A DNA stretch of 64,000 nucleotides from Lachnospiraceae bacterium. Its GTDB lineage: Bacteria > Bacillota > Clostridia > Lachnospirales > Lachnospiraceae. Under the pieces are notes generated by a model that did no database searches, was not told the origin of the DNA, and saw only the letters and a list, made by a program, of their open reading frames with translations. This document shows, in pieces, positions 1-64,000 of this stretch (positions are counted from its first letter, which is position 1; each line of letters starts with the position of its first letter). The stretch lies in assembly GCA_016283775.1 (NCBI GenBank), contig JAEENL010000114.1, forward strand, positions 1 through 64,000. The letters are read 5' to 3'. The translations under genes were made by a program, and so were the position numbers.

Positions 1-212
1 GGCAGTTTCTCACCCGACAGGAGTTCGTTTATGCTTATACCGAGCAGACCGCAGAGTGGCTGCAGGTTTTCTATGTCCGGCAGACCGTTCCCCGTTTCCC
101 ATTTGGATACCGTCTTGTCGCTGATGCTTAAGTTTTGAGCAAGTTCCTTCTGTGTCATCCCTTTTTCGTTCCTAAGGCTCTTGATAAAATTCCCCACCTT
201 CTGATAGTCCAT
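1..212 (-). CDS. XRE-family HTH transcriptional regulator (partial, truncated by window edge)
   Basis: Reverse-strand translation MDYQKVGNFIKSLRNEKGMTQKELAQNLSISDKTVSKWETGNGLPDIENLQPLCGLLGISINELLSGEKL, a classic XRE HTH; start codon at 212. Confidence 0.85.
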   Translation of the reverse strand, partial: MDYQKVGNFIKSLRNEKGMTQKELAQNLSISDKTVSKWETGNGLPDIENLQPLCGLLGISINELLSGEKL

Positions 213-366
213 ACGTGCCTCCTTAAATCCCTGCCGGGTCGTCTGTCACATTCAGTTTATGTGAAATGACCGTAGAATTCAACCCACGGACCGCAGAAAA
301 TGAAAAACAGCGTGTATACTCCTCGCAGAGCGTAACTCCATGAACCGTGGAGAGTACCGAATATAA

Positions 367-415
367 TTATAATCCACTACGAAACATATTTTTTGTCGTT
401 CGTAGTGGATTATAA
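367..415. repeat. Perfect 17-bp inverted repeat with 15-nt loop
   Basis: TTATAATCCACTACGAA (367-383) and TTCGTAGTGGATTATAA (399-415) are exact reverse complements. Confidence 0.9.
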
Positions 416-459
416 CGCATACCCCCGCTTGATTGACATTTTTTTAACCCTGTTTGTCC

Positions 460-488
460 TTGTATTTTTCAGAGTGACTTGTTATAAT
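460..488 (+). promoter_or_regulatory. Putative sigma-A promoter for the SDR gene
   Basis: TTGTAT (460-465), 17-bp spacer, TATAAT (483-488). Confidence 0.55.
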
Positions 489-541
489 ACTTTCTGTTCG
501 TAAATTTCTTGTATAATAATACAAAATATCTGGAGGCTATC

Positions 542-1348
542 ATGGACAATAAGTATATCGATTTTTCCCTTAAGGGAAAGGTTGCTCTGATCACAGGCGC
601 ATCTTACGGCATCGGTTTTGCCATCGCAAGCGCATATGCACAGGCAGGCGCCACCATCTGCTTTAACGACATCAAGCAGGAACTCGTTGACAAGGGGCTT
701 GCGGCTTACAAGGAAGCCGGCATCGAAGCTCACGGCTATGTTTGCGACGTTACCGACGAAGCAGCCGTTAACGATCTTGTTGCAAAGATCGAGAAGGAAG
801 TCGGCGTGATCGACATCCTTGTAAACAACGCAGGTATCATCAAGCGCATCCCCATGACCGAGATGACCGCCGAGCAGTTCAGACAGGTCATCGACGTTGA
901 CCTCAACGCTCCTTTCATCGTTTCAAAGGCTGTCATCCCTTCGATGATCAAAAAGGGCCACGGCAAGATCATAAACATCTGCTCCATGATGAGTGAGCTC
1001 GGACGTGAGACCGTTTCCGCTTACGCTGCTGCTAAGGGCGGATTAAAGATGCTCACACGTAACATCTGCTCCGAATACGGCCAGTACAACATCCAGTGCA
1101 ACGGCCTCGGTCCCGGATATATCGAGACACCTCAGACCGCACCTCTTCGTGAGATTCAGCCCGACGGTTCCCGTCATCCTTTCGACCAGTTCATCTGCGC
1201 AAAGACACCCGCAAACCGCTGGTTAAAGGCAGAGGAGCTCACAGGTCCCGCTGTATTCCTTGCTTCCGAAGCATCAAATGCCGTAAACGGTCACATTCTC
1301 TATGTAGACGGCGGTATTCTTGCTTACATCGGAAAGCAGCCCCAGTAA
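542..1348 (+). CDS. SDR-family oxidoreductase, gluconate 5-dehydrogenase-like
   Basis: Rossmann motif GASYGIG, NNAG, YAAAKGG active site; start chosen at ATG 542 after CTGGAGG ribosome-binding site. Confidence 0.85.
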   Translation: MDNKYIDFSLKGKVALITGASYGIGFAIASAYAQAGATICFNDIKQELVDKGLAAYKEAGIEAHGYVCDVTDEAAVNDLVAKIEKEVGVIDILVNNAGIIKRIPMTEMTAEQFRQVIDVDLNAPFIVSKAVIPSMIKKGHGKIINICSMMSELGRETVSAYAAAKGGLKMLTRNICSEYGQYNIQCNGLGPGYIETPQTAPLREIQPDGSRHPFDQFICAKTPANRWLKAEELTGPAVFLASEASNAVNGHILYVDGGILAYIGKQPQ

Positions 1349-1370
1349 GTGTTTTAACCATAATAAATTC

Positions 1371-1400
1371 AGCCCCGGATATGCTCCGGGGCTTGTTTTT
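1371..1400 (+). terminator. Rho-independent terminator downstream of SDR
   Basis: AGCCCCGGA tatgc TCCGGGGCT followed by T-rich tract. Confidence 0.8.
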
Positions 1401-1411
1401 TATGTATTCTT

Positions 1412-1957
1412 TCAGTCCTCTCCCACAAGGTGCACGGTCTTGTAATCATGATGTGTTGCGGGAAGGAATCTGTTCAACACATCCGATGTAGGTATCTTAA
1501 GGCTCGAAGTACACACGCAGGGATGGCATCCGATATGGTCGAACTTCAGCACATCTTCATCGATCAGGAGCTGCACCATGTTTTCCTTATCGTTCATTAC
1601 TCCCATGATGCTCGCGGAACCGGGCTCAATGTCAAGGTATTTCAGCATATCTTCCGGTTCGGCAAAAGAAAGCCTTGAGGAATTTATCTGCGCAGACAGT
1701 TCCTTTGTTTTGAACTTCTTTTCGCCCGGCATGAGGAGCAGGTAAAATGCAGTTTTCTGGCGATTGCAGAGAAACAGATTTTTGCAGATCATGATATCAA
1801 GCACCTTTGCGACCTCATTGCATGCTTCCATGTTTGGCGTTGCCTCGTGATCCACTCTTTTATATTCTATCCCGAGACTGTCGAGAAGCTCATATGTCCT
1901 GACTTCCCTCGGCAGACGCCCTGTTTTGTCCTTCGGACTTCCTTCAAACACTTCCAT
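1412..1957 (-). CDS. YbaK/ProX-type prolyl-tRNA deacylase domain protein
   Basis: MEVFEGSPKDKTGRLPREVRTYELLDSLGIEYKRVDHEATPNMEACNEVAKVLDIMICKNLFLCNRQKTAFYLLLM... matches the ProX pattern. Confidence 0.8.
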   Translation of the reverse strand: MEVFEGSPKDKTGRLPREVRTYELLDSLGIEYKRVDHEATPNMEACNEVAKVLDIMICKNLFLCNRQKTAFYLLLMPGEKKFKTKELSAQINSSRLSFAEPEDMLKYLDIEPGSASIMGVMNDKENMVQLLIDEDVLKFDHIGCHPCVCTSSLKIPTSDVLNRFLPATHHDYKTVHLVGED

Positions 1958-1976
1958 TTTTGTACCTTTCGATCGT

Positions 1977-2657
1977 TTATTCAAACGCAGCCTCAAGAAG
2001 CGTTGCGTCTTTAAGCGTACAGTAAAGAGCTCCTCCATCGAGGTATGTGGTGTATTCTCCCATCACCACTATCTCCATCCCCTCTTCAGGGTAATCATCG
2101 GGGTAGCTGCAGCCTTCGAGCGTAAATTCCATGCCCTGTGCGCAGCATGCGGTCGCATCCTTTATAATGCAATAGTAATAGTCTATTCCCGTATAATCAT
2201 CATGATACACGGAAAATATCCCTTTCATTTTTATGATCTTTCCCATGTATCGGTCAGGGTCGCTCATCATGCCGAAGACCTCGGAATAGACCATAGTTGC
2301 GGAAAGTTCCGTAAGATCCACATCGACGTCTCGTGGTTCTGACGGATCTTCGGCCGGAGCCTCGGGTGCGTCGGCCGGAGTGATCTCAGGAGTTTCAACA
2401 GGTGTGCTCTCAGGAGTTACCGCAGGTGTGATCTCCGGTGTTTCTGTTGGAGTTTCGGCAGGCTTTTCGGTCGGTTTTTCGGTCGGTGTGACGGCCTCCG
2501 TGGCCTTTTTTCCCGATGCCTCTATCTGAGCGTTTATAACATCATTTACGGCAGATGTTCCACTGCCCTGTCTTTTTGCGGTTCCGCCCTCCTTACCGCA
2601 TCCTGCAAGTATCAGCAGAACCAGAACAAGCATTGCGATCCTTAATACCTTTTTCAT
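1977..2657 (-). CDS. Lipoprotein with T/P/E-rich linker and CCAQG-containing C-terminal domain, last gene of zinc operon
   Basis: Lipobox LLILAGCG; start overlaps znuB stop (2654-2657, ATGA); C-terminal IIKDATACCAQGMEF. Confidence 0.75.
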   Translation of the reverse strand: MKKVLRIAMLVLVLLILAGCGKEGGTAKRQGSGTSAVNDVINAQIEASGKKATEAVTPTEKPTEKPAETPTETPEITPAVTPESTPVETPEITPADAPEAPAEDPSEPRDVDVDLTELSATMVYSEVFGMMSDPDRYMGKIIKMKGIFSVYHDDYTGIDYYYCIIKDATACCAQGMEFTLEGCSYPDDYPEEGMEIVVMGEYTTYLDGGALYCTLKDATLLEAAFE

Positions 2658-3496
2658 GCACGTGCCCCCATCACTTTTTCCGCAACGCAGCAGATCGCAA
2701 ACATCGCAACGTCTGCGGCAACTATTGTTGAGCCTACGGGCGTTCCCGCAAGTATGGATATCAAAAGGCCTGCCAGGGCGCATATCACTGAGATTATCGC
2801 AGAGCATACGGTAACGCTCTTAAAATTTTTGTAAAGCTTCATCGATGATAATGCAGGGAAAATGACAAGCGCCGAGATAAGGAGCGATCCCACGAGATTC
2901 ATCGCAAGTACTATTATCACGGCAATAACGGTAGCAATAAGGAGGTTATATGCATTTGTCCTTATTCCTGCGGCCTTGGAAAAGGTCTCGTCAAATGTTA
3001 TCGCAAAAATCTTGTTGTAAAACAGCACAAATATCAGCAGCACCATCACAGAAAGCGCGATGCAGAGCCACACTTCCTGCTTTGAGAGCGTAAGGATCGA
3101 GGTCGAGCCGAAAAGCGTGGAGCAGACGTCTCCGGAAAGATTTGACGATGTGGAAAAAATATTCATCAAAAGATAGCCGAATGCCAGCGAAGCAACGGAT
3201 ATCATCGCTATCGCTGCATCGCCCTTTATCTTTGTGTTCTGGCCTGTCCTCAAGAGCAGTATGGCGCTTCCTATCGTTATCGGAAGTACAAGGAGCATAT
3301 TGTTTGAAACGTTTACAACGGTCGCAATGGCCATAGCACCGAAAGCCACATGTGAGAGTCCGTCCCCGATGAAGGAAAAACGCTTAAGTACGAGCGTCAC
3401 TCCGAGAAGCGATGAGCACAGTGCGATCAACACGCCGACTATGACAGCATATCTTACGAACGGATATTGAAGATATAAAAACAGCTTGTCTATCAT
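2654..3496 (-). CDS. znuB: Metal (zinc) ABC transporter permease
   Basis: ABC-3 family pattern (LLGVTLVLKRFSFIGDGLSHVAFGAMA); in operon with ATPase, SBP and Fur-family regulator. Confidence 0.85.
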   Translation of the reverse strand: MIDKLFLYLQYPFVRYAVIVGVLIALCSSLLGVTLVLKRFSFIGDGLSHVAFGAMAIATVVNVSNNMLLVLPITIGSAILLLRTGQNTKIKGDAAIAMISVASLAFGYLLMNIFSTSSNLSGDVCSTLFGSTSILTLSKQEVWLCIALSVMVLLIFVLFYNKIFAITFDETFSKAAGIRTNAYNLLIATVIAVIIVLAMNLVGSLLISALVIFPALSSMKLYKNFKSVTVCSAIISVICALAGLLISILAGTPVGSTIVAADVAMFAICCVAEKVMGARA

Positions 3497-4200
3497 TTAT
3501 CGTTATCCTCCGTTATAAGGATCGACTTACCGATCTCGCTCTTTAAAAACTGTTCCTTGGTCCCGAAGAACAGATCATTTCCCACATGCAGTATATGGCT
3601 TGCGTAGCGCAGAGCAGCGGAAACGTCATGGGAGATCATTATTATCGTTATCCCCTCTTCGTTCAGTTCTTTTATCAGCCTGTACATTCCTATCGTGGCA
3701 TTCGGATCCAGCCCCGAAACGGGTTCGTCAAGCAAAAGTATCTTTCTTGTTGCACAAAGCGCTCTCGCAAGCAGCACCCGCTGCTGCTGTCCTCCGGAGA
3801 GCTCACGGTAACAGCGTCCCGCAAGGTCTGATATGCCCATGCGCTCCATATTTTTTTGGGCGATCTCTTTTTCCTCTTTGTTGTAAAACGGTCTTAAACC
3901 ACATCTGGACTGGCATCCGGACAAAACTATCTCCTGTACGGAGGCAGGAAAATCCCTCTGTACCACGGTCTGCTGAGGAAGGTAACCAACCTCGTTGGCT
4001 TTGAGTCCTTCTCCCCGGATGACCTCCCCGCTCATGGGTGCTTTGAGCTCAAGCAGCGTCTTCATAAGAGTCGTTTTTCCCGAGCCGTTCTCTCCCACTA
4101 TGCAGAGATAATCTCCCGCTTCAACTTTGAAATTCAGGTTTTCCGCTATGGTGCGGGATTCATAGCCCAGCGCCAGGTCCTTTACGGTTATAAGTGCCAT
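3493..4200 (-). CDS. znuC: Metal (zinc) ABC transporter ATP-binding protein
   Basis: Walker A GENGSGKTT, signature LSGGQQQRVLLARAL, Walker B ILLLDEP. Confidence 0.85.
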   Translation of the reverse strand: MALITVKDLALGYESRTIAENLNFKVEAGDYLCIVGENGSGKTTLMKTLLELKAPMSGEVIRGEGLKANEVGYLPQQTVVQRDFPASVQEIVLSGCQSRCGLRPFYNKEEKEIAQKNMERMGISDLAGRCYRELSGGQQQRVLLARALCATRKILLLDEPVSGLDPNATIGMYRLIKELNEEGITIIMISHDVSAALRYASHILHVGNDLFFGTKEQFLKSEIGKSILITEDNDK

Positions 4201-4225
4201 GTTGCCTCCACTTAAGTCAAAATGT

Positions 4226-5242
4226 CTATTTCAGTGCTTCCTTAAGTACTTCGAGATTGTTCCTCATTATCGAAAGATAATCCGTGCCCTTTGCGATGTC
4301 CTTTGATGTCGTGGACTGCATGGAATCAAGAGTCAGTATCTTCTGTCCGTGGGAAGCGGTGTTGTTCACTATTGTCTCGGCGATCCTGTGATCTTTTCCT
4401 TCGATGGTCATTACTGCATTAAGGCCAAGCTCGTCAACCTTTTTTGAAAGAAAAGCGATCGTCTCAAAGCTTGCCTCAGTCTCGGCAGAGCATCCTACAA
4501 AAGCTGCGTAATAAGTGAGTCCGTAATCATCCGTGAGATATCTGAAGGGGAAACGGTCTCCGAAAAGCACGGTCTTCTTTGCTGCATTTTCGACAGCGTC
4601 TTTGTATTCCTTGTCAAGAGCATCGAGACTTTTTACATATTTCTCGGTCTGTTTTCTGTAGTGATCGGCATTTGCCTTATCCAGACCACACAAAGCTTCC
4701 GAAATACTGTCTACCAGTATCGAAGCGTTTTTGAGGGACAGCCATACATGCTCATCGTATTCCGTTTCCTCGTCATGATCGTGGTCATCTTCGTCATGGT
4801 CATCGTCATGGTCATCGTCGCCGTGATCGTGGTCATGCTCCTCTTCCTGCATGCCCTCGACGACTTCCTCCTCTTTTACTCTGTCACCAAGAGTTTCAAG
4901 AAGGTTTATCACCACCATATCTTTATTCACTGATTCTTTAAGCGCATCCTCAACCCATTCGTCGGACTCACCTCCGACATATATGAAAAGATCGCAGTTT
5001 GCGACCTTCATGATATCATCCGCGGTGGGCTGGAAGCTGTGAAGATCGACTCCTTTGTCGAGAAGCAGCGTAACATCCGCTTTTGCGGGGTTGTCGCCTA
5101 AAATGTTCATTACCCAGTCATACTCGGGAGCGATCGTCGCAACGATACTTAAGCCATCCTTTTTTGCTGCCTTTCCGCATCCCGTAAGGCCTGCGGCAGT
5201 CACAAGCACAAGTGCCAAAAATATATAAATGATCTTTTTCAT
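4226..5242 (-). CDS. znuA: Zinc ABC transporter substrate-binding lipoprotein with His/Asp-rich loop
   Basis: Lipobox LTGCG; EEEHDHDHGDDDHDDDHDEDDHDHDEE loop followed by DEHVWLSLKNA. Confidence 0.88.
   Translation of the reverse strand: MKKIIYIFLALVLVTAAGLTGCGKAAKKDGLSIVATIAPEYDWVMNILGDNPAKADVTLLLDKGVDLHSFQPTADDIMKVANCDLFIYVGGESDEWVEDALKESVNKDMVVINLLETLGDRVKEEEVVEGMQEEEHDHDHGDDDHDDDHDEDDHDHDEETEYDEHVWLSLKNASILVDSISEALCGLDKANADHYRKQTEKYVKSLDALDKEYKDAVENAAKKTVLFGDRFPFRYLTDDYGLTYYAAFVGCSAETEASFETIAFLSKKVDELGLNAVMTIEGKDHRIAETIVNNTASHGQKILTLDSMQSTTSKDIAKGTDYLSIMRNNLEVLKEALK
4756..4842 (-). repeat. Low-complexity His/Asp-coding stretch within znuA
   Basis: Repeated GTCATC/GTGATC units encoding HDHDHGDDDHDDDHDEDDHDHD. 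Confidence 0.8.
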
Positions 5243-5318
5243 GATTAACCTCCGTTTGTTTCAGGGTTCACCGTCTGTTAAGCGCCCTGTGTTGTCAGTA
5301 TGGGAAAACAGAGGTCTT

Positions 5319-5630
5319 TCAATCGTTCAGCCTGATCTTTTCAGTCACGGGCGTGTCCGAAACGATGAGAAAACGGCGGAACACAGGGATAGCCGCAAAA
5401 AAGGCCGCCATGAGGACCGCCACTGCTTTAAGTACCGAGCCGTTAAAAACATGCTTTACGGTCATGGCGCACTGATGCAGCATCTCGCAGACCGGGCAGT
5501 CATGATCCTCACACTCATGAGTTGCTTCGAGCCCCGTAAACACAAGTGACACGGCAAGAAACACCAAAACGGCGCATACCATGAGACACATCGGTATCGT
5601 TTTTTCATTCGTCATTTTGTTGTATGTCAT
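5319..5630 (-). CDS. Small membrane protein with Cys/His-rich loop, in zinc operon
   Basis: MTYNKMTNEKTIPMCLMVCAVLVFLAVSLVFTGLEATHECEDHDCPVCEMLHQC..., two predicted TM segments; start at 5630 or 5615. Confidence 0.65.
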   Translation of the reverse strand: MTYNKMTNEKTIPMCLMVCAVLVFLAVSLVFTGLEATHECEDHDCPVCEMLHQCAMTVKHVFNGSVLKAVAVLMAAFFAAIPVFRRFLIVSDTPVTEKIRLND

Positions 5631-5638
5631 GCCCCTCA

Positions 5639-6064
5639 TCAAGTCCGTTCCTGTCCGCATTCTTCGCATATTCCGTAAAACACTGTCCTTACGGGATCCA
5701 TGGTAAATCCGTGTTCCTTAAACAGATGTTCCTGTATCATCTTTATCTCATCACAATGGAGATGTATCAGTTTTCCGCATTTCTCACATTTGCAGTGATA
5801 GCACACTTCTTTCTCGTCGTGACTGCTCTTTCCGACATATTCAAAGCAGGCGGAACTGCTTCCGTCTATGACATATTTGTTGACAACGCCTTCGTCCACA
5901 AGGTCCTCAAGGCGGCGGTAGATGGTCGCCTGTCCTATCGGATCCCCCTGCTCTTTAAAATACTGCCACACGTCGCCTGCGGTAACATGTACGCCGTGCT
6001 TCGTCTCAAGATATTTTAAAAGCGTATCCTTCTGCTTTGTGTTGTATTTCGGTCTGGAATTCAT
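5639..6064 (-). CDS. zur: Fur-family regulator, probably zinc-responsive (Zur)
   Basis: Fur fold, GQATIYRRLEDLVDEG, CxxC pairs (CEKCGK; CEECGQ); first gene of znu operon. Confidence 0.8.
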   Translation of the reverse strand: MNSRPKYNTKQKDTLLKYLETKHGVHVTAGDVWQYFKEQGDPIGQATIYRRLEDLVDEGVVNKYVIDGSSSACFEYVGKSSHDEKEVCYHCKCEKCGKLIHLHCDEIKMIQEHLFKEHGFTMDPVRTVFYGICEECGQERT

Positions 6065-6081
6065 ACAATCCTCCAATTTGA

Positions 6082-6102
6082 AATTGAGAATCGTTCCCAA
6101 TT
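6082..6102. promoter_or_regulatory. Putative Fur/Zur box
   Basis: AATTGAGAATCGTTCCCAATT dyad located 18 bp upstream of the Fur-family gene start. Confidence 0.65.
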
Positions 6103-6125
6103 ATATTCGAATTTCCTGTTTTGTC

Positions 6126-6169
6126 AAGAAAAAAACACCGGAAAAAGTTTTTTATGCTTTCTCCGATGT
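6126..6169 (-). terminator. Rho-independent terminator of the metH-ygiQ transcription unit
   Basis: On the minus strand ACATCGGAGAAAG / CTTTTTCCGGTGT stem (two G-U pairs) followed by TTTTTTT. Confidence 0.8.
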
Positions 6170-6198
6170 GAAATATACATATATATGCAGCTTGCGCC

Positions 6199-8115
6199 TT
6201 ATCTCGGCCTTCTCCCTTTGTGGGTGATGCCGCGTGCCTCTCTGTACTTGTCGGTGGTCTTGCAATTGTGCTTTTCCCCGCTGCTGTGTGCTATCTTTCT
6301 CGGAGGGATCAGGCAGTGCTTGTCAAAACCGATCAGGTCCTCACGGCCTTCTTTTATCAGTGCTTCTTTTACAAGATCGTAATTTGCCGGATTCCTGTAC
6401 TGGATAAGAGCTCGCTGCATAGCTTTTTCATGCGGGCTTTTGGGCACATACACAGGTTTCATGGTGCGAGGGTCGAGGCCCGTATAATACATACACGTCG
6501 AGATCGTAGACGGTGTGGGATAGAAATCCTGCACCTGTTCCGGACAGTATCCGAGATCCCTTATATATTCCGCGAGCGCTATCGCATCCTTCAATGTGGA
6601 ACCCGGATGCGACGACATGAGATACGGTATCACATATTGGTTGTGATCGAGCGTGCCGTTTTTTATAAGTCCTCCGTTGATCCTTGCAAATTTGTCCACA
6701 AACTCCTCATATACGGCATTTTCCGGCTTTCCCATAAGTGAAAGGACGTTGTCGGAAATATGCTCCGGAGCCACGCGAAGCTGACCGGAAATGTGATATT
6801 TGCAAAGTTCCCTGAAATAGTCGTCTTTTTTGTCCGCAAGAAGATAGTCAAATCTGATGCCGGACCGCACAAACACTTTCTTTACGCCGGGAAGCGCGCG
6901 AAGCTTCCGTAAAAGTGACAGGTAATCCGAGTGATCCACCTTGAGGTTAGGACAGGGCTTCGGCCACAGACACTGTCTGTTCTGGCAAGCGCCGTGCTTT
7001 AACTGCTTGTCACAGGCAGGATGCCTGAAATCCGCGGTGGGACCTCCGACATCGTTGATGTTTCCTTTGAAGTCCTTTTCTTTTGTGAATTCTTCCGCTT
7101 CCTTTAAGATAGACTCATGACTTCTCGACTGGATTATCCTGCCCTGATGGAACGTGAGCGCGCAGAACGAGCAGCCGCCGAAGCAGCCCCGGTTTGAGGT
7201 TATGGAATATTTTATCTCGGAAAGAGCGGGGACACCGCCCTCCTTTTCATATACAGGGTGATACGACCTCATGTAGGGAAGCGCATAAACGTCGTCCATC
7301 TCCTGTGTGGTGAGTGGAAATGCGGGCGGATTCTGCACCACATATTCATAGTCCTTGTATTTTTCAACGAGTGTTTTTGCCGAAAAAGGATCGGTATTTA
7401 TGTACTGCTTGTAAAAGCTTTCGGCGAAGGTCTTTTTTTCACTGCAGATCTCTTCATACGACGGGAGTATCAGAGGGTCGACAAGGGAATCCAGGTCTCT
7501 CGCCTTGTAGACGGTGCCTCTTATGAAAGTCAGGTCCTTCACGTCTATCCCGGATGCGAGCGCGTCCGCGATCTCAACTATCTGGTGTTCTCCCATTCCG
7601 TAGATCAGAAGATCCGCAGCGGAGTCGAGCAAAATGGAGCGTTTCACCTTGTCAGACCAGTAATCATAGTGGGCAAGACGCCTGAGTGACGCCTCTATGC
7701 CGCCAATGATGACCGGCGAATCTTTGAAAGTCTTTCTGATGAGGTTTCCATAGACCACATCGCATCTGTCGGGGCGACGTCCCATCACACCGCCGGGAGT
7801 ATAGTAATCATAGGTCCTGTGCTTTTTTGCGACGGTATAGTGATCCACCATGGAGTCGATGTTTCCGCCGCTTATGAGAAAGCCGAGACGAGGTTTTCCG
7901 AGTATCGCGACAGACTTTTCGTCCTTCCAGTCGGGCTGTGCTATGATCCCAACCTTGTATCCGTGAGCCTCGAGCACGCGGCTTATGATCGCGGGTCCGA
8001 ATGAGGAATGATCCACATATGCGTCGCCGATCACATAGACAAAGTCACACTGATCCCAGCCGCGTTCTCTCATATCCTGTTTGCTGATCGGAAGAAAACC
8101 ATTCATATCACTCAC
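6199..8115 (-). CDS. YgiQ family radical SAM protein
   Basis: Radical SAM CxxxCxxC ([13 protein letters not shown]) and full-length YgiQ pattern. Confidence 0.9.
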
Positions 8116-10585
8116 CCTGAAGCACTTCTTTAGCGTATCTCACCGTTTCCATTGCGTTTGCGGCATATTTGTCCGCATTTATCATCTTTGCGTATTCTTC
8201 TGTAAGGACAGCTCCGCCCACACATACTTTGACATCACGCCCCAGCTCTCTGATCGCTTTGATCGTGTCTGCCATTGCAGGGACGGTCGTTGTCATAAGC
8301 GCGGAAAGACCGACCAGATGAACGTCATATTTAACGACCGCATCGGTGACAGCGGATATCTCAACATCTTTTCCGAGATCTATGACGTCAAATCCATAGT
8401 TTTTAAGCAGTGCGACAACTATGTTCTTCCCGATGTCGTGTATATCGCCTTTTACAGTCGCCATTATGACCTTGGGTCCCTTTGCGGTCTGCTCCGGCAT
8501 GTTCTCCGATACAACGGAAAATGCAGCCTTTGCGGCTTCGGCGGACATAAGGAGCTGCGGAAGATAGAGTTTTTTCTTTTCAAAGCCCTCTCCCACTTCG
8601 TTCAGCGCAGGGATTATGTGGTCGTTCACTATCTCCATCGTATCGCACGCACCGATCAGCGCCTTTGTTTCCGCAGCAGCTTTTTCGGAAAGCCCGCGGA
8701 TTATGGCATTGTAGAGCGGTGATGCGTTTGTAACACCTGTTTTTTCGCTTGCTGAAACTTCATTTTTTTCTGCATTGGAATTCGATGTTACATTTGTCGC
8801 TTCAGTCGTTTTCGCCGCAGTATTTTCCACCAATGTGGGAAGCGAACCGACAAAATCTATATAGCCGAGACAGTTTTCATCTTTTCCGGAAAGTGTGAGG
8901 AAACACTTGAAGGATTTCATCATATCCGTCGAAAAAGGATTCATGATGGCGGCGTCAAGGCCTGCTTCCATCGCCATTGCAAAAAAGACGGATGTGATGA
9001 GCATTCGCTCCGGAAGCCCAAATGAAACATTTGACACACCGAGACTTGTGAGACAACCGAGTCTGTTCTTTATAAGCTTTATCGTATCGATCGTCACTCT
9101 TCCCGCTTTGTTGTCGGAAGATACAGCCATTGCGAGAGGATCGAAAATAAGATCTTTACGTGAGATGCCATACTCTTCCGCACGCTTCACCATCTTTTCA
9201 GCTATCGCAAAACGTCCCTCTGCTGTCTCAGGTATCCCGCTCTCGTCAAGCGTAAGGCATACGACAAGTCCGCCGTATTTTTTTACAAGCGGAAATACCG
9301 CATCCATTACTTCCTGCTTTCCGTTCACGGAATTTATCATAGCTTTTCCGTTGTATATGCGAAGAGCCGCCTCCATCGCAACCGGGTCGCTCGTGTCAAG
9401 CTGCAGCGGAAGGGTTGTCACTGCCTGCAGTTCCTTTGTGACAGAAACAAGCATTTCTTTTTCGTCAAGCTCGGGAAGCCCCACGTTCACGTCAAGTACG
9501 TCAGCGCCGGCATCCTCCTGGGTGACCGCTTCGTTAAGGATGTAGCTCATATCGCTTGCCCTTAATGCTTCTTTAAGCTTCTTTTTTCCTGTGGGATTTA
9601 TCCTCTCTCCTATGAGTATCGGACGTTCTCCGAAAGAAACGCACACACTTCCGGATGTGATCAATCCCGGTATTTCCTTTATCACAGGGAGCAGGGCAAG
9701 GTCACGGGTCTTAAGCACCATCTGCTTAATGTGCTCAGGTGTGGTCCCGCAGCACCCTCCGAGAAGTCTCGCGCCTTTTTTTACGGCTTCCGCAGCCAGG
9801 TTTCCAAAGGTCACGGCGTCGATATCATAACAGGTCTTTCCGTCACGGGTCACGGGAAGTCCTGCGTTTGGCATAAATATAACAGGTACGGAGCTGTTTT
9901 TATAAAGCTCCGGAAGGACTTTAAGCATCTGATCAGGGCCAAGTGAACAGTTCGCGCCGAGCGCCTCCACACCGAGTCCCGTGAGGACCGTGGTCGTTAC
10001 GAGCGGCGATGATCCTGTCATCGTTCTTCCCGACTCATCAAAAACATTACTCACAAAAACAGGCAGGTCACAGCATTCATGCGCGGCGAGCACGGCTGCC
10101 TTTGCTTCGTATATATCGTTCATCGTTTCTATGAGGATATACTCTGCACCGCACTTTGCCGCGATCGAAATGGTTTCCGAAAACAATTCCACTGCACGTT
10201 CAAATTCCATGTCACCGAGGGGTTTCAGGAGTTTTCCGAGAGATCCGATATCCGCGCCGACGTAGAGATCCTTTTGCACAAGGTCGCTCTTTGCCGTGCG
10301 CCTTGCCTCAAAAGCGCATTCCATGCCCCGGCTCACTATGTCTTTAAGCGCATATCTTCCGTCTTTTCCGTCATATTTCAGGGAATTTGCTCCGAACGTA
10401 TTTGCGCTCACCGCATTCGCGCCGGCCTCAAAATAAGACCGTCCGAGTGCCGCGATCTTGTCCGGATGTATGATGTTCCAGGTCTCGGGCAGTTCTCCGG
10501 GGCGTATCCCCCATTCCTGAAGCACCGATCCTGTAGCTCCGTCAAAATAAAATATCCCGCTTTTTATCCTGTCTCTAATGTCCAT
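8108..10585 (-). CDS. metH: Cobalamin-dependent methionine synthase (homocysteine, pterin and B12 domains; no activation domain)
   Basis: [34 protein letters not shown]12 motif [11 protein letters not shown]; ends after the Rossmann-like cobalamin domain. Confidence 0.88.
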
Positions 10586-10702
10586 TTCCGCTCTCCGAGA
10601 TGTATGTTTATACAGTGATTATATCGTAGTTCGTCGAAAAAACAACCTCGAATGAAGCAAAACATCATAGAAATTTAAGTGGATAATTCCAACGAAAAGC
10701 GA

Positions 10703-10708
10703 TAAAAT
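10703..10708 (+). promoter_or_regulatory. Putative -10 element (TAAAAT; weak -35 TGGATA at 10680-10685) for the ExbB-like operon
   Basis: TGGATA - 17 bp - TAAAAT immediately upstream of the start at 10740. Confidence 0.3.
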
Positions 10709-10739
10709 AATGTTTACATACAAAATGACGAGGTATCAT

Positions 10740-11357
10740 ATGAACTGGAATGCCTTTATTGTGATCATCTACATCTTCATAGGTCTTGGCGCCGCAGCCG
10801 AAGCGGTGTTCTTTTTCCTCGCAAGAAAAAAAGCGCTCGAGATACGTGACTCCGCCCTTGCCGGAAGCCTTACAAGCAAAGCCACGGGTGAGTCGCTGTT
10901 CAAAAAGGTATCCTACAGATCCCGTCAGGATTTCCTTGACGCGTCCAGCCTTTTGAAGCTTCTCTATTCCATATATTCAAATATTTCAGCCATTTTCCCG
11001 CTTCTCGGTATCCTCGGCACCGTCGTTTCTCTCATAAACATGACCGACATGACATCCGCCGCCGAAAGCTTTATGTCCGCACTCGACACCACTCTCTGGG
11101 GCCTTGTCTGCGGTATCCTTTCAAAAATGGCCGATTCCTGGCTTTCTCCTCACTATGAGACTGCGCTCGACGAAGCGGACCTCATAATCCACAACGAGGA
11201 TTGGGTAGCTCCGGAATCCTTCACCGAGGAAGACCAGGCACTTTCGGAAATGAGTAACGGCGCGTCCGCAAAGCCTGCCGTGGACTACAGCCACATCGAT
11301 GTGGATCCCCCGAAGCCCGAAGAGATCAAATCCAAACGCCCCGATGATATCGCATAA
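10740..11357 (+). CDS. MotA/TolQ/ExbB proton channel-like membrane protein
   Basis: FPLLGILGTVVSLINM and ALDTTLWGLVCGILSKM match ExbB/TolQ TM signatures. Confidence 0.75.
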   Translation: MNWNAFIVIIYIFIGLGAAAEAVFFFLARKKALEIRDSALAGSLTSKATGESLFKKVSYRSRQDFLDASSLLKLLYSIYSNISAIFPLLGILGTVVSLINMTDMTSAAESFMSALDTTLWGLVCGILSKMADSWLSPHYETALDEADLIIHNEDWVAPESFTEEDQALSEMSNGASAKPAVDYSHIDVDPPKPEEIKSKRPDDIA

Positions 11358-11402
11358 AGAGCACCGCCTTTTTAATGATCATTGTTTTCAGAAGCGAACG
11401 AT

Positions 11403-12215
11403 ATGAGACACAGAAAACGCTCAAACATAATAATCGAGCTCACTCCCCTGCTTGATGTCATAATGATCCTGATCTTCATCATCATGACAAACAACAGCAA
11501 CAAGGTCATCGAAGCCGAAGCCGCGACAGACCGCGCGAAAACAAATGCCGCAAAAGCCGCCAAGGAGTATGAGGCCATGATCTCGGAAAAAGATCTGGAA
11601 TACTCTTCCGCTCTTGAAGAGCTCAACTCAGAGCTTGAAAGCGTACGCGTTTCCGCGGAGGAAACGGAAGCCGCCAAAGATGCGGAGATCGAGAAGCTGA
11701 CAGAAGACCTGGCGATAGCGGAAGCAAGGCTCGATCTTACGGAGAATCTCAGAGAAGTTGTAAATCAGAATGCAGACAAGATATCAGGATATGACTCACT
11801 GATCAAGGTTGTGAAAGTATTCAACATCAATCTGAGATTCCTGATAGAACAGGATGACTACTTTATAGAGGAACTCAGATACAATTACTCCGGAGATACG
11901 GTAACAGTCAACGAAAAGCGTTCCATCACCATCCTTCACCAATACAACAATCCTGAAGCAAAAAAGGAGAACAACAAAACCTGGGAAAGCGAAAAGAATA
12001 ATCTCTCATACAATCTGAACCGGTGTTTGGATGATTTCATAAAGACCCAGGTCCCGGGCGATGACGGCTCAGCCTTATATATCGTGTTTTCAACTGAGGA
12101 AACGATCGTAGAAACATATAATGCCCTGACCGACAGGATCAAGGAACTTATCAACTCTGATAAATACAGGGATTACAACATAAATCTTGTTTTACCCAAC
12201 AAAAAACAGAACTAA
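11403..12215 (+). CDS. ExbD/TolR-like single-TM protein with long coiled coil
   Basis: RKRSNIIIELTPLLDVIMILIFIIM matches the ExbD/TolR N-terminal TM with conserved Asp; long Ala/Glu coiled-coil region follows. Confidence 0.7.
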   Translation: MRHRKRSNIIIELTPLLDVIMILIFIIMTNNSNKVIEAEAATDRAKTNAAKAAKEYEAMISEKDLEYSSALEELNSELESVRVSAEETEAAKDAEIEKLTEDLAIAEARLDLTENLREVVNQNADKISGYDSLIKVVKVFNINLRFLIEQDDYFIEELRYNYSGDTVTVNEKRSITILHQYNNPEAKKENNKTWESEKNNLSYNLNRCLDDFIKTQVPGDDGSALYIVFSTEETIVETYNALTDRIKELINSDKYRDYNINLVLPNKKQN

Positions 12216-12235
12216 AACACATGGAGGAACCCCAA

Positions 12236-12835
12236 ATGAGACAAACACCACCCCCGCCGGCACCCGTAAACGGACAGCAGCCGCCCAGAACACCCGAAGA
12301 GCGAAAAAGACTTAAGAAAGAGGAACGCATGCGCCACCGTGACAAGAGACGCGCCGGCAGATGGAAAAGAGTTGCCTTTTCACTCATCATAATCCTCATG
12401 CTCCTCGTCATTATCATGCTTCTTTCAGTGCTCGTCGGCTTTGATCCGTTCGGAATAGGCTATGGCAAGGACGGCGGAGGAGTTAAAAACATCAAAGAAG
12501 CCGTTGATATCCTTACCGGAAATGAGGAGGATCCTGCTCCGACTTCCACTCCCGTTCCCACAGAGCCTGCAGCCACATCCACTCCTGCGCCCGCAGAAGA
12601 AGGTGAAAAGACTATAGTCATCAGCATCGAAGGCACAAAGATCTACTATGGCGACATCCCCTGCACGGATGTCAGTGAGCTCAAAGATAACATCATCAAT
12701 GAATATACGATCAATGGCGTTAAAAAGTTTGAAGTCAGCTATACGACCGCTATCGCTTCAAAATATGATGAAGTAAAGGAAGTACTGGACGGACTTCAGG
12801 AAACTCTTGGCATAGAATTCAGCCACACACGCTAG
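12236..12835 (+). CDS. Single-TM protein with Pro-rich N-terminus and ExbD/TolR-like extracytoplasmic C-terminal domain
   Basis: Start MRQTPPPP (or 12221); C-terminal TIVISIEGTKIYYGDIPCTDVSELKDNIINEYTINGVKKFEVSYTTAIASKYDEVKEVLDGLQETLGIEF resembles the ExbD/TolR periplasmic fold pattern. Confidence 0.6.
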   Translation: MRQTPPPPAPVNGQQPPRTPEERKRLKKEERMRHRDKRRAGRWKRVAFSLIIILMLLVIIMLLSVLVGFDPFGIGYGKDGGGVKNIKEAVDILTGNEEDPAPTSTPVPTEPAATSTPAPAEEGEKTIVISIEGTKIYYGDIPCTDVSELKDNIINEYTINGVKKFEVSYTTAIASKYDEVKEVLDGLQETLGIEFSHTR

Positions 12836-12869
12836 ACCGGCATTATAGCGTGCCCATGGCGCGTAGACT

Positions 12870-12907
12870 AAAAAACACAGGCGCAGCTTGTCACGCCTGT
12901 GTTTTTT
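12870..12907. terminator. Bidirectional rho-independent terminator between convergent genes
   Basis: AAAAAACACAGGCG ... CGCCTGTGTTTTTT. Confidence 0.9.
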
Positions 12908-12918
12908 CATGCCGGCTT

Positions 12919-13770
12919 TCACCCGGCAATTTCAATATACTTATTGATCATATCCTTCATCTTGTCATAAGTTCCGGCGCCGTATGCCACATCCATCTGA
13001 GTTTTTGCGTTCTGCATATTTTCCGGTGTCTGAGCTTCGGCAATAAGGAACATGAAATCTCTGGTGCTTTCAAGTTTCTCTTTTCCCTGCATTTTCCCGT
13101 ACTCTTCTCTTTGTTCGGCAGGCAGAGAAGAAAGTCCCAAAATGTACTGCTCCCAGGCGTCAAACAGTTCCCGCATCTTTGCTTTTACAATATCCGAATC
13201 GGGCTCCTCATCCACATACGCGCCGAAAAAGTGAAGCAGTATCACCGATTCCATCGCATTGCGGATCTCTTCTCTCGTATTCTCATCATACCCGATAAAC
13301 GACATGAAATTCACTGCTTTTGAAAAACTGTCGGCAGTGGATACTTTCGACCTGAAATTCTTGGCTTTAAGATATTCCACTTGATTTCTTATCTTTTCGG
13401 AGAATCTGTCAAAAACATCCTGTTCGAATTTCAGAAGGCTTATAACGCTATCGATCCTGTCTCTTTGCTTTTGAAGTTTTTCTATAGCTGTGCCCAGATT
13501 TTCCGAAATGATCTGCACGTTGTCGCCCTGAGCTCCGGAAAGCAGTTCCTTGATCTCTGCGCGCTTATACCCAACATCGCGAAATGTTGCCACGATCCTG
13601 AGCTTATCCACCGCCTTGTCGTCATACAGCCAGTATCCGCCTTCGGTTTTGCTTGTCGGGCTCACTATCCCAAGCCTGTCATACTCCTGCAATGCTTTCC
13701 TTGACAGCCCGGTCTCCTGCACCACTTCACTGAGCTTCCACTCTCTCTTGTTCTCTTTTGCGTTTCCCAT
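12919..13770 (-). CDS. MerR-family transcriptional regulator
   Basis: WKLSEVVQETGLSRKALQEYDRLGIVSPTSKTEGGYWLYDDKAVDKLRIVATFRDVGY: MerR HTH; start MGNAKENK. Confidence 0.85.
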   Translation of the reverse strand: MGNAKENKREWKLSEVVQETGLSRKALQEYDRLGIVSPTSKTEGGYWLYDDKAVDKLRIVATFRDVGYKRAEIKELLSGAQGDNVQIISENLGTAIEKLQKQRDRIDSVISLLKFEQDVFDRFSEKIRNQVEYLKAKNFRSKVSTADSFSKAVNFMSFIGYDENTREEIRNAMESVILLHFFGAYVDEEPDSDIVKAKMRELFDAWEQYILGLSSLPAEQREEYGKMQGKEKLESTRDFMFLIAEAQTPENMQNAKTQMDVAYGAGTYDKMKDMINKYIEIAG

Positions 13771-13822
13771 GTCTGTCTCCTTTACGAATCCTGAAATTAA
13801 CCCGGCCGAGGTTTGCATATAT

Positions 13823-13853
13823 ATAATAAACCTGCTCCTAAGGAGCAGGTCAA
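13823..13853 (-). promoter_or_regulatory. MerR-type promoter/operator with 19-bp spacer and perfect dyad
   Basis: Minus strand TTGACC - 19 bp - TATTAT; ACCTGCTCCT-T-AGGAGCAGGT dyad (13830-13850) fills the spacer. Confidence 0.85.
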
Positions 13854-13872
13854 TAGCTTTTTGAAAATATTT

Positions 13873-14766
13873 TTATTTTTTTCCGATATCATGAAGCGCT
13901 TCCACAAAGCCATCCGTAAGACTTGCCTGTGCCATTTCGGGGTCGGTGAGAGTCTTTATGTATTGGAGCTTTTGAAGGGTCTTCAGATCCGTAACTTCCA
14001 GCGATCCGATCGCCACAGATACGATATTTATCCCGAAACGCTCTTTTGTACGTTCCGTCACTGTATTTACGATCTTCTCTTCTATCTCAGGTATATGCGA
14101 CGGAAATTCACTCGGCCTGATACCCTGCTTCACTGTGTTTGCAAGCGCCTGTTGCATGCAGGAATAAAGTTCTGCCGTCACCTGTTCTTTCAGTTGTTTA
14201 CGAGAATACAGTTTTGAGACATTTCCTGAGACTTTACGGTAAAACACAGCAGGATCGCCGACCCTGAAAGAAAAGACACCGCCAAGCGTCACCGAAGAAT
14301 CTATCGACGCCCCGAGTGCCTGATCACCTATATGCACAGGTACGGGTGAAGGCGTGAGAAACGTATTTCCCATGCATTCCCTGGTATCCACAAAGTAAAT
14401 GCTGTGGACTACCGGCTGAACATCACCGCCTCCGAAGCCTATGCGTGACCAGACATCCTTAAAAAAGCCACGTATACCGCCCGGGTGGTTTTCGTCATAA
14501 AAAACATGCTCACCCGGCTCAGTGCATACATCTATCACTTTTCCCTGTGAGACCACAACGGCTGCCTGCCCGTCAGCGACCACGATCAGCGAGCCGTTCG
14601 TGATCACACGGTCATCTTTACGGTCGTTTGAGCTGTTCTTTCCTGTCTTTTTCTGCCCTCTTAACAGCAGCGACTCGCTTGACAGCGAGTCGCACAGGAA
14701 TATCTCTTTCCATTGTTCTTTTAAAACATTTCCCGCGGAAGTCGCGGTTGCTTTTATTATCCCCAT
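13873..14766 (-). CDS. SPFH domain-containing protein (YdjI/'virion core protein'-type)
   Basis: ITNGSLIVVADGQAAVVVSQGKVIDVCTEPGEHVFYDENHPGG; start overlaps mscL stop (TAATG). Confidence 0.75.
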   Translation of the reverse strand: MGIIKATATSAGNVLKEQWKEIFLCDSLSSESLLLRGQKKTGKNSSNDRKDDRVITNGSLIVVADGQAAVVVSQGKVIDVCTEPGEHVFYDENHPGGIRGFFKDVWSRIGFGGGDVQPVVHSIYFVDTRECMGNTFLTPSPVPVHIGDQALGASIDSSVTLGGVFSFRVGDPAVFYRKVSGNVSKLYSRKQLKEQVTAELYSCMQQALANTVKQGIRPSEFPSHIPEIEEKIVNTVTERTKERFGINIVSVAIGSLEVTDLKTLQKLQYIKTLTDPEMAQASLTDGFVEALHDIGKK

Positions 14767-15254
14767 TACTTAAGATCCGATGTGCAGTGAGGGCACTTTG
14801 TAGCCTTGATGCTGATCTCGCTCTGGCAGAAAGGACAGATCTTTGTCGTAGGCTCTTTCTTCTCTTCCTCGACCTTATCCTTCTTTGCTTTCTCTTCTGC
14901 TTTTGCTCTTACGGTGTTGATGCCCTTGACAATCAGGAATACAACAAATGCCATGATGATGAAGTTGATGAGACCGCCAACGAATGCGCCGTACTTTACA
15001 ACTGCGGCACCTGCAGCTTCCGCATCCGCAAGGGTTGCGTACTTGTTCCCGTCAAGTGAGACAAAAAGCTGCGAGAAGTCGATCTTTCCGGTGAGAAGGC
15101 CAAGCACAGGCATGATGATGTCATTTACGAGTGACGATACCAGCGCGTTGAAAGCCGCACCGATGATCATACCTACGGCCAGGTCGATCATATTGCCCTT
15201 GATCGCGAATTCCTTGAACTCCTTGATAAGTCCTTTCTTTTCTTTCTTAGCCAT
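14766..15254 (-). CDS. mscL: Large-conductance mechanosensitive channel with C-terminal zinc-ribbon
   Basis: GLIKEFKEFAIKGNMIDLAVGMIIGAAFNALVSSLVNDIIMPVLGLL; C-terminal CPFCQSEISIKATKCPHC. Confidence 0.92.
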   Translation of the reverse strand: MAKKEKKGLIKEFKEFAIKGNMIDLAVGMIIGAAFNALVSSLVNDIIMPVLGLLTGKIDFSQLFVSLDGNKYATLADAEAAGAAVVKYGAFVGGLINFIIMAFVVFLIVKGINTVRAKAEEKAKKDKVEEEKKEPTTKICPFCQSEISIKATKCPHCTSDLK

Positions 15255-15274
15255 TTTAACCTCTCCTTTTTGAT

Positions 15275-15868
15275 TTATGTATTTTTGATTCCCATGATCG
15301 CCGTGACCGACTTGGTCGGCGTCATCAGAAGAGAATCCGTGAGACTTAAACCTATGCGTCTGTTTGTGTCAAGAACATTCACGAGATCTTTTTGATAAGA
15401 CAGGTCCAGATCACCGTAACCCGGTGAAAACCTTGGCGTTACTTCTCCTGTTTTTTCTGCGTAAATCTCGCAAAAACTGTCGCACAGGCTTTCTATCGCC
15501 TCGGTGCCGAGTGCATCAAATATAAGCTCGGAAACAGTGGAATCCACTGCCGCGCGTGTCCTCAGCTTATCCGCTCCCGCGCCCACCGTCGCAGCCATCA
15601 GCACAGCGCTGTCACAACCCTCAAGGTGCCTCGCGAGCGCTTTTGACTTAAATACAATGCCCTCAAGCTCTGTCTCCGTGTCCGAAACACGTTTTACCGG
15701 CGCCTCGATGTAAGCAATGCGCCCCGAAAGCTCAGGAAGCAGCTTTTTCTCTGCCTTTTCTATTTTTGAAATGAGTTCCTTCGAAGGCTCTCCGGCCCAC
15801 ATTCCCATATAACGGAGCACATTTTTTTTGTTCAGCGCCCCTATCTCAAGCTTTTCGATCTTAACCAC
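15275..15868 (-). CDS. Vitamin B12-dependent methionine synthase activation-domain protein (split MetH)
   Basis: RFSPGYGDLDLSYQKDLVNVLDTNRRIGLSLTDSLLMTPTKSVTAIMGI matches the MetH reactivation domain. Confidence 0.85.
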   Translation of the reverse strand: MVKIEKLEIGALNKKNVLRYMGMWAGEPSKELISKIEKAEKKLLPELSGRIAYIEAPVKRVSDTETELEGIVFKSKALARHLEGCDSAVLMAATVGAGADKLRTRAAVDSTVSELIFDALGTEAIESLCDSFCEIYAEKTGEVTPRFSPGYGDLDLSYQKDLVNVLDTNRRIGLSLTDSLLMTPTKSVTAIMGIKNT

Positions 15869-16740
15869 TATATCTCCAGTATGCCCTTGAGGTTGTTCTT
15901 TATGCTCTCAGCCACATAAGCGTTGTTCATCGTGTAGAGATGCACCGCGCTCACGCCGTTTGCGATAAGGTCCACGATCTGCTCCGTTGCATAGATTATG
16001 CCGGCCTGCCTCATTGCCTCTGCGTCATGCCCGAAGCGGTCCACCATATATTTAAACTTTAACGGCACCTGAGCACCTGAGAGTTTCAGAGACCTTTCCA
16101 CCTGCTTCACGCTCGTTATCGGCATGATGCCTGCGACTATCGGCACATTTATGCCCGCATCCCTTACTTTGTACAGATAATTCCAATAGACATTGTTGTC
16201 AAAGAACATCTGCGTTGTCAGGAACTCACAGCCCGCGTCGACTTTTTTCTTCATGTTGAGGATATCCTCGCGCTGGCTCTTTGATTCCGGATGGCACTCA
16301 GGATAGCAGGCTCCGCCGATGCATATGCCAGGATCGAATTCCTTTATCTCGCGCACAAGCTCGCTCGCATAGTGATAGTCCCAGTCTCCTGAGTTTACGG
16401 CTCCCTGAGGGATGTCTCCGCGGAGCGCAAGGACATTTTCGATGCCTGCTTCACGTATCGCCTCAAGCTGGTGTCTCACGCCTTCTTTTGTAGAGCTGAT
16501 GCAGGAAAGATGCGCGAGCACAGGGATGTTGAACTTCTTTTGAATGTCGGAAGCGATCTTTACGGTAAACTTGCTCGTGCCGCCGCCGGCGCCGTAAGTC
16601 ACGCTCATAAAATCGGGAGAAAGAGCCGCCACCTGCTCAGTGGCGACCTGTATTGCTTCAAATTTGTCTTCTGTCTTCGGCGGGAACACCTCAAACGAAA
16701 ACGAAATCTTTTCGGATCTGATCTTGTCGATAACCTTCAT
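15868..16740 (-). CDS. metF: Methylenetetrahydrofolate reductase
   Basis: FSFEVFPPKTEDK, SVTYGAGG, HLSCISSTKEGV, ENVLALRGD. Confidence 0.93.
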   Translation of the reverse strand: MKVIDKIRSEKISFSFEVFPPKTEDKFEAIQVATEQVAALSPDFMSVTYGAGGGTSKFTVKIASDIQKKFNIPVLAHLSCISSTKEGVRHQLEAIREAGIENVLALRGDIPQGAVNSGDWDYHYASELVREIKEFDPGICIGGACYPECHPESKSQREDILNMKKKVDAGCEFLTTQMFFDNNVYWNYLYKVRDAGINVPIVAGIMPITSVKQVERSLKLSGAQVPLKFKYMVDRFGHDAEAMRQAGIIYATEQIVDLIANGVSAVHLYTMNNAYVAESIKNNLKGILEI

Positions 16741-16766
16741 TGTATTTCCTCCAATAGTCAGAAAAT

Positions 16767-16795
16767 ATTATAATACACTTGTTCCGGAATGTTAA
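16767..16795 (-). promoter_or_regulatory. Putative promoter for metF operon, embedded in an inverted repeat
   Basis: Minus strand TTAACA - 17 bp - TATAAT; IR AATACACTT/AAGTGTATT at 16772-16802. Confidence 0.55.
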
Positions 16796-16816
16796 GTGTA
16801 TTTTTATGCATTATCA

Positions 16817-18412
16817 TCACAAGACCCTGCATCCCAGATAATAATACTCAAGGATCTCCTTATAGGTAAAACCTTCCTCCGCCATGCCGGCCGCGCCCGT
16901 CTGGCTCATGCCGACGCCGTGTCCCGAGCCGAGTCCGTAAAGCCAGATCTCATCCGGTGTGTCCGGAGCAGTCGCTCCAAAAACGGTGAGATCATAGGCG
17001 GAACGCACCACATATTGCTGCATGTTGCCTGAAGACAACGTCGAAGTCCCATTTGCCGAAAGCACCGAACACCCGTTAAGATGCTTTTCGGAAGCTTCAT
17101 TTCCCGCATTTTTCACATATACCCTGTCGGGCTCGTCACCATAGCGCACGATCTTGAACTTTGTCCCTCTTACTCCAAGCACGGATCTTATCGCGCTCGT
17201 CTGTAAGGAAAGCGATCCGTCCGTCCCGGAAACACGAAGGAGCGACACCCTGCCGCTCGGGGAAGTCTTTACCGCAGAGATCCCCGTCACTTCTCCGAGT
17301 GATGAGGTAAAACCGCCGAGAAGACCGTTGAGTTCTTCCAGCGTGAACACTTCTTTCCAGGGAGAGATGGCAAACCTCCCTTCAAAAAAATCCGGCATCG
17401 AAGTGAGATACGGTAACTCCACGCCCCATACCGCTTCGGAGCTTTCAGTGGAGCCGCCTCCGGACGAAAAATAATATGCAGCGACGACTTTGTTGTTGTA
17501 ATTTACGGTCTCGCCTTCCGTGTCCTTTACAGCCTCGGTGGTTTCGGGCTTTTCGTAAAGATAACCTCTGTAGACCTGATAATCGGTCGTGTCGTTCATC
17601 CTCCAGCCGTTTTTTGCGTCCGAAGCGCCGCCTATCCCGCCTTTTACGAGGGCATAGCTTCGTGAAGCCACGGCCTGGGCTTTAAGCGCTTCTTTCGGCC
17701 ATGACGCGGGCATCTCGGAGGAGACCACGCTGTAGAGATATTCTTCAAGCTCCACCACGTTTACCGCGGTGAGCCCAGTCTTTTGGTATCTTCCGATCTC
17801 TATCCTTCCGCGGTACACCCGGCTTCCCATGTCCACAAGGCCTGTCACGCCTTCATATGCGGAAAGCCCTTCAATCTGGGGATATTCATAGTCTTCGTCG
17901 ACATCGATCAATATCTTTGACTCGCCCCATTCAAGCTTTACCCTGTAGCTGTTTCCCGGAAGGAGCGAGCACTCGGTCCCGTTTTCATTAAGGCTTTTTA
18001 CCGCCACTTCCGCTTCCTGTCTGTCCGCAAAGCCTCCCGCGTAAATATGCCACTCGCCGCGTCCGGTCACAGCGCCAAAGATCCTTATCCCGAGTGTCGG
18101 AAGTTCCGCCATGCGCTTCAGCACGGCAGCATAGGACGTTACATCGATGCCGAGATCGATATAGTATTCCGTCGCAGGCTTAAACACAAAGCCTGAGGCA
18201 GAATTGAAATTCGCTTCGGGAGAAAAGGTCCTTCCGGAAAGATAGCCCAGCGAGATCTTTGTATTATTGACACGTATCTCGTTTTTCTGTGAATACATCG
18301 AAGTAAGTCCCACCCTGATCTCACGTGACACGGCGGCTTTTGCGGGAACAGGCGGAATAAAAGACGCCACGAGCATAATGATCATTATTATGTTCATGGC
18401 GCGCTTTTTCAT
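16817..18412 (-). CDS. SpoIID/LytB domain-containing protein
   Basis: Signal peptide; LEEYLYSVVSSEMPASWPKEALKAQAVASRSYAL and GLGSGHGVGMSQTGAAGMAEEGFTYKEILEYYY. Confidence 0.88.
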   Translation of the reverse strand: MKKRAMNIIMIIMLVASFIPPVPAKAAVSREIRVGLTSMYSQKNEIRVNNTKISLGYLSGRTFSPEANFNSASGFVFKPATEYYIDLGIDVTSYAAVLKRMAELPTLGIRIFGAVTGRGEWHIYAGGFADRQEAEVAVKSLNENGTECSLLPGNSYRVKLEWGESKILIDVDEDYEYPQIEGLSAYEGVTGLVDMGSRVYRGRIEIGRYQKTGLTAVNVVELEEYLYSVVSSEMPASWPKEALKAQAVASRSYALVKGGIGGASDAKNGWRMNDTTDYQVYRGYLYEKPETTEAVKDTEGETVNYNNKVVAAYYFSSGGGSTESSEAVWGVELPYLTSMPDFFEGRFAISPWKEVFTLEELNGLLGGFTSSLGEVTGISAVKTSPSGRVSLLRVSGTDGSLSLQTSAIRSVLGVRGTKFKIVRYGDEPDRVYVKNAGNEASEKHLNGCSVLSANGTSTLSSGNMQQYVVRSAYDLTVFGATAPDTPDEIWLYGLGSGHGVGMSQTGAAGMAEEGFTYKEILEYYYLGCRVL

Positions 18413-18427
18413 TTTACTACCTCGGAC

Positions 18428-19729
18428 TTATTCTTCTTTTTCGTTATTCATTTTTTCCACAAGAAGCTTGGACACTCTGTGGTCCTCAGCCTCTACTACG
18501 GTTACTTTCCAGTCCTTCCATTCAAAGCTCTCCCCGCTCTCAGGGAAATGCTCAAGGGTCTCTATGGTCCATCCGCCCACGGTCTCGGATTCCACATCAC
18601 TTAACGTATCGTCCGGAAGTCCGAGCTCCTCAAGGAAATCATATAGTCCCATGTCACCGTCTATCTCATATCTTCCGTCGGGGCGTTCCACCACTTCGGA
18701 GATGACTTCGTCGCTCTCATCCCAAATGTCACCCACGATCTCTTCAAGCACGTCCTCCATCGATACGACACCGAGAGTCCCGCCGTATTCGTCCGTGACG
18801 ATCGCAAGATGCTGCTTTGCGCGTCTGAGCTCATTTAAAACAATGGGGAGCTTTGTGGTCTTGTAGATATATTTCGGCGGCATCACAAGCTTACGCACGT
18901 CAGGCTCTTTTTCGTCAAGACACGCCCTTAAATAGCGGTTCAACGAAAGCGTGCCTATCACATTGTCGATGCTCCCCTCATATACGGGGATCCTTGTAAA
19001 TGTCGAGGATGCGATGATCTGGTTTATCTTTTCTCTGTCGTCCTCAATGTCGATCGCGACCACGTCAACGCGCGCGGTCATGACTTCAAACGCGGAGATG
19101 TCGTTAAAATCTATCGCAGCCTGCACAAGCTCGGAGGTATCCTCGTCCAGGACCTTTTCCTCTTCCGCGGTCTCGATGATGTCCGTGAGTTCCTCAACGG
19201 CTTCCTCTTCATCCGATTCCTCAGGTTCACCCTTCAAAGGTCTGCAGCAGAGTTTTACCAGTGCGACCACAGGCACTACCACGGGCTTCAGCACAGCATT
19301 CAAAACGCGGATGATCCCGGCATATCTGAGTGCGGTGCGGTTTGCGCTCTTTTTACATGAGATCTTCGGAATGGTCTCACCAAAGATTATGATGAGCACA
19401 GTGAGCGCGACGGTTGATATCCATGTCGGCGCATCGTCCGCGGCTCCCGCAGCATCGCCTGTCAGCATCTTGTAGATCTCGATCACCGTTACGGTGCCGA
19501 GGGACGAACATGCGATGTTCACAAGGTTGTTGCCTATAAGTATGGTGCTCAGTGTATCGTCAAACTTTTCAACGATCTTTGCAGCGATACCGGCCTTTTT
19601 GTCGCCGTCCTCGGAAAGATTGTCCAGCCTTGTCTTGTTGCAGGCGGAATATGCCATTTCCGCTCCCGAGAAAAAGGCCGAGAAGACGATGCAGATGAAA
19701 ATGCCGATAAAATACAATGCAAGTATCAT
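18428..19729 (-). CDS. CNNM/CorC (hemolysin-family) transporter
   Basis: DUF21 TM region, two CBS repeats (IVTDEYGGTLGVVSMEDVLEEIVGDIWDE), CorC C-terminal domain. Confidence 0.88.
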   Translation of the reverse strand: MILALYFIGIFICIVFSAFFSGAEMAYSACNKTRLDNLSEDGDKKAGIAAKIVEKFDDTLSTILIGNNLVNIACSSLGTVTVIEIYKMLTGDAAGAADDAPTWISTVALTVLIIIFGETIPKISCKKSANRTALRYAGIIRVLNAVLKPVVVPVVALVKLCCRPLKGEPEESDEEEAVEELTDIIETAEEEKVLDEDTSELVQAAIDFNDISAFEVMTARVDVVAIDIEDDREKINQIIASSTFTRIPVYEGSIDNVIGTLSLNRYLRACLDEKEPDVRKLVMPPKYIYKTTKLPIVLNELRRAKQHLAIVTDEYGGTLGVVSMEDVLEEIVGDIWDESDEVISEVVERPDGRYEIDGDMGLYDFLEELGLPDDTLSDVESETVGGWTIETLEHFPESGESFEWKDWKVTVVEAEDHRVSKLLVEKMNNEKEE

Positions 19730-21012
19730 TCTTCCTCGCCTCCTTCCGTCGTATCTTCTTCATGCTTTGTCACACAAAGAGAAAGGATGCGGTTGTGCTC
19801 CATCTTGAAAACCTTTACTTCCAGCGCATGGTAACGGAAACTGTTGCCTTCTTCCGGGATCTCTCCGAAGGTCTCGTAAGCCCATTCTCCCATCACTTTG
19901 TTTAAAAGATCCTCGTTTTCCTCGGGATCCTCATATTCCAGAAATTCAAAAACATCCGCGACCTGAACGTCATCATCGCAAAGACAAGTGTCTTCGCTGA
20001 GCTTTCTGATGGGCTCTTCGACTTCGTCGTCCTCGTCCCATATCTCTCCGACAAGTTCCTCAAGTATATCCTCTACCGTAACTATTCCGAGGGTTCCGCC
20101 GTAGCTGTCGGTGACGATCGCCATGTTGAGGCATTCCTTGCTCATCTTTGTGAGAAGGTCGTCTATCTTCATGCTGTGATGCACAAAGAACGGCTCATCC
20201 AGCAGACTTTTAAGGTCCACCTTGCCGTTGTCCTGAAGATATTCTTTGATATATTTTCTGATCTGAAGTATGCCTATGATATTGTCCACGGTGCCTTCAT
20301 ACACGGGGATCCGGCTGTGATGGACTTTTCGGATGGTCTCGAGTATCTCCTCAGGCTCCGACTCCACATCGAGCATGCAAAGATCCACACGGGAGGTCAG
20401 GATGCTGTTCACCGTGATGTTTCCAAACTGAAGGGCAGACGAAATAAGGTCTCCGTGGTCTTCCTTGAGACTTCCGTTTTCCGTCATGTCTTCGATTATG
20501 TCATAGATCTCGTCTTCGGTAACCGATATCTCGGGGTCGGGCGCGGTAAAACGTGCCGCAAGATTTCCGATCCTGGACAGAAGCAGAGAAACAGGCTTCA
20601 ATGCCGCCATAAAAACAAGAAGCACGGGCGCGAACACATAGGAAAGCGCCTCGCTGTATTTCTTGGCAATACTCTTTGGAAGCATTTCACCTGCAAAGAA
20701 AATGACTATGGTACTGATGATCGTACTTATTGAAACCGCTCCGAGGCCCCATGTTTTGGTCACTTCGACAGTCACGATGCCTGCTGCGGTAAGATGAACG
20801 ATATTGGTGAGTATAAGGATAGTTGTTATTGCCTGATCGAAATTGTCAAGAACCTTTAATACTCTCTTTGCGCGAACGTCATTTTTTTCCGCGCGCGCTC
20901 TTATCTTTGGCACTTTTACGGATGCCAGGGCCGTCTCCGTCACTGCGAGCATCGCTGCGACAAAGATCAAAAATATCACGATTATCCACGACAATCGACT
21001 GTCACCGTCCAT
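19726..21012 (-). CDS. CNNM/CorC (hemolysin-family) transporter, tandem paralogue
   Basis: Same architecture; IVTDSYGGTLGIVTVEDILEELVGEIWDEDDEV; alternative start 21027. Confidence 0.87.
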   Translation of the reverse strand: MDGDSRLSWIIVIFLIFVAAMLAVTETALASVKVPKIRARAEKNDVRAKRVLKVLDNFDQAITTILILTNIVHLTAAGIVTVEVTKTWGLGAVSISTIISTIVIFFAGEMLPKSIAKKYSEALSYVFAPVLLVFMAALKPVSLLLSRIGNLAARFTAPDPEISVTEDEIYDIIEDMTENGSLKEDHGDLISSALQFGNITVNSILTSRVDLCMLDVESEPEEILETIRKVHHSRIPVYEGTVDNIIGILQIRKYIKEYLQDNGKVDLKSLLDEPFFVHHSMKIDDLLTKMSKECLNMAIVTDSYGGTLGIVTVEDILEELVGEIWDEDDEVEEPIRKLSEDTCLCDDDVQVADVFEFLEYEDPEENEDLLNKVMGEWAYETFGEIPEEGNSFRYHALEVKVFKMEHNRILSLCVTKHEEDTTEGGEEE

Positions 21013-21141
21013 ACGGTAAAAGATCACACTCCTTTTATGTGCTGGTTTTATACATTAAAGCGTCATAGCATTATCGCTATTTGAGGTATTGTAACATATA
21101 TTTTTATGCAATGCAAGTTATGGGAGTTCCATTCCCGTCTG

Positions 21142-22278
21142 TCAGAAAAACTTCCAGCGGCTGAGCAGGAATCCCGGGATCACCACAATAACAAAGAAGG
21201 CCCAGCTCACAAGCGTGAACACCTTTACAAAACGCCCTCCCTGACCGGGGTATTCTCTCACATAGATCCTGTAGTTTATGACCGATGCGAGCGATCCTAT
21301 AAGCGAAACAAGGCCCGCAGTGTCCGCTCCGTAAATGAGCCCCGCAAAGTTTTCGGTGAAAGGGTAGAGCAGTATCGATGCCGGAACATTTGAGATTATC
21401 TGGCTCACGCCGATGGCCCACCAGTACTCGTATCCTGCGACCGCGGTCTTTAACGCCGCTGCGATTTTTTCATTGGCCGCGATCGATGATGAAAACAGGA
21501 AAAAGCAGAAAAATGTCACGATGAGGACATAGTCGACACGCTTAAACACCTTTCTGTCAGCTATAAATATCGCAGTCAGTACGATGATCACGGCGATGTA
21601 CCAATACGCGGTACGTGTGACGATGACTCCTATGATAAGAGCAAAAAGCGTCACATACACTATCCTCACCGCTTTTCTCTCGGGAAGCCACGGCTTCCCC
21701 ATCCCGCTTATCGTAATGGTCTCTTTAAGATCTTTCCTGTAAAGCACCATGACAAAGATGATGAGGAGCACCGCGGAGCTCACGCAAAGAGGCGCCATGT
21801 GAAGCATGAAATGCCATACGGTAACATCAGTCCTTCCGAAAAGGAAAAGGTTCTGCGGACTGCCAAAGGGCATAAGAAGCGATCCCCTGATCGCAGCGAT
21901 GTTTTCCATCGAGATCACGGGAAGTATGTATTTTTCTTTATCACCGTCGCGGAACAGCATTATCGTGAGAGGCACGAAAATGATAAGCGAAACATCGTTC
22001 GTAACGAACATGGATGTAAAGAACACACCGAATATCAGAAAAAGCGACAGTGCGGGCATTGTCTTAAACCTCGCGCCTATCGCGACGACCGGGCGCAGCA
22101 CATTTTCTTTTTTAAAGCCCTCAAGAACACAGAGCATCATAAGGAGCGTTCCGAGTGTGCGCCAGTCTATGTTTTTAAGTGTGTCTGCCGAAGGCGGCGT
22201 TATAAAAAGCGAGATCACCGCCGCCGTTACGGCAAGCACCAGCATCAGATTCTTTTTTACAAACTCTTTTATCTTCAA
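21142..22278 (-). CDS. SLC13/ArsB-like anion permease
   Basis: Multi-TM protein; FTSMFVTNDVSLIIFVPLTIML, MENIAAIRGSLLMPFGSPQNLFLF. Confidence 0.75.
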   Translation of the reverse strand: MKIKEFVKKNLMLVLAVTAAVISLFITPPSADTLKNIDWRTLGTLLMMLCVLEGFKKENVLRPVVAIGARFKTMPALSLFLIFGVFFTSMFVTNDVSLIIFVPLTIMLFRDGDKEKYILPVISMENIAAIRGSLLMPFGSPQNLFLFGRTDVTVWHFMLHMAPLCVSSAVLLIIFVMVLYRKDLKETITISGMGKPWLPERKAVRIVYVTLFALIIGVIVTRTAYWYIAVIIVLTAIFIADRKVFKRVDYVLIVTFFCFFLFSSSIAANEKIAAALKTAVAGYEYWWAIGVSQIISNVPASILLYPFTENFAGLIYGADTAGLVSLIGSLASVINYRIYVREYPGQGGRFVKVFTLVSWAFFVIVVIPGFLLSRWKFF

Positions 22279-22372
22279 AGTATCTTTCCTCTTGTTTTGA
22301 TGGCTACTGTTTTAGCATATCGGAAGAAAAATAGCAATGAGATATTATGAGTACTTTTGATGACCGCAGTTT

Positions 22373-23812
22373 TTAAGCTCTGTATATCCCGAGGAATTTA
22401 AGCGCGATATATTCTCTTGCGTCGTCTATCTTTATCACGATGCTCTTTACGCGCTTCATGTTTACGGGGACGATCTTTTTGTGACCGACGGTCTTAAACG
22501 GAAATGTACTGCAGTTTCCGTTTTCGTCGTAAACGGTTACGGCTCCGCTTTCGATCCTCTGGCTCTCTCTTATCTGTTCTTTTAAAACGATATAGCCTAT
22601 GTCCTTCGCTCCGTCGGGAACTATCTCTATCTCGCACTTTCTTTCTCCGCGGGCCGTCTTAAAAAAGCCGTCTTCATCAGACAGCACGTTCTTAAGTTCG
22701 AATCCGGGAAGCTCCGCTGTTCCCGAAAGCCTGAGGCTGCACTCCGCAGTGATGTTTTCCCCGAAGGCTCTGCTTATAAAATCTCCAAGCTCGGCAAGAC
22801 GTTTAACATCCGGTTCCGGGATCAGTCCTCTTTTGTCAGGGGGAACATTAAGAAGCAGGTTCGCATTTCCTCCGACGCTCCTAAGATACAGGTCTTTTAA
22901 ATTTTCAAGGCTTCTCACCTTGTCATCTTCTTCAGGATGATAAAACCAGCCGGGTCTTATGGAAACATCGACTTCCGCGGGATACCATATGAGTTCTTCC
23001 TCGTTTTTAAGGATCTCTCTGCTTCCGAGGTCGCGGTCGCCCGCGCTTATCTTTCTCTGTCTGAAAGAAGCATCATCAGCCTGCTGGCTGTTTTCCTTGA
23101 TCCTTTCGGTATCTTTGCAGCGTTTCGGCACTACGCTCCACTCGGCTTCGCGTGTGTCTCCGGCTTCGTTTCCGCACCATCTGACATCGGGCCCGCAGAC
23201 ACTTATGACCGCCTCGGGCTGTAATTCCCTGATGGTCCTGAAATATCTGTCCCAGTCGTAGACCTGTTTTTTCCCGTTCGGGCCTTCGCCGCAGGCACCG
23301 TCAAACCATACACAGAATATCTTCCCGTAGTTTGTGAGGAGCTCCGTGAGCTGGTTTACAAAATAGTCGTCATAAGCCTTTCCCTGTCCGTACAGCGCGC
23401 AGTTCCTGTCCCAGGGAGAAAGATATACACCGAAACGCAGTCCATATGTCCTGCAGGCATCGGAAAGTTCACGTACGATGTCGCCGTGTCCTCCTTTGTA
23501 CTTTGACGCTGCCACAGAGTGATCCGTATATCTGCTCGGCCACAGGCAAAATCCGTCATGGTGCTTGCAGGTGAGTATAACGCCTTTCATTCCCGCTGCC
23601 TTAAGGGTGCGCGCCCACTGTGAGGCGTCTAGTTCTGTGGGGTCGAAGATTTCTTCTCTTTCCGTGCCGTCACCCCATTCTCTTCCGGTAAATGTGTTTA
23701 CGGTGAAATGTAAAAACCCCGTAAATTCAAGGTCTTCATATGCGATCTGTCTTTCGGACGGGCGTACCGCCGTGAGGCGCGTATCAAGTTCTTCAAGTGT
23801 CATATTGTCCAT
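22373..23812 (-). CDS. Alpha-L-fucosidase (GH29), no signal peptide
   Basis: MKGVILTCKHHDGFCLWPSRYTDHSVAASKYKGGHGDIVRELSDACRTYGLRFGVYLSPWDRN. Confidence 0.88.
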   Translation of the reverse strand: MDNMTLEELDTRLTAVRPSERQIAYEDLEFTGFLHFTVNTFTGREWGDGTEREEIFDPTELDASQWARTLKAAGMKGVILTCKHHDGFCLWPSRYTDHSVAASKYKGGHGDIVRELSDACRTYGLRFGVYLSPWDRNCALYGQGKAYDDYFVNQLTELLTNYGKIFCVWFDGACGEGPNGKKQVYDWDRYFRTIRELQPEAVISVCGPDVRWCGNEAGDTREAEWSVVPKRCKDTERIKENSQQADDASFRQRKISAGDRDLGSREILKNEEELIWYPAEVDVSIRPGWFYHPEEDDKVRSLENLKDLYLRSVGGNANLLLNVPPDKRGLIPEPDVKRLAELGDFISRAFGENITAECSLRLSGTAELPGFELKNVLSDEDGFFKTARGERKCEIEIVPDGAKDIGYIVLKEQIRESQRIESGAVTVYDENGNCSTFPFKTVGHKKIVPVNMKRVKSIVIKIDDAREYIALKFLGIYRA

Positions 23813-23847
23813 GTTTTACCCCTGTTGTTTTTCGTGGCCCCGACCTT

Positions 23848-25146
23848 TCAGATCAGTCCGTAGTGATCCATTGTAAAGAGCGCAAAGAGTGAATTTGCCC
23901 ACGCGAACCAGCTTCTTGTGAACTTCTCCGGATCGTCCTTGTCAAAGCCCTCGTGCATAAAGCCTGTTCCCGCGTCAGTGTTCTTAAGCATTTCCATAAG
24001 AGCCGCTCTCTCTTTTTCATCCGTAGACGTAAGTCCCTGCATGCAAAGAGAAATGTGCCAGATGTAGTTTTCCGGCGTGTGCGGGCTTCCTATGCCTTTT
24101 GCCGCTTTTCCCTCGTAGTAATAGGGGTTCATATGGCTCAGCACCGCGTGCCTTGTATTCAGATAGCGCAGATCGTCCTTTTCGCATACTCCGAGCCAAG
24201 GAAGAGACATGAGGCTCGGAACGTTTGCGTCGTCCATAAAAAGAGTGTTTCCGAGTCCGTCGGTCTCATATGTGTAAATATCGCCAAATTCAGTGTCCTT
24301 AAGAACACCGTATCTTTCGATGCCTTCCGTGATCTCTTTTGAAAGCTTCAATGCTTCTTCCGAAAGTCCCGTATCATGAAACTCGCCCTTTAAGAGCGCC
24401 GCCGCTCTTTTAAGCATGGCTTCCGCAAACAGGTTTGAAGGGATCAGATACCCGTATCTGCAGGCATCATCGCTCGGTCTGAAACCGGACCATGTCATTC
24501 CCGTAAAGCCCACAGGCTCTCCCATCCCGTTGTTGTGGAGCGTGTCTCCCGGAGGGCAGTTGACCCTTGTAAAACGATATTTTGAGTCCTCAAAATGCTT
24601 CTGCTCTGTGCCAAAAACTTCGATGATCTTTGAAAGGCCTGTCTTCACCTCATCTGTGATCACGCTCTTGTCACCTGTCAATTCAAAATAATCGCACAGA
24701 AGCTTTACGGGATAGCAAAGCGAGTCAACCTCATATTTTCTCTCCCACTCCCAGTCCGTCATATCTGTAAGGTCATGCTCCCAGCATGCCCCGTTGGGCT
24801 CAGGATTAAAAGCGTTTGCGTAAGGATCCATGTTTATGCAGAAAAACTGCTTTTTGATAAGTCCGGAGATCAGCTCACGCACTTCCGCATGTTCCTTTGC
24901 GAAAGGCAGATAATGCACCACCTGCGCGGAAGAATCGCGAAGCCACATAGCCTTGATGTCTCCCGTGATAAGGTAAACCGAATCATCGTCAAGGACAGTG
25001 AGCGTGGTCGTTGCGGTGCTTAAAAAGCACTGCTTGAACATTGTGCACGTCTTTTCGTCTGCCTTGTCCTTAAGCTTTGCGGTAAGTTCTTCCGCGAGTT
25101 CCTTTACCTTCCCGACTATCCTGTTGTACTTGTTCTGAGTTTCCAT
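23848..25146 (-). CDS. GH125 exo-alpha-1,6-mannosidase-like, no signal peptide
   Basis: ITGDIKAMWLRDSSAQVVHYLPF, TGMTWSGFRPSDDACRYGYLIPSNLFA. Confidence 0.88.
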   Translation of the reverse strand: METQNKYNRIVGKVKELAEELTAKLKDKADEKTCTMFKQCFLSTATTTLTVLDDDSVYLITGDIKAMWLRDSSAQVVHYLPFAKEHAEVRELISGLIKKQFFCINMDPYANAFNPEPNGACWEHDLTDMTDWEWERKYEVDSLCYPVKLLCDYFELTGDKSVITDEVKTGLSKIIEVFGTEQKHFEDSKYRFTRVNCPPGDTLHNNGMGEPVGFTGMTWSGFRPSDDACRYGYLIPSNLFAEAMLKRAAALLKGEFHDTGLSEEALKLSKEITEGIERYGVLKDTEFGDIYTYETDGLGNTLFMDDANVPSLMSLPWLGVCEKDDLRYLNTRHAVLSHMNPYYYEGKAAKGIGSPHTPENYIWHISLCMQGLTSTDEKERAALMEMLKNTDAGTGFMHEGFDKDDPEKFTRSWFAWANSLFALFTMDHYGLI

Positions 25147-25152
25147 GTGTTC

Positions 25153-26079
25153 CTATACCTCTTTTATGTGTCGTAAGCATTCATCCGCTCTTTTGAGTGG
25201 TTCCTGCATTTCTATGGTAAATCCGTCTTTTCTGTACTTCTCCGCAAGCCCTGACCACGTTTCGTATGCTTCCTGCCACCTGCCGTTTTCTTCATAGTAA
25301 AAGCCTTTTGACCATATCACATCGCATACGTCTTCATCAAGTTCCAGAGCCTTGTCCCAGTATTCAAAAGCTTCTTCGATCTTTCCCTGTTTTTTGCAAA
25401 GATCCCCGCCATAAACATAGATAAGGGCTTCTTCAGGGAATCTGGTCTTTGCTTTTAAAAAGCAGTCATATGCCTCTTCGTTCTGCTCTGCATCACAGTA
25501 TGCCTGAATGAGGCATATCCATTCCTGAGGTTCTGCCGGAGTATTTCTTACTCTTTCAAGTTGCTTCTCAACGCCTTCACTGATCTTTCCCGTCTGTGTC
25601 AGCAACCAAAGTCTCTGTCTTATCGTCATCCAATAGACTTCGTCTCTGTTTGCATCGTATTCCCCGATCAGATTGTCAAAAGTCTCGAGAGCCTTGTCCC
25701 TGCAATACTCCATCATATACTGATGCATTATACCGTACATCCGTCTATCGTCGGAAGAGTTTTTTCCTGTCTTAAACAGTTTTTCAAACTCAGCAATACA
25801 ACGCATGAAGTCCTCGGGATCCCTTGAGTCTTCGTAAACGCTTGCAAGCCTCTGGGCATAGTTTTCATATGCAACATTCTGCTCTCTGAAAAGATCATCC
25901 ACCGTAACGCAATACAGCTTTGCTATCTCGGGGAGAAGCATTACGTCCGGAAGCGTGGTATTGCACTCCCAGCGCGAAATCGTCTGAGGTGTGACTCCAA
26001 GCTTTTCCGCAGCCTCTTCCTGTGTTAAGTTTTTCTCCTGACGTAAGCGTTTCAGGTTTTGTGATAATAATCTGCTCAT
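25153..26079 (-). CDS. XRE-family HTH regulator with TPR-like C-terminus
   Basis: LSQNLKRLRQEKNLTQEEAAEKLGVTPQTISRWECNTTLPDVMLLPEIAKLY; helical repeats. Confidence 0.85.
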   Translation of the reverse strand: MSRLLSQNLKRLRQEKNLTQEEAAEKLGVTPQTISRWECNTTLPDVMLLPEIAKLYCVTVDDLFREQNVAYENYAQRLASVYEDSRDPEDFMRCIAEFEKLFKTGKNSSDDRRMYGIMHQYMMEYCRDKALETFDNLIGEYDANRDEVYWMTIRQRLWLLTQTGKISEGVEKQLERVRNTPAEPQEWICLIQAYCDAEQNEEAYDCFLKAKTRFPEEALIYVYGGDLCKKQGKIEEAFEYWDKALELDEDVCDVIWSKGFYYEENGRWQEAYETWSGLAEKYRKDGFTIEMQEPLKRADECLRHIKEV

Positions 26080-26182
26080 CTTTTGTACCTCCGTGGAATA
26101 TAGTGTCTAAATTCTATCCCATAAAGGCCGGCCGTTCCACGGCAGAAACCGAAACCCGACTCTCATTTTCAGATGAATCCAT

Positions 26183-28093
26183 TTATGTTCGTTTTCTGTT
26201 TTTTTCATTCTGTATCTCTTCTACCTTGTACAGATACAGCCTGCATTCTCCCGCCTTTTCCTCAGTCTCTTCAGGCAGATCCGGCTTTGTCTCGGGATCG
26301 TCCGTAAGCGTCGGCGATGTACCCGGCAGCGCTGTCGCAAGCTCGATCACCGTGATGTCGTTTACCGCACTGTAGAAGCGGTGTTCCCACTCTTCTCCGT
26401 TTATCGTGATCTTAAAGGAAAATGTCTCGCAGTCGGCTTCCAGCTTTACATTGTTGCGGTTCTCCCTGTCATACTCACAGAGCCTTACATCGGTTGTCGT
26501 CCGCACATAGATAAAACCGTCATTTTTAAAGATCACGCGCACCGCAGGGATATTCTTCGCATCTGTGAGCTGTATCACTATCGGCTTGTTTTCTGCAGGC
26601 TGAGGGATCAGTTCTATTTCAAACGCTTTCTTCTTCTCCTGCTTTAACGCGCGTCTCACCACAGCGCGTGTCACGGGCTCCGCATCGGTTATCTCAAGGC
26701 ATTCCCCGTTTCCTGTGCGATCGCCGTTTGCCTCACGGCAAGGCTTTACCGAACTCCACGAAGGCTCATAAATATTCCACCTTGAAAGGTCGTTCACATC
26801 AAGGCTGACATGCTCCGTCTCGTCCACGATCGGCACAGTGACCTTTGCTACCCAGATATCTTCCTTGTTCACGGAATATGTGATGAACATATCTTTACCG
26901 GGGTCGTCGTCTTCAGTGGTAAGTCCTTCACATATCCCTCTCATGTACTGCGGCCCGTAATCCTTCCAAAAGCCAGCGTAGCGTTTTTCGGGCACTTCGT
27001 CATGGATAAGCCGCATATCTTTAAAATGCACGCCGTCTTCGCCTGTAATGAGGCACAGCGGATATCTGTGCTGCGATTCGAGAGTCGGATCGTACACAAG
27101 AGCAAAACGCCCATCCGACGTCTTTTCGCCCCATATTTTCTGCCCGCTCATCACAAGGCTCGGCGCTTTTTTTACTTTGCTCCACGTTTCTCCGTTGTTT
27201 AGGCTCACAGCCGCAAATGAATGCTTCCAAAGCCCCACAACTGTGTCAGAGTCGATGTGATACCAGTTGAAAGCCTGATAGGTGCCCTTTTCCGGATGTT
27301 TCACCGTTATCAGTTCACTCTTATCGCCGTTCTCCTCAGCCCACTGCTGAGTGTACAGGCGGTCATTCAAAAGTTCCTCGCAGGCCTTTACAAATCCGGC
27401 ATCCTGCGATGCGGTGTAGAGCGGATAGTTCAGCAGTTCATCCGTCCAGCCGGCCTGGTAATTCGGAAAAATAAAGAAAATGTCCCCAAGCGAACCGTCC
27501 GAATAAACCTCTCTTACAACTCGCCCAATGCCGTAATTGTCCCAGTTTGTCATCCATTTTTCAGGAGACCACCCGTAGAAAGCAAGCAAAAGAAGCCTTC
27601 CTTCGCTGCTCCTGAAAAAGCTCATCCTTTGATGCGGGAAAACATAGGAATCCCCGTCAAACTCATGCGTCATCCCTTTGTAATCTGTCACAGTGCACTT
27701 TGGGATCCTGTATGTCGGAAAAGCCACCTCATATCTCACGTCTGAAAAATCCGATGCAAAAGATGCAAGCATGCAAAATCCGCCGGGCTCGTGTTCATCC
27801 ACGGGGGAACAGATATACTGCACATAGAACCTCCCATGAAAAAACGTGATGTCGGGCGCATGCCTGTAGGTCGCATTGCTTCCGTCCGCAAGCTCCGGAT
27901 GCGTTCTGTTTGCGCGCACGATCTGCTTCATGTGCACGCCGCATACAGGTCTTACCATCCCGTGGTGAAAATCGCACACAGGCTGAAATTCATCGGTATA
28001 TACCGGGAACAGTTCATCCGAGGTCTTCTCTGTCAACGAACTCTGCTGTTCTTCCCTCTTCGATCCCGTCTGTTTCAAAGATGATGATCTCAT
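26183..28093 (-). CDS. Sialidase-like beta-propeller protein with C-terminal beta-sandwich, function unknown
   Basis: Asp-box-like SLNNGETW; repeated propeller-type segments; start uncertain (ORF overlaps upstream GH35 by 80 bp; TTG at 28036 possible). Confidence 0.55.
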   Translation of the reverse strand: MRSSSLKQTGSKREEQQSSLTEKTSDELFPVYTDEFQPVCDFHHGMVRPVCGVHMKQIVRANRTHPELADGSNATYRHAPDITFFHGRFYVQYICSPVDEHEPGGFCMLASFASDFSDVRYEVAFPTYRIPKCTVTDYKGMTHEFDGDSYVFPHQRMSFFRSSEGRLLLLAFYGWSPEKWMTNWDNYGIGRVVREVYSDGSLGDIFFIFPNYQAGWTDELLNYPLYTASQDAGFVKACEELLNDRLYTQQWAEENGDKSELITVKHPEKGTYQAFNWYHIDSDTVVGLWKHSFAAVSLNNGETWSKVKKAPSLVMSGQKIWGEKTSDGRFALVYDPTLESQHRYPLCLITGEDGVHFKDMRLIHDEVPEKRYAGFWKDYGPQYMRGICEGLTTEDDDPGKDMFITYSVNKEDIWVAKVTVPIVDETEHVSLDVNDLSRWNIYEPSWSSVKPCREANGDRTGNGECLEITDAEPVTRAVVRRALKQEKKKAFEIELIPQPAENKPIVIQLTDAKNIPAVRVIFKNDGFIYVRTTTDVRLCEYDRENRNNVKLEADCETFSFKITINGEEWEHRFYSAVNDITVIELATALPGTSPTLTDDPETKPDLPEETEEKAGECRLYLYKVEEIQNEKNRKRT

Positions 28094-29858
28094 TCTTACC
28101 TTCTTTCAGGAGCGGCGCCGGTACATACAATGTCTTTTGCGGTCCGAGGTCGTTCCTGTATCTTCCGATGTTGAAACCGTTGATAAACACACAGCCCGAA
28201 TGAAATCCGGGAGTTTTTAAAAACGTGTCCGCCGCCTTGTCGACGTCAAACACACCTTTATACAGGACCGGCGTAAACTCGGCATCGTCTTTATCATAAC
28301 ACTTTATGTCTTTAAAATCCGCTTTTTCGGGTTTATCCATCGGGATATGGCGTGTTGTCCATCCGAAATGATACCTGTTTGCGATCCTCACGCCGCCGAT
28401 GCCTTTCTTGTCCCTTATATGTCCGCCGTAATTCACGCGGCCCATATTTTCAAGGAGGATGATCATGTGCGCGGTATCTCCCGCTTCAAGCCCGAAATTC
28501 ATCCTGTCGTTCCGCTTTCCCATGTTGTCCTTTATCCCAAGCGGGAAATCATCGACAAACACATGCGCGCGGTCATTTACGTTTTCAACAGTGAGTTCCA
28601 GTGTCTCGAACGGACCTGTAAAATCCGTTTCATAGACCATATATCCAAAATCCGCGCCCGTCTCTTCCATCGTGAGAGGCTCTGCTTCCGTGCGTTTAAC
28701 TGAAGTCAATGCGTCGAGGTTATCAAAAAGCTCCGCATATTCTGTGAAACGCACCTTTCCGTATGCCTTCTTTGGGAGATCTCCTACTTCACGGTCAAGT
28801 GTGTCAGGAGTCCCGCCAAAGCGCTGCATCAGTGCCGTTGAAGCATTTTCACTTGTCTCTCGGAGCTCAGGATTTCCCTTCCAGAAATCCTGTACCACTT
28901 TTTTCACTGCATGGTATTTTTCGGTAAGATCTCCGCACTCGCTCACAGGGCAGTTGTAATCATAGCTTGTGACGGTCGGCTGATAAACCTTGTCAAAATT
29001 TGCGCCGTTATTGAAGCCGAAGTTCGTTCCGCCGTGAAACATATACATGTTCACGTTTGCGTTCATGTCGAGCATTTCCTTAAGCACATCCGCAGTGTCC
29101 GCGCTGTCTCTTTTGTGATGCTCTTCTCCCCAGTGGTCGAACCAGCCGTTCCAGTATTCCGTGCACATGAGCGGTGACTCCGGGCGGAATTTCTTAAGGA
29201 GCAGAAAGTTGTCCTTAGGATTGCTTCCGAAATTTACCGTCGCGAGAGTGTCCGGAAGAGAGCCCCCGGAAAGCATGAAATATCCGGGACCGTCGGATGT
29301 GAACAGAAGTTCATGGATACCAAGGTCAAGATATATCTGCTTTACAGCTTCCATGTATTTTCTGTCGTCGCCGAAGCTCCCGTATTCATTTTCCACCTGC
29401 AGCATGATCACAGGACCGCCGTTCTCGGAAAAAAAAGGCCGTACCACTTCAAACAGCTTTGTATAATAGGCCCTGACCTTTTCCAGAAAAGGCTCGTTAA
29501 AGCAACGTATCCGCATTCCCGGCACATTTTCGAGCCACACGGGAAGACCGCCTTTGTCCCATTCTCCGCATACATAGGGGCCGGGTCTTAAAATCACAAA
29601 AAGACCAAGACGTGCCGCTGTTTCGAGATATTTTGCGAGGTCGAGAGTTCCTGAAAAATCAAACACTCCCTCTTTTCTCTCGTGCAGATTCCAGCACGTA
29701 TAGGTCTCCAATGTGTTCATTCCGCATTTTTTCAGTTTAAGAAGACGGTCCTCCCAGTATTCCGGGAGGACTCTGAAATAGTTGACGGTGCCGGAAACTA
29801 TCCTGAAGGGTTTCCCGTCAAGACAGAATCCGTCAGCGTCACATGAAAGTCTCATCAT
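28014..29858 (-). CDS. Beta-galactosidase (GH35), no signal peptide
   Basis: [66 protein letters not shown]. Confidence 0.9.
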
Positions 29859-30841
29859 AAAGAATGTTCCTTAGTCCAATTTACGAGTTCGTCGACCGTT
29901 GTGAAAGCAAGCCCGGTGACCGTATCCGCGCAGCCGTAATAAATGGCTATGCGGCCTGTTGCGGCATCAGTAAGGGCAGCGCAGGGGAAGCAGACGTTGG
30001 GCACATCGCCGTTCCTCTCGTAATCCTTGTCGGGAGCGAGAATATAAAACTTTGTGCGGTATTTGACCTTGCTCGGGTCGTCGATGTCGAGGATTGCGGC
30101 GCCCATCCTGTAAACAAAGCCGTTGCAGGTGGTGAGCACTCCGTGATAGATGAGGAGCCATCCCTCATCCGTCTCGATGGGGCAGGGACCGGGGCCGATC
30201 TTTGTCGATTGCCATGCCGATGCGTCGCCTTTAAAGGTTCCCATCACAAACCTGTGGTGTCCCCAGTATTCAAGGTCGTTGCTGCGGCTTAAGAAAATAT
30301 CGCCGAACGGTGTGTGTCCAGTGTCGCTCGGACGCGACAGCATCATGAACTGCCCGTTTATCTTTCTCGGGAAGAGCACGCCGTTCCTGTTGTAGGGAAG
30401 GAATGCGTTCTCAAGCTGATAAAACGTCTTAAAATCAAATGTATAGCCGATGCCGATCGTGGGACCGTGATATCCGTTGCACCAGGTCACATAATATCTG
30501 TCCTCGATGAAGCACACTCTGGGATCATATCTGTACTCTCGTACAGTAACATCCTTGTCGCCCTCAAAGGTGATGGGCTTTTCGTTTATCTTCCAGTTTA
30601 TGCCGTCATCCGAAAAACCGGCGAAGATGTCCATGGAAACGCCGAGATTGTCGCAGCGGAACACTCCCGCGAATTTTCCGTTGAACGGTACAACGGCGCT
30701 GTTAAAGATGCTGTTTGACGTGGAGATGTCATGACGCCCTATGATGGGATTTTTGTCATATCTCCAGACAGGCATATCATACCCTGCAGGCTTCTCCTGC
30801 CAGGGGATCTGCGGTAAGTTTGAACCGATGATCTTTGCCAT
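29855..30841 (-). CDS. GH130-family glycoside phosphorylase (manno-oligosaccharide type)
   Basis: [69 protein letters not shown]. Confidence 0.87.
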
Positions 30842-30862
30842 AAATCAATCCTCCCGATTTTA

Positions 30863-31885
30863 TCAATCTCCGCCAAGTCCGCTTCTCTCCACGCCCTGGA
30901 TGAACTTTTTCTGTACAAAGAAATACAGGATTATCAAAGGCAGGATGACAAGGAACGCGCATGCCGAGAGCACACCCTTCTGGATGAGCGGCGACTCCCA
31001 GTTCATTACATAGGTTGCGGGCATTTTGGACTGCAGATCCTGTATAGCCCATCTCATACGGCCCTGAACGTCCGAAAGCAGCAGTGACAGCTGCAGACCT
31101 CTCGCTTTGTTTCCCATGAGGAGCGAGATGAGGTATCTGTCGGAATAGTTCCATACAAAGCTCAGTACCGATACGGTAAGGAGCGATGCGGAGACCTCGG
31201 GGAGAACGATGTGGAAGAAGGTCTTTAAGAAACCTGCTCCGTCCACATATGCCGCTTCCTCGATGGATACGGGGAGCTGCCTGTAGCTCTGTCTCAAAAT
31301 GTAGATATAAAGTCCGCCCTTTACTCCCATTCCGGTAGCCGCGAGAAGGTATACGGAAAATGTGCTTCCGATAAGGTTCAGCGGCTCGCCTCTTATCAGC
31401 TTTATAAGGCCGAAAATATCAAAATTCTTGAATGAGATGTACTGTGCGAGCATGATCGACTGCGAAGGAACGATGATCGAAAAGATCACTATCGCAAAAA
31501 GGATCGAACTGCCCTTAAACTTAAGTCTTGCGAAAGTATAAGCCGCAAGAGCCGCGCACGCAGTCTGAAGGAGTGCGAGGACCAGAGTGTTCAGGATACT
31601 GAAAAGCAGCCCTTTGGGATAGTCCAGTATCAGATAGGCCTCAAGGAACGACTGCATCGACGTTGCGGGGGGCACCCACGCCGAATTGCTGAATCCAAGC
31701 ATCGACTGCTCGGTTATGCCCTCTTTGAACGTCTGGTAGATGGGCGTGATGATAAGGAATCCGATGCAGATAAGGATGGTATACCTGAAGATCAGCCCCA
31801 GCGCGTTCATCGTCTTTTTCCTGACCGCATATCTGCTGAGTCTCTGTGCTGTACTGTTGTTCTTTATTTGTTTTTTAGTTGTCAT
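30863..31885 (-). CDS. Carbohydrate ABC transporter permease (MalG-like)
   Basis: EAAYVDGAGFLKTFFHIVLPEVSASL: EAA loop. Confidence 0.87.
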   Translation of the reverse strand: MTTKKQIKNNSTAQRLSRYAVRKKTMNALGLIFRYTILICIGFLIITPIYQTFKEGITEQSMLGFSNSAWVPPATSMQSFLEAYLILDYPKGLLFSILNTLVLALLQTACAALAAYTFARLKFKGSSILFAIVIFSIIVPSQSIMLAQYISFKNFDIFGLIKLIRGEPLNLIGSTFSVYLLAATGMGVKGGLYIYILRQSYRQLPVSIEEAAYVDGAGFLKTFFHIVLPEVSASLLTVSVLSFVWNYSDRYLISLLMGNKARGLQLSLLLSDVQGRMRWAIQDLQSKMPATYVMNWESPLIQKGVLSACAFLVILPLIILYFFVQKKFIQGVERSGLGGD

Positions 31886-32780
31886 AATAGAACACCACCT
31901 TAGACACTATAAATGTGCAGATAAGCGTGACACCCACGGTAACGACGAAATACAGTCCGCTCATCGCGGCGCCCAGTCCGTAGTTGCCGTTTGTAAAGGT
32001 CGTCTGGTTGATCAGTGTCGTTATCGTCGCTCCCGCAAAGGAATCCGCGATACTGTATACCATGCATACGAGTATCATGGGGCTTATCATGGGAAGCGTT
32101 ATCTTGCAGAATACTTCAAACTTTGTGCAGCCTTCCATCTTTGCCACTTCATAAAGCTGAGGGCTGATGCTCTGAAGACCTGCAAGGAATATGATCATCT
32201 GAACGCCGGCTTTTGTGATGACGCTGAAGATGTTCGTCACCGTCTGAAGGATCGTGCTCATCGCGCTCTGAGGGATACCGCTCGTCGTGAACACCTGGAT
32301 CAGGAAATCCACGTTCACAAAGTTCTGTGAACCCTGCTTTGCAACGGTATATGTGGCGAGCTTTACGTCCGTGATGCCGGTGGCAAGGATTATCGGGATG
32401 AAGAATATGACTCTGAAAAATCCTCTTCCCTTGTACTCGCCGTTAAGGAGCATCGCAACAAAGAGAGACACAAATATCTGTATCGGAACGTTTATCGCAA
32501 AGTCCTTGAGTGCTTCGAGAACGTAGGTGTTGAAATCGGTGTTCACCGTCAGGGCATTGATAAAGTTGTCAAGACGTATGAATGTGTAGTCAAATCCGCC
32601 GAGCTTTAAGTCCATCTGGAACAGTGAATAGTAAAACGTCTGCACCAGAGGTACCATGAAGAAAAATATCGCGCCTATAAGCCAGGGAACAAGAAATATG
32701 AATCCCCAAAGCCCTCGTTTTTTAGGATAGCTGAGCCTTGCATACCAGCCTTTTTTTACCGCTTTTGTATTGTCTTTCAC
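31875..32780 (-). CDS. Sugar ABC transporter permease (MalF-like)
   Basis: YEVAKMEGCTKFEVFCKITLPMISP: EAA-type loop; 6 TM. Confidence 0.87.
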   Translation of the reverse strand: MKDNTKAVKKGWYARLSYPKKRGLWGFIFLVPWLIGAIFFFMVPLVQTFYYSLFQMDLKLGGFDYTFIRLDNFINALTVNTDFNTYVLEALKDFAINVPIQIFVSLFVAMLLNGEYKGRGFFRVIFFIPIILATGITDVKLATYTVAKQGSQNFVNVDFLIQVFTTSGIPQSAMSTILQTVTNIFSVITKAGVQMIIFLAGLQSISPQLYEVAKMEGCTKFEVFCKITLPMISPMILVCMVYSIADSFAGATITTLINQTTFTNGNYGLGAAMSGLYFVVTVGVTLICTFIVSKVVFYYDN

Positions 32781-32791
32781 AGGCTCACCTC

Positions 32792-35290
32792 CTATCTTGT
32801 CTCGTAGCTCATGGGCGCTACTGTAACGCCGTCGATATATGTTTCTTCGTCGGAGTAGTTTATGTATACCTTTACTCCGTTGCTCCAGGTCGTAACTATA
32901 TGATCGTCATCGTTACCGATGATGTCATGGCTTATGAGCCGCGCACCTTTTACCTTATCGTAAAACGCTGCGTACGCCGCGTAAAGCTCTGCGGCATTTT
33001 CGGAAAGCGCCGAATATTCAGCCATGAAGACGTCGCTCTCTTCCGTGTTTTCAAGGTTTCCGATATCTGTGCCGATAAACCTGAACTTGATAGCGCTTCC
33101 GTATTCAACGGCCTTTAAAAGCTTGTCGGTCATATCGTAGGAGTTTGTGTTGAAACGCTCCGACGAGTAGGCCACGCTTCCCGAGAGCACCATTTCCATG
33201 AAAGGAACATAGTGATCGACCACCTTGAAGCCCTGTCCGTAGAAAGGAAGGTCGGTAACATATGTAGTGCCGGCCCACGCCTTGTACATGGGATTTGAGA
33301 GCATCAGCCTGTAGTCCTTTGACAACGTCTCAAAAGCCTTGTCAAACTCATATGAAGCCGTTGTCAGTGAAACGTTCTTGTCTTTCTTGTAATCCGCGGT
33401 GATGAAGGTAAAAAGGTCTTCGCTCGCGAGATTCTTTGTTCCGAGCTTCCCGTATGACTTTGAGAAGTTTGAAACATAATCTGCTATGTATGAAGGTGAA
33501 ACAAGGAAGGTCGGGTATTTGTCCTCATCGTCGGGCTTACGGCTCACAAGTCTGAAATCATAGATCTGAGCCATCTCTCCGCTTATGAAGAACGCCTTTT
33601 TGTCCTTTGAGAGCCCCTTCTTTGTGTTCACCGTCTGCAGCTGGAAATCCGGGAAAACTTCGGCGCCGAGGCTTTCAGCAGTCTTGAGCAATGTGCTGAA
33701 GCCCGACTTTCCTCCGAGTTCCGATCCGATCTTCACATTTTCCGCAGCTCTCTGCAGTGTTCCGCCGTTTGCAATGCCGCGGTAGTCCACCTTGATGTTC
33801 CTGATGCCCTTTTCCGCCATATCCTTAAGGATCGCTTCAGCGGCTTCAAAATCCGTGATGACGGTCTTTCCCTTGTAAGGGATTCCGAGGAAATACTTGA
33901 TTGCGTCGGTATAGCCGAGGAACTCAACAAACATGGGAGCGGTCTCTTCGGCTGCGTTTTCTTTTATCCCGCCGTTCTCAAGGAGATATTCTCTGTAGGA
34001 CGCCGCCATTCCGCTGTAGTCTGCCTCATCTCCGCTCAGCCACCTGTATCTTATCCTGATGGGATCCGCATAGTAATCTGTGCTGAGCCTTCTTAATGTG
34101 TAATTTGTGGTAGCTCCCACAAAGCTTGCGAGTGACTGGTCCTCACGTATCGCAAAACTCAAGGAAATACGTGAATAAGGGATGCTGTTGAAGGAATTCT
34201 TTATGTATGCGCTGAGTGTCGCGTTTTCCGCTCCGCTCTCGATGATACCGAGCACCGCATGATCGTCTTCCTTCATTCCGAACACAGGCGCCATGAGCGT
34301 TGCCCTTGTTGTCGAATAGGTCGACGCCGTCTGGAGAAGGTCTCCGTTGAAAAACCTTGACGAGAACTGGTATTCCTTTGTCTTTGTGTTGTCAAAGTCG
34401 ATCAGTGCTCCCGATCCGTCGGGCACAAAGAGATATCCGTCCATCGACTTGGATGAGAGGAAATACGGAAGGATCGTCAGCGATTTCAAAGGAAAGCTTG
34501 CGTTGTACCCTATCTCCGCGGTATTGATGTTTGCCACGAGATCACCGTTGTCAAGATAATAGTCGACGGGAACCGTGAGCTTCTGTCTTTCCGGCAGTTC
34601 ATCAAGCTTTTCCCACTCCGTGTTGTCCACGATAAGTTCATCAAAGCTGTACTGTGCCTTCTCGTAAAACAGTGTGTACAGCTGGTCTGCGGAAAGTCCT
34701 GCGAGCGGATTGTTCGCATTGGACGTTCTGGACCACGTCGTGTCCATGTTCTGTCTGTACTGCTTTTTGAGAAGTCGTAAGTCCTTTTCGTCGCAGTAAG
34801 GGATGATGAGTTCCTGCATGCGCGCGTCGGTCATCCTGAAAGGGAAATCCTTGTATGTGACCTTGTTGTTTCCGATACTGTAAACGATCTTTACGCCGTT
34901 TTCTATCTTTTCGTATGTCACGCCTTCGTTCTGCACGCTGTAGGTGTAGCTGTCCATGCTGGAGCTCGATGCGTAGAGATCGGCGTCAGATCCTGAATAG
35001 TAATAAGTTATAAGATCATTTTTTAAAGTCTCGTCTCCGATGGAATCGTCAAAGACCCTGGTGTCGTGATAAGTGCCGGAGGCTTTGTCCTGCCATCTTA
35101 TGGTCGCTGTCGAAGGATTAAGGTAGAGCTCCGTGGATCCCTGAGACGCTACGAGCACAAAGTCCGAACCCGCATAGTCGGCGATCTCTCCGGGAGTGCG
35201 TTCCACCTGTTTTGAGATCTCCTTTGCGACTCCGCATCCGCTCATCACGACCGCAAGAGAGGCAAGAAGCAGCATTATCGTCTTTTTCAT
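32792..35290 (-). CDS. DUF5696-like lipoprotein, possible TIM-barrel glycosidase-like
   Basis: Lipobox VVMSGCGVAKE; mutarotase-like N-terminal region and (beta/alpha)-like GIRNIKVDYRGIANGGTLQ...AEVFPDFQLQ. Confidence 0.6.
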   Translation of the reverse strand: MKKTIMLLLASLAVVMSGCGVAKEISKQVERTPGEIADYAGSDFVLVASQGSTELYLNPSTATIRWQDKASGTYHDTRVFDDSIGDETLKNDLITYYYSGSDADLYASSSSMDSYTYSVQNEGVTYEKIENGVKIVYSIGNNKVTYKDFPFRMTDARMQELIIPYCDEKDLRLLKKQYRQNMDTTWSRTSNANNPLAGLSADQLYTLFYEKAQYSFDELIVDNTEWEKLDELPERQKLTVPVDYYLDNGDLVANINTAEIGYNASFPLKSLTILPYFLSSKSMDGYLFVPDGSGALIDFDNTKTKEYQFSSRFFNGDLLQTASTYSTTRATLMAPVFGMKEDDHAVLGIIESGAENATLSAYIKNSFNSIPYSRISLSFAIREDQSLASFVGATTNYTLRRLSTDYYADPIRIRYRWLSGDEADYSGMAASYREYLLENGGIKENAAEETAPMFVEFLGYTDAIKYFLGIPYKGKTVITDFEAAEAILKDMAEKGIRNIKVDYRGIANGGTLQRAAENVKIGSELGGKSGFSTLLKTAESLGAEVFPDFQLQTVNTKKGLSKDKKAFFISGEMAQIYDFRLVSRKPDDEDKYPTFLVSPSYIADYVSNFSKSYGKLGTKNLASEDLFTFITADYKKDKNVSLTTASYEFDKAFETLSKDYRLMLSNPMYKAWAGTTYVTDLPFYGQGFKVVDHYVPFMEMVLSGSVAYSSERFNTNSYDMTDKLLKAVEYGSAIKFRFIGTDIGNLENTEESDVFMAEYSALSENAAELYAAYAAFYDKVKGARLISHDIIGNDDDHIVTTWSNGVKVYINYSDEETYIDGVTVAPMSYETR

Positions 35291-35302
35291 TTTTTGCCCC
35301 TC

Positions 35303-37369
35303 CTACAGATAAAGTGTCATTTCGTCGACGATGGTCCCCATATCGTTCACAAAGCCCGTGAGGAGCGATGCGAAAAGAAGGATTATAAAGATCACGATAG
35401 CCATTCCCACAGCGCTCGCGATAACGGAACCGATGCCTTTTGAAAAACTGTACTGATGTACCGTGACGATCGCAACGAACATATAAAAGGCGTTAAGGAA
35501 AAGGCCTATTCCCGAAACGACCATCACCATTCCGGTCTCCTCATAAACGCAGACTCTTGAAAGGAATACCGCAAGGAAAGACAGGATGATGTAAGGATAC
35601 ATAGAGTACATTGTAAATTTGAAAACGTTCTTCAGCGTTCCTTTGCCGTCCATCAGAACGCCACTCGCCCAGTTCGCGATGACAAAGATGAGGCGCGCCA
35701 TCACGGAGCTTACGAGGATCAGCGGGACATTGATGTTGTTGATGTCCTGCGTGTTCATGAGGAAGCCCTTGTATCTTGCGTTCACAAGGCCCAGCCAGCC
35801 GCAGAGCACCATAAGGACGATTGCAAACGGAAGGCTTCCCGCGTCTTCATATTTCATGTCGTCAAATGCTTTGAACGGTGAGCTCATCATATACATGGGC
35901 CAAGTGATCACCGTATATTTTATCTTTTTGAGGACCTTTACAAACCCGTTGTTCTCAAAGCGGCCCTCGCGGTCTTTCTTGTCAAACCAGTGTTTCAGCA
36001 CTGCAAGCACGATGATTACGCCGAGGATGATGAGAACGGTCGTTACAAGGTTCTTTTCAAGCCAGGCCTCTCTCACCTTTTCAAAGGCCGAAGACCAGCT
36101 TGTTCTTTCGCCTGTCCTTCTGAAGGATTCGAGCGCTCCCTCATAATCGCCGGATCTTAAGCGGTATTTGCCGAGACCCATGTTTGCGGCGATATGGTTG
36201 GGATTGATGTTGTACACCTGCTCCCAGTATGAAGCTGCCGTGTCATAATCGTATTCCGACTGATAGCTCAGCGCAGTATTTATGAGTGTGCCATATTCGG
36301 TGGGTCTGAACACTTCGATGGAGTTTGCGACGTTATCCGCGACAAGTATCCTGTCCTCCATGAAGCAGAGATCCACAGGGCTGCTGAGCTGTCCGTTCAG
36401 CTTTCCGGAGCCTCCGAGGATATAGAGAAGTATGCCGTCGGGAGCATAGACAAAGACTCTTGCGAAGTTTGCGTCAAGCACCGCAAATCTTCCGTCTTCG
36501 GCCGCTGCGATGTTTGTGAGCATTGAGTTTGTGCCACCGCCCCTTACATAGTCACCTCTCGGGGAAACGATGTACTCATAGGACGCGAGCACGTCTTTTC
36601 CTGAGGAATTGAGCTTTTTGATGGGTGTATCTGTCTTGTTGTCTCTTACGGATGCAAGGATATAGCCTTCCGCGTCGAGCGTGATGTCACTGTAGTCCGT
36701 GGGGAGCCATAATGACATCTGTTCGATCTGCTTTTCGGTGGATATCGCCCTTCTGAACCTCTGGTAGAGCGAAGGTGAAACTTCGTTTGCTCCGATAAAG
36801 CGGTTGAACACGCCGTTCGGATCAAGCTCGATGATACCTTCGTATACGCTCTTTGCTTTTACGTATATCCTTCCGATGTCATCGACAACGACCTTTGTGG
36901 GCTGATATGTGATGTTTTCGATACTCTTGATATGCGGGTCGCTGAGTGCCCTTATAAATTCACCGTTCTTATCAAGGTGAATGACAAGTCCCATCGCCTC
37001 TTCGGTGAAATAGATCTCCTCGTCCGAAGTGACAAAAATGCCTTTGGGAGCCGCGATCGCTGTCTTTACACCGTTGTTCACGTAGTCGGTGATGACTTTC
37101 AGTGTGTTGAATTCCTTATCCGTTATGACGATCTTTCCGTTCATGAGGATATAGATCTTTTCATTCAGATAAAAGACATCAACAAGACTCGTCATGGCGT
37201 CAAGTCCGAGGTCTTCGGCTCTCACGCTCTTTTCCCAGGTATATGCGTCCGGGGATGCGACTTCCTTGTCGTAGATCGTGTAAGTGTAGCTGTCCGCTTT
37301 TACGGTTATGGGACTTAAGAGCATCAGCCCCGTAAGTGTGGCCGCGAGGGCCGCCAGGATCTTTTTCAT
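35303..37369 (-). CDS. YIP1-like membrane protein with extracytoplasmic NHL-type propeller and TPR
   Basis: Signal peptide, NHL-like repeats (ITTEEDGRFAVLDANFARVFVYAPDG-type), YNINPNHIAANMGLGKYRLRSGDYEGALESF TPR, C-terminal multi-TM region. Confidence 0.65.
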   Translation of the reverse strand: MKKILAALAATLTGLMLLSPITVKADSYTYTIYDKEVASPDAYTWEKSVRAEDLGLDAMTSLVDVFYLNEKIYILMNGKIVITDKEFNTLKVITDYVNNGVKTAIAAPKGIFVTSDEEIYFTEEAMGLVIHLDKNGEFIRALSDPHIKSIENITYQPTKVVVDDIGRIYVKAKSVYEGIIELDPNGVFNRFIGANEVSPSLYQRFRRAISTEKQIEQMSLWLPTDYSDITLDAEGYILASVRDNKTDTPIKKLNSSGKDVLASYEYIVSPRGDYVRGGGTNSMLTNIAAAEDGRFAVLDANFARVFVYAPDGILLYILGGSGKLNGQLSSPVDLCFMEDRILVADNVANSIEVFRPTEYGTLINTALSYQSEYDYDTAASYWEQVYNINPNHIAANMGLGKYRLRSGDYEGALESFRRTGERTSWSSAFEKVREAWLEKNLVTTVLIILGVIIVLAVLKHWFDKKDREGRFENNGFVKVLKKIKYTVITWPMYMMSSPFKAFDDMKYEDAGSLPFAIVLMVLCGWLGLVNARYKGFLMNTQDINNINVPLILVSSVMARLIFVIANWASGVLMDGKGTLKNVFKFTMYSMYPYIILSFLAVFLSRVCVYEETGMVMVVSGIGLFLNAFYMFVAIVTVHQYSFSKGIGSVIASAVGMAIVIFIILLFASLLTGFVNDMGTIVDEMTLYL

Positions 37370-37379
37370 GACTTCCCTC

Positions 37380-38276
37380 CTACTCCTTGATTCCCGATGT
37401 TGCCATGGTATTTATAACGTTTGTCTGCATGAGAAGGAATGTGACTGCGGGGATCGTGAACATGATCGCGGTAGCTGCCGCAAGAACTCCGGCTCTTGCG
37501 ATGCCGACCGAGCTTCCGCTCGCTATCTGTCCCATCATGTAGCTCACACTCTTTAAGTTTTCTTTGTAGATAAAGCTGTCACCCGTGCTCGACCACAGAC
37601 TCTGGAAGATGAGAATGAACGCCGTCACCCATGCGGGCTTTACCAGAGGGAGCACTATGGTGAAATGGATCTTCAGCTGGTTCGCTCCGTCTATCTTTGC
37701 GGCTTCCAGAAGACTGTCGGGGATCTGCTCCATGAAGTTCATCATGAAATATAGTCCGAGAGTCGAAGCAAAGGTCGGGATGATGATCGCACCGTAAGAA
37801 TCGATGAGACCAAGCTTTGAGATGGTGATAAAGTTGGGGATCGCGGTAACCGTTCCGTTGAACATGAGTGAGTAAACGATCAGTTTTGAAACGAACTTTG
37901 AGCCCGGGAACGTGTATTTTGCAAGCGGGTATGCGCAAAATGACGCGATCATGATGTGTCCTATCGAACCTGCCGCTACCACAAAGAGTGAATTGAAAAG
38001 GTAGCGTCCGAAGGGTACGAGCGTGTTTCCGAGCACTCTGAAGAGGTCGAGGAAATTGTCAAACGTCGCGTTCCTTACAAACAGTTTCGGCGGGAACATG
38101 TACATTTCGTTAAGGGGCTTTAAAGCATTGTTGTACATGAAGAGCACGGGGAAGAAGAACAGAAAGCCCAGGACCGCAAGGAATACGCCCATCACAACGT
38201 TTCCCGCGAAGCTTCTCGTGTTTCTTCTGGCGTAGCTCCGCCCCTCTATATCCATTTTAAAGATGTTCTTTTTCAT
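37380..38276 (-). CDS. Carbohydrate ABC transporter permease (MalG-like), second pair
   Basis: LLEAAKIDGANQLKIHFTIVLPLVKPAW: EAA loop. Confidence 0.88.
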   Translation of the reverse strand: MKKNIFKMDIEGRSYARRNTRSFAGNVVMGVFLAVLGFLFFFPVLFMYNNALKPLNEMYMFPPKLFVRNATFDNFLDLFRVLGNTLVPFGRYLFNSLFVVAAGSIGHIMIASFCAYPLAKYTFPGSKFVSKLIVYSLMFNGTVTAIPNFITISKLGLIDSYGAIIIPTFASTLGLYFMMNFMEQIPDSLLEAAKIDGANQLKIHFTIVLPLVKPAWVTAFILIFQSLWSSTGDSFIYKENLKSVSYMMGQIASGSSVGIARAGVLAAATAIMFTIPAVTFLLMQTNVINTMATSGIKE

Positions 38277-38304
38277 AAATCAGCCTCCGGTATCGGTCTT
38301 GCCG

Positions 38305-39213
38305 TCACGTTCCTACTTTCCTGAGCAGCTTCTGTACCAGAAGGTTGCTCACGATCATTATAAAGAACAGGATCACGGCTATTGCCGATGCACGTCCCAT
38401 TTCAAGTCTGATAAGACCGTAGTCGTTCAGGTGGTTCACTATGGTATGGCTCGCATAGCTGGGGCTCGGGAAGCCCACGAGAGCATCCGCGACACCGCCC
38501 ACTGAGAAGGATCCCGTGATGGACATAACGGCGCCGAAAAGAAGCTGCGGCTTCATGTTTGGCAGAGTGATGAACCAGAGTTCCTGCCATCTGTTCTTGA
38601 TGCCGTCGATCGCCGCGGCCTCATACTGGTCTTCCTGGACGTTCTTGATACCTGCGACGAACGAAAGGAAGCCTACGCCGAGAGACATCCACACAGATAT
38701 TATGATGACTAACGGAAGGATCGTTTTTGAATCGGAAAGCCAGTATATCGGGGAATCGATAAAACCGTACTTTAAGAGCCATCCGTTTACATAGCCGTTT
38801 GAATCGTTTGCGAACAGGAGCTGGAAGATGACCATTGCACCGCCCGCCATTGAAGGCGTGTAAAATATGATCGTAACGATGGTGCCGAGCATGTGCGGCA
38901 GTTCGTTTATGAGCCAGGCTACGAGGAATGAAAGGATGTAGCCGAAAGGTCCCACAAAGAGCGCAATGATAAAGGTGTTCTGCACTGCTTTTATGAATAT
39001 CTGGTCGTGCAAAATCAGCTGCGCATAGTTTTTGAGTCCGATGAAATCGGGCTTTTCAAGTATGTTGTAATCGGTAAAGCTGTAAAATATCGCCTTCAGC
39101 ACCGGATATACCGCAAAGGTCACAAAGAAGATGAGGAAAGGGAGCATCATCAGGTAAAAAATGCGGTTGGCCTTTATCTGATGCCAGAGCACCTGCCATT
39201 TTGTCTTTTTCAT
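38305..39213 (-). CDS. Sugar ABC transporter permease (MalF-like), second pair
   Basis: YEAAAIDGIKNRWQELWFITLPNMKPQ: EAA loop. Confidence 0.88.
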   Translation of the reverse strand: MKKTKWQVLWHQIKANRIFYLMMLPFLIFFVTFAVYPVLKAIFYSFTDYNILEKPDFIGLKNYAQLILHDQIFIKAVQNTFIIALFVGPFGYILSFLVAWLINELPHMLGTIVTIIFYTPSMAGGAMVIFQLLFANDSNGYVNGWLLKYGFIDSPIYWLSDSKTILPLVIIISVWMSLGVGFLSFVAGIKNVQEDQYEAAAIDGIKNRWQELWFITLPNMKPQLLFGAVMSITGSFSVGGVADALVGFPSPSYASHTIVNHLNDYGLIRLEMGRASAIAVILFFIMIVSNLLVQKLLRKVGT

Positions 39214-39226
39214 GGTCTTCCTCCCT

Positions 39227-42169
39227 CTACTCAGTCTCAAGCCCGAATTCTTCGCGCTTGGTCTTTAATTCGTTGTTTATGGCGTCAAGTCTTAAGAACA
39301 GTGTATCAACGGGATCGAGATATCCGTCGATGACTTCAAGGAACGCGTTCCTTATCTCACGTCCTGTGATATATCCGCCGGGAACCTGCGGAACGCCTCT
39401 GATCCACTTGAGTACTTCGTTTATGGTTTCCGTCGTGCCCTTTGTCTTTGAACGCTGTCTTATCGCTCCGAGGTTTGCGACAGGGAATTCCGCAGCGGCT
39501 CCGAGGAGCGACATCTGCTCTTCCGCGTACTGTACCTGTACTTCCTCGTCGGTCCACCATTTGATGAACTCCCAGGCCTCATTTACAGTGTCATTCTGCT
39601 CCACGCTCGTCTTTACGATCATACAGGAGCCTACGATGCAGGCTGTGGAACGGTCAAAAGTACCGTCCGCTCTCACTGTCGCAGGAATCGGGTAGATCGA
39701 CCACGCGCCTTCGATCTCGGGCGCCGCGGCAGAAAGCGTGTTGATGAACGTATAGTCGTCGATTATGATCGGCACCTCACCTGTACGGAAACGTGTTACC
39801 GTGCTTATCGAAAGCTGGAAGTTCTGCTTGGTGTAGTACTGAGTCCATTCCTTAAAGACAAGCTCTGCAGTGAGATTGTCGAGGTTCACTTCCGCTCCGT
39901 TGTTCCTGTAGAGCTCAACTCCGTTCTGATAGAGCTTTGACGCAAAGAAAAGCGGCACAGGCGTTGAAGATGTCATTGTTCCGCTTCCGAGGAGCGATGT
40001 GCCGCTCGAGAAGAAGACCGACATATTGTCCGACTGCAGGTAAGGAAGCATAGCCATGAGCTCATCCCACGTGTTCGGAACCGAAAGCCCAAGGCTCTCA
40101 AGTATGTCGTTCCTTACAAACATAACAGGGAAGGACATTTCGTCGGGAAGCGCATAGATGCCGCCGTTATATTCAAAGTATTCCATCGCGCCGGGAGCAA
40201 ATCTTTTTGCCACTTCATCAAAATCGGGGAACTGACGGAGGTCATAGCCCGCGCTTCTGTAAGCGAAGTTTGTAGGCATCGAGAAATCGAGTTGGATCGC
40301 AACGTCGGGACCGTTTCCGGTAAGTGTCGCGGGCATTACGGTGCCGCCTGCGACCATCTTGAGTTCAACGTTGAACGGCGCGTCTTTGAAAGCGTTGTTT
40401 ATCATTCGCTGTACGATATCGTACTGGTCTCTCGTACCTGTGGATATCCATACGACGATCTTTTTGTCGGTGTTTAAGTTCTGTTCGCCAGTGATCTGGT
40501 AATCGTTTGTGAATGAACCGATAAAGCCCAGGAATTTGTGGGCTGTCTGCTTAAAGAAGCCTGCTTCGGCCTTGGGCAGTTTTGCGCCCTCTCCGCAGAT
40601 CATGATATAATCAAGCTGCAGAGGCTGTTTGTCAAGGTCGAGCATCCACTGGGCGATCGCGGTGATGTTATCCGAAAACGCGGAAAATTCCTTTGCGATC
40701 TTGTCGGGCTTTTTGATTATCTTTTCAAGCTGAAGAAGCAGCTTTGTGATCTCTGTGGTCTTTGTATTGTTCTCAAGCGTGTCACCGAGAGAATCCATTA
40801 CGTCTGAGAGTCTCACATACTCACGCTTCATGATGTCCACCATGTCGGGAACCGAAGAAAGTATGTCATAGTCTCTGAAAGTATCGGGTGTCGAGCCCAT
40901 CACCGCGGTGAGTTCCCTGTAAAGGTCGTTGAAGTTCTTTACGCTGATCCTTGTCTGCTCTGCGGCATAGGAAAGAGTGCCGAGTGTAACGGTCATGGAG
41001 ATGGTGTTCTCGCCTTCGTTCAGATAGAAATAGTAAGGCTCTTCACCGTTCCCGATATAGTCCACGCGGAACTTTGACTTGTAATTGAACGGAATGCTAC
41101 TCGCTTCCGAGAAAGGAAGCTCTCCGTTTATCTTTATCTCACGTGCGGAAAAGAAATCTCTGTTCTCCGCCTGCATGAATCTTGTCGCGATCCTGTAAAG
41201 ACCTGCCTTTGGAACCGAAACCTTCCAGGTGATGGCTGTTCCTGCCTGGTTCCAGGAGGATCCGCCTATGGTGTTGAGCACGATATTGCTGGAATGATGA
41301 GGCTGTGTTGCAGCGCTTGTTCTGTCGTTCTGAGGAAGTAATGTGGAGGTCGACTTGTAAAGCGTATCCTCAGCCTGTACGATGGTCATTCCCTTTTCGG
41401 TAAAGGCCGAACCGTCGACTTTTTCTGCTCCGGCATATGAAGCAAGATACTCTTCGTAGGTCTTTACTCCGCTTGAAGGAACAAGCTTTATGTATGACAA
41501 CTCAAGCGTTGACTGGACTGCTTCAAACGCAAGAGTGTTTTTTCCTTTTTCAAAGTAGAAAAGAAACGGGCCCGTTACGGATCTGTCCGCGCTCTCAAGC
41601 CTTGTGAAAGTAGTGGAAGGAGCCTGTATCTGGCTCGGGAAGCCCTGATTCCTGTCTGTCTGCATCAAAAATCCCTTTGACTCATCGACCCACATACGGT
41701 CGAATGTGATGCCTGAGGCACCCGCAAAAGGAGTTTTGCCGTTTATGAGTACGTTTCTGATGATAGCCATCGTTCCGTCGGCAACAGGTGTATAGCCGAC
41801 TTCGATGTAATAAGTGCCTGATACGGGTACGTCAAATTCATATGTGACCGTCCCGTCGGCATAGGTAAAGAGGCCGTTTTCGGAAGGGGCCGCGGCCGAA
41901 TCGTCCGAAAGAGCCTTGTAATCACGCGCGTCAAGGAGTATCTCGCTTCCTTTGTCCGAGATGACGTCCTGTTTTGCCAGTTTTTCTATATATGCCTTGT
42001 ATGAATCGGGATCTTCGTCGGAAAAATCCCATTCCTCGGAGAGTATCCGGGCTCGGAGCTCAGCATCGGACTTGCTGCTGTGAGTTCTCACGGCAATAAA
42101 AATGCCGACGATCAGTACGACCACAAGCGCAAGAATTATCCTCTTTATTCGATCCCTTTTTTTCTTCAT
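39227..42169 (-). CDS. Membrane-anchored fusion: two CBM-like beta-sandwich domains plus extracellular solute-binding domain
   Basis: N-terminal TM IILALVVVLIVGIFIAV; two repeats (YEFDVPVSGTYYIEVGY / WKVSVPKAGLYRIATRF); SBP domain KIVVWISTGTRDQYDIVQRMINNAFKDA. Confidence 0.75.
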   Translation of the reverse strand: MKKKRDRIKRIILALVVVLIVGIFIAVRTHSSKSDAELRARILSEEWDFSDEDPDSYKAYIEKLAKQDVISDKGSEILLDARDYKALSDDSAAAPSENGLFTYADGTVTYEFDVPVSGTYYIEVGYTPVADGTMAIIRNVLINGKTPFAGASGITFDRMWVDESKGFLMQTDRNQGFPSQIQAPSTTFTRLESADRSVTGPFLFYFEKGKNTLAFEAVQSTLELSYIKLVPSSGVKTYEEYLASYAGAEKVDGSAFTEKGMTIVQAEDTLYKSTSTLLPQNDRTSAATQPHHSSNIVLNTIGGSSWNQAGTAITWKVSVPKAGLYRIATRFMQAENRDFFSAREIKINGELPFSEASSIPFNYKSKFRVDYIGNGEEPYYFYLNEGENTISMTVTLGTLSYAAEQTRISVKNFNDLYRELTAVMGSTPDTFRDYDILSSVPDMVDIMKREYVRLSDVMDSLGDTLENNTKTTEITKLLLQLEKIIKKPDKIAKEFSAFSDNITAIAQWMLDLDKQPLQLDYIMICGEGAKLPKAEAGFFKQTAHKFLGFIGSFTNDYQITGEQNLNTDKKIVVWISTGTRDQYDIVQRMINNAFKDAPFNVELKMVAGGTVMPATLTGNGPDVAIQLDFSMPTNFAYRSAGYDLRQFPDFDEVAKRFAPGAMEYFEYNGGIYALPDEMSFPVMFVRNDILESLGLSVPNTWDELMAMLPYLQSDNMSVFFSSGTSLLGSGTMTSSTPVPLFFASKLYQNGVELYRNNGAEVNLDNLTAELVFKEWTQYYTKQNFQLSISTVTRFRTGEVPIIIDDYTFINTLSAAAPEIEGAWSIYPIPATVRADGTFDRSTACIVGSCMIVKTSVEQNDTVNEAWEFIKWWTDEEVQVQYAEEQMSLLGAAAEFPVANLGAIRQRSKTKGTTETINEVLKWIRGVPQVPGGYITGREIRNAFLEVIDGYLDPVDTLFLRLDAINNELKTKREEFGLETE

Positions 42170-42283
42170 GACCTCTGACTGCCGTTTCCGGCATCTCCTT
42201 TTAAGAATCATGGGGGCGGCAGGACCGCCCCCACAAGATCCGCTCTGTACACATCTTGCCATGCATACAGGCCTTAACCACTA

Positions 42284-43804
42284 CTATTTAACTACGCCCA
42301 TCTCTTTGAGCTTAGCTGTTCCTTCGTTCTGGTAGGACTGTAATGTGGAACGAACGTCCTTGTACTGCATGAAGATATCCTCAAATACACCCCATGTATC
42401 AACGATGTCTGCTGATGAATATGCCCATGCAAGGTCAGACTTATATCTTGTGTGACCCCAGTCAAAGAGGGTGATATCCTGCTCTGTTCTGAAGGATCTT
42501 GCATCACCCTTCTCAGGGCTCTCATTAGAGAAGATACCGTTCTGCTCGTTCTTGTAAGCTTCGGTGATGTACTCGAAATGGTTGTCCTCTACGAGGCATC
42601 TCCACTCCTTGTCGATCTTTGCAAGGATATTTCCGGGAATACCTGTCTTTTCAACAGCTGCCTTTACGATGGCATCAAAGCCCCAGTAAGCGCCTGCTGT
42701 GTTGTAGTTGTCGGAAAGTGTTGTGTAGTCGCCTGTGCAGGTAACCTTTGAGCCCCAAGGCCAGAATACGATACCGTAGTTGTAATCGATACCGCCGAGC
42801 TGCCAGGTCTCAACTCTCTTAAGGATGATCCTCTCATCGGTAAGTGAGTAAGCAAGGTCATAGTCATAGGAACCGTCGTCTCTCTTTGCGATGTTTCCGT
42901 CGGCGTCAAGATGTAAGTACATAGGGAATGCAAGTCCGTCTTCCTCGAGCTGCTGATAGAACTGTGTAGCCTCGATAACGCCTTCATCTGTGAGGTTGAG
43001 GCTGCCGTCTGCGTTAACAAGCTGAGAACCGTTTGCGGAAGCTGCCATTACGCCCCAGTGGAAAGGATACTGTCCGATAGGATATACGCCGTCGGGAAGC
43101 TTTGACTTCATCTCTGCGCAGTAGCTTCTGAAGCTCTCATAGTCCCACTTACCTTCCATGAACATGTCGGTAGGAGTCTTTGTCATACCGATCTGCTTGA
43201 GGTAATCTCTGTCGTAAACAAGTACCCAGGTATCGCCGATGTTCTCGTAAGCAACACCGTAGATGTGTCCCTTCCAGGAAGCAACATCTGTGTATGCCTT
43301 ACCAACTTCGAGCTCGTCTCTGTAGTCTGTGAGATCGAAAAGGATGTCCTTTGAGAAAGCGGTAACCATGCTCTCAGGGTTTAAGTTGATGATGTGAGCT
43401 GCGGGATCGCCTGCTGCGATGGACTCGATGAGGATCTCAGCATCGTTGTAGCCGTCATAGCCTTCCATTGTAGCCTTCTCGAGCTTGATGTTGTACTTCT
43501 TCTCGATGAATGCCTTTGCTTCAACGTACTTCTGCTCTTCGGTGTTCTCAACATTTCCCCAGGCTGCGCCGAATACCTTTACGGTAACGCCGCCGAAATC
43601 GTATGTCTCGGGAGTGGGTGTGGCAGTGGGATCGGGAGCCTTTGTAGGATCTGCTGCCTTTGTGGGATCCGCTGCTGTTGCCTTGGTCGGCTCCGGTGCC
43701 TTTGTGGTATTGGTGTCGTTGTTCTTCTCACCGCAACCGAAAGCGCCGAGTGCCAATACTCCTGCAAGTGCAAGTGCAAGGAGTTTGCTGGTGGTTTTTT
43801 TCAT
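42284..43804 (-). CDS. Extracellular solute-binding lipoprotein (sugar ABC)
   Basis: Lipobox ALGAFGCGEK; DPTKA-rich linker; SBP type-1 features. Confidence 0.82.
   Translation of the reverse strand: MKKTTSKLLALALAGVLALGAFGCGEKNNDTNTTKAPEPTKATAADPTKAADPTKAPDPTATPTPETYDFGGVTVKVFGAAWGNVENTEEQKYVEAKAFIEKKYNIKLEKATMEGYDGYNDAEILIESIAAGDPAAHIINLNPESMVTAFSKDILFDLTDYRDELEVGKAYTDVASWKGHIYGVAYENIGDTWVLVYDRDYLKQIGMTKTPTDMFMEGKWDYESFRSYCAEMKSKLPDGVYPIGQYPFHWGVMAASANGSQLVNADGSLNLTDEGVIEATQFYQQLEEDGLAFPMYLHLDADGNIAKRDDGSYDYDLAYSLTDERIILKRVETWQLGGIDYNYGIVFWPWGSKVTCTGDYTTLSDNYNTAGAYWGFDAIVKAAVEKTGIPGNILAKIDKEWRCLVEDNHFEYITEAYKNEQNGIFSNESPEKGDARSFRTEQDITLFDWGHTRYKSDLAWAYSSADIVDTWGVFEDIFMQYKDVRSTLQSYQNEGTAKLKEMGVVK
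43615..43725 (-). repeat. Low-complexity linker repeats (ADPTKA/PDPTATPTPE) in solute-binding lipoprotein
   Basis: Translated NTTKAPEPTKATAADPTKAADPTKAPDPTATPTPE. Confidence 0.75.
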
Positions 43805-43845
43805 AAATATACCTCCTTAAAATGTATAAATAAAGGATTTGCCCT

Positions 43846-44703
43846 TTATTTCGAGATCTGGGGAGCACTGAGCTCCACGTGGCCGTCCTTCACTGAAACC
43901 TCAACACTGTTTCCCGTGATCCCGGCCTTTAACAACAATTCTCTGGGTATCTGTACCCTGTTCGCGCGGTCGAGTATCGATACTTCCGTAAAATCAGACA
44001 CGCCTTCAAGTCCTTTTGCATAAGCCGAGGACAGCTTTTCCGTACTGATCTTGCCGTCTCTTATGGATGCCACCCTGTGCACCTTGTCGGCAAGCTTCAT
44101 GTCGTGCGTCACGATAACGACCGTTGTTCCGAATTCTTTGTTTATATGACTGAATACTTCAAATATGCGTTCCGATGTCTTTACATCCACAGCGCCCGTA
44201 GGCTCGTCCGCGAGAAGGATCTTCGGATTGTTCGCGAGCGCTGTAGCTATCGCTACTCTCTGCTGCTCTCCTCCTGACATCTTTAGCGGATATTCTTTTA
44301 TCTTTTTTTCAAGTCCTACGAGTTTTAACAGATACTGAGCGCGTTCCCTTTTGTCTTTGTCGCTCGAGAACATCTGCGGAGCCATCACGTTTTCTTCCGC
44401 GGTAAGAAAGGGAAGAAGGTTCCTCGCGTTGTTCTGCCACACAAAGCCTACGGTCTTTCGCTTGTATTCGACGATCTCTTTTTTGGAAAGTCTGAAAAGG
44501 TCTTTGCCGTCGATAAAGAGCTTTCCCGCAGTCGGAGTGTCAAGCGCGCCGATCATGTTCAAAAACGTGGATTTACCGCTTCCGCTGCTCCCTATGATGG
44601 CCATGAATTCGCCTTTGTCTATGGTGATGTCGAGTCCCTGCAGAGCCATGACCTCGGTGTCCGCGGTCTTGTAGATCTTTACAAGGTTGTCGCATCGTAT
44701 CAT
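43846..44703 (-). CDS. MacB/LolD-type ABC ATPase with AbrB/SpoVT-like C-terminal extension
   Basis: [36 protein letters not shown]; tail DRANRVQIPRELLLKAGITGNSVEVSVKDGHVELSAPQ. Confidence 0.8.
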   Translation of the reverse strand: MIRCDNLVKIYKTADTEVMALQGLDITIDKGEFMAIIGSSGSGKSTFLNMIGALDTPTAGKLFIDGKDLFRLSKKEIVEYKRKTVGFVWQNNARNLLPFLTAEENVMAPQMFSSDKDKRERAQYLLKLVGLEKKIKEYPLKMSGGEQQRVAIATALANNPKILLADEPTGAVDVKTSERIFEVFSHINKEFGTTVVIVTHDMKLADKVHRVASIRDGKISTEKLSSAYAKGLEGVSDFTEVSILDRANRVQIPRELLLKAGITGNSVEVSVKDGHVELSAPQISK

Positions 44704-44707
44704 TGCG

Positions 44708-45385
44708 TTACCATTTTCCAATTATCTCACCGTCTTCCAGTTCATATCCCGCGTCACCGAACTGCATGATCCCGGGATCGTGTGTGGTCATCACTATCGT
44801 TATGTTTTCTTTTTCGATGAGTTCCTTGAGGAGCTTTATTACCTGAAGACCCGTTGCCGAGTCAAGCGCTCCCGTGGGCTCGTCCGCAAAAATAACTCTC
44901 GGGCGGTGCGCCATCGCTCTTGCTATGGCAACACGCTGCTGCTCGCCTCCGGACATCTCTTCCGGAAAATGCGTCTTTCTGTCCGAAAGTCCCACAGCGG
45001 CAAGACACTCCAAAGCTCTGTCCTTCCGGCCTTTTCTGACTTTTGCGAGCCTTAAGGCGTATTCTACGTTTTCTCTTGCGTTCATCGTGGGTATGAGCGC
45101 CACCGACTGAAAAACAAAGCCGATGTTCTTTCTTCTGAGCCTTGCTTTTTCGTTGCCGCTGAGATTTGATATCTCGCGGTCGTCGAGGAAGACCTTTCCC
45201 GAATCGGGGCGGTCAAGTGCTCCGAGGAGATTCAAAAGCGTAGTCTTTCCGGAACCGGAACGCCCTTTAAGTATCGTGAGCTTCCCTTCCGCTATCTCTA
45301 TGTTGATGTTCTTTAGTGCCTGTAATTCAGAGCCGTCAGCCAATGTAAAGACTCTGCCGAGGTTTTCTGTACGGATGATGCTCAT
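44708..45385 (-). CDS. MacB/LolD-type ABC ATPase
   Basis: [36 protein letters not shown]. Confidence 0.88.
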
Positions 45386-48198
45386 CAGCTGTCCTCTCCG
45401 AGTTTAAGCGCCTGTGAGATGCCGGTACGAGAGATGAAGATGCCGAGGATCACTATGCATGCTGCGACCATGACTCCGGCAACTGTAAGTATCCTTAACG
45501 TATCCGACTGCTCGCTTATTATCCTTAAAGGTAAGATGGAGTCCGCTCTTGTGTAAGCCACCTGGATAAGCGGGATAAAAAGCTTTGATGTGTATTTTCC
45601 GACAAACACACCCGAAGCTATCGAAAGAACGGTGACAAAAAACTGCTCGTTTATCAGCATTCCGAAGATCCCGCCCATTGTAAGTCCCATGGCCCTGATA
45701 ACACCAAACTGCAGTGTTCTCTGCTTTATTGACAATATCCAGTAGATAAGGAAACCTATCACGGTGATCATGAGAACGATGAGGAAGCCTACAGTCAGCA
45801 TTCCGTTCGTACCCTGCAAAAGCGCTTCGTTCTTGTGCTCCGCAAGTGTCTGCGTAGCATCCTTTGAAGCTTTTATCTTTATGTTGTTTTCTTCGATGTA
45901 GTCATAAACAGGCTCGGTGGAATCCTTTACGCGGATCCACACATCATAGGGCCTTATGCCTGTTATCGTGCGGACATAAGCGAGGTTTGCGACCATATAG
46001 ACATTCGGGCGCACATATTCCTTGCCCGACCAGTCCCTGTCAGTGACATATTGCCTTTCACCGGGGAAATAATCCACAAATCCACAGACAACACCTTTCA
46101 CCTGAACACCGTCGATCGAATAGATGATGCTGTCTCCCTCATTGTATCCGAGGGCATCCCGAAATGCTGTGGAGAGCAGCACTCCGTTCGGTACCGACGA
46201 AAGGTCGTTCAGATAATTGTAAAAATGCTCCTCAAGGTAGCCTTCGGGCATATTTGCTGTCTTTCCGAATTCTTCCGTGTCTATCGCTATAAGGTTCAGC
46301 GAAAAATCATAGCCGCTGCCCCTGGTCCTGACGCTTGTCTTAAATACTCTTGCGGCGCTCTCCACGTTTTTGATGTTTTCAAACCGTGAAATGTCGGGCT
46401 CTATGTATTCCTTCTCAACAGAGCTGCCGTTTTCAAGAGAGATTATGTTCTCTTCCCATACTTCACTGATGATCATATCGGCACCCGCCGTGTATGAGAC
46501 GTTGTTCTCGTCGTTGCCGTTTATGGTGCGGGCCATGTCGGCATTGTAGATACCGAGGGATATGGTGAGTATCAGGAAGACCATTATGTAATTCTGTTCC
46601 GAAGCGGACCTTGTGACTCCTGTGTAGGACGCATAAAGCGCCGGAGACATCACTCGGCCCGAGATCAGGAAAATGAGTTTCGGGATGAGGTGTATCACAC
46701 GTGTCGCGACAAGTCCCGCGCCAAGGATGAACAGCGCTGAGGAGAAATAGAGCAAAGGATCGAGGCTCTCGCCGTTAAGCACTCTTTCGGCAAGTTCTTC
46801 TTCGTGCCCCGCAAATGTGTGCTGCCCGTAGATCCCTACGGCAAGGATAACGAAATCAAGTCCGAATCTCTGCCAGAAGGAAGAGCTGCTCCTTCTTTTT
46901 TTCCTTTTCTGCTTCTGTGATACAGTGGTATTGTCAGAAAGGAAAACCACGGGAAGAACGGTCGCGGCCGCCGCTCCCAATACTCCCAGAGCACAGTCAA
47001 GAAGGATCCTCAGGTCAAAGACCTTTATCTTTAACGGTGTCCTTCCGACAAATTCCATAAAAGCATTTGCCGATCCGAGAGCTTCGCACAGGAATGCTCC
47101 GAGCAAAACTCCGGGTATCACCGAGATCAGGCCTATCAAAAGGCTTTGGATAAGATAGAGACAGATTATCTGGAATTTGGATATTCCTCTGCTCTTTAAT
47201 ACCGCGATCTCTCCTCTTTCAAGGATGATCGTCTGTCTGCTCACCATAACGATGAACGCAAGAAGAAGTATGAGTATCGGAGCCTGAAGGATCGTCAGCG
47301 TCTCTGCAGTCTTGTTGTCTTCCGTGAGAAACGCTTCAAGTTCCGAAAGATAGTTTTCTTTTACGGTGAGGCTCGATTCCTGATCCGCCTCCATAACGAC
47401 ACGCTTTGTGCCGTCGATTATGTTCACTATACGTTTCTGGGAAAGATTGTCGTAGTCAAACAGCAGATACCACAGGCCTCTCATTCCGTACGTGGGATTT
47501 TCGAAATCCACAAACATATCGTTAAAGGTCCGGTCCGCGAGGAACAATGTGGAATCATAATATGCCGGGGATTGTACCCAGTAAAGATCCGCTCTGTCGG
47601 AACACGTAAAGCTTCCTGCTATCCTTACGCAAAGCTTATTTCCTTCATAGTCCTTGATCTTGTCGAGAAGAAGGTCTTCTCCTATCACCATCTTTTGTAC
47701 GGCGAGGAACTTTTCGCTCACTATTACGGGAAGGACTCCGTCTTCTGTCTTTACGTCAAAGCCCGTGCCCGAGGTGATCGTGATGTGATCCGCGATATTA
47801 CTCATGTAGCCCAGGCTCAAGTCTGCCGAAAGGCTTTTGCCGTTCCTTGTGACCACCGTGGATGCGCCTGTGGAGATCGCGAAATATTCCACGCTCTCTT
47901 TGATGGAACCGGCGTCTTTGTTGAAGTCTTCGGCATAGGAATCCATCTTTCCGAAGACATCTCCCGTATGGAGATTTTTGTCAACGACCGCGAGCACCGC
48001 GCGAAGCTCGAGTTTCAGAGGGTATTCACCCGTTTCCGAAAGCTGCGCGTTCATGCGTCTTCCGAGTATCCTGCTCTTTATGCCGTCAGAATACATTGTG
48101 ATACAGCAGAGCACCGATATCAGGAGGACATTTCCCATGACAAGACAGAGCATCAGCCATTTTCTGTTTTTTATTTTCTGTGCCAAAAAGCGAAGCAT
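45385..48198 (-). CDS. FtsX-like ABC permease (two FtsX-type halves)
   Basis: 937 aa, FtsX-type TM clusters (IVMVSRQTIILERGEIAVLKSRGIS; ILSIKQRTLQFGVIRAMGLT). Confidence 0.82.
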   Translation of the reverse strand: MLRFLAQKIKNRKWLMLCLVMGNVLLISVLCCITMYSDGIKSRILGRRMNAQLSETGEYPLKLELRAVLAVVDKNLHTGDVFGKMDSYAEDFNKDAGSIKESVEYFAISTGASTVVTRNGKSLSADLSLGYMSNIADHITITSGTGFDVKTEDGVLPVIVSEKFLAVQKMVIGEDLLLDKIKDYEGNKLCVRIAGSFTCSDRADLYWVQSPAYYDSTLFLADRTFNDMFVDFENPTYGMRGLWYLLFDYDNLSQKRIVNIIDGTKRVVMEADQESSLTVKENYLSELEAFLTEDNKTAETLTILQAPILILLLAFIVMVSRQTIILERGEIAVLKSRGISKFQIICLYLIQSLLIGLISVIPGVLLGAFLCEALGSANAFMEFVGRTPLKIKVFDLRILLDCALGVLGAAAATVLPVVFLSDNTTVSQKQKRKKRRSSSSFWQRFGLDFVILAVGIYGQHTFAGHEEELAERVLNGESLDPLLYFSSALFILGAGLVATRVIHLIPKLIFLISGRVMSPALYASYTGVTRSASEQNYIMVFLILTISLGIYNADMARTINGNDENNVSYTAGADMIISEVWEENIISLENGSSVEKEYIEPDISRFENIKNVESAARVFKTSVRTRGSGYDFSLNLIAIDTEEFGKTANMPEGYLEEHFYNYLNDLSSVPNGVLLSTAFRDALGYNEGDSIIYSIDGVQVKGVVCGFVDYFPGERQYVTDRDWSGKEYVRPNVYMVANLAYVRTITGIRPYDVWIRVKDSTEPVYDYIEENNIKIKASKDATQTLAEHKNEALLQGTNGMLTVGFLIVLMITVIGFLIYWILSIKQRTLQFGVIRAMGLTMGGIFGMLINEQFFVTVLSIASGVFVGKYTSKLFIPLIQVAYTRADSILPLRIISEQSDTLRILTVAGVMVAACIVILGIFISRTGISQALKLGEDS

Positions 48199-48229
48199 AA
48201 AATGTCTGCCCCTGTATGAAAAGCCGTGC

Positions 48230-50299
48230 CTATTGGGTCACGACCGTGTCACCCTCTGAGATCCCGTTAAGGATGCAGTAAAATTCACCGTTTGAAGGTC
48301 CCGTCGTCACATATCTCTTTTTGCAGACCCCGTCCCTTGCAACGAGGACATATTCTCTGTCACCCGAAGTCATGAGTGCTGAGCGGGGAACCGTGAGAAC
48401 ATGCTCGATCACAGGTTTCCTTACTACCACTGATACGTTCTGCAGTCTTGAAAGCACAACGTTTTTGTCGTCAAGAAGGACGTAAGCTTTCCCTGTCCTT
48501 CCTTTTCCGGAGAGCACCGAGTCCGACTGTACGACCGTTCCGTCGTAATATTCGTTCCCGTTTGCCCTTACCGTGACACGCACTCCTGCATTTACCGTCA
48601 TGTCCGTATCGGTTATCGCTATATATTCCTCTTCTTCCGAATGCATCATCGCGATCCACCTGCTTCCGGTGATCTCGGTGCCTTCGGAGATGTATGCCAG
48701 TTTGTCGATCACACCGTCCATCGGAGCGTAGAGGACTTCTGTCATTTTCTGCCCCATGAGGCTCTTAAGTTCTTTTTCGAGTTTGTCTTTTTCTTTTAAA
48801 AGACTGCCCGTATCTCGCTTAAGCTCTGTCTCCGTCCTGATGAGCTTCAGCTCTGTAAGCCTCATTTCGCTTTTGGGAAGCGACTCGGAGTTCTTCAGAA
48901 TGAGCGCTTTGCTTGCATCTGCGGATGCTGTGAAACTGTCGATCTTTTCCGTGAGTCTTTCGATCTCTTTTTCTATGTCTTCTATGGCTTTTCCGGAAAC
49001 AATGGTCTCACACTCGGCGACCGGATCGCCTTTTTTGACCTGCTGTCCCTCGTTCACAAGGAACTTTGAGAACATGATGCCTTCGTTTTCAAAATAGAGC
49101 GTGGTATTGTTGTATTCCGTGGTGCCTGTGTAGTTGTTGTCGTTTGAAAAAGTCTCGTATGTTGCGGTGCTTGTTTTGGTTCCCACGGAATCTCTCGATA
49201 CCGTCGAAACTATCACCGTGTCGTTTTCATTAAGCCCTTCAGTGATCTCAGCCACAAGCGCAGTCACGATCCCGGTTCGCACGCGTTTTTTCACCTGCCT
49301 GCCGTCCTCAAGCACAAAACAGTAAAAACCTTCTTTGTCGGCTTTGAGCGCGTCGACAGGTATGCAGAGCGCCTTTTCTTTTAAGACGCTTTCGACGAAT
49401 ACGCCTATGCAGCTTCCTGTCTCAACATATGTGCCGTTAAGTCCGAACCTTGCGCGTTTCATGGAATAGTCGAGCGCCGTATAGGGATATTTCTCGAGTT
49501 CGGTCCTTTTTCCGTCTATATATGCAAAAAACTGTACATTTCCTTTGAGGTTTGCTTCGTAGATGTAATCCCCGGAAAGATAAGTCTCTCCGCCCGCCAC
49601 CACTATCACCGGCGAGTCGGCGTCGACCTTGTCGCCGTTCACAAACGGCGCTCTGTAGACTATGGTGCCGTCAAAAGGCGCTCTTATCTCTATCAGCGTT
49701 TCGGTGATGTCATTCTTCTGGTCTTCTTCACCGGAACCGGGAGTTTCTGCTTCGTCCGGATCGGTTTTGTCCCCGGTCTCTTCCTGCAGCCCCAGCCCGT
49801 CCGCTCCCGCTTCCTTAAGCGCGATCAGTGCGAGTTCCTTGTCTATCCTTGCTATCTCAAGCTTTCTTTCATATTCTTCGCCGCTCCCGCCTCGTTTTAA
49901 AAGGATATCGTAGGCTTCGCAGGCAATCTCGTAATCCGTTTGTTTAAGCAGCAGCTCGTAATCGGGCTCTTCTTTTGTTTCTTCCTTCTTTTCCTCGGTC
50001 ACCGGCATATAGGACAAAGTTGCCAGGAGATCGCCTTTTTTTACGCTCTCTCCCCTTGTGTGAAGGAATTCGCCGAAATATGCGGCCGTTCCCGGCACCA
50101 ACTCCTCTGTCGTCTGTACGGCAGTATATGTGCCGCAGGCCACTTCGGTGATATCCATCACGGTCGCGGGCTCCGTATCTATCCCGCCCTTTACCGAGGG
50201 ATTCAGCACCGGTGTCTCGACCTCACCGCATCCTCCGAAGAGAAAAAGTGAAATGAAGAAGAAACATGCATATTTTATATGTTTACGCGGTTTGTTCAT
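48230..50299 (-). CDS. HlyD-like adaptor lipoprotein, two adaptor modules in tandem
   Basis: Lipobox LFLFGGCGE; two lipoyl-like halves (RGESVKKGDLLATLSY / EGQQVKKGDPVAECET). Confidence 0.78.
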   Translation of the reverse strand: MNKPRKHIKYACFFFISLFLFGGCGEVETPVLNPSVKGGIDTEPATVMDITEVACGTYTAVQTTEELVPGTAAYFGEFLHTRGESVKKGDLLATLSYMPVTEEKKEETKEEPDYELLLKQTDYEIACEAYDILLKRGGSGEEYERKLEIARIDKELALIALKEAGADGLGLQEETGDKTDPDEAETPGSGEEDQKNDITETLIEIRAPFDGTIVYRAPFVNGDKVDADSPVIVVAGGETYLSGDYIYEANLKGNVQFFAYIDGKRTELEKYPYTALDYSMKRARFGLNGTYVETGSCIGVFVESVLKEKALCIPVDALKADKEGFYCFVLEDGRQVKKRVRTGIVTALVAEITEGLNENDTVIVSTVSRDSVGTKTSTATYETFSNDNNYTGTTEYNNTTLYFENEGIMFSKFLVNEGQQVKKGDPVAECETIVSGKAIEDIEKEIERLTEKIDSFTASADASKALILKNSESLPKSEMRLTELKLIRTETELKRDTGSLLKEKDKLEKELKSLMGQKMTEVLYAPMDGVIDKLAYISEGTEITGSRWIAMMHSEEEEYIAITDTDMTVNAGVRVTVRANGNEYYDGTVVQSDSVLSGKGRTGKAYVLLDDKNVVLSRLQNVSVVVRKPVIEHVLTVPRSALMTSGDREYVLVARDGVCKKRYVTTGPSNGEFYCILNGISEGDTVVTQ

Positions 50300-50321
50300 G
50301 ACTAAACGTGTATCTTAAGCC

Positions 50322-51401
50322 TCAGCCTATGATAAATTCTTCCCCTTCGCGGACCCCGGAACGGATCTCAGTATATCCGTCGATCGAAGTGCCTGTGACT
50401 ACAGTCTTGTAACTACGGACGTTGTTCTCGTCCACATAGAAAACTATCATCTCGTCGCCGTACGAATTTACGGCTTTTGAGTCGACATAGAGCACGTCTC
50501 TCGCACTCTCGGTGACGACTTTCACGGTGCCTTTGCTTCCGTCGCTCAGCCCGTATGCATTCCCCATTATCTTAAAGAAAACTTCGTTTTCCTTTGATGC
50601 GACACCGTATTCCGCGGGATCTATGACTTCCACGGGATATGACCTTCCGTCTATCTCTGCGTCAAACTTGGATCCCTTCGGAAAGAAATCCTTAAAGAAA
50701 GTGTAGGACTTGAGAAGCGATGTCGAAAGGTCCGCTATCACTATGAGCTTTGCTCCGGAAACCGTTGTGCTCTTCGGGCCGATCTCCTTTACATAAGTGA
50801 CCGTTCCGTCCATCCCGGCGTAGAGTCTTCCGTCTTCTATCCTTTTCTCATAAAAATCTATCTGTTCGTCAAGCTTATACAGAGCATCTTCCGTTTCAAA
50901 TATCTCGCTGTCAAAGGATGCGCCCGCTTCCGAGGGAGTTTCAAGCCTCAGCCTTTCGGAAGCGCTTGCGGCTTCGTAAACAAGCTCCGCTCTTTTTACG
51001 GTGAGATCCTTTTTCTCTTTTATAAGGGAAAGCTTTGTTTCAAGCTCAGTCCTGTCGGAAAGGAGCTTTGCGAGCAGTTCCTTTTCAACATGTGTGTCAA
51101 GCTCCGCGACCAGATCTCCCTTTTTTACATTGTCACCGACGGAAACAAATATCCCGGAATAGCTCTCTCCTGCGACATTATAGGAAAGCTCTTCGCTGTC
51201 CACCGACATGTACGTGCAGACCACGTTTTCTTCTTTTATGAGGTCGCCGCGTTTCACTTCGGCAAACTCATAAAGAGGCGTTGTTTCTCCGGTGTAGAGC
51301 TCAGGTTCTCTCAAGTGTTCCTCGGGAAGGAGTGAACAGCCCGAAAAGAATACGGCAAGGGTCGCCAGCGCAATATAACTTTTTCCTTTTCGACCTTTCA
51401 T
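50322..51401 (-). CDS. HlyD-like membrane-fusion lipoprotein
   Basis: Lipobox VFFSGCSLL; VSVGDNVKKGDLVAELDTHVEKELL. Confidence 0.78.
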   Translation of the reverse strand: MKGRKGKSYIALATLAVFFSGCSLLPEEHLREPELYTGETTPLYEFAEVKRGDLIKEENVVCTYMSVDSEELSYNVAGESYSGIFVSVGDNVKKGDLVAELDTHVEKELLAKLLSDRTELETKLSLIKEKKDLTVKRAELVYEAASASERLRLETPSEAGASFDSEIFETEDALYKLDEQIDFYEKRIEDGRLYAGMDGTVTYVKEIGPKSTTVSGAKLIVIADLSTSLLKSYTFFKDFFPKGSKFDAEIDGRSYPVEVIDPAEYGVASKENEVFFKIMGNAYGLSDGSKGTVKVVTESARDVLYVDSKAVNSYGDEMIVFYVDENNVRSYKTVVTGTSIDGYTEIRSGVREGEEFIIG

Positions 51402-51458
51402 TACTCTCTCCTTTGTTAACAATAAGATACATCAAAGTCCAACAAAAGTCAATAAATT

Positions 51459-51475
51459 TTAACCAAAAAAGTTAA
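51459..51475. promoter_or_regulatory. TTAAC-N7-GTTAA dyad, candidate operator
   Basis: TTAACcaaaaaaGTTAA in the intergenic region. Confidence 0.35.
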
Positions 51476-51510
51476 GTCAAAAGTCACAATTATGTTGCTT
51501 TTCACCAAAA

Positions 51511-51556
51511 AAGAAGGGGCAAAATGTTAACTTTTGTTAACAAGCCCCTTCGTAAA
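51511..51556 (-). terminator. Rho-independent terminator of GH3-GH20 unit
   Basis: Minus strand GAAGGGGC ... GCCCCTTC followed by TTTTTT; loop contains GTTAAC-N4-GTTAAC. Confidence 0.8.
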
Positions 51557-51562
51557 ATGACT

Positions 51563-53560
51563 TCACTGTTTCACTTTTCTTCTTAAAAAGTCTGCGCACC
51601 AGTATATGACAGCCGATATCCTGTAGAGTTCCGCCTCTCTGCTCGTGCTCCTCCAGCTTTCCTTGTACTCCTCAAACCATTTTTCAAGAATACCCGCAAG
51701 CTTTTCAGGTTCCATGCTCCCCGGAAGTGCATTTCCCGAGGTCTTTCCGGGCGTCATGCACTTAAAGTATCTTTCACCAAGCGTTCCCGCAATAGTGTTC
51801 AATATGCTCTGTCCTCTTGCGTGGAGAAGATATACCGGAATGATGCGTCTTGCCTTTTTGTCGCATTCGTTGCATACAGCAGACAGTTCTGCCACGAGAC
51901 TTTCGATCTCCTCGTTCTTTTTTGAAACATCCCCCACATGCATGCGTCCGAAAAACGCGATCTGGTCTTCCATGGGGATGTCTGCACCCGTCATATATTC
52001 CTCAAACTGTACCAGATGCTCCCAGGCAACACCCTCGCAGTTTCCGAGGCGGCTGAGGATCTCTGTGATCTTTCCCGTCCTGTCGCCGTATTCAACGACC
52101 GAGATCCTTCTGTTTTCCTCTGTTTCTTCAGGAATATTTCCGGCCCATGCGCCTTCGGCTCCGTATATAAGCCCGGGGATCGAAAATCTGGGATCCGACA
52201 GATGTCCGTAATCTCCCCAGTCGGTGTTCAGAAGTCCCAGCGCGTCGTAGTCGTTTGCGTATTTGCACATTCTTGAAACATTTGCATAGGCTGCGCTCAG
52301 TCTGTTGATAAAATGTCTCCAGCCGTGCACACCGGGGCAGAGATACTGAACCGCTCCCGCATCGTGCATCGTGGAAGCGCATCTGTGGTGCTCATTTTCC
52401 GCATATCCCCAGGTAAGACATACAGTCTCCTCAGGAAGTTCCTTTATAAGCTCCGGGAAGTTCACTATGATATCTCCCCAGAACATGGGACGCCTGTTGT
52501 TTTCAACAAGATGCCTGCATATCTTTCCTATAAAATCGATATACATCCTGTCAGTGCCTATCTTTTCCGCGAGATCCTTACTTCTCCCCTTTCCGAGGTC
52601 AAAGGTCTCGTCACCGCAAAGGTTGAACTGCTTTGAAGAGAAAAGCGGCATGAATTCGTCAAACATCTTTTTTACAAATTCCCATGCGCCGGGATCCGAG
52701 ATGTTTAAAGTATGATGCTCCATCCTTCCTCCAAAGGTGAAGCGTTCCTCATCGGAACCCGGAAGCTCGCAGAGATGCGAAAAAGTGCGGGTCTTAAGGA
52801 CTTTGTCGAGGTGAGCGAAGGAAGCAAGCGAAGGAACAAGCTCCACACCTATCTTCCTGCAGTACTCGTCAAGCTCAAGTATATCCTCAGCCGTAAGCGG
52901 TGTATCGTCTCTCCACACCTCCGAAAAATCCCTGAACATAAAGCTGTGCTCCACATAGAGCTGCAGCTGGTTCAGCTTGTAGTAGGACGCTTTGTCGGCA
53001 AGAGCCTTGTACTGCTCTGTCTTTTCGATCCTGCCGCGAGTCACGTCATGGAAAAAGCCTCTGTTTGCAAGAGCGGGGCGGTCCTCGATGTAAAGAGCCG
53101 GAAGGCACATTTTGCACTGTCCCACAAGCTGCCTTATGGTCTGAACGCCGTAGAGGATGCCCTTGGAATAGCGGGCGCGCACACGTATCTGCTTTTCCGT
53201 TATGAAAAGCTCGTAGCTTTCTGTCCTGATCCTCCAGTATTTCTCGGTCTCCGCATCAGGTGCCTTAAAGGAAGAGCATTTTTCCTGAAATATCAGGGCT
53301 CTCACATTTTCAGGCATCTTCTCATCGTCTTCGATGCGCTCGAACACAATCTCGTTTTCGCCGTTTTCCGCGCCTTTAAGGACCTTAAGGCTTATGCCCG
53401 TCTCCTCATTTACCGTGTCCGCAAGGAGCTTCGCGTAAAAATATTCTTCGCTCCCGCATCCTCCGTTAAGGACGATCGCCGTGTTATAGGAAAACATAAA
53501 GTTTCCTGTCTTCTCCTCAAGTTTAAAAGGCTTCGGTATTATCTCATATCTCATTTTCAT
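51563..53560 (-). CDS. Beta-N-acetylhexosaminidase (GH20), no signal peptide
   Basis: GFFHDVTRGRIEKTEQYKALADKASYYKLNQLQLYVEHSFMF; LCGDETFDLGKGRS. Confidence 0.85.
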   Translation of the reverse strand: MKMRYEIIPKPFKLEEKTGNFMFSYNTAIVLNGGCGSEEYFYAKLLADTVNEETGISLKVLKGAENGENEIVFERIEDDEKMPENVRALIFQEKCSSFKAPDAETEKYWRIRTESYELFITEKQIRVRARYSKGILYGVQTIRQLVGQCKMCLPALYIEDRPALANRGFFHDVTRGRIEKTEQYKALADKASYYKLNQLQLYVEHSFMFRDFSEVWRDDTPLTAEDILELDEYCRKIGVELVPSLASFAHLDKVLKTRTFSHLCELPGSDEERFTFGGRMEHHTLNISDPGAWEFVKKMFDEFMPLFSSKQFNLCGDETFDLGKGRSKDLAEKIGTDRMYIDFIGKICRHLVENNRRPMFWGDIIVNFPELIKELPEETVCLTWGYAENEHHRCASTMHDAGAVQYLCPGVHGWRHFINRLSAAYANVSRMCKYANDYDALGLLNTDWGDYGHLSDPRFSIPGLIYGAEGAWAGNIPEETEENRRISVVEYGDRTGKITEILSRLGNCEGVAWEHLVQFEEYMTGADIPMEDQIAFFGRMHVGDVSKKNEEIESLVAELSAVCNECDKKARRIIPVYLLHARGQSILNTIAGTLGERYFKCMTPGKTSGNALPGSMEPEKLAGILEKWFEEYKESWRSTSREAELYRISAVIYWCADFLRRKVKQ

Positions 53561-55793
53561 GCCCCCTCTGTCTCTGTACTGTGCCCTCTGCCACAGTCTT
53601 TCCGCCCTCGCAGAGCTTCCACTCTGTTTTCCCGGGCTCTGTCGTGAATCTCAAGTTTCCGTCATAAGTCTTAAAAGTATCGCAGTCAAGTTTTTCTGTG
53701 AGGCATATTTCCTCACCCGGTTCCAGCTCTATCCGCTTAAACCACTTTAATTCCGCGACTCTCTGCACGGCCTCTGTTTCCCTATGCCTTAAGAAAAGCA
53801 TGGGAACACATGTGCCGCAGCGCTTTCCGGTGTTTTTGACCGTAAACGATATCCTGTCTCTTGTTAAAGAGCAGTTTTTGAATTTAAAACCGGTATAGGA
53901 AAGGCCGTATCCGAACGGGAACAGTGTTCCGTTCTTTTCGTCGGCGTAGTTTCCTGTATTGTAAGAAGCCTTGTGGTTATAATAAACAGGAAGGCTGCCG
54001 CTTGTTTCGGGTATCGACACGGGAAGCCGCCCGGTCACATCGCAGTCTCCGAAAAGCACGCGGCTTACCGCTTCTCCGCCGTAAGGCCCGGGATAAAAGC
54101 ACTGCAGCAGCGCATCGCTTTCCTCGTTCACTTCTTTTACGCCGTAAGGTCTTCCGGAAATGATGATCGTGATCACAGGCTTCCCGGTTTTCTTAAGTTC
54201 TTTTAAAAACCTTGTCTGCGAAGCGTTAAGCCTTATATCCGAAATATCTCTTCCTTCGCCGCAGTCCATCGATATCCTGTCATCCTTAAGCGCTGCGCCG
54301 TTTATATCGTATTTTACGCTCTCAAAACGCGAAGATGAACCGCCAAGGACGACTACAAGCGCATCGCATTCTTTTGCCTTTTTTACGGCATCCCCGCAAA
54401 GCTTCTCGTCAAACTCAAACAGTCTGCAGCCTTCCGCGTAAACGACATTTTCTTTTCCGATGCGATCTGTTATGCCTTTAAGGATCGTGGAAGCATCTCC
54501 GTCGTCCACAGGCGGCGTGTAGTCGCCCGACTGCCTGTAGATATCGTTTGCGTTCGGACCCGTGACAAGTATCCTGCATTTCTTTAAAGGCAGGACGCCC
54601 GTATTCTTTAAGCATACAACGGATTCTTCGGAAAGCTTTGAGCTTAACTCCGGAATCCTGTAATATGCCGCCTTTTGTACCTTTTTATCAATGTACGGTC
54701 TTTCAAAAAGGCCTCTCTCAAACTTCAAAGTAAGAACCCTGAGCACCGCTTCGTCTATCTCTTTTTCACTTATCAGGCCATGTTCACAAGCGTCCGCAAG
54801 AGTCGTGAAGGCTTTGTCCCAGAGACTCACGTCCACGCCGGACTTAAGTGCGAGCGCCGCGGATTTTTCCGTGTCTCCCGTCATCTGCGTGAGCGCATCT
54901 ACAGCGCATCCGTCGGCCATAACGATGCCGTCAAAACCATATTCATCGCGGAGTATGCCGTTTAGCAGCTTATCATTCGCATGGCAGTAAACGCCATCTA
55001 TCTCGTTGTACGCAGCCATGACTCCGTCGGTGCCGGCTTTTACGGCAGCCTTTACAGGAGGAAGATGTATCTCCTTAAGCTCACGTTCACCTATGAGCGC
55101 TGCACTCGCATTGACGCCGCCCTTTGTTTCGCCCTGTGCGCAAAGGTGCTTCGCTACAGTCGCAACTCCCGACGATCTCATGCCTTTTATCGCGTTTTCC
55201 GCCATCACTGAAGAAAGATAAGGATCCTCGGAATAGCATTCTTCACTCCTCCCCCATCTGGGATCGCGGCACACATCAAGCACGGACATCAGCGCAAAGT
55301 CCACGTTCATGTCCTTCAGCTGTTTTCCGCATGCTTTAAAAGCTTTTCTAAGAAGCTCACCGTCAAATGTTGCTCCGACGGCAAGGTTTACGGGGAGAAG
55401 TCCCGCATCGAGCGCCTGATGCCCATGCGGACATTCGGTGCTGAGGAGCATCGGTATATGAAGCCTTGAATGCTCAATGACATAGTGCTGCACGGTATTG
55501 TAGGCCTTGGGCGTGAGCGCCGCGGTTATCCCGTTTTCGGAAGTTTTTCCCGACCACGGATCGGCCCTGTAGAGCCCGTAAAGCACGCCTATCCCGCCAA
55601 ATTCGTCAACTTCCTTTTTGAATTCTTCGGTAAGTTCAAATTTTTCACCTTTACGCTCAAAAATGTTAAATCCGTAAAGGTGCTGATTTAACTGTCCGAC
55701 CTTTTCTTTCAGCGTCATAAGTCCCAGAAGGGCCTTCGCCCGTTTCTCCGGAGCCGCGAATTCATCATATATTGTCTTATATGCGTCTTTCAT
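53544..55793 (-). CDS. GH3 glycoside hydrolase (beta-glucosidase/hexosaminidase type), no signal peptide
   Basis: SVLDVCRDPRWGRSEECYSEDPYLSSVMA; KHLCAQGETKGG; GFDGIVMADGCAVDAL. Confidence 0.9.
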   Translation of the reverse strand: MKDAYKTIYDEFAAPEKRAKALLGLMTLKEKVGQLNQHLYGFNIFERKGEKFELTEEFKKEVDEFGGIGVLYGLYRADPWSGKTSENGITAALTPKAYNTVQHYVIEHSRLHIPMLLSTECPHGHQALDAGLLPVNLAVGATFDGELLRKAFKACGKQLKDMNVDFALMSVLDVCRDPRWGRSEECYSEDPYLSSVMAENAIKGMRSSGVATVAKHLCAQGETKGGVNASAALIGERELKEIHLPPVKAAVKAGTDGVMAAYNEIDGVYCHANDKLLNGILRDEYGFDGIVMADGCAVDALTQMTGDTEKSAALALKSGVDVSLWDKAFTTLADACEHGLISEKEIDEAVLRVLTLKFERGLFERPYIDKKVQKAAYYRIPELSSKLSEESVVCLKNTGVLPLKKCRILVTGPNANDIYRQSGDYTPPVDDGDASTILKGITDRIGKENVVYAEGCRLFEFDEKLCGDAVKKAKECDALVVVLGGSSSRFESVKYDINGAALKDDRISMDCGEGRDISDIRLNASQTRFLKELKKTGKPVITIIISGRPYGVKEVNEESDALLQCFYPGPYGGEAVSRVLFGDCDVTGRLPVSIPETSGSLPVYYNHKASYNTGNYADEKNGTLFPFGYGLSYTGFKFKNCSLTRDRISFTVKNTGKRCGTCVPMLFLRHRETEAVQRVAELKWFKRIELEPGEEICLTEKLDCDTFKTYDGNLRFTTEPGKTEWKLCEGGKTVAEGTVQRQRGHENEI

Positions 55794-55831
55794 GACATCT
55801 CCTCTTTTGTAAGGGGAACATTACAGTATCG

Positions 55832-55904
55832 GTTAATATTTTACCCTTAACAATTCAATGTGTCAAACAAAAAAATTAACAAAAATGTTAATAAAAATGT
55901 TAAT
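55832..55904. promoter_or_regulatory. Cluster of TTAACA/TGTTAA half-sites between GH3 and CBM9-like genes
   Basis: GTTAA (55832), TTAACA (55847), TTAACA-AAAA-TGTTAA (55876-55891), TGTTAA (55898-55903). Confidence 0.45.
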
Positions 55905-55910
55905 AAAATG

Positions 55911-55939
55911 TTGCCTGAACGAAACAATAATGTTATACT
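55911..55939 (+). promoter_or_regulatory. Putative sigma-A promoter for CBM9-lacI unit
   Basis: TTGCCT (55911-55916) - 17 bp - TATACT (55934-55939). Confidence 0.55.
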
Positions 55940-55981
55940 CTAATATAATACCAAATAAGACTCATGAGGGGGAATCATTAA

Positions 55982-57043
55982 ATGAAAGTAACACCAAAGA
56001 TCCCGGTCCCGGCGGTCGGTTTTAATCCGCCTGTTTACATTTGTAAGCGCAGGACAAAAGATTTTGTGCTTGACGGAAATATCGATAAAGATTTCTGGAA
56101 AGATGTACCTTTTACATATGATTTTCCGGACATCGAAGGCTCGATCCGCCCCGTGCCACGCTTTAAGACACGCGCAAAGCTCCAGTGGGACGACGAATAC
56201 CTCTATATTGCCGCCGTGCTTTACGGAAATGAGATCTGGGCAACGCTCACGGAGCGTGACTGCGTTATTTTTCAGGACAACGATTTTGAGATCTTTATAG
56301 ATCCCGACTCCGATACACAGGGCTATTACGAATTTGAGATGAACGCGCTGAATACCGTGTGGGACCTTCTTCTCACAAAAGCCTACAGGGACAACGGAAA
56401 AGCCGTGAACTGCTATGATATGCACGGGCTCAGGACCGCGGTGCACATAAACGGTTCTCTGAATTCTCTTTCCAAGGACAATGTCTCCTGGTCTGTCGAA
56501 GTGGTTATCCCTTTTAAAGCTATCACAGAGTGCTCTCCGTTTACCGGAACGCCTAAGGCAAACGACTATTTCAGACTGAACTTCTCAAGAGTCCAGTGGA
56601 CTGTAGACGAAGTGAACGGACGCATAGAAAAAAGAAAACGCCCGGGTTCAGACCTCCCCCTTCCCGAAGACAACTGGGTATGGGCTCCCACAGGCGTGAT
56701 TAACATCCACTATCCCGAGCTCTGGGGCTTCCTTGTGTTCTCGGGCAATGACAACACGGCCTTTGATATCCCCAAGGAAGAGCTTGTCAAATGGGAACTC
56801 AGGAAGCTGTACTACGCAGAACATATCTGTTTTGAAGCAAACGGATCGTTCACTTCCGACATCAAGGTATTAAAGAGCATCTTGCAGGAATACAGTCCCT
56901 GTGAGGAAAATAAACTGATAAAGGATCTCGATTACACCATACAGACCACAGACCACTCATTTGAGATCTCGGTAAAGACAGAAGGCATGAAAGAAGGCAG
57001 CCGCATCTCGATCTTTGCGGACGGCAGGACCACGATCTTTTGA
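55982..57043 (+). CDS. CBM9-like carbohydrate-binding protein without signal peptide
   Basis: VLDGNIDKDFWKDVPFTYDF...AKLQWDDEYLYIAAVL...QDNDFEIFIDPDSDTQGYYEFEMNALNTVWDLLLTKAYRD; GGGGGAA ribosome-binding site. Confidence 0.75.
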   Translation: MKVTPKIPVPAVGFNPPVYICKRRTKDFVLDGNIDKDFWKDVPFTYDFPDIEGSIRPVPRFKTRAKLQWDDEYLYIAAVLYGNEIWATLTERDCVIFQDNDFEIFIDPDSDTQGYYEFEMNALNTVWDLLLTKAYRDNGKAVNCYDMHGLRTAVHINGSLNSLSKDNVSWSVEVVIPFKAITECSPFTGTPKANDYFRLNFSRVQWTVDEVNGRIEKRKRPGSDLPLPEDNWVWAPTGVINIHYPELWGFLVFSGNDNTAFDIPKEELVKWELRKLYYAEHICFEANGSFTSDIKVLKSILQEYSPCEENKLIKDLDYTIQTTDHSFEISVKTEGMKEGSRISIFADGRTTIF

Positions 57044-57060
57044 TCATAAAGGAGACGGAC

Positions 57061-58203
57061 ATGAGAAAAACAACAATGCAGGATATCGCTGACGAACTTG
57101 GGATAAGCCGCGTCACGGTATGGAAGGTCATGACAATGCGTGAAGGCGTTTCGGATTACACCCGGAAAGCCGTCATTATGAAAGCCATCCAGCTTAAATA
57201 CAATATCCCCGACGATGTAAAAGAGATGTTTGACAAGATCTCGGACAAGTCGGTGGAATATCTGACACAGCAGATGCAGCTTGAAGAAGGTTCCGACAAG
57301 TCAGATAAAGCAAAAGCTGAAACACCCGCTTCATCTTCCGCCTCCGTCTATATGCAGTCACAGGACAACAAGCCCACCGTTTCCGTCACGGTGTCACGTC
57401 CTGAAACATCCGTATTCTGGATGAGCATCATCCACGAGATCGCAAAAGAGGCATCGCTTCTCGGCATAAATCTCATGTACACATACCTTCCGAGCGACAT
57501 CGGTCCGGATTACGTGCTCCCTTCGGTTCTCACAAACGGCACGGTGCAGGGAATGATCGTGCTGAATGTCTACAGCGAAGAGCTTCTCAGCATGCTTTCA
57601 GCGCTCCCTGTTCCAAAGGTATTTATGGACACGGTCACAAAGTTCCCTTACCGTAAGCTTAACGGCGACCTGATACTCATTGAGGGCCGCTCAGGCATCG
57701 GTGAGATCGTTGACCACCTCGCCGAAAAAGGCAAGAAACGCTTCGGCTTCATCGGAGATATTGAATACGCTCAGACAAACTACGAGCGTTATTACGGTTT
57801 CCTCCATTCGCTTGAAAAGAACAACCTTCCGCTCATAAAAGAATGCTGTCTCACCGGCTCCATCGGCGCAAACACCTACTATGAAGAGATCCACTCGTTT
57901 ATAGACTCCATAAAGACTCTTCCCGAAGTGTTCGTATGCGTGAGCGACTTCGTTGCGAGCATCGTATACAAGGACCTCACCGCAAGAGGCCTCTCGGTTC
58001 CGGAAGACATCCTGATCTCAGGCTTTGACGGAAACCCGGAATATTTCGGGCTTTTCGATCTCACTACCGTCCAGGTGCATAATGAGGAACTGGGCCTCAG
58101 ACTCATGCAGCAGCTGTTCTACAGAATCCGGCATCCAAATGCCTGCAACGAGATCATATATCTCTGCTGCGAAGTGATCTTCCGGCACTCAACCGACTGT
58201 TAA
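57061..58203 (+). CDS. LacI-family transcriptional regulator
   Basis: TTMQDIADELGISRVTVWKVMTMREGVSDYTRKAVIMKA HTH; periplasmic-binding-like C-terminus. Confidence 0.88.
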   Translation: MRKTTMQDIADELGISRVTVWKVMTMREGVSDYTRKAVIMKAIQLKYNIPDDVKEMFDKISDKSVEYLTQQMQLEEGSDKSDKAKAETPASSSASVYMQSQDNKPTVSVTVSRPETSVFWMSIIHEIAKEASLLGINLMYTYLPSDIGPDYVLPSVLTNGTVQGMIVLNVYSEELLSMLSALPVPKVFMDTVTKFPYRKLNGDLILIEGRSGIGEIVDHLAEKGKKRFGFIGDIEYAQTNYERYYGFLHSLEKNNLPLIKECCLTGSIGANTYYEEIHSFIDSIKTLPEVFVCVSDFVASIVYKDLTARGLSVPEDILISGFDGNPEYFGLFDLTTVQVHNEELGLRLMQQLFYRIRHPNACNEIIYLCCEVIFRHSTDC

Positions 58204-58204
58204 A

Positions 58205-58250
58205 TAAAAAAACTCTTCACCGGCAGGTTCCGATGAAGAGTATTTTTTTT
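58205..58250. terminator. Rho-independent terminator between convergent genes
   Basis: AAAAAACTCTTCA ... TGAAGAGTATTTTTTTT. Confidence 0.85.
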
Positions 58251-60222
58251 ATTCTGTTTTTTCAAATATCCAAAACTCGGAAAGCTGCAGGATATCATAG
58301 CCGTTTTCAAATACTATGCGGTAGTATCTGTAAGGCTTATCGGCAAGCGTCTCAAATCCCGTGCCACGGCGTGACTCGGTAGTCAGCGCGTCCCCGTCAA
58401 AAAGGTCCGAGATCAGTACCCAGGTGCCGTTTCTGTCCGCATTGTCGTCATTTGAAGCATAAAGCTTCCATGAATCCGGATTTCTCACAGGGTAGCTTGC
58501 GGTATCATTTCCGGTGAATAGCGCATAATGCGTTACAAGCCTCGGCTCATCAAGGCGGAAAGATATGTCAAAGTTTGTGTAACTGTAGGTGCAGTACTTT
58601 GTTCCCGTGTCATTGTCAAAGAGATTTATATATGACTCTCCTTCATACCCGGGCACATTTGCTTTGGCCTTTGACACATCGATGTAGCAGTTTAAGAGCT
58701 TATATTTTCCGGAAAGCCTGCCGGCAGGGTCTTCAAGAACCACAGGCTCTGTGCCGTAAGGCCTCTCAGGTGTCGCGTCTTCGACCACTGCGCCGGATTC
58801 CGCGACCGCGGAGTCTCCGGTGGTCTCGTTCCACATATCCGTCGCCCATTTTACAAAATCATCCGCAAGGAAACGATCGGAATTTATGTGTTCGTCAAGC
58901 CATGAAAAGCGCTCTCTCATCCATTTTGCGAGATAATCGACATGCTCTCTGTAGGTCTTTAGTTTCAGGATTTCTTTGGTCTCTCTGCTCTGTTTTGTGC
59001 CCATCACATCCCACAGAGTGAAGTTCCTTGCATATCCATCATAACCTCTTTCAGCTTCCTCAAGAAGCATCTCTATCGCTTTTTCCCTCTGAAGGCCCTG
59101 TGCGTTCCAGTGTTCTCTTACGAGTTCCCTGAACCATTTCTGCCTCATGCAGGTGTAAAACCAGGCGTTTGACTGTCCCTTAAGGTTTAATGCGGCATAG
59201 AAATCGGATGTGTATTCAGTTCCTTCGTCACCGTTTCCGAGAGACAGGTCAAAATCCCATGCGGGCCCGAAGAAAAGCTTTCCGCCGGCATCTTTGTACA
59301 TGTTGAACGAATCCCAGCCGCAGTCGAGATTTTTGATTGTTTCTTCAAGAAGATAGGTATCGACCAGCGAATCAATGTCGATAAGGCTTTCTATTTTTTC
59401 TCTGTCACCGGATTTTACGGCAGTGTAGCATTCGTCCACATAGTCTCTTATGTACGCGAGCTGCTTTGACGCCAGAGAAGGGTTTAAAGAAAGATCCGAT
59501 TTGAGCTTGAAGTTCCTGTTTGCGGCATTGAACACCACATCATCCGCATAATAGGACATCTCAAAAAGATAGCCTATATCTTCCGACGTGTCGATATTTG
59601 TCATATCGAGCTTTACTTTGTGCTTTTTCTCTTCTATCTGCTCCGTCAGAAGATAGACGCCTCTGTACTCGCCGTTAAGGTAAACGTCGACAGTGAGACA
59701 GGCTGGCATATAGTCTATTCCCGGAAGGCTTGCTCCGAAATTCAGCGCGACATAGTTTCGAAGGAGCGTCTGATCGCACATATTAGCGAGCAAAACCCAT
59801 TTTTTCGCCTTACCCTCCCCTATGTTCAGGAGGTTCAGTTTTTCGTCAAATTTTATCTTGTAAGATTTCTTTTCAAAATTCCAGGTCCCGTTTCCTCGTC
59901 CCCTGATGTTTACAGGTGTCAGAGGAAGGGAATAATCCGAAGCAGGATCCGTCACTTCTATCGTTCCCGCAATGTATTCTTCCCTTGTGGTCACGTCCGC
60001 GCCCGTGGACGTCGTGATACGGATAACCGGAAAGCACGCGGTCTCGTTCTCTTCCGGAACGTCGTCATTCTTGGCTTCCGGCGTCAAGGAAGGCGTGAGT
60101 GTTACCTCTGCTTCCGGAGAAGGCGCTGTCTTGCTGTCCGTCACGACTTTGCCGCACCCGGAAAGCAAGACAAAAAGCAGCACTGTCCCCGTATATATGA
60201 ACTTTAAGAATGAAGGCTTCAT
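58249..60222 (-). CDS. CotH kinase-family lipoprotein with C-terminal discoidin-like domain
   Basis: Lipobox FVLLSGCGK; INIRGRGNGTWNFEKKSYKIKFDEKLNLL; AWDFDLSLGN; C-terminal F5/8-like SWKLYASNDDNADRNGTWVLISD. Confidence 0.82.
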   Translation of the reverse strand: MKPSFLKFIYTGTVLLFVLLSGCGKVVTDSKTAPSPEAEVTLTPSLTPEAKNDDVPEENETACFPVIRITTSTGADVTTREEYIAGTIEVTDPASDYSLPLTPVNIRGRGNGTWNFEKKSYKIKFDEKLNLLNIGEGKAKKWVLLANMCDQTLLRNYVALNFGASLPGIDYMPACLTVDVYLNGEYRGVYLLTEQIEEKKHKVKLDMTNIDTSEDIGYLFEMSYYADDVVFNAANRNFKLKSDLSLNPSLASKQLAYIRDYVDECYTAVKSGDREKIESLIDIDSLVDTYLLEETIKNLDCGWDSFNMYKDAGGKLFFGPAWDFDLSLGNGDEGTEYTSDFYAALNLKGQSNAWFYTCMRQKWFRELVREHWNAQGLQREKAIEMLLEEAERGYDGYARNFTLWDVMGTKQSRETKEILKLKTYREHVDYLAKWMRERFSWLDEHINSDRFLADDFVKWATDMWNETTGDSAVAESGAVVEDATPERPYGTEPVVLEDPAGRLSGKYKLLNCYIDVSKAKANVPGYEGESYINLFDNDTGTKYCTYSYTNFDISFRLDEPRLVTHYALFTGNDTASYPVRNPDSWKLYASNDDNADRNGTWVLISDLFDGDALTTESRRGTGFETLADKPYRYYRIVFENGYDILQLSEFWIFEKTE

Positions 60223-60233
60223 AAAAACTCCCG

Positions 60234-61400
60234 CTACATCTTCACATGAATGCGTGAGCTGAAGATGTAATCCTTGTCTCCGCGCTCTTCCAGAGTTTTT
60301 TCAAGCTCTGTCTCGCTTCTCGTAACGCATTCCGTATATTCTCCCGCAGGTGTTATTATCTTTACGGGCTTGTCAAGGTCGAGCATGTCATCGTTCAAAA
60401 GCACATCAAAGGCCTTGGCCGTAGTGTCGCTCAATATCCGCACCGCGTTGTTCTCCTTGTCGAGATCCGCTACGATAAAGCCCTCCTGCACCGTCTTCGG
60501 GCAGTTCAGCCAGTAAAAACTTTCAACTTTTCTTAAAGGAGCGCGGTTTGTAAGATCCCATACCACCCTGTCAGGAAGCGGATTTCTCTTATATCTGTCA
60601 AGGAAATGCACCGCGTCGGTGTCGGCTTTCTTTGTCTCTTCAAGATCCTGGTCGCGCCATTTGTAAACATCAGCCATGACTTCCTGAAGCTCGTCGCCGT
60701 GGTTGTCATAGAAATTGTGTGGCTTGTTGAAATGCACAAAAGTGTTGTGGATGTATCCGCCGTACTTTTTCTCGTGCTCATCAAGCTTTATCTGGTACTC
60801 TACTGTCGCAAAATTCCTTCCGTATGCTCCGTCGAGTGCTCCCACCTGAAGCTGTAAGGGTGTGTTCCTCATATTCCATACGCTGGTGCCGTTGTGATGT
60901 CCCGCGGACATATTTGCTGCGGCGATCCTGTCGGCAAGTCTCGGTGCGCAGATATACACGCCATCTCCGCCTGCGGAAAATCCGAGGAAATAAACTCTGT
61001 TCGGATCTACGTTATAGAAAAGGATCATGTTTTCGATGAGGCGGTCGTAAAGCGGGAAAGATTCCGGATTTCCGTGGCAGTCCCAGGTGTCCCTTACGCC
61101 TCTGGTATTTACGTAAACACCGTTTTTAACGCTGTTTTTGTAATATATCCCCATATGCTCCCACTGCTGGTTGTTGATATCGGGCGTGGGGCTTCCGCCG
61201 CCGCCGTGCATCGCGATATAGAGAGGATATCCGTTCTCACCGGGCTCTCCTATCACCGCGATCCCGTATTTCATGGACACTTCACCGAAGTCCATCTTTT
61301 GGTTTTTGATCTCATCTAGGCGTACAGGATCCTTTTTCTCTCTCTCCTTGTAGTCTTCCCATGCCTTTTCCGCAGCCGCTTTCCATTCTGTCTTGTTCAT
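60234..61400 (-). CDS. Alpha/beta-hydrolase esterase, PHB depolymerase/feruloyl esterase-like
   Basis: PLYIAMHGGGGSP; nucleophile FLGFSAGGDGVY. Confidence 0.72.
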   Translation of the reverse strand: MNKTEWKAAAEKAWEDYKEREKKDPVRLDEIKNQKMDFGEVSMKYGIAVIGEPGENGYPLYIAMHGGGGSPTPDINNQQWEHMGIYYKNSVKNGVYVNTRGVRDTWDCHGNPESFPLYDRLIENMILFYNVDPNRVYFLGFSAGGDGVYICAPRLADRIAAANMSAGHHNGTSVWNMRNTPLQLQVGALDGAYGRNFATVEYQIKLDEHEKKYGGYIHNTFVHFNKPHNFYDNHGDELQEVMADVYKWRDQDLEETKKADTDAVHFLDRYKRNPLPDRVVWDLTNRAPLRKVESFYWLNCPKTVQEGFIVADLDKENNAVRILSDTTAKAFDVLLNDDMLDLDKPVKIITPAGEYTECVTRSETELEKTLEERGDKDYIFSSRIHVKM

Positions 61401-61414
61401 TTTTCTTACCCCCG

Positions 61415-63937
61415 TCAGTTTCCCTGCTGTCCTCTGATTATCTTTGCAAATATATCAACACAGCCCACATTGTATCCGCTGCATGCATAAAGTGCCTTAG
61501 TCTCGCCTTCGGTCACGCAGATATAAGGCAGACCCTTGTATCTGACTCCCGTTGCTTTTGCGATCTCTGAAGCATCGGTTTCGATATCGGAAAATGTCGT
61601 CTCAATGTCCTTATATGTCCCCAGGATCTTTACCATCGTAGGATCCTTTAAAGCGCTCTCATCCTTCAGGCACAGTTTGATCGGGCACTTGGGGAAGCCC
61701 GACATCCTGCTTATCTCCAGAAGCTCATTGAAGACATGCTCCGTGGGCTCCTTTCCCGGATCTGCGAGTATCAGGAGTCCGCGTCCTTCGTTACCCTTTG
61801 TGAATCTTGTCGTGCTTTCCGGTAAATCCCTCTCGGAAATGAATTCGTCCGCGCCTATCTCGTTCGCCGAGATCTCAAGGTTTTCACGCTCACCTTCCGC
61901 GAGCGAAAAACGTATCGTCTTTCCCGCTATGCTTCCGCTTGCCATTCTCTCGCAGGTGACTATCCTGTATTCACCCGGAGCGAGCTTTATCAAAGCTTTT
62001 CCGTTCTCAAATCTTGTGCCCCAGGCCCCTATGGTCTCAAAGTGCCCGTCGGCCTGTCTCATGCCTATGGTGTAGTTTCCGCTGTATTCGGGCGCTTTTT
62101 CGTCAAGGCTCGTAAGGCAGAGCTCCGCGGTCCTTTCAAATGCGGGATCTGCATAGACAAACTCACCGTTCACATATACCTGCGGTTTCTCATAGCACCA
62201 GTCGAATCGCGCGGGCACACCGAACGTCCTGAGTATTGCGACATACAGCACGTCTTTTGAATACTGTGTTCCGGAGCCGGTCTTTACAAGGCCTTCCGGA
62301 GTCGAGAGGATCGTGGTGTATTCCTTGTCGATGAACGTTTTGAACGTCCTGTTGACAAAACCGTAAAAGCCGGCCGGATCTTTTCTTATCTCGTCCTTCT
62401 TGTCGGAAAATCTCTCCGAAAGAAACTTTCTGAACGGTGTTGCCGTTTCAAAGGATATCCTCTGCGCGAGCACAAATTCCCTGAATATCTCTTCGTCAAA
62501 GTCCTTCTCGTAAGAAAAGGCCGAAAGCGCATCCTTTAATGTGTCAAATGTTATGTCCCTGCAGTCCTTCTGCGAGATCGTCTTAAGGAGCATATCCTTT
62601 TCCTTAAGCCCGATCCCGGGTATGTTCTCGTCAATAAATTTTCTCAATGTTCCGAAGTTTCCGTGAGCTTCGGAAAGCGCCCTTGTTATACCCTCAAAGT
62701 CCTTGAAACGCTCCGCATATTCCTTGTCGAAATATGATTCCTGTCTGCCGTTTCTGAGTTTGTCCCCTGCCGCATTCTTTTCATTCTGCAGTTTTTCTTC
62801 CTCATCGGTCATATCGACGGAGCTCACATGAGCCGACTGAGGCGCGTTTATGCGGTATCTTACCCATTTGTCCGTGCCCGGCTCGTTTCCGAGCTTTACC
62901 ACGGCTCCGCTCGTCTTTTCAATCTCCGCGAATGCCTCGCCTGCTCTTCCCTCAAAGAGCGCAGTGAGATGCACAGTTCCCTGTCCCATGCTGATATTGG
63001 CTTTGCCGTTTTCGTCCGTCTTAAGGCATGCTACCGGGAAAAACTCGGAGGAATTCACTATCTCAAATCTTACCGTTGCATCTTTTACCGGCTTTCCGTC
63101 CTCGTCAAGAACGGTTACCGTAAAGTCCTTCGGAATCAGATAACGCCTGCTCTCATTTAAGAGCACAGCCGTTCCGTCCATTTCGGTCACTTCTTCCGAA
63201 GTCGAGTTTTTGTCATCAAAAAGCCTTGAGTGAACAACCATCGCGCGCGACGCCGCATACGGGAACCATCCATTGTTGAGGATGGGCTTCGGCTCGCAGG
63301 CTCCTGTGTATTTCCATTCGTCTCCGATAAGTATCTCCACCCATGCGTGATTGGAATCGCTGTGGCTCCACCTGGGCACATATACCTGACGTGACGGGAT
63401 GCCGAGACTTCTTAATACCGTTGTGAGAAACGTTGATTCCTCACCGCAGCGTCCGAAGCCGCCAAGATAAACCGTCATCGGTGACGCGGTCCTTATCGAC
63501 GTTGACCGGTAGGTCGCCTGCTCATAGCACCAGTTGTTTGCTTCAAGCACGGCATTTGCGGTGTCAAGACCTTTTACTCTGTCAAAGACCATGTCATAAA
63601 AGAATCTTCTGCAGTCTGTGATGTCCTCGGAATTGATCCTGTGCGCGAGCACATACTGTAAAAACTCAGTGATCCCGACTCCGTCAAGGAAAGGAGATAC
63701 ATCGAGCAGAAATGCACCGTGAACGGCATATCCCTTAAATACGTCAAAATCATACGCTCCGACATCGGAAAGCGGCATATGTGCATAGAGATACATCGCA
63801 AGCACTCTTTCGGTGTCATTGAGCTTATCAAGCCCTTTTCTGATCTCTTCCTGTCTTTCGCCAAAAAGCGGAAATGCTTTTTCAAAATCTTCGGATATCT
63901 TTTTTGTCAAGTTTGCCGTAAGTTCAGGTCTGGACAT
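61415..63937 (-). CDS. Transglutaminase-like domain protein, large multidomain
   Basis: GGFGRCGEESTFLTTVLRSLGIPSRQVYVPRWSHSDSNHAWVEILIGDEWKYTGACEP: Cys-His-Asp transglutaminase-like core. Confidence 0.8.
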   Translation of the reverse strand: MSRPELTANLTKKISEDFEKAFPLFGERQEEIRKGLDKLNDTERVLAMYLYAHMPLSDVGAYDFDVFKGYAVHGAFLLDVSPFLDGVGITEFLQYVLAHRINSEDITDCRRFFYDMVFDRVKGLDTANAVLEANNWCYEQATYRSTSIRTASPMTVYLGGFGRCGEESTFLTTVLRSLGIPSRQVYVPRWSHSDSNHAWVEILIGDEWKYTGACEPKPILNNGWFPYAASRAMVVHSRLFDDKNSTSEEVTEMDGTAVLLNESRRYLIPKDFTVTVLDEDGKPVKDATVRFEIVNSSEFFPVACLKTDENGKANISMGQGTVHLTALFEGRAGEAFAEIEKTSGAVVKLGNEPGTDKWVRYRINAPQSAHVSSVDMTDEEEKLQNEKNAAGDKLRNGRQESYFDKEYAERFKDFEGITRALSEAHGNFGTLRKFIDENIPGIGLKEKDMLLKTISQKDCRDITFDTLKDALSAFSYEKDFDEEIFREFVLAQRISFETATPFRKFLSERFSDKKDEIRKDPAGFYGFVNRTFKTFIDKEYTTILSTPEGLVKTGSGTQYSKDVLYVAILRTFGVPARFDWCYEKPQVYVNGEFVYADPAFERTAELCLTSLDEKAPEYSGNYTIGMRQADGHFETIGAWGTRFENGKALIKLAPGEYRIVTCERMASGSIAGKTIRFSLAEGERENLEISANEIGADEFISERDLPESTTRFTKGNEGRGLLILADPGKEPTEHVFNELLEISRMSGFPKCPIKLCLKDESALKDPTMVKILGTYKDIETTFSDIETDASEIAKATGVRYKGLPYICVTEGETKALYACSGYNVGCVDIFAKIIRGQQGN

Positions 63938-63950
63938 TTATATTCTCCTA

Positions 63951-64000
63951 TCATGCAGAAACTTTGATCTTAAAGGCTGTCGCGATGGGATGCCCCTCTG
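63951..64000 (-). CDS. C-terminal end of an upstream ORF (partial, truncated by window edge)
   Basis: Minus strand ...EGHPIATAFKIKVSA followed by TGA at 63951-63953; frame chosen by operon context only. Confidence 0.35.
   Translation of the reverse strand, partial: EGHPIATAFKIKVSA

Follow-up and report, generated by a model that had tools for sequence, protein, structure and literature searches.

Three adjacent genes, here called A, B and C, form a cassette in the window, i.e. the whole stretch of 64,000 nucleotides that was analysed (Table 1). The three reading frames, and the motifs that the original prediction had read in them, were all found in place. The cassette is flanked upstream by a divergent methionine-synthase-like gene and downstream by a convergent gene for a MerR-type regulator, both named by sequence reading. 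Gene A has a second in-frame ATG at 10710; the ATG at 10740 is preceded by GAGG at good spacing. The inverted repeat found past gene C is likely, from its sequence, to act as a bidirectional terminator for the cassette and the convergent gene. It is missing from the list of the inverted-repeat scan, as its loop exceeds the loop limit of the scan.

Table 1. Features of the A-B-C cassette and of its 3' flank
Feature	Position	Strand	Description
Gene A	10740..11357	+	205 aa; wheel subunit of the MotA/ExbB/TolQ family with three predicted transmembrane (TM) helices
A, TM2-TM3 core, residues 86-130	10995..11129	+	FPLLGILGT...ALDTTLWG...K; conservation over 74 relatives
Gene B	11403..12215	+	270 aa; ExbD/TolR-type axle subunit, long helical rod, C-terminal domain
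B, continuous helix, residues 14-123	11442..11771	+	TM plus rod, ~110 residues; AF2 pLDDT mostly >95
B, Asp18 codon	11454..11456	+	putative ion-binding residue; invariant in 73/73 aligned relatives
B, C-terminal alpha/beta domain, residues 153-263	11859..12191	+	order bbb-a-b-a-b; AF2, modest confidence
Gene C	12221..12835	+	204 aa; one TM helix devoid of acids, then a flexible linker and an ExbD/TolR-like domain
C, ExbD/TolR-like domain, residues 132-203	12614..12829	+	order bbb-a-b-a-b; AF2 pLDDT >90; Foldseek
Inverted repeat	12870..12907	.	14 bp, perfect, AAAAAACACAGGCG / CGCCTGTGTTTTTT; 10-base loop, A/T tracts; direct sequence reading

The window hosts a divergent member of the family. 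Its A protein lacks an N-terminal Asp present in 92% of the family, and its C domain lacks an Asp present in 84%. Because of this divergence, a profile scan of contigs with a single window protein gave nothing; the successful scan used a family alignment headed by G108, whose sequence is more central.

The A protein

A belongs to the wheel family, scoring 31.1 bits against the Pfam model MotA_ExbB (PF01618, cut-off 22.9). The ExbB/TolQ signatures originally noticed in it are FPLLGILGTVVSLINM (residues 86-101) and ALDTTLWGLVCGILSKM (residues 114-130). The score against the MotA equivalog model is 15.8 bits (cut-off 340). MotA is the nearest match of the A profile in the PDB (E 3.8e-8), followed by ExbB (1e-3) and TolQ (0.26). 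Members of the family are about 170-200 aa long, feature a 3-TM pattern by hydropathy, and lack the cytoplasmic domain of MotA. Thr94, Thr118 and Gly121 are invariant in the core of the 74 relatives, and Lys129 is conserved in 99% of them. By motif alignment, Thr94 and Thr118 are equivalent to the ion-path threonines of the PF01618 family. In the alignment, the TM3 glutamate of ExbB is missing from A, which in this respect is MotA-like. In a tree of the core, built on few columns, A proteins stand apart from both the ExbB/TolQ and the MotA branches, each well supported; since the alignment is short, the unity of the A proteins in the tree is not settled.

The B protein

B consists of a basic stretch, the ExbD/TolR TM motif IELTPLLDVIMILIFIIM, which includes Asp18, an Ala/Glu-rich helix and an alpha/beta domain. 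The ExbD model PF02472 gives 24.5 bits (E 3e-5) in a protein search, just below the cut-off of 25.4; in a six-frame search the region scores 25.0 bits, and 25.6 when taken with its neighbours. The same model matches 50 of 73 B relatives at E<0.1. Invariant residues are T14, L16, L17, D18 and I22. The single, Asp-bearing TM segment matches the TM segment of ExbD in hhalign comparisons (94%, E 1.5e-7), and the original reading of B, an ExbD/TolR TM motif with a conserved Asp followed by a long Ala/Glu coiled coil, is borne out as regards the motif, the Asp and the Ala/Glu-rich helix. Across the family the helix would span from ~3 to 26 nm if straight (median ~8.5 nm), a rough estimate made from lengths.

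The outer domain of B is less easily placed. No ExbD match was given by Foldseek for the B model, and hhalign comparison with the ExbD domain yielded 38% or 1.6%, depending on the set-up. As the hhalign match is not reproducible and Foldseek gave no ExbD match, homology of this domain to ExbD is not claimed. In the AF2 models, the outer domains of B and C have an identical predicted order of strands and helices. OmpA-like domains were not found in B by Pfam.

The C protein

C features a Pro-rich, basic cytoplasmic N-terminus and one TM segment, after which a stretch rich in Gly and a Thr/Pro linker lead to a C-terminal domain. The four top Foldseek matches of the C model in the PDB are ExbD 8pek, ExbD 2pfu, TolR 5by4 and ExbD:TonB 8p9r (probability 0.96-1.0, E 0.014-0.09). 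E-values are modest probably because linker and helix make up much of the query. The C tail also matches the ExbD periplasmic domain in hhalign comparisons (81-87%, E ~1e-5), reversed and column-shuffled controls being at or below ~4%; the reference consisted of 29 ExbD proteins from the other classes of the phylum and from E. coli. Judging from the predicted fold and from the profiles, C is a carrier of an ExbD-type periplasmic domain, and the original description of the third protein (Pro-rich N-terminus, one TM, ExbD/TolR-like domain) stands.

The TM segment of C is purely hydrophobic and, unlike that of B, poorly conserved. All 85 C proteins are free of acidic residues in the TM core; three have a D at the outer end of the TM. 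Pfam matches of C below cut-off (VirB8, DUF4834, SNARE), and profile matches to TatA and other chains, which cover its N-terminus and TM segment, were judged to be due to chance.

Conservation of the three-gene order

A profile of A alone was run against 84,980 species genomes, and 383 stretches encoding relatives were found. The best 80 of these 383, picked without use of B and C, were examined along with 11 loci from the window's taxon. In the resulting set of 91, B follows A in all (full in 90, cut by a contig end in one), and C adjoins B in 85. L111 and L128 have C in the next frame or a little downstream; in L072 and L124 the contig ends before C; in L092, C is found ~5.6 kb further on; in L070 it is a solo gene, unlinked, elsewhere in the same genome. 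Every genome of this set (best 80 of 383 plus 11) for which there is sufficient sequence has C. The loci are related, and effective sequences at 62% identity are ~25 for A, 50 for B and 55 for C. A and B overlap by 4 bases in 47 of the 90 loci with full B, which suggests translational coupling.

The trio is carried by relatives from the window's genus, from two further families of its order and from three additional genomes of the class. As the gene order recurs in other Clostridia, and core residues are invariant, the cassette is more than a chance association. The original prediction stood or fell with a match of A to MotA/ExbB, with a B TM segment akin to that of ExbD, and with conserved co-occurrence of the three genes. 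Each was checked: A matches both MotA and ExbB, B matches ExbD as reported above, and the genes co-occur across the 91 loci (best 80 of 383 plus 11).

Lengths of B and C are not correlated (r 0.01), and a fixed end-to-end contact between the two proteins is therefore without support from length. Two tandem C genes are found behind one A-B pair in G403 (L046 8382-9203), evidence that a C gene can be duplicated without B. Two genomes of the window's genus, G003 and G006, host a second, diverged cassette (L056 7151-11056 and L057 1455-5427, respectively). The DNA separating B from C in L092, a Lachnospiraceae MAG, encodes by sequence reading a histidine kinase, a CheB/PAS-type protein and an Hpt-like protein (1683-7129).

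Distribution and cell envelope of the hosts

Among the named loci (best 80 of 383) the cassette was found only in Clostridia. Named carriers are Ruminococcus albus, R. flavefaciens, Vallitalea, Petrocella, Acidaminobacter hydrogenoformans and Anaerotalea alkaliphila; further carriers are various MAGs of Lachnospiraceae and Oscillospiraceae. Clear cassettes are found in 4 of 393 sampled species of the class (~1%) and in 1 of 399 of the phylum sample, the latter being the window's genome. In the genus of G833 (R. flavefaciens), 43 of 80 genomes carry the cassette. One contig labelled Alistipes senegalensis (L127) has a typical Ruminococcus cassette whose downstream genes are those also found in L080 and other loci; it was probably binned into the wrong MAG.

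In R. albus, R. flavefaciens and Anaerotalea, the A gene of the cassette is the only gene of the MotA/ExbB family, and hence is not a flagellar stator there. The window's genome has, apart from the cassette, two more MotA-family genes of normal length (G000:C4:42204-42554 and C22:9666-10010). Genuine ExbD genes of the phylum sample are all outside the window's class, within which B of the window is the sole ExbD match.

Neither Omp85 (PF01103) nor TonB_C (PF03544) was found in nine carrier genomes, controls being positive, which argues that the cassette does not serve an outer membrane. Both are missing from the whole genome of the window, in support of the early view that the host is a probable monoderm; the lack of outer-membrane genes near the cassette, also noticed early, agrees with the finding of none of the outer-membrane markers.

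A putative ion-driven motor

The proposed relation to the class of MotA/ExbB and ExbD motors is supported by the PF01618, MotA and ExbB matches of A and by the TM match of B. By sequence, the cassette is a conserved three-gene relative of ExbBD/TolQR motors in single-membraned gut and rumen bacteria. It seems fairly probable that it encodes an ion-driven motor of the 5:2 kind (A5:B2), with C as a dedicated partner, operating in a single-membraned bacterium. Wheel and axle are roles assigned to A and B by family homology; stoichiometry, ion, rotation, the position of C and an action on wall or surface are inferred. Rotation is inferred even for known family members (PMC9389320).

A wheel of five A proteins would sit in the cytoplasmic membrane, with two B helices, both bearing the putative ion-binding Asp18, as its axle. 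Ions flowing at the A-B interface would turn one against the other, and the long helix of B may carry force several nanometres outward into the wall zone. C would be anchored beside the motor. Its persistence even when unlinked makes it probably a part of the machine, and its helix, unconserved and devoid of a core acid, suggests a position beside the wheel, peripheral rather than in the pore. Since the C domain is ExbD/TolR-like, it would probably dock, on its flexible linker, to the outer domain of B or to peptidoglycan; the ExbD domain has been reported to bind peptidoglycan transiently (PMC10771500). C may fill a place comparable to that of TonB/TolA, or of a peptidoglycan anchor, and the machine would act on the cell wall or on an extracellular structure. 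Some observations speak against this reading: B taken alone scores just below the ExbD cut-off, sequence comparison and Foldseek do not convincingly make its outer domain an ExbD domain, A lacks the TM3 glutamate of ExbB, no load gene is constantly linked, and the lengths of B and C lend no support to a fixed contact.

The stator function had originally been suggested to be split over two single-TM subunits, a view that is only partly supported. B keeps the Asp helix and has also its own C-terminal domain, of the same predicted order; C thus resembles a second ExbD-type protein, one that either lost the ion-binding helix or never possessed it, rather than half of a divided ExbD. More tentatively, and with some doubt, it can be proposed that divergence of an ExbD-type gene gave rise to two partners, both obligatory: a rod with the Asp, converting ion flow to rotation, and an Asp-less binder of wall or load. 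The two might share one pore as an asymmetric axle with a single charge. The cassette would then represent a monoderm-specific class of rotary motors, energising an extracellular process across the thick Gram-positive wall.

Comparison with known systems

ExbBD/TolQR motors are normally known from double-membraned bacteria. They are regarded as a Gram-negative property; here an ExbD-type partner, along with a third conserved protein, is found in hosts without outer-membrane markers. The cassette shares with Ton (ExbB-ExbD-TonB) a three-TM wheel, an Asp-bearing single-TM axle, and a third single-TM protein with a linker and a small C-terminal domain, which in C folds as that of ExbD. It differs from Ton because the nine carrier genomes lack outer-membrane markers and TonB_C, the C domain is ExbD-like and not TonB-like, B has a long helical rod, and A lacks the TM3 glutamate of ExbB and scores closer to MotA. 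Gene order (wheel, axle, third single-TM protein) is as in TolQ-TolR-TolA, and the C domain also matches TolR 5by4; in contrast to Tol-Pal, from which the cassette is set apart on the basis of Omp85, carriers lack Omp85, and no TolA-like C-terminal domain was recognised.

MotAB stators are made of a 4-TM MotA with a large cytoplasmic domain and of a MotB with an OmpA-like domain. The core of A is nearest to MotA by profile, but A is a 3-TM protein without the cytoplasmic domain, B has no OmpA-like domain, and the cassette is present in genomes without other MotA; it does not qualify as a stator. Non-flagellar pairs of a heterogeneous kind are described in a 2025 survey of MotAB relatives, with nothing like this third gene in the passages searched (PMC12505986). 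According to a 2022 review, the way in which relatives of ExbB might function in thick-walled Gram-positives, in the absence of ExbD, is untested (PMC9389320). No description of the cassette was found in the open-access literature, subscription papers and preprints being outside the search.

Alternative readings

The axle might be asymmetric, with one B and one C helix in the A5 ring, a single Asp per axle, and pairing via the similar outer domains. ExbD domains dimerise (PMC10771500), the C domain is ExbD/TolR-like and shares with that of B the predicted order of elements, and genes are found in 1:1 order with strict co-occurrence of B and C (best 80 of 383 plus 11 loci). AglR-AglQ-AglS, involved in Myxococcus gliding, is an open precedent, as one wheel protein has two MotB/TolR-like partners (PMC9389320); both Agl partners, however, keep the TM Asp, while in the cassette only B does, and Myxococcus is diderm. 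This arrangement is held to be unlikely. The C TM, unconserved and purely hydrophobic, would be unusual for a pore-lining axle, lengths of the C linker and of the B rod do not covary, and C exceeds B in number in G403 (two C per B) and in G003 and G006, where the second cassette is followed by a second C-type gene.

The same parts could make a gated ion channel or an envelope sensor that generates no force. No load partner is linked to the cassette, in one genome (L092) B and C are separated by sensor genes, and non-flagellar homologues are described as functionally heterogeneous in the 2025 survey (PMC12505986). Yet a plain channel would not need the long rigid rod that the Asp-bearing subunit has, and well-characterised family members transduce force, which makes this reading quite improbable.

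A vestigial Ton or flagellar stator remnant, devoid of function, would account for the patchy distribution and for hosts lacking outer-membrane markers; Ton genes of Clostridia have been noted, and called in passing likely non-functional, in a 2025 survey of force transducers (PMC12204202). Against a remnant, which is considered very improbable, core residues stay the same from one order to another although peripheral parts differ, the order of the three genes is kept in nearly every full locus (best 80 of 383 plus 11), R. albus and R. flavefaciens have no MotA/ExbB-family gene other than A, and A falls outside both the ExbB/TolQ and the MotA branches of the tree (few columns). A defence motor of the Zorya type is scarcely credible: ZorA-ZorB is likewise a pair of a non-flagellar, MotA-like wheel and a MotB-like, single-TM partner, patchily distributed, but ZorC/D are lacking, C has no Zorya counterpart, PADLOC gave no Zorya match for any of the three proteins (its one match, to LmuB over a coiled coil at E 0.06, is spurious), no effector genes adjoin the cassette, and its neighbours are lineage-conserved chromosomal genes such as aro or ilv rather than defence islands.

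If the cassette does encode a working motor, monoderms would use ion-driven mechanical work outside the membrane beyond flagella, and the natural B/C pair would allow asking whether a 5:2 motor needs both axle charges. Cultured carriers include R. albus and R. flavefaciens.

Neighbouring genes and candidate loads

Clustering of neighbours in search of a load gene revealed only lineage-specific housekeeping genes, none constant; chromosomal neighbours conserved within lineages include aro or ilv genes. Dockerins, being encoded by 80/80 genomes of the genus of G833, are uninformative for co-occurrence. In the same genus, the type II/IV secretion ATPase PF00437 is found in 41/43 carriers vs 29/37 non-carriers (Fisher p 0.04, a value that ignores two tests and kinship). 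The association is too weak and confounded, and was rejected as evidence; it is a weak lead towards type IV pili.

The second cassette of G003 and G006 is part of a run of six same-strand genes, encoding in order an AIM24 protein (PF01987, E 1e-38), A, B, C, a further C-type protein with a Thr/Pro linker, and a secreted protein of ~340 aa. The latter is a candidate load or partner.
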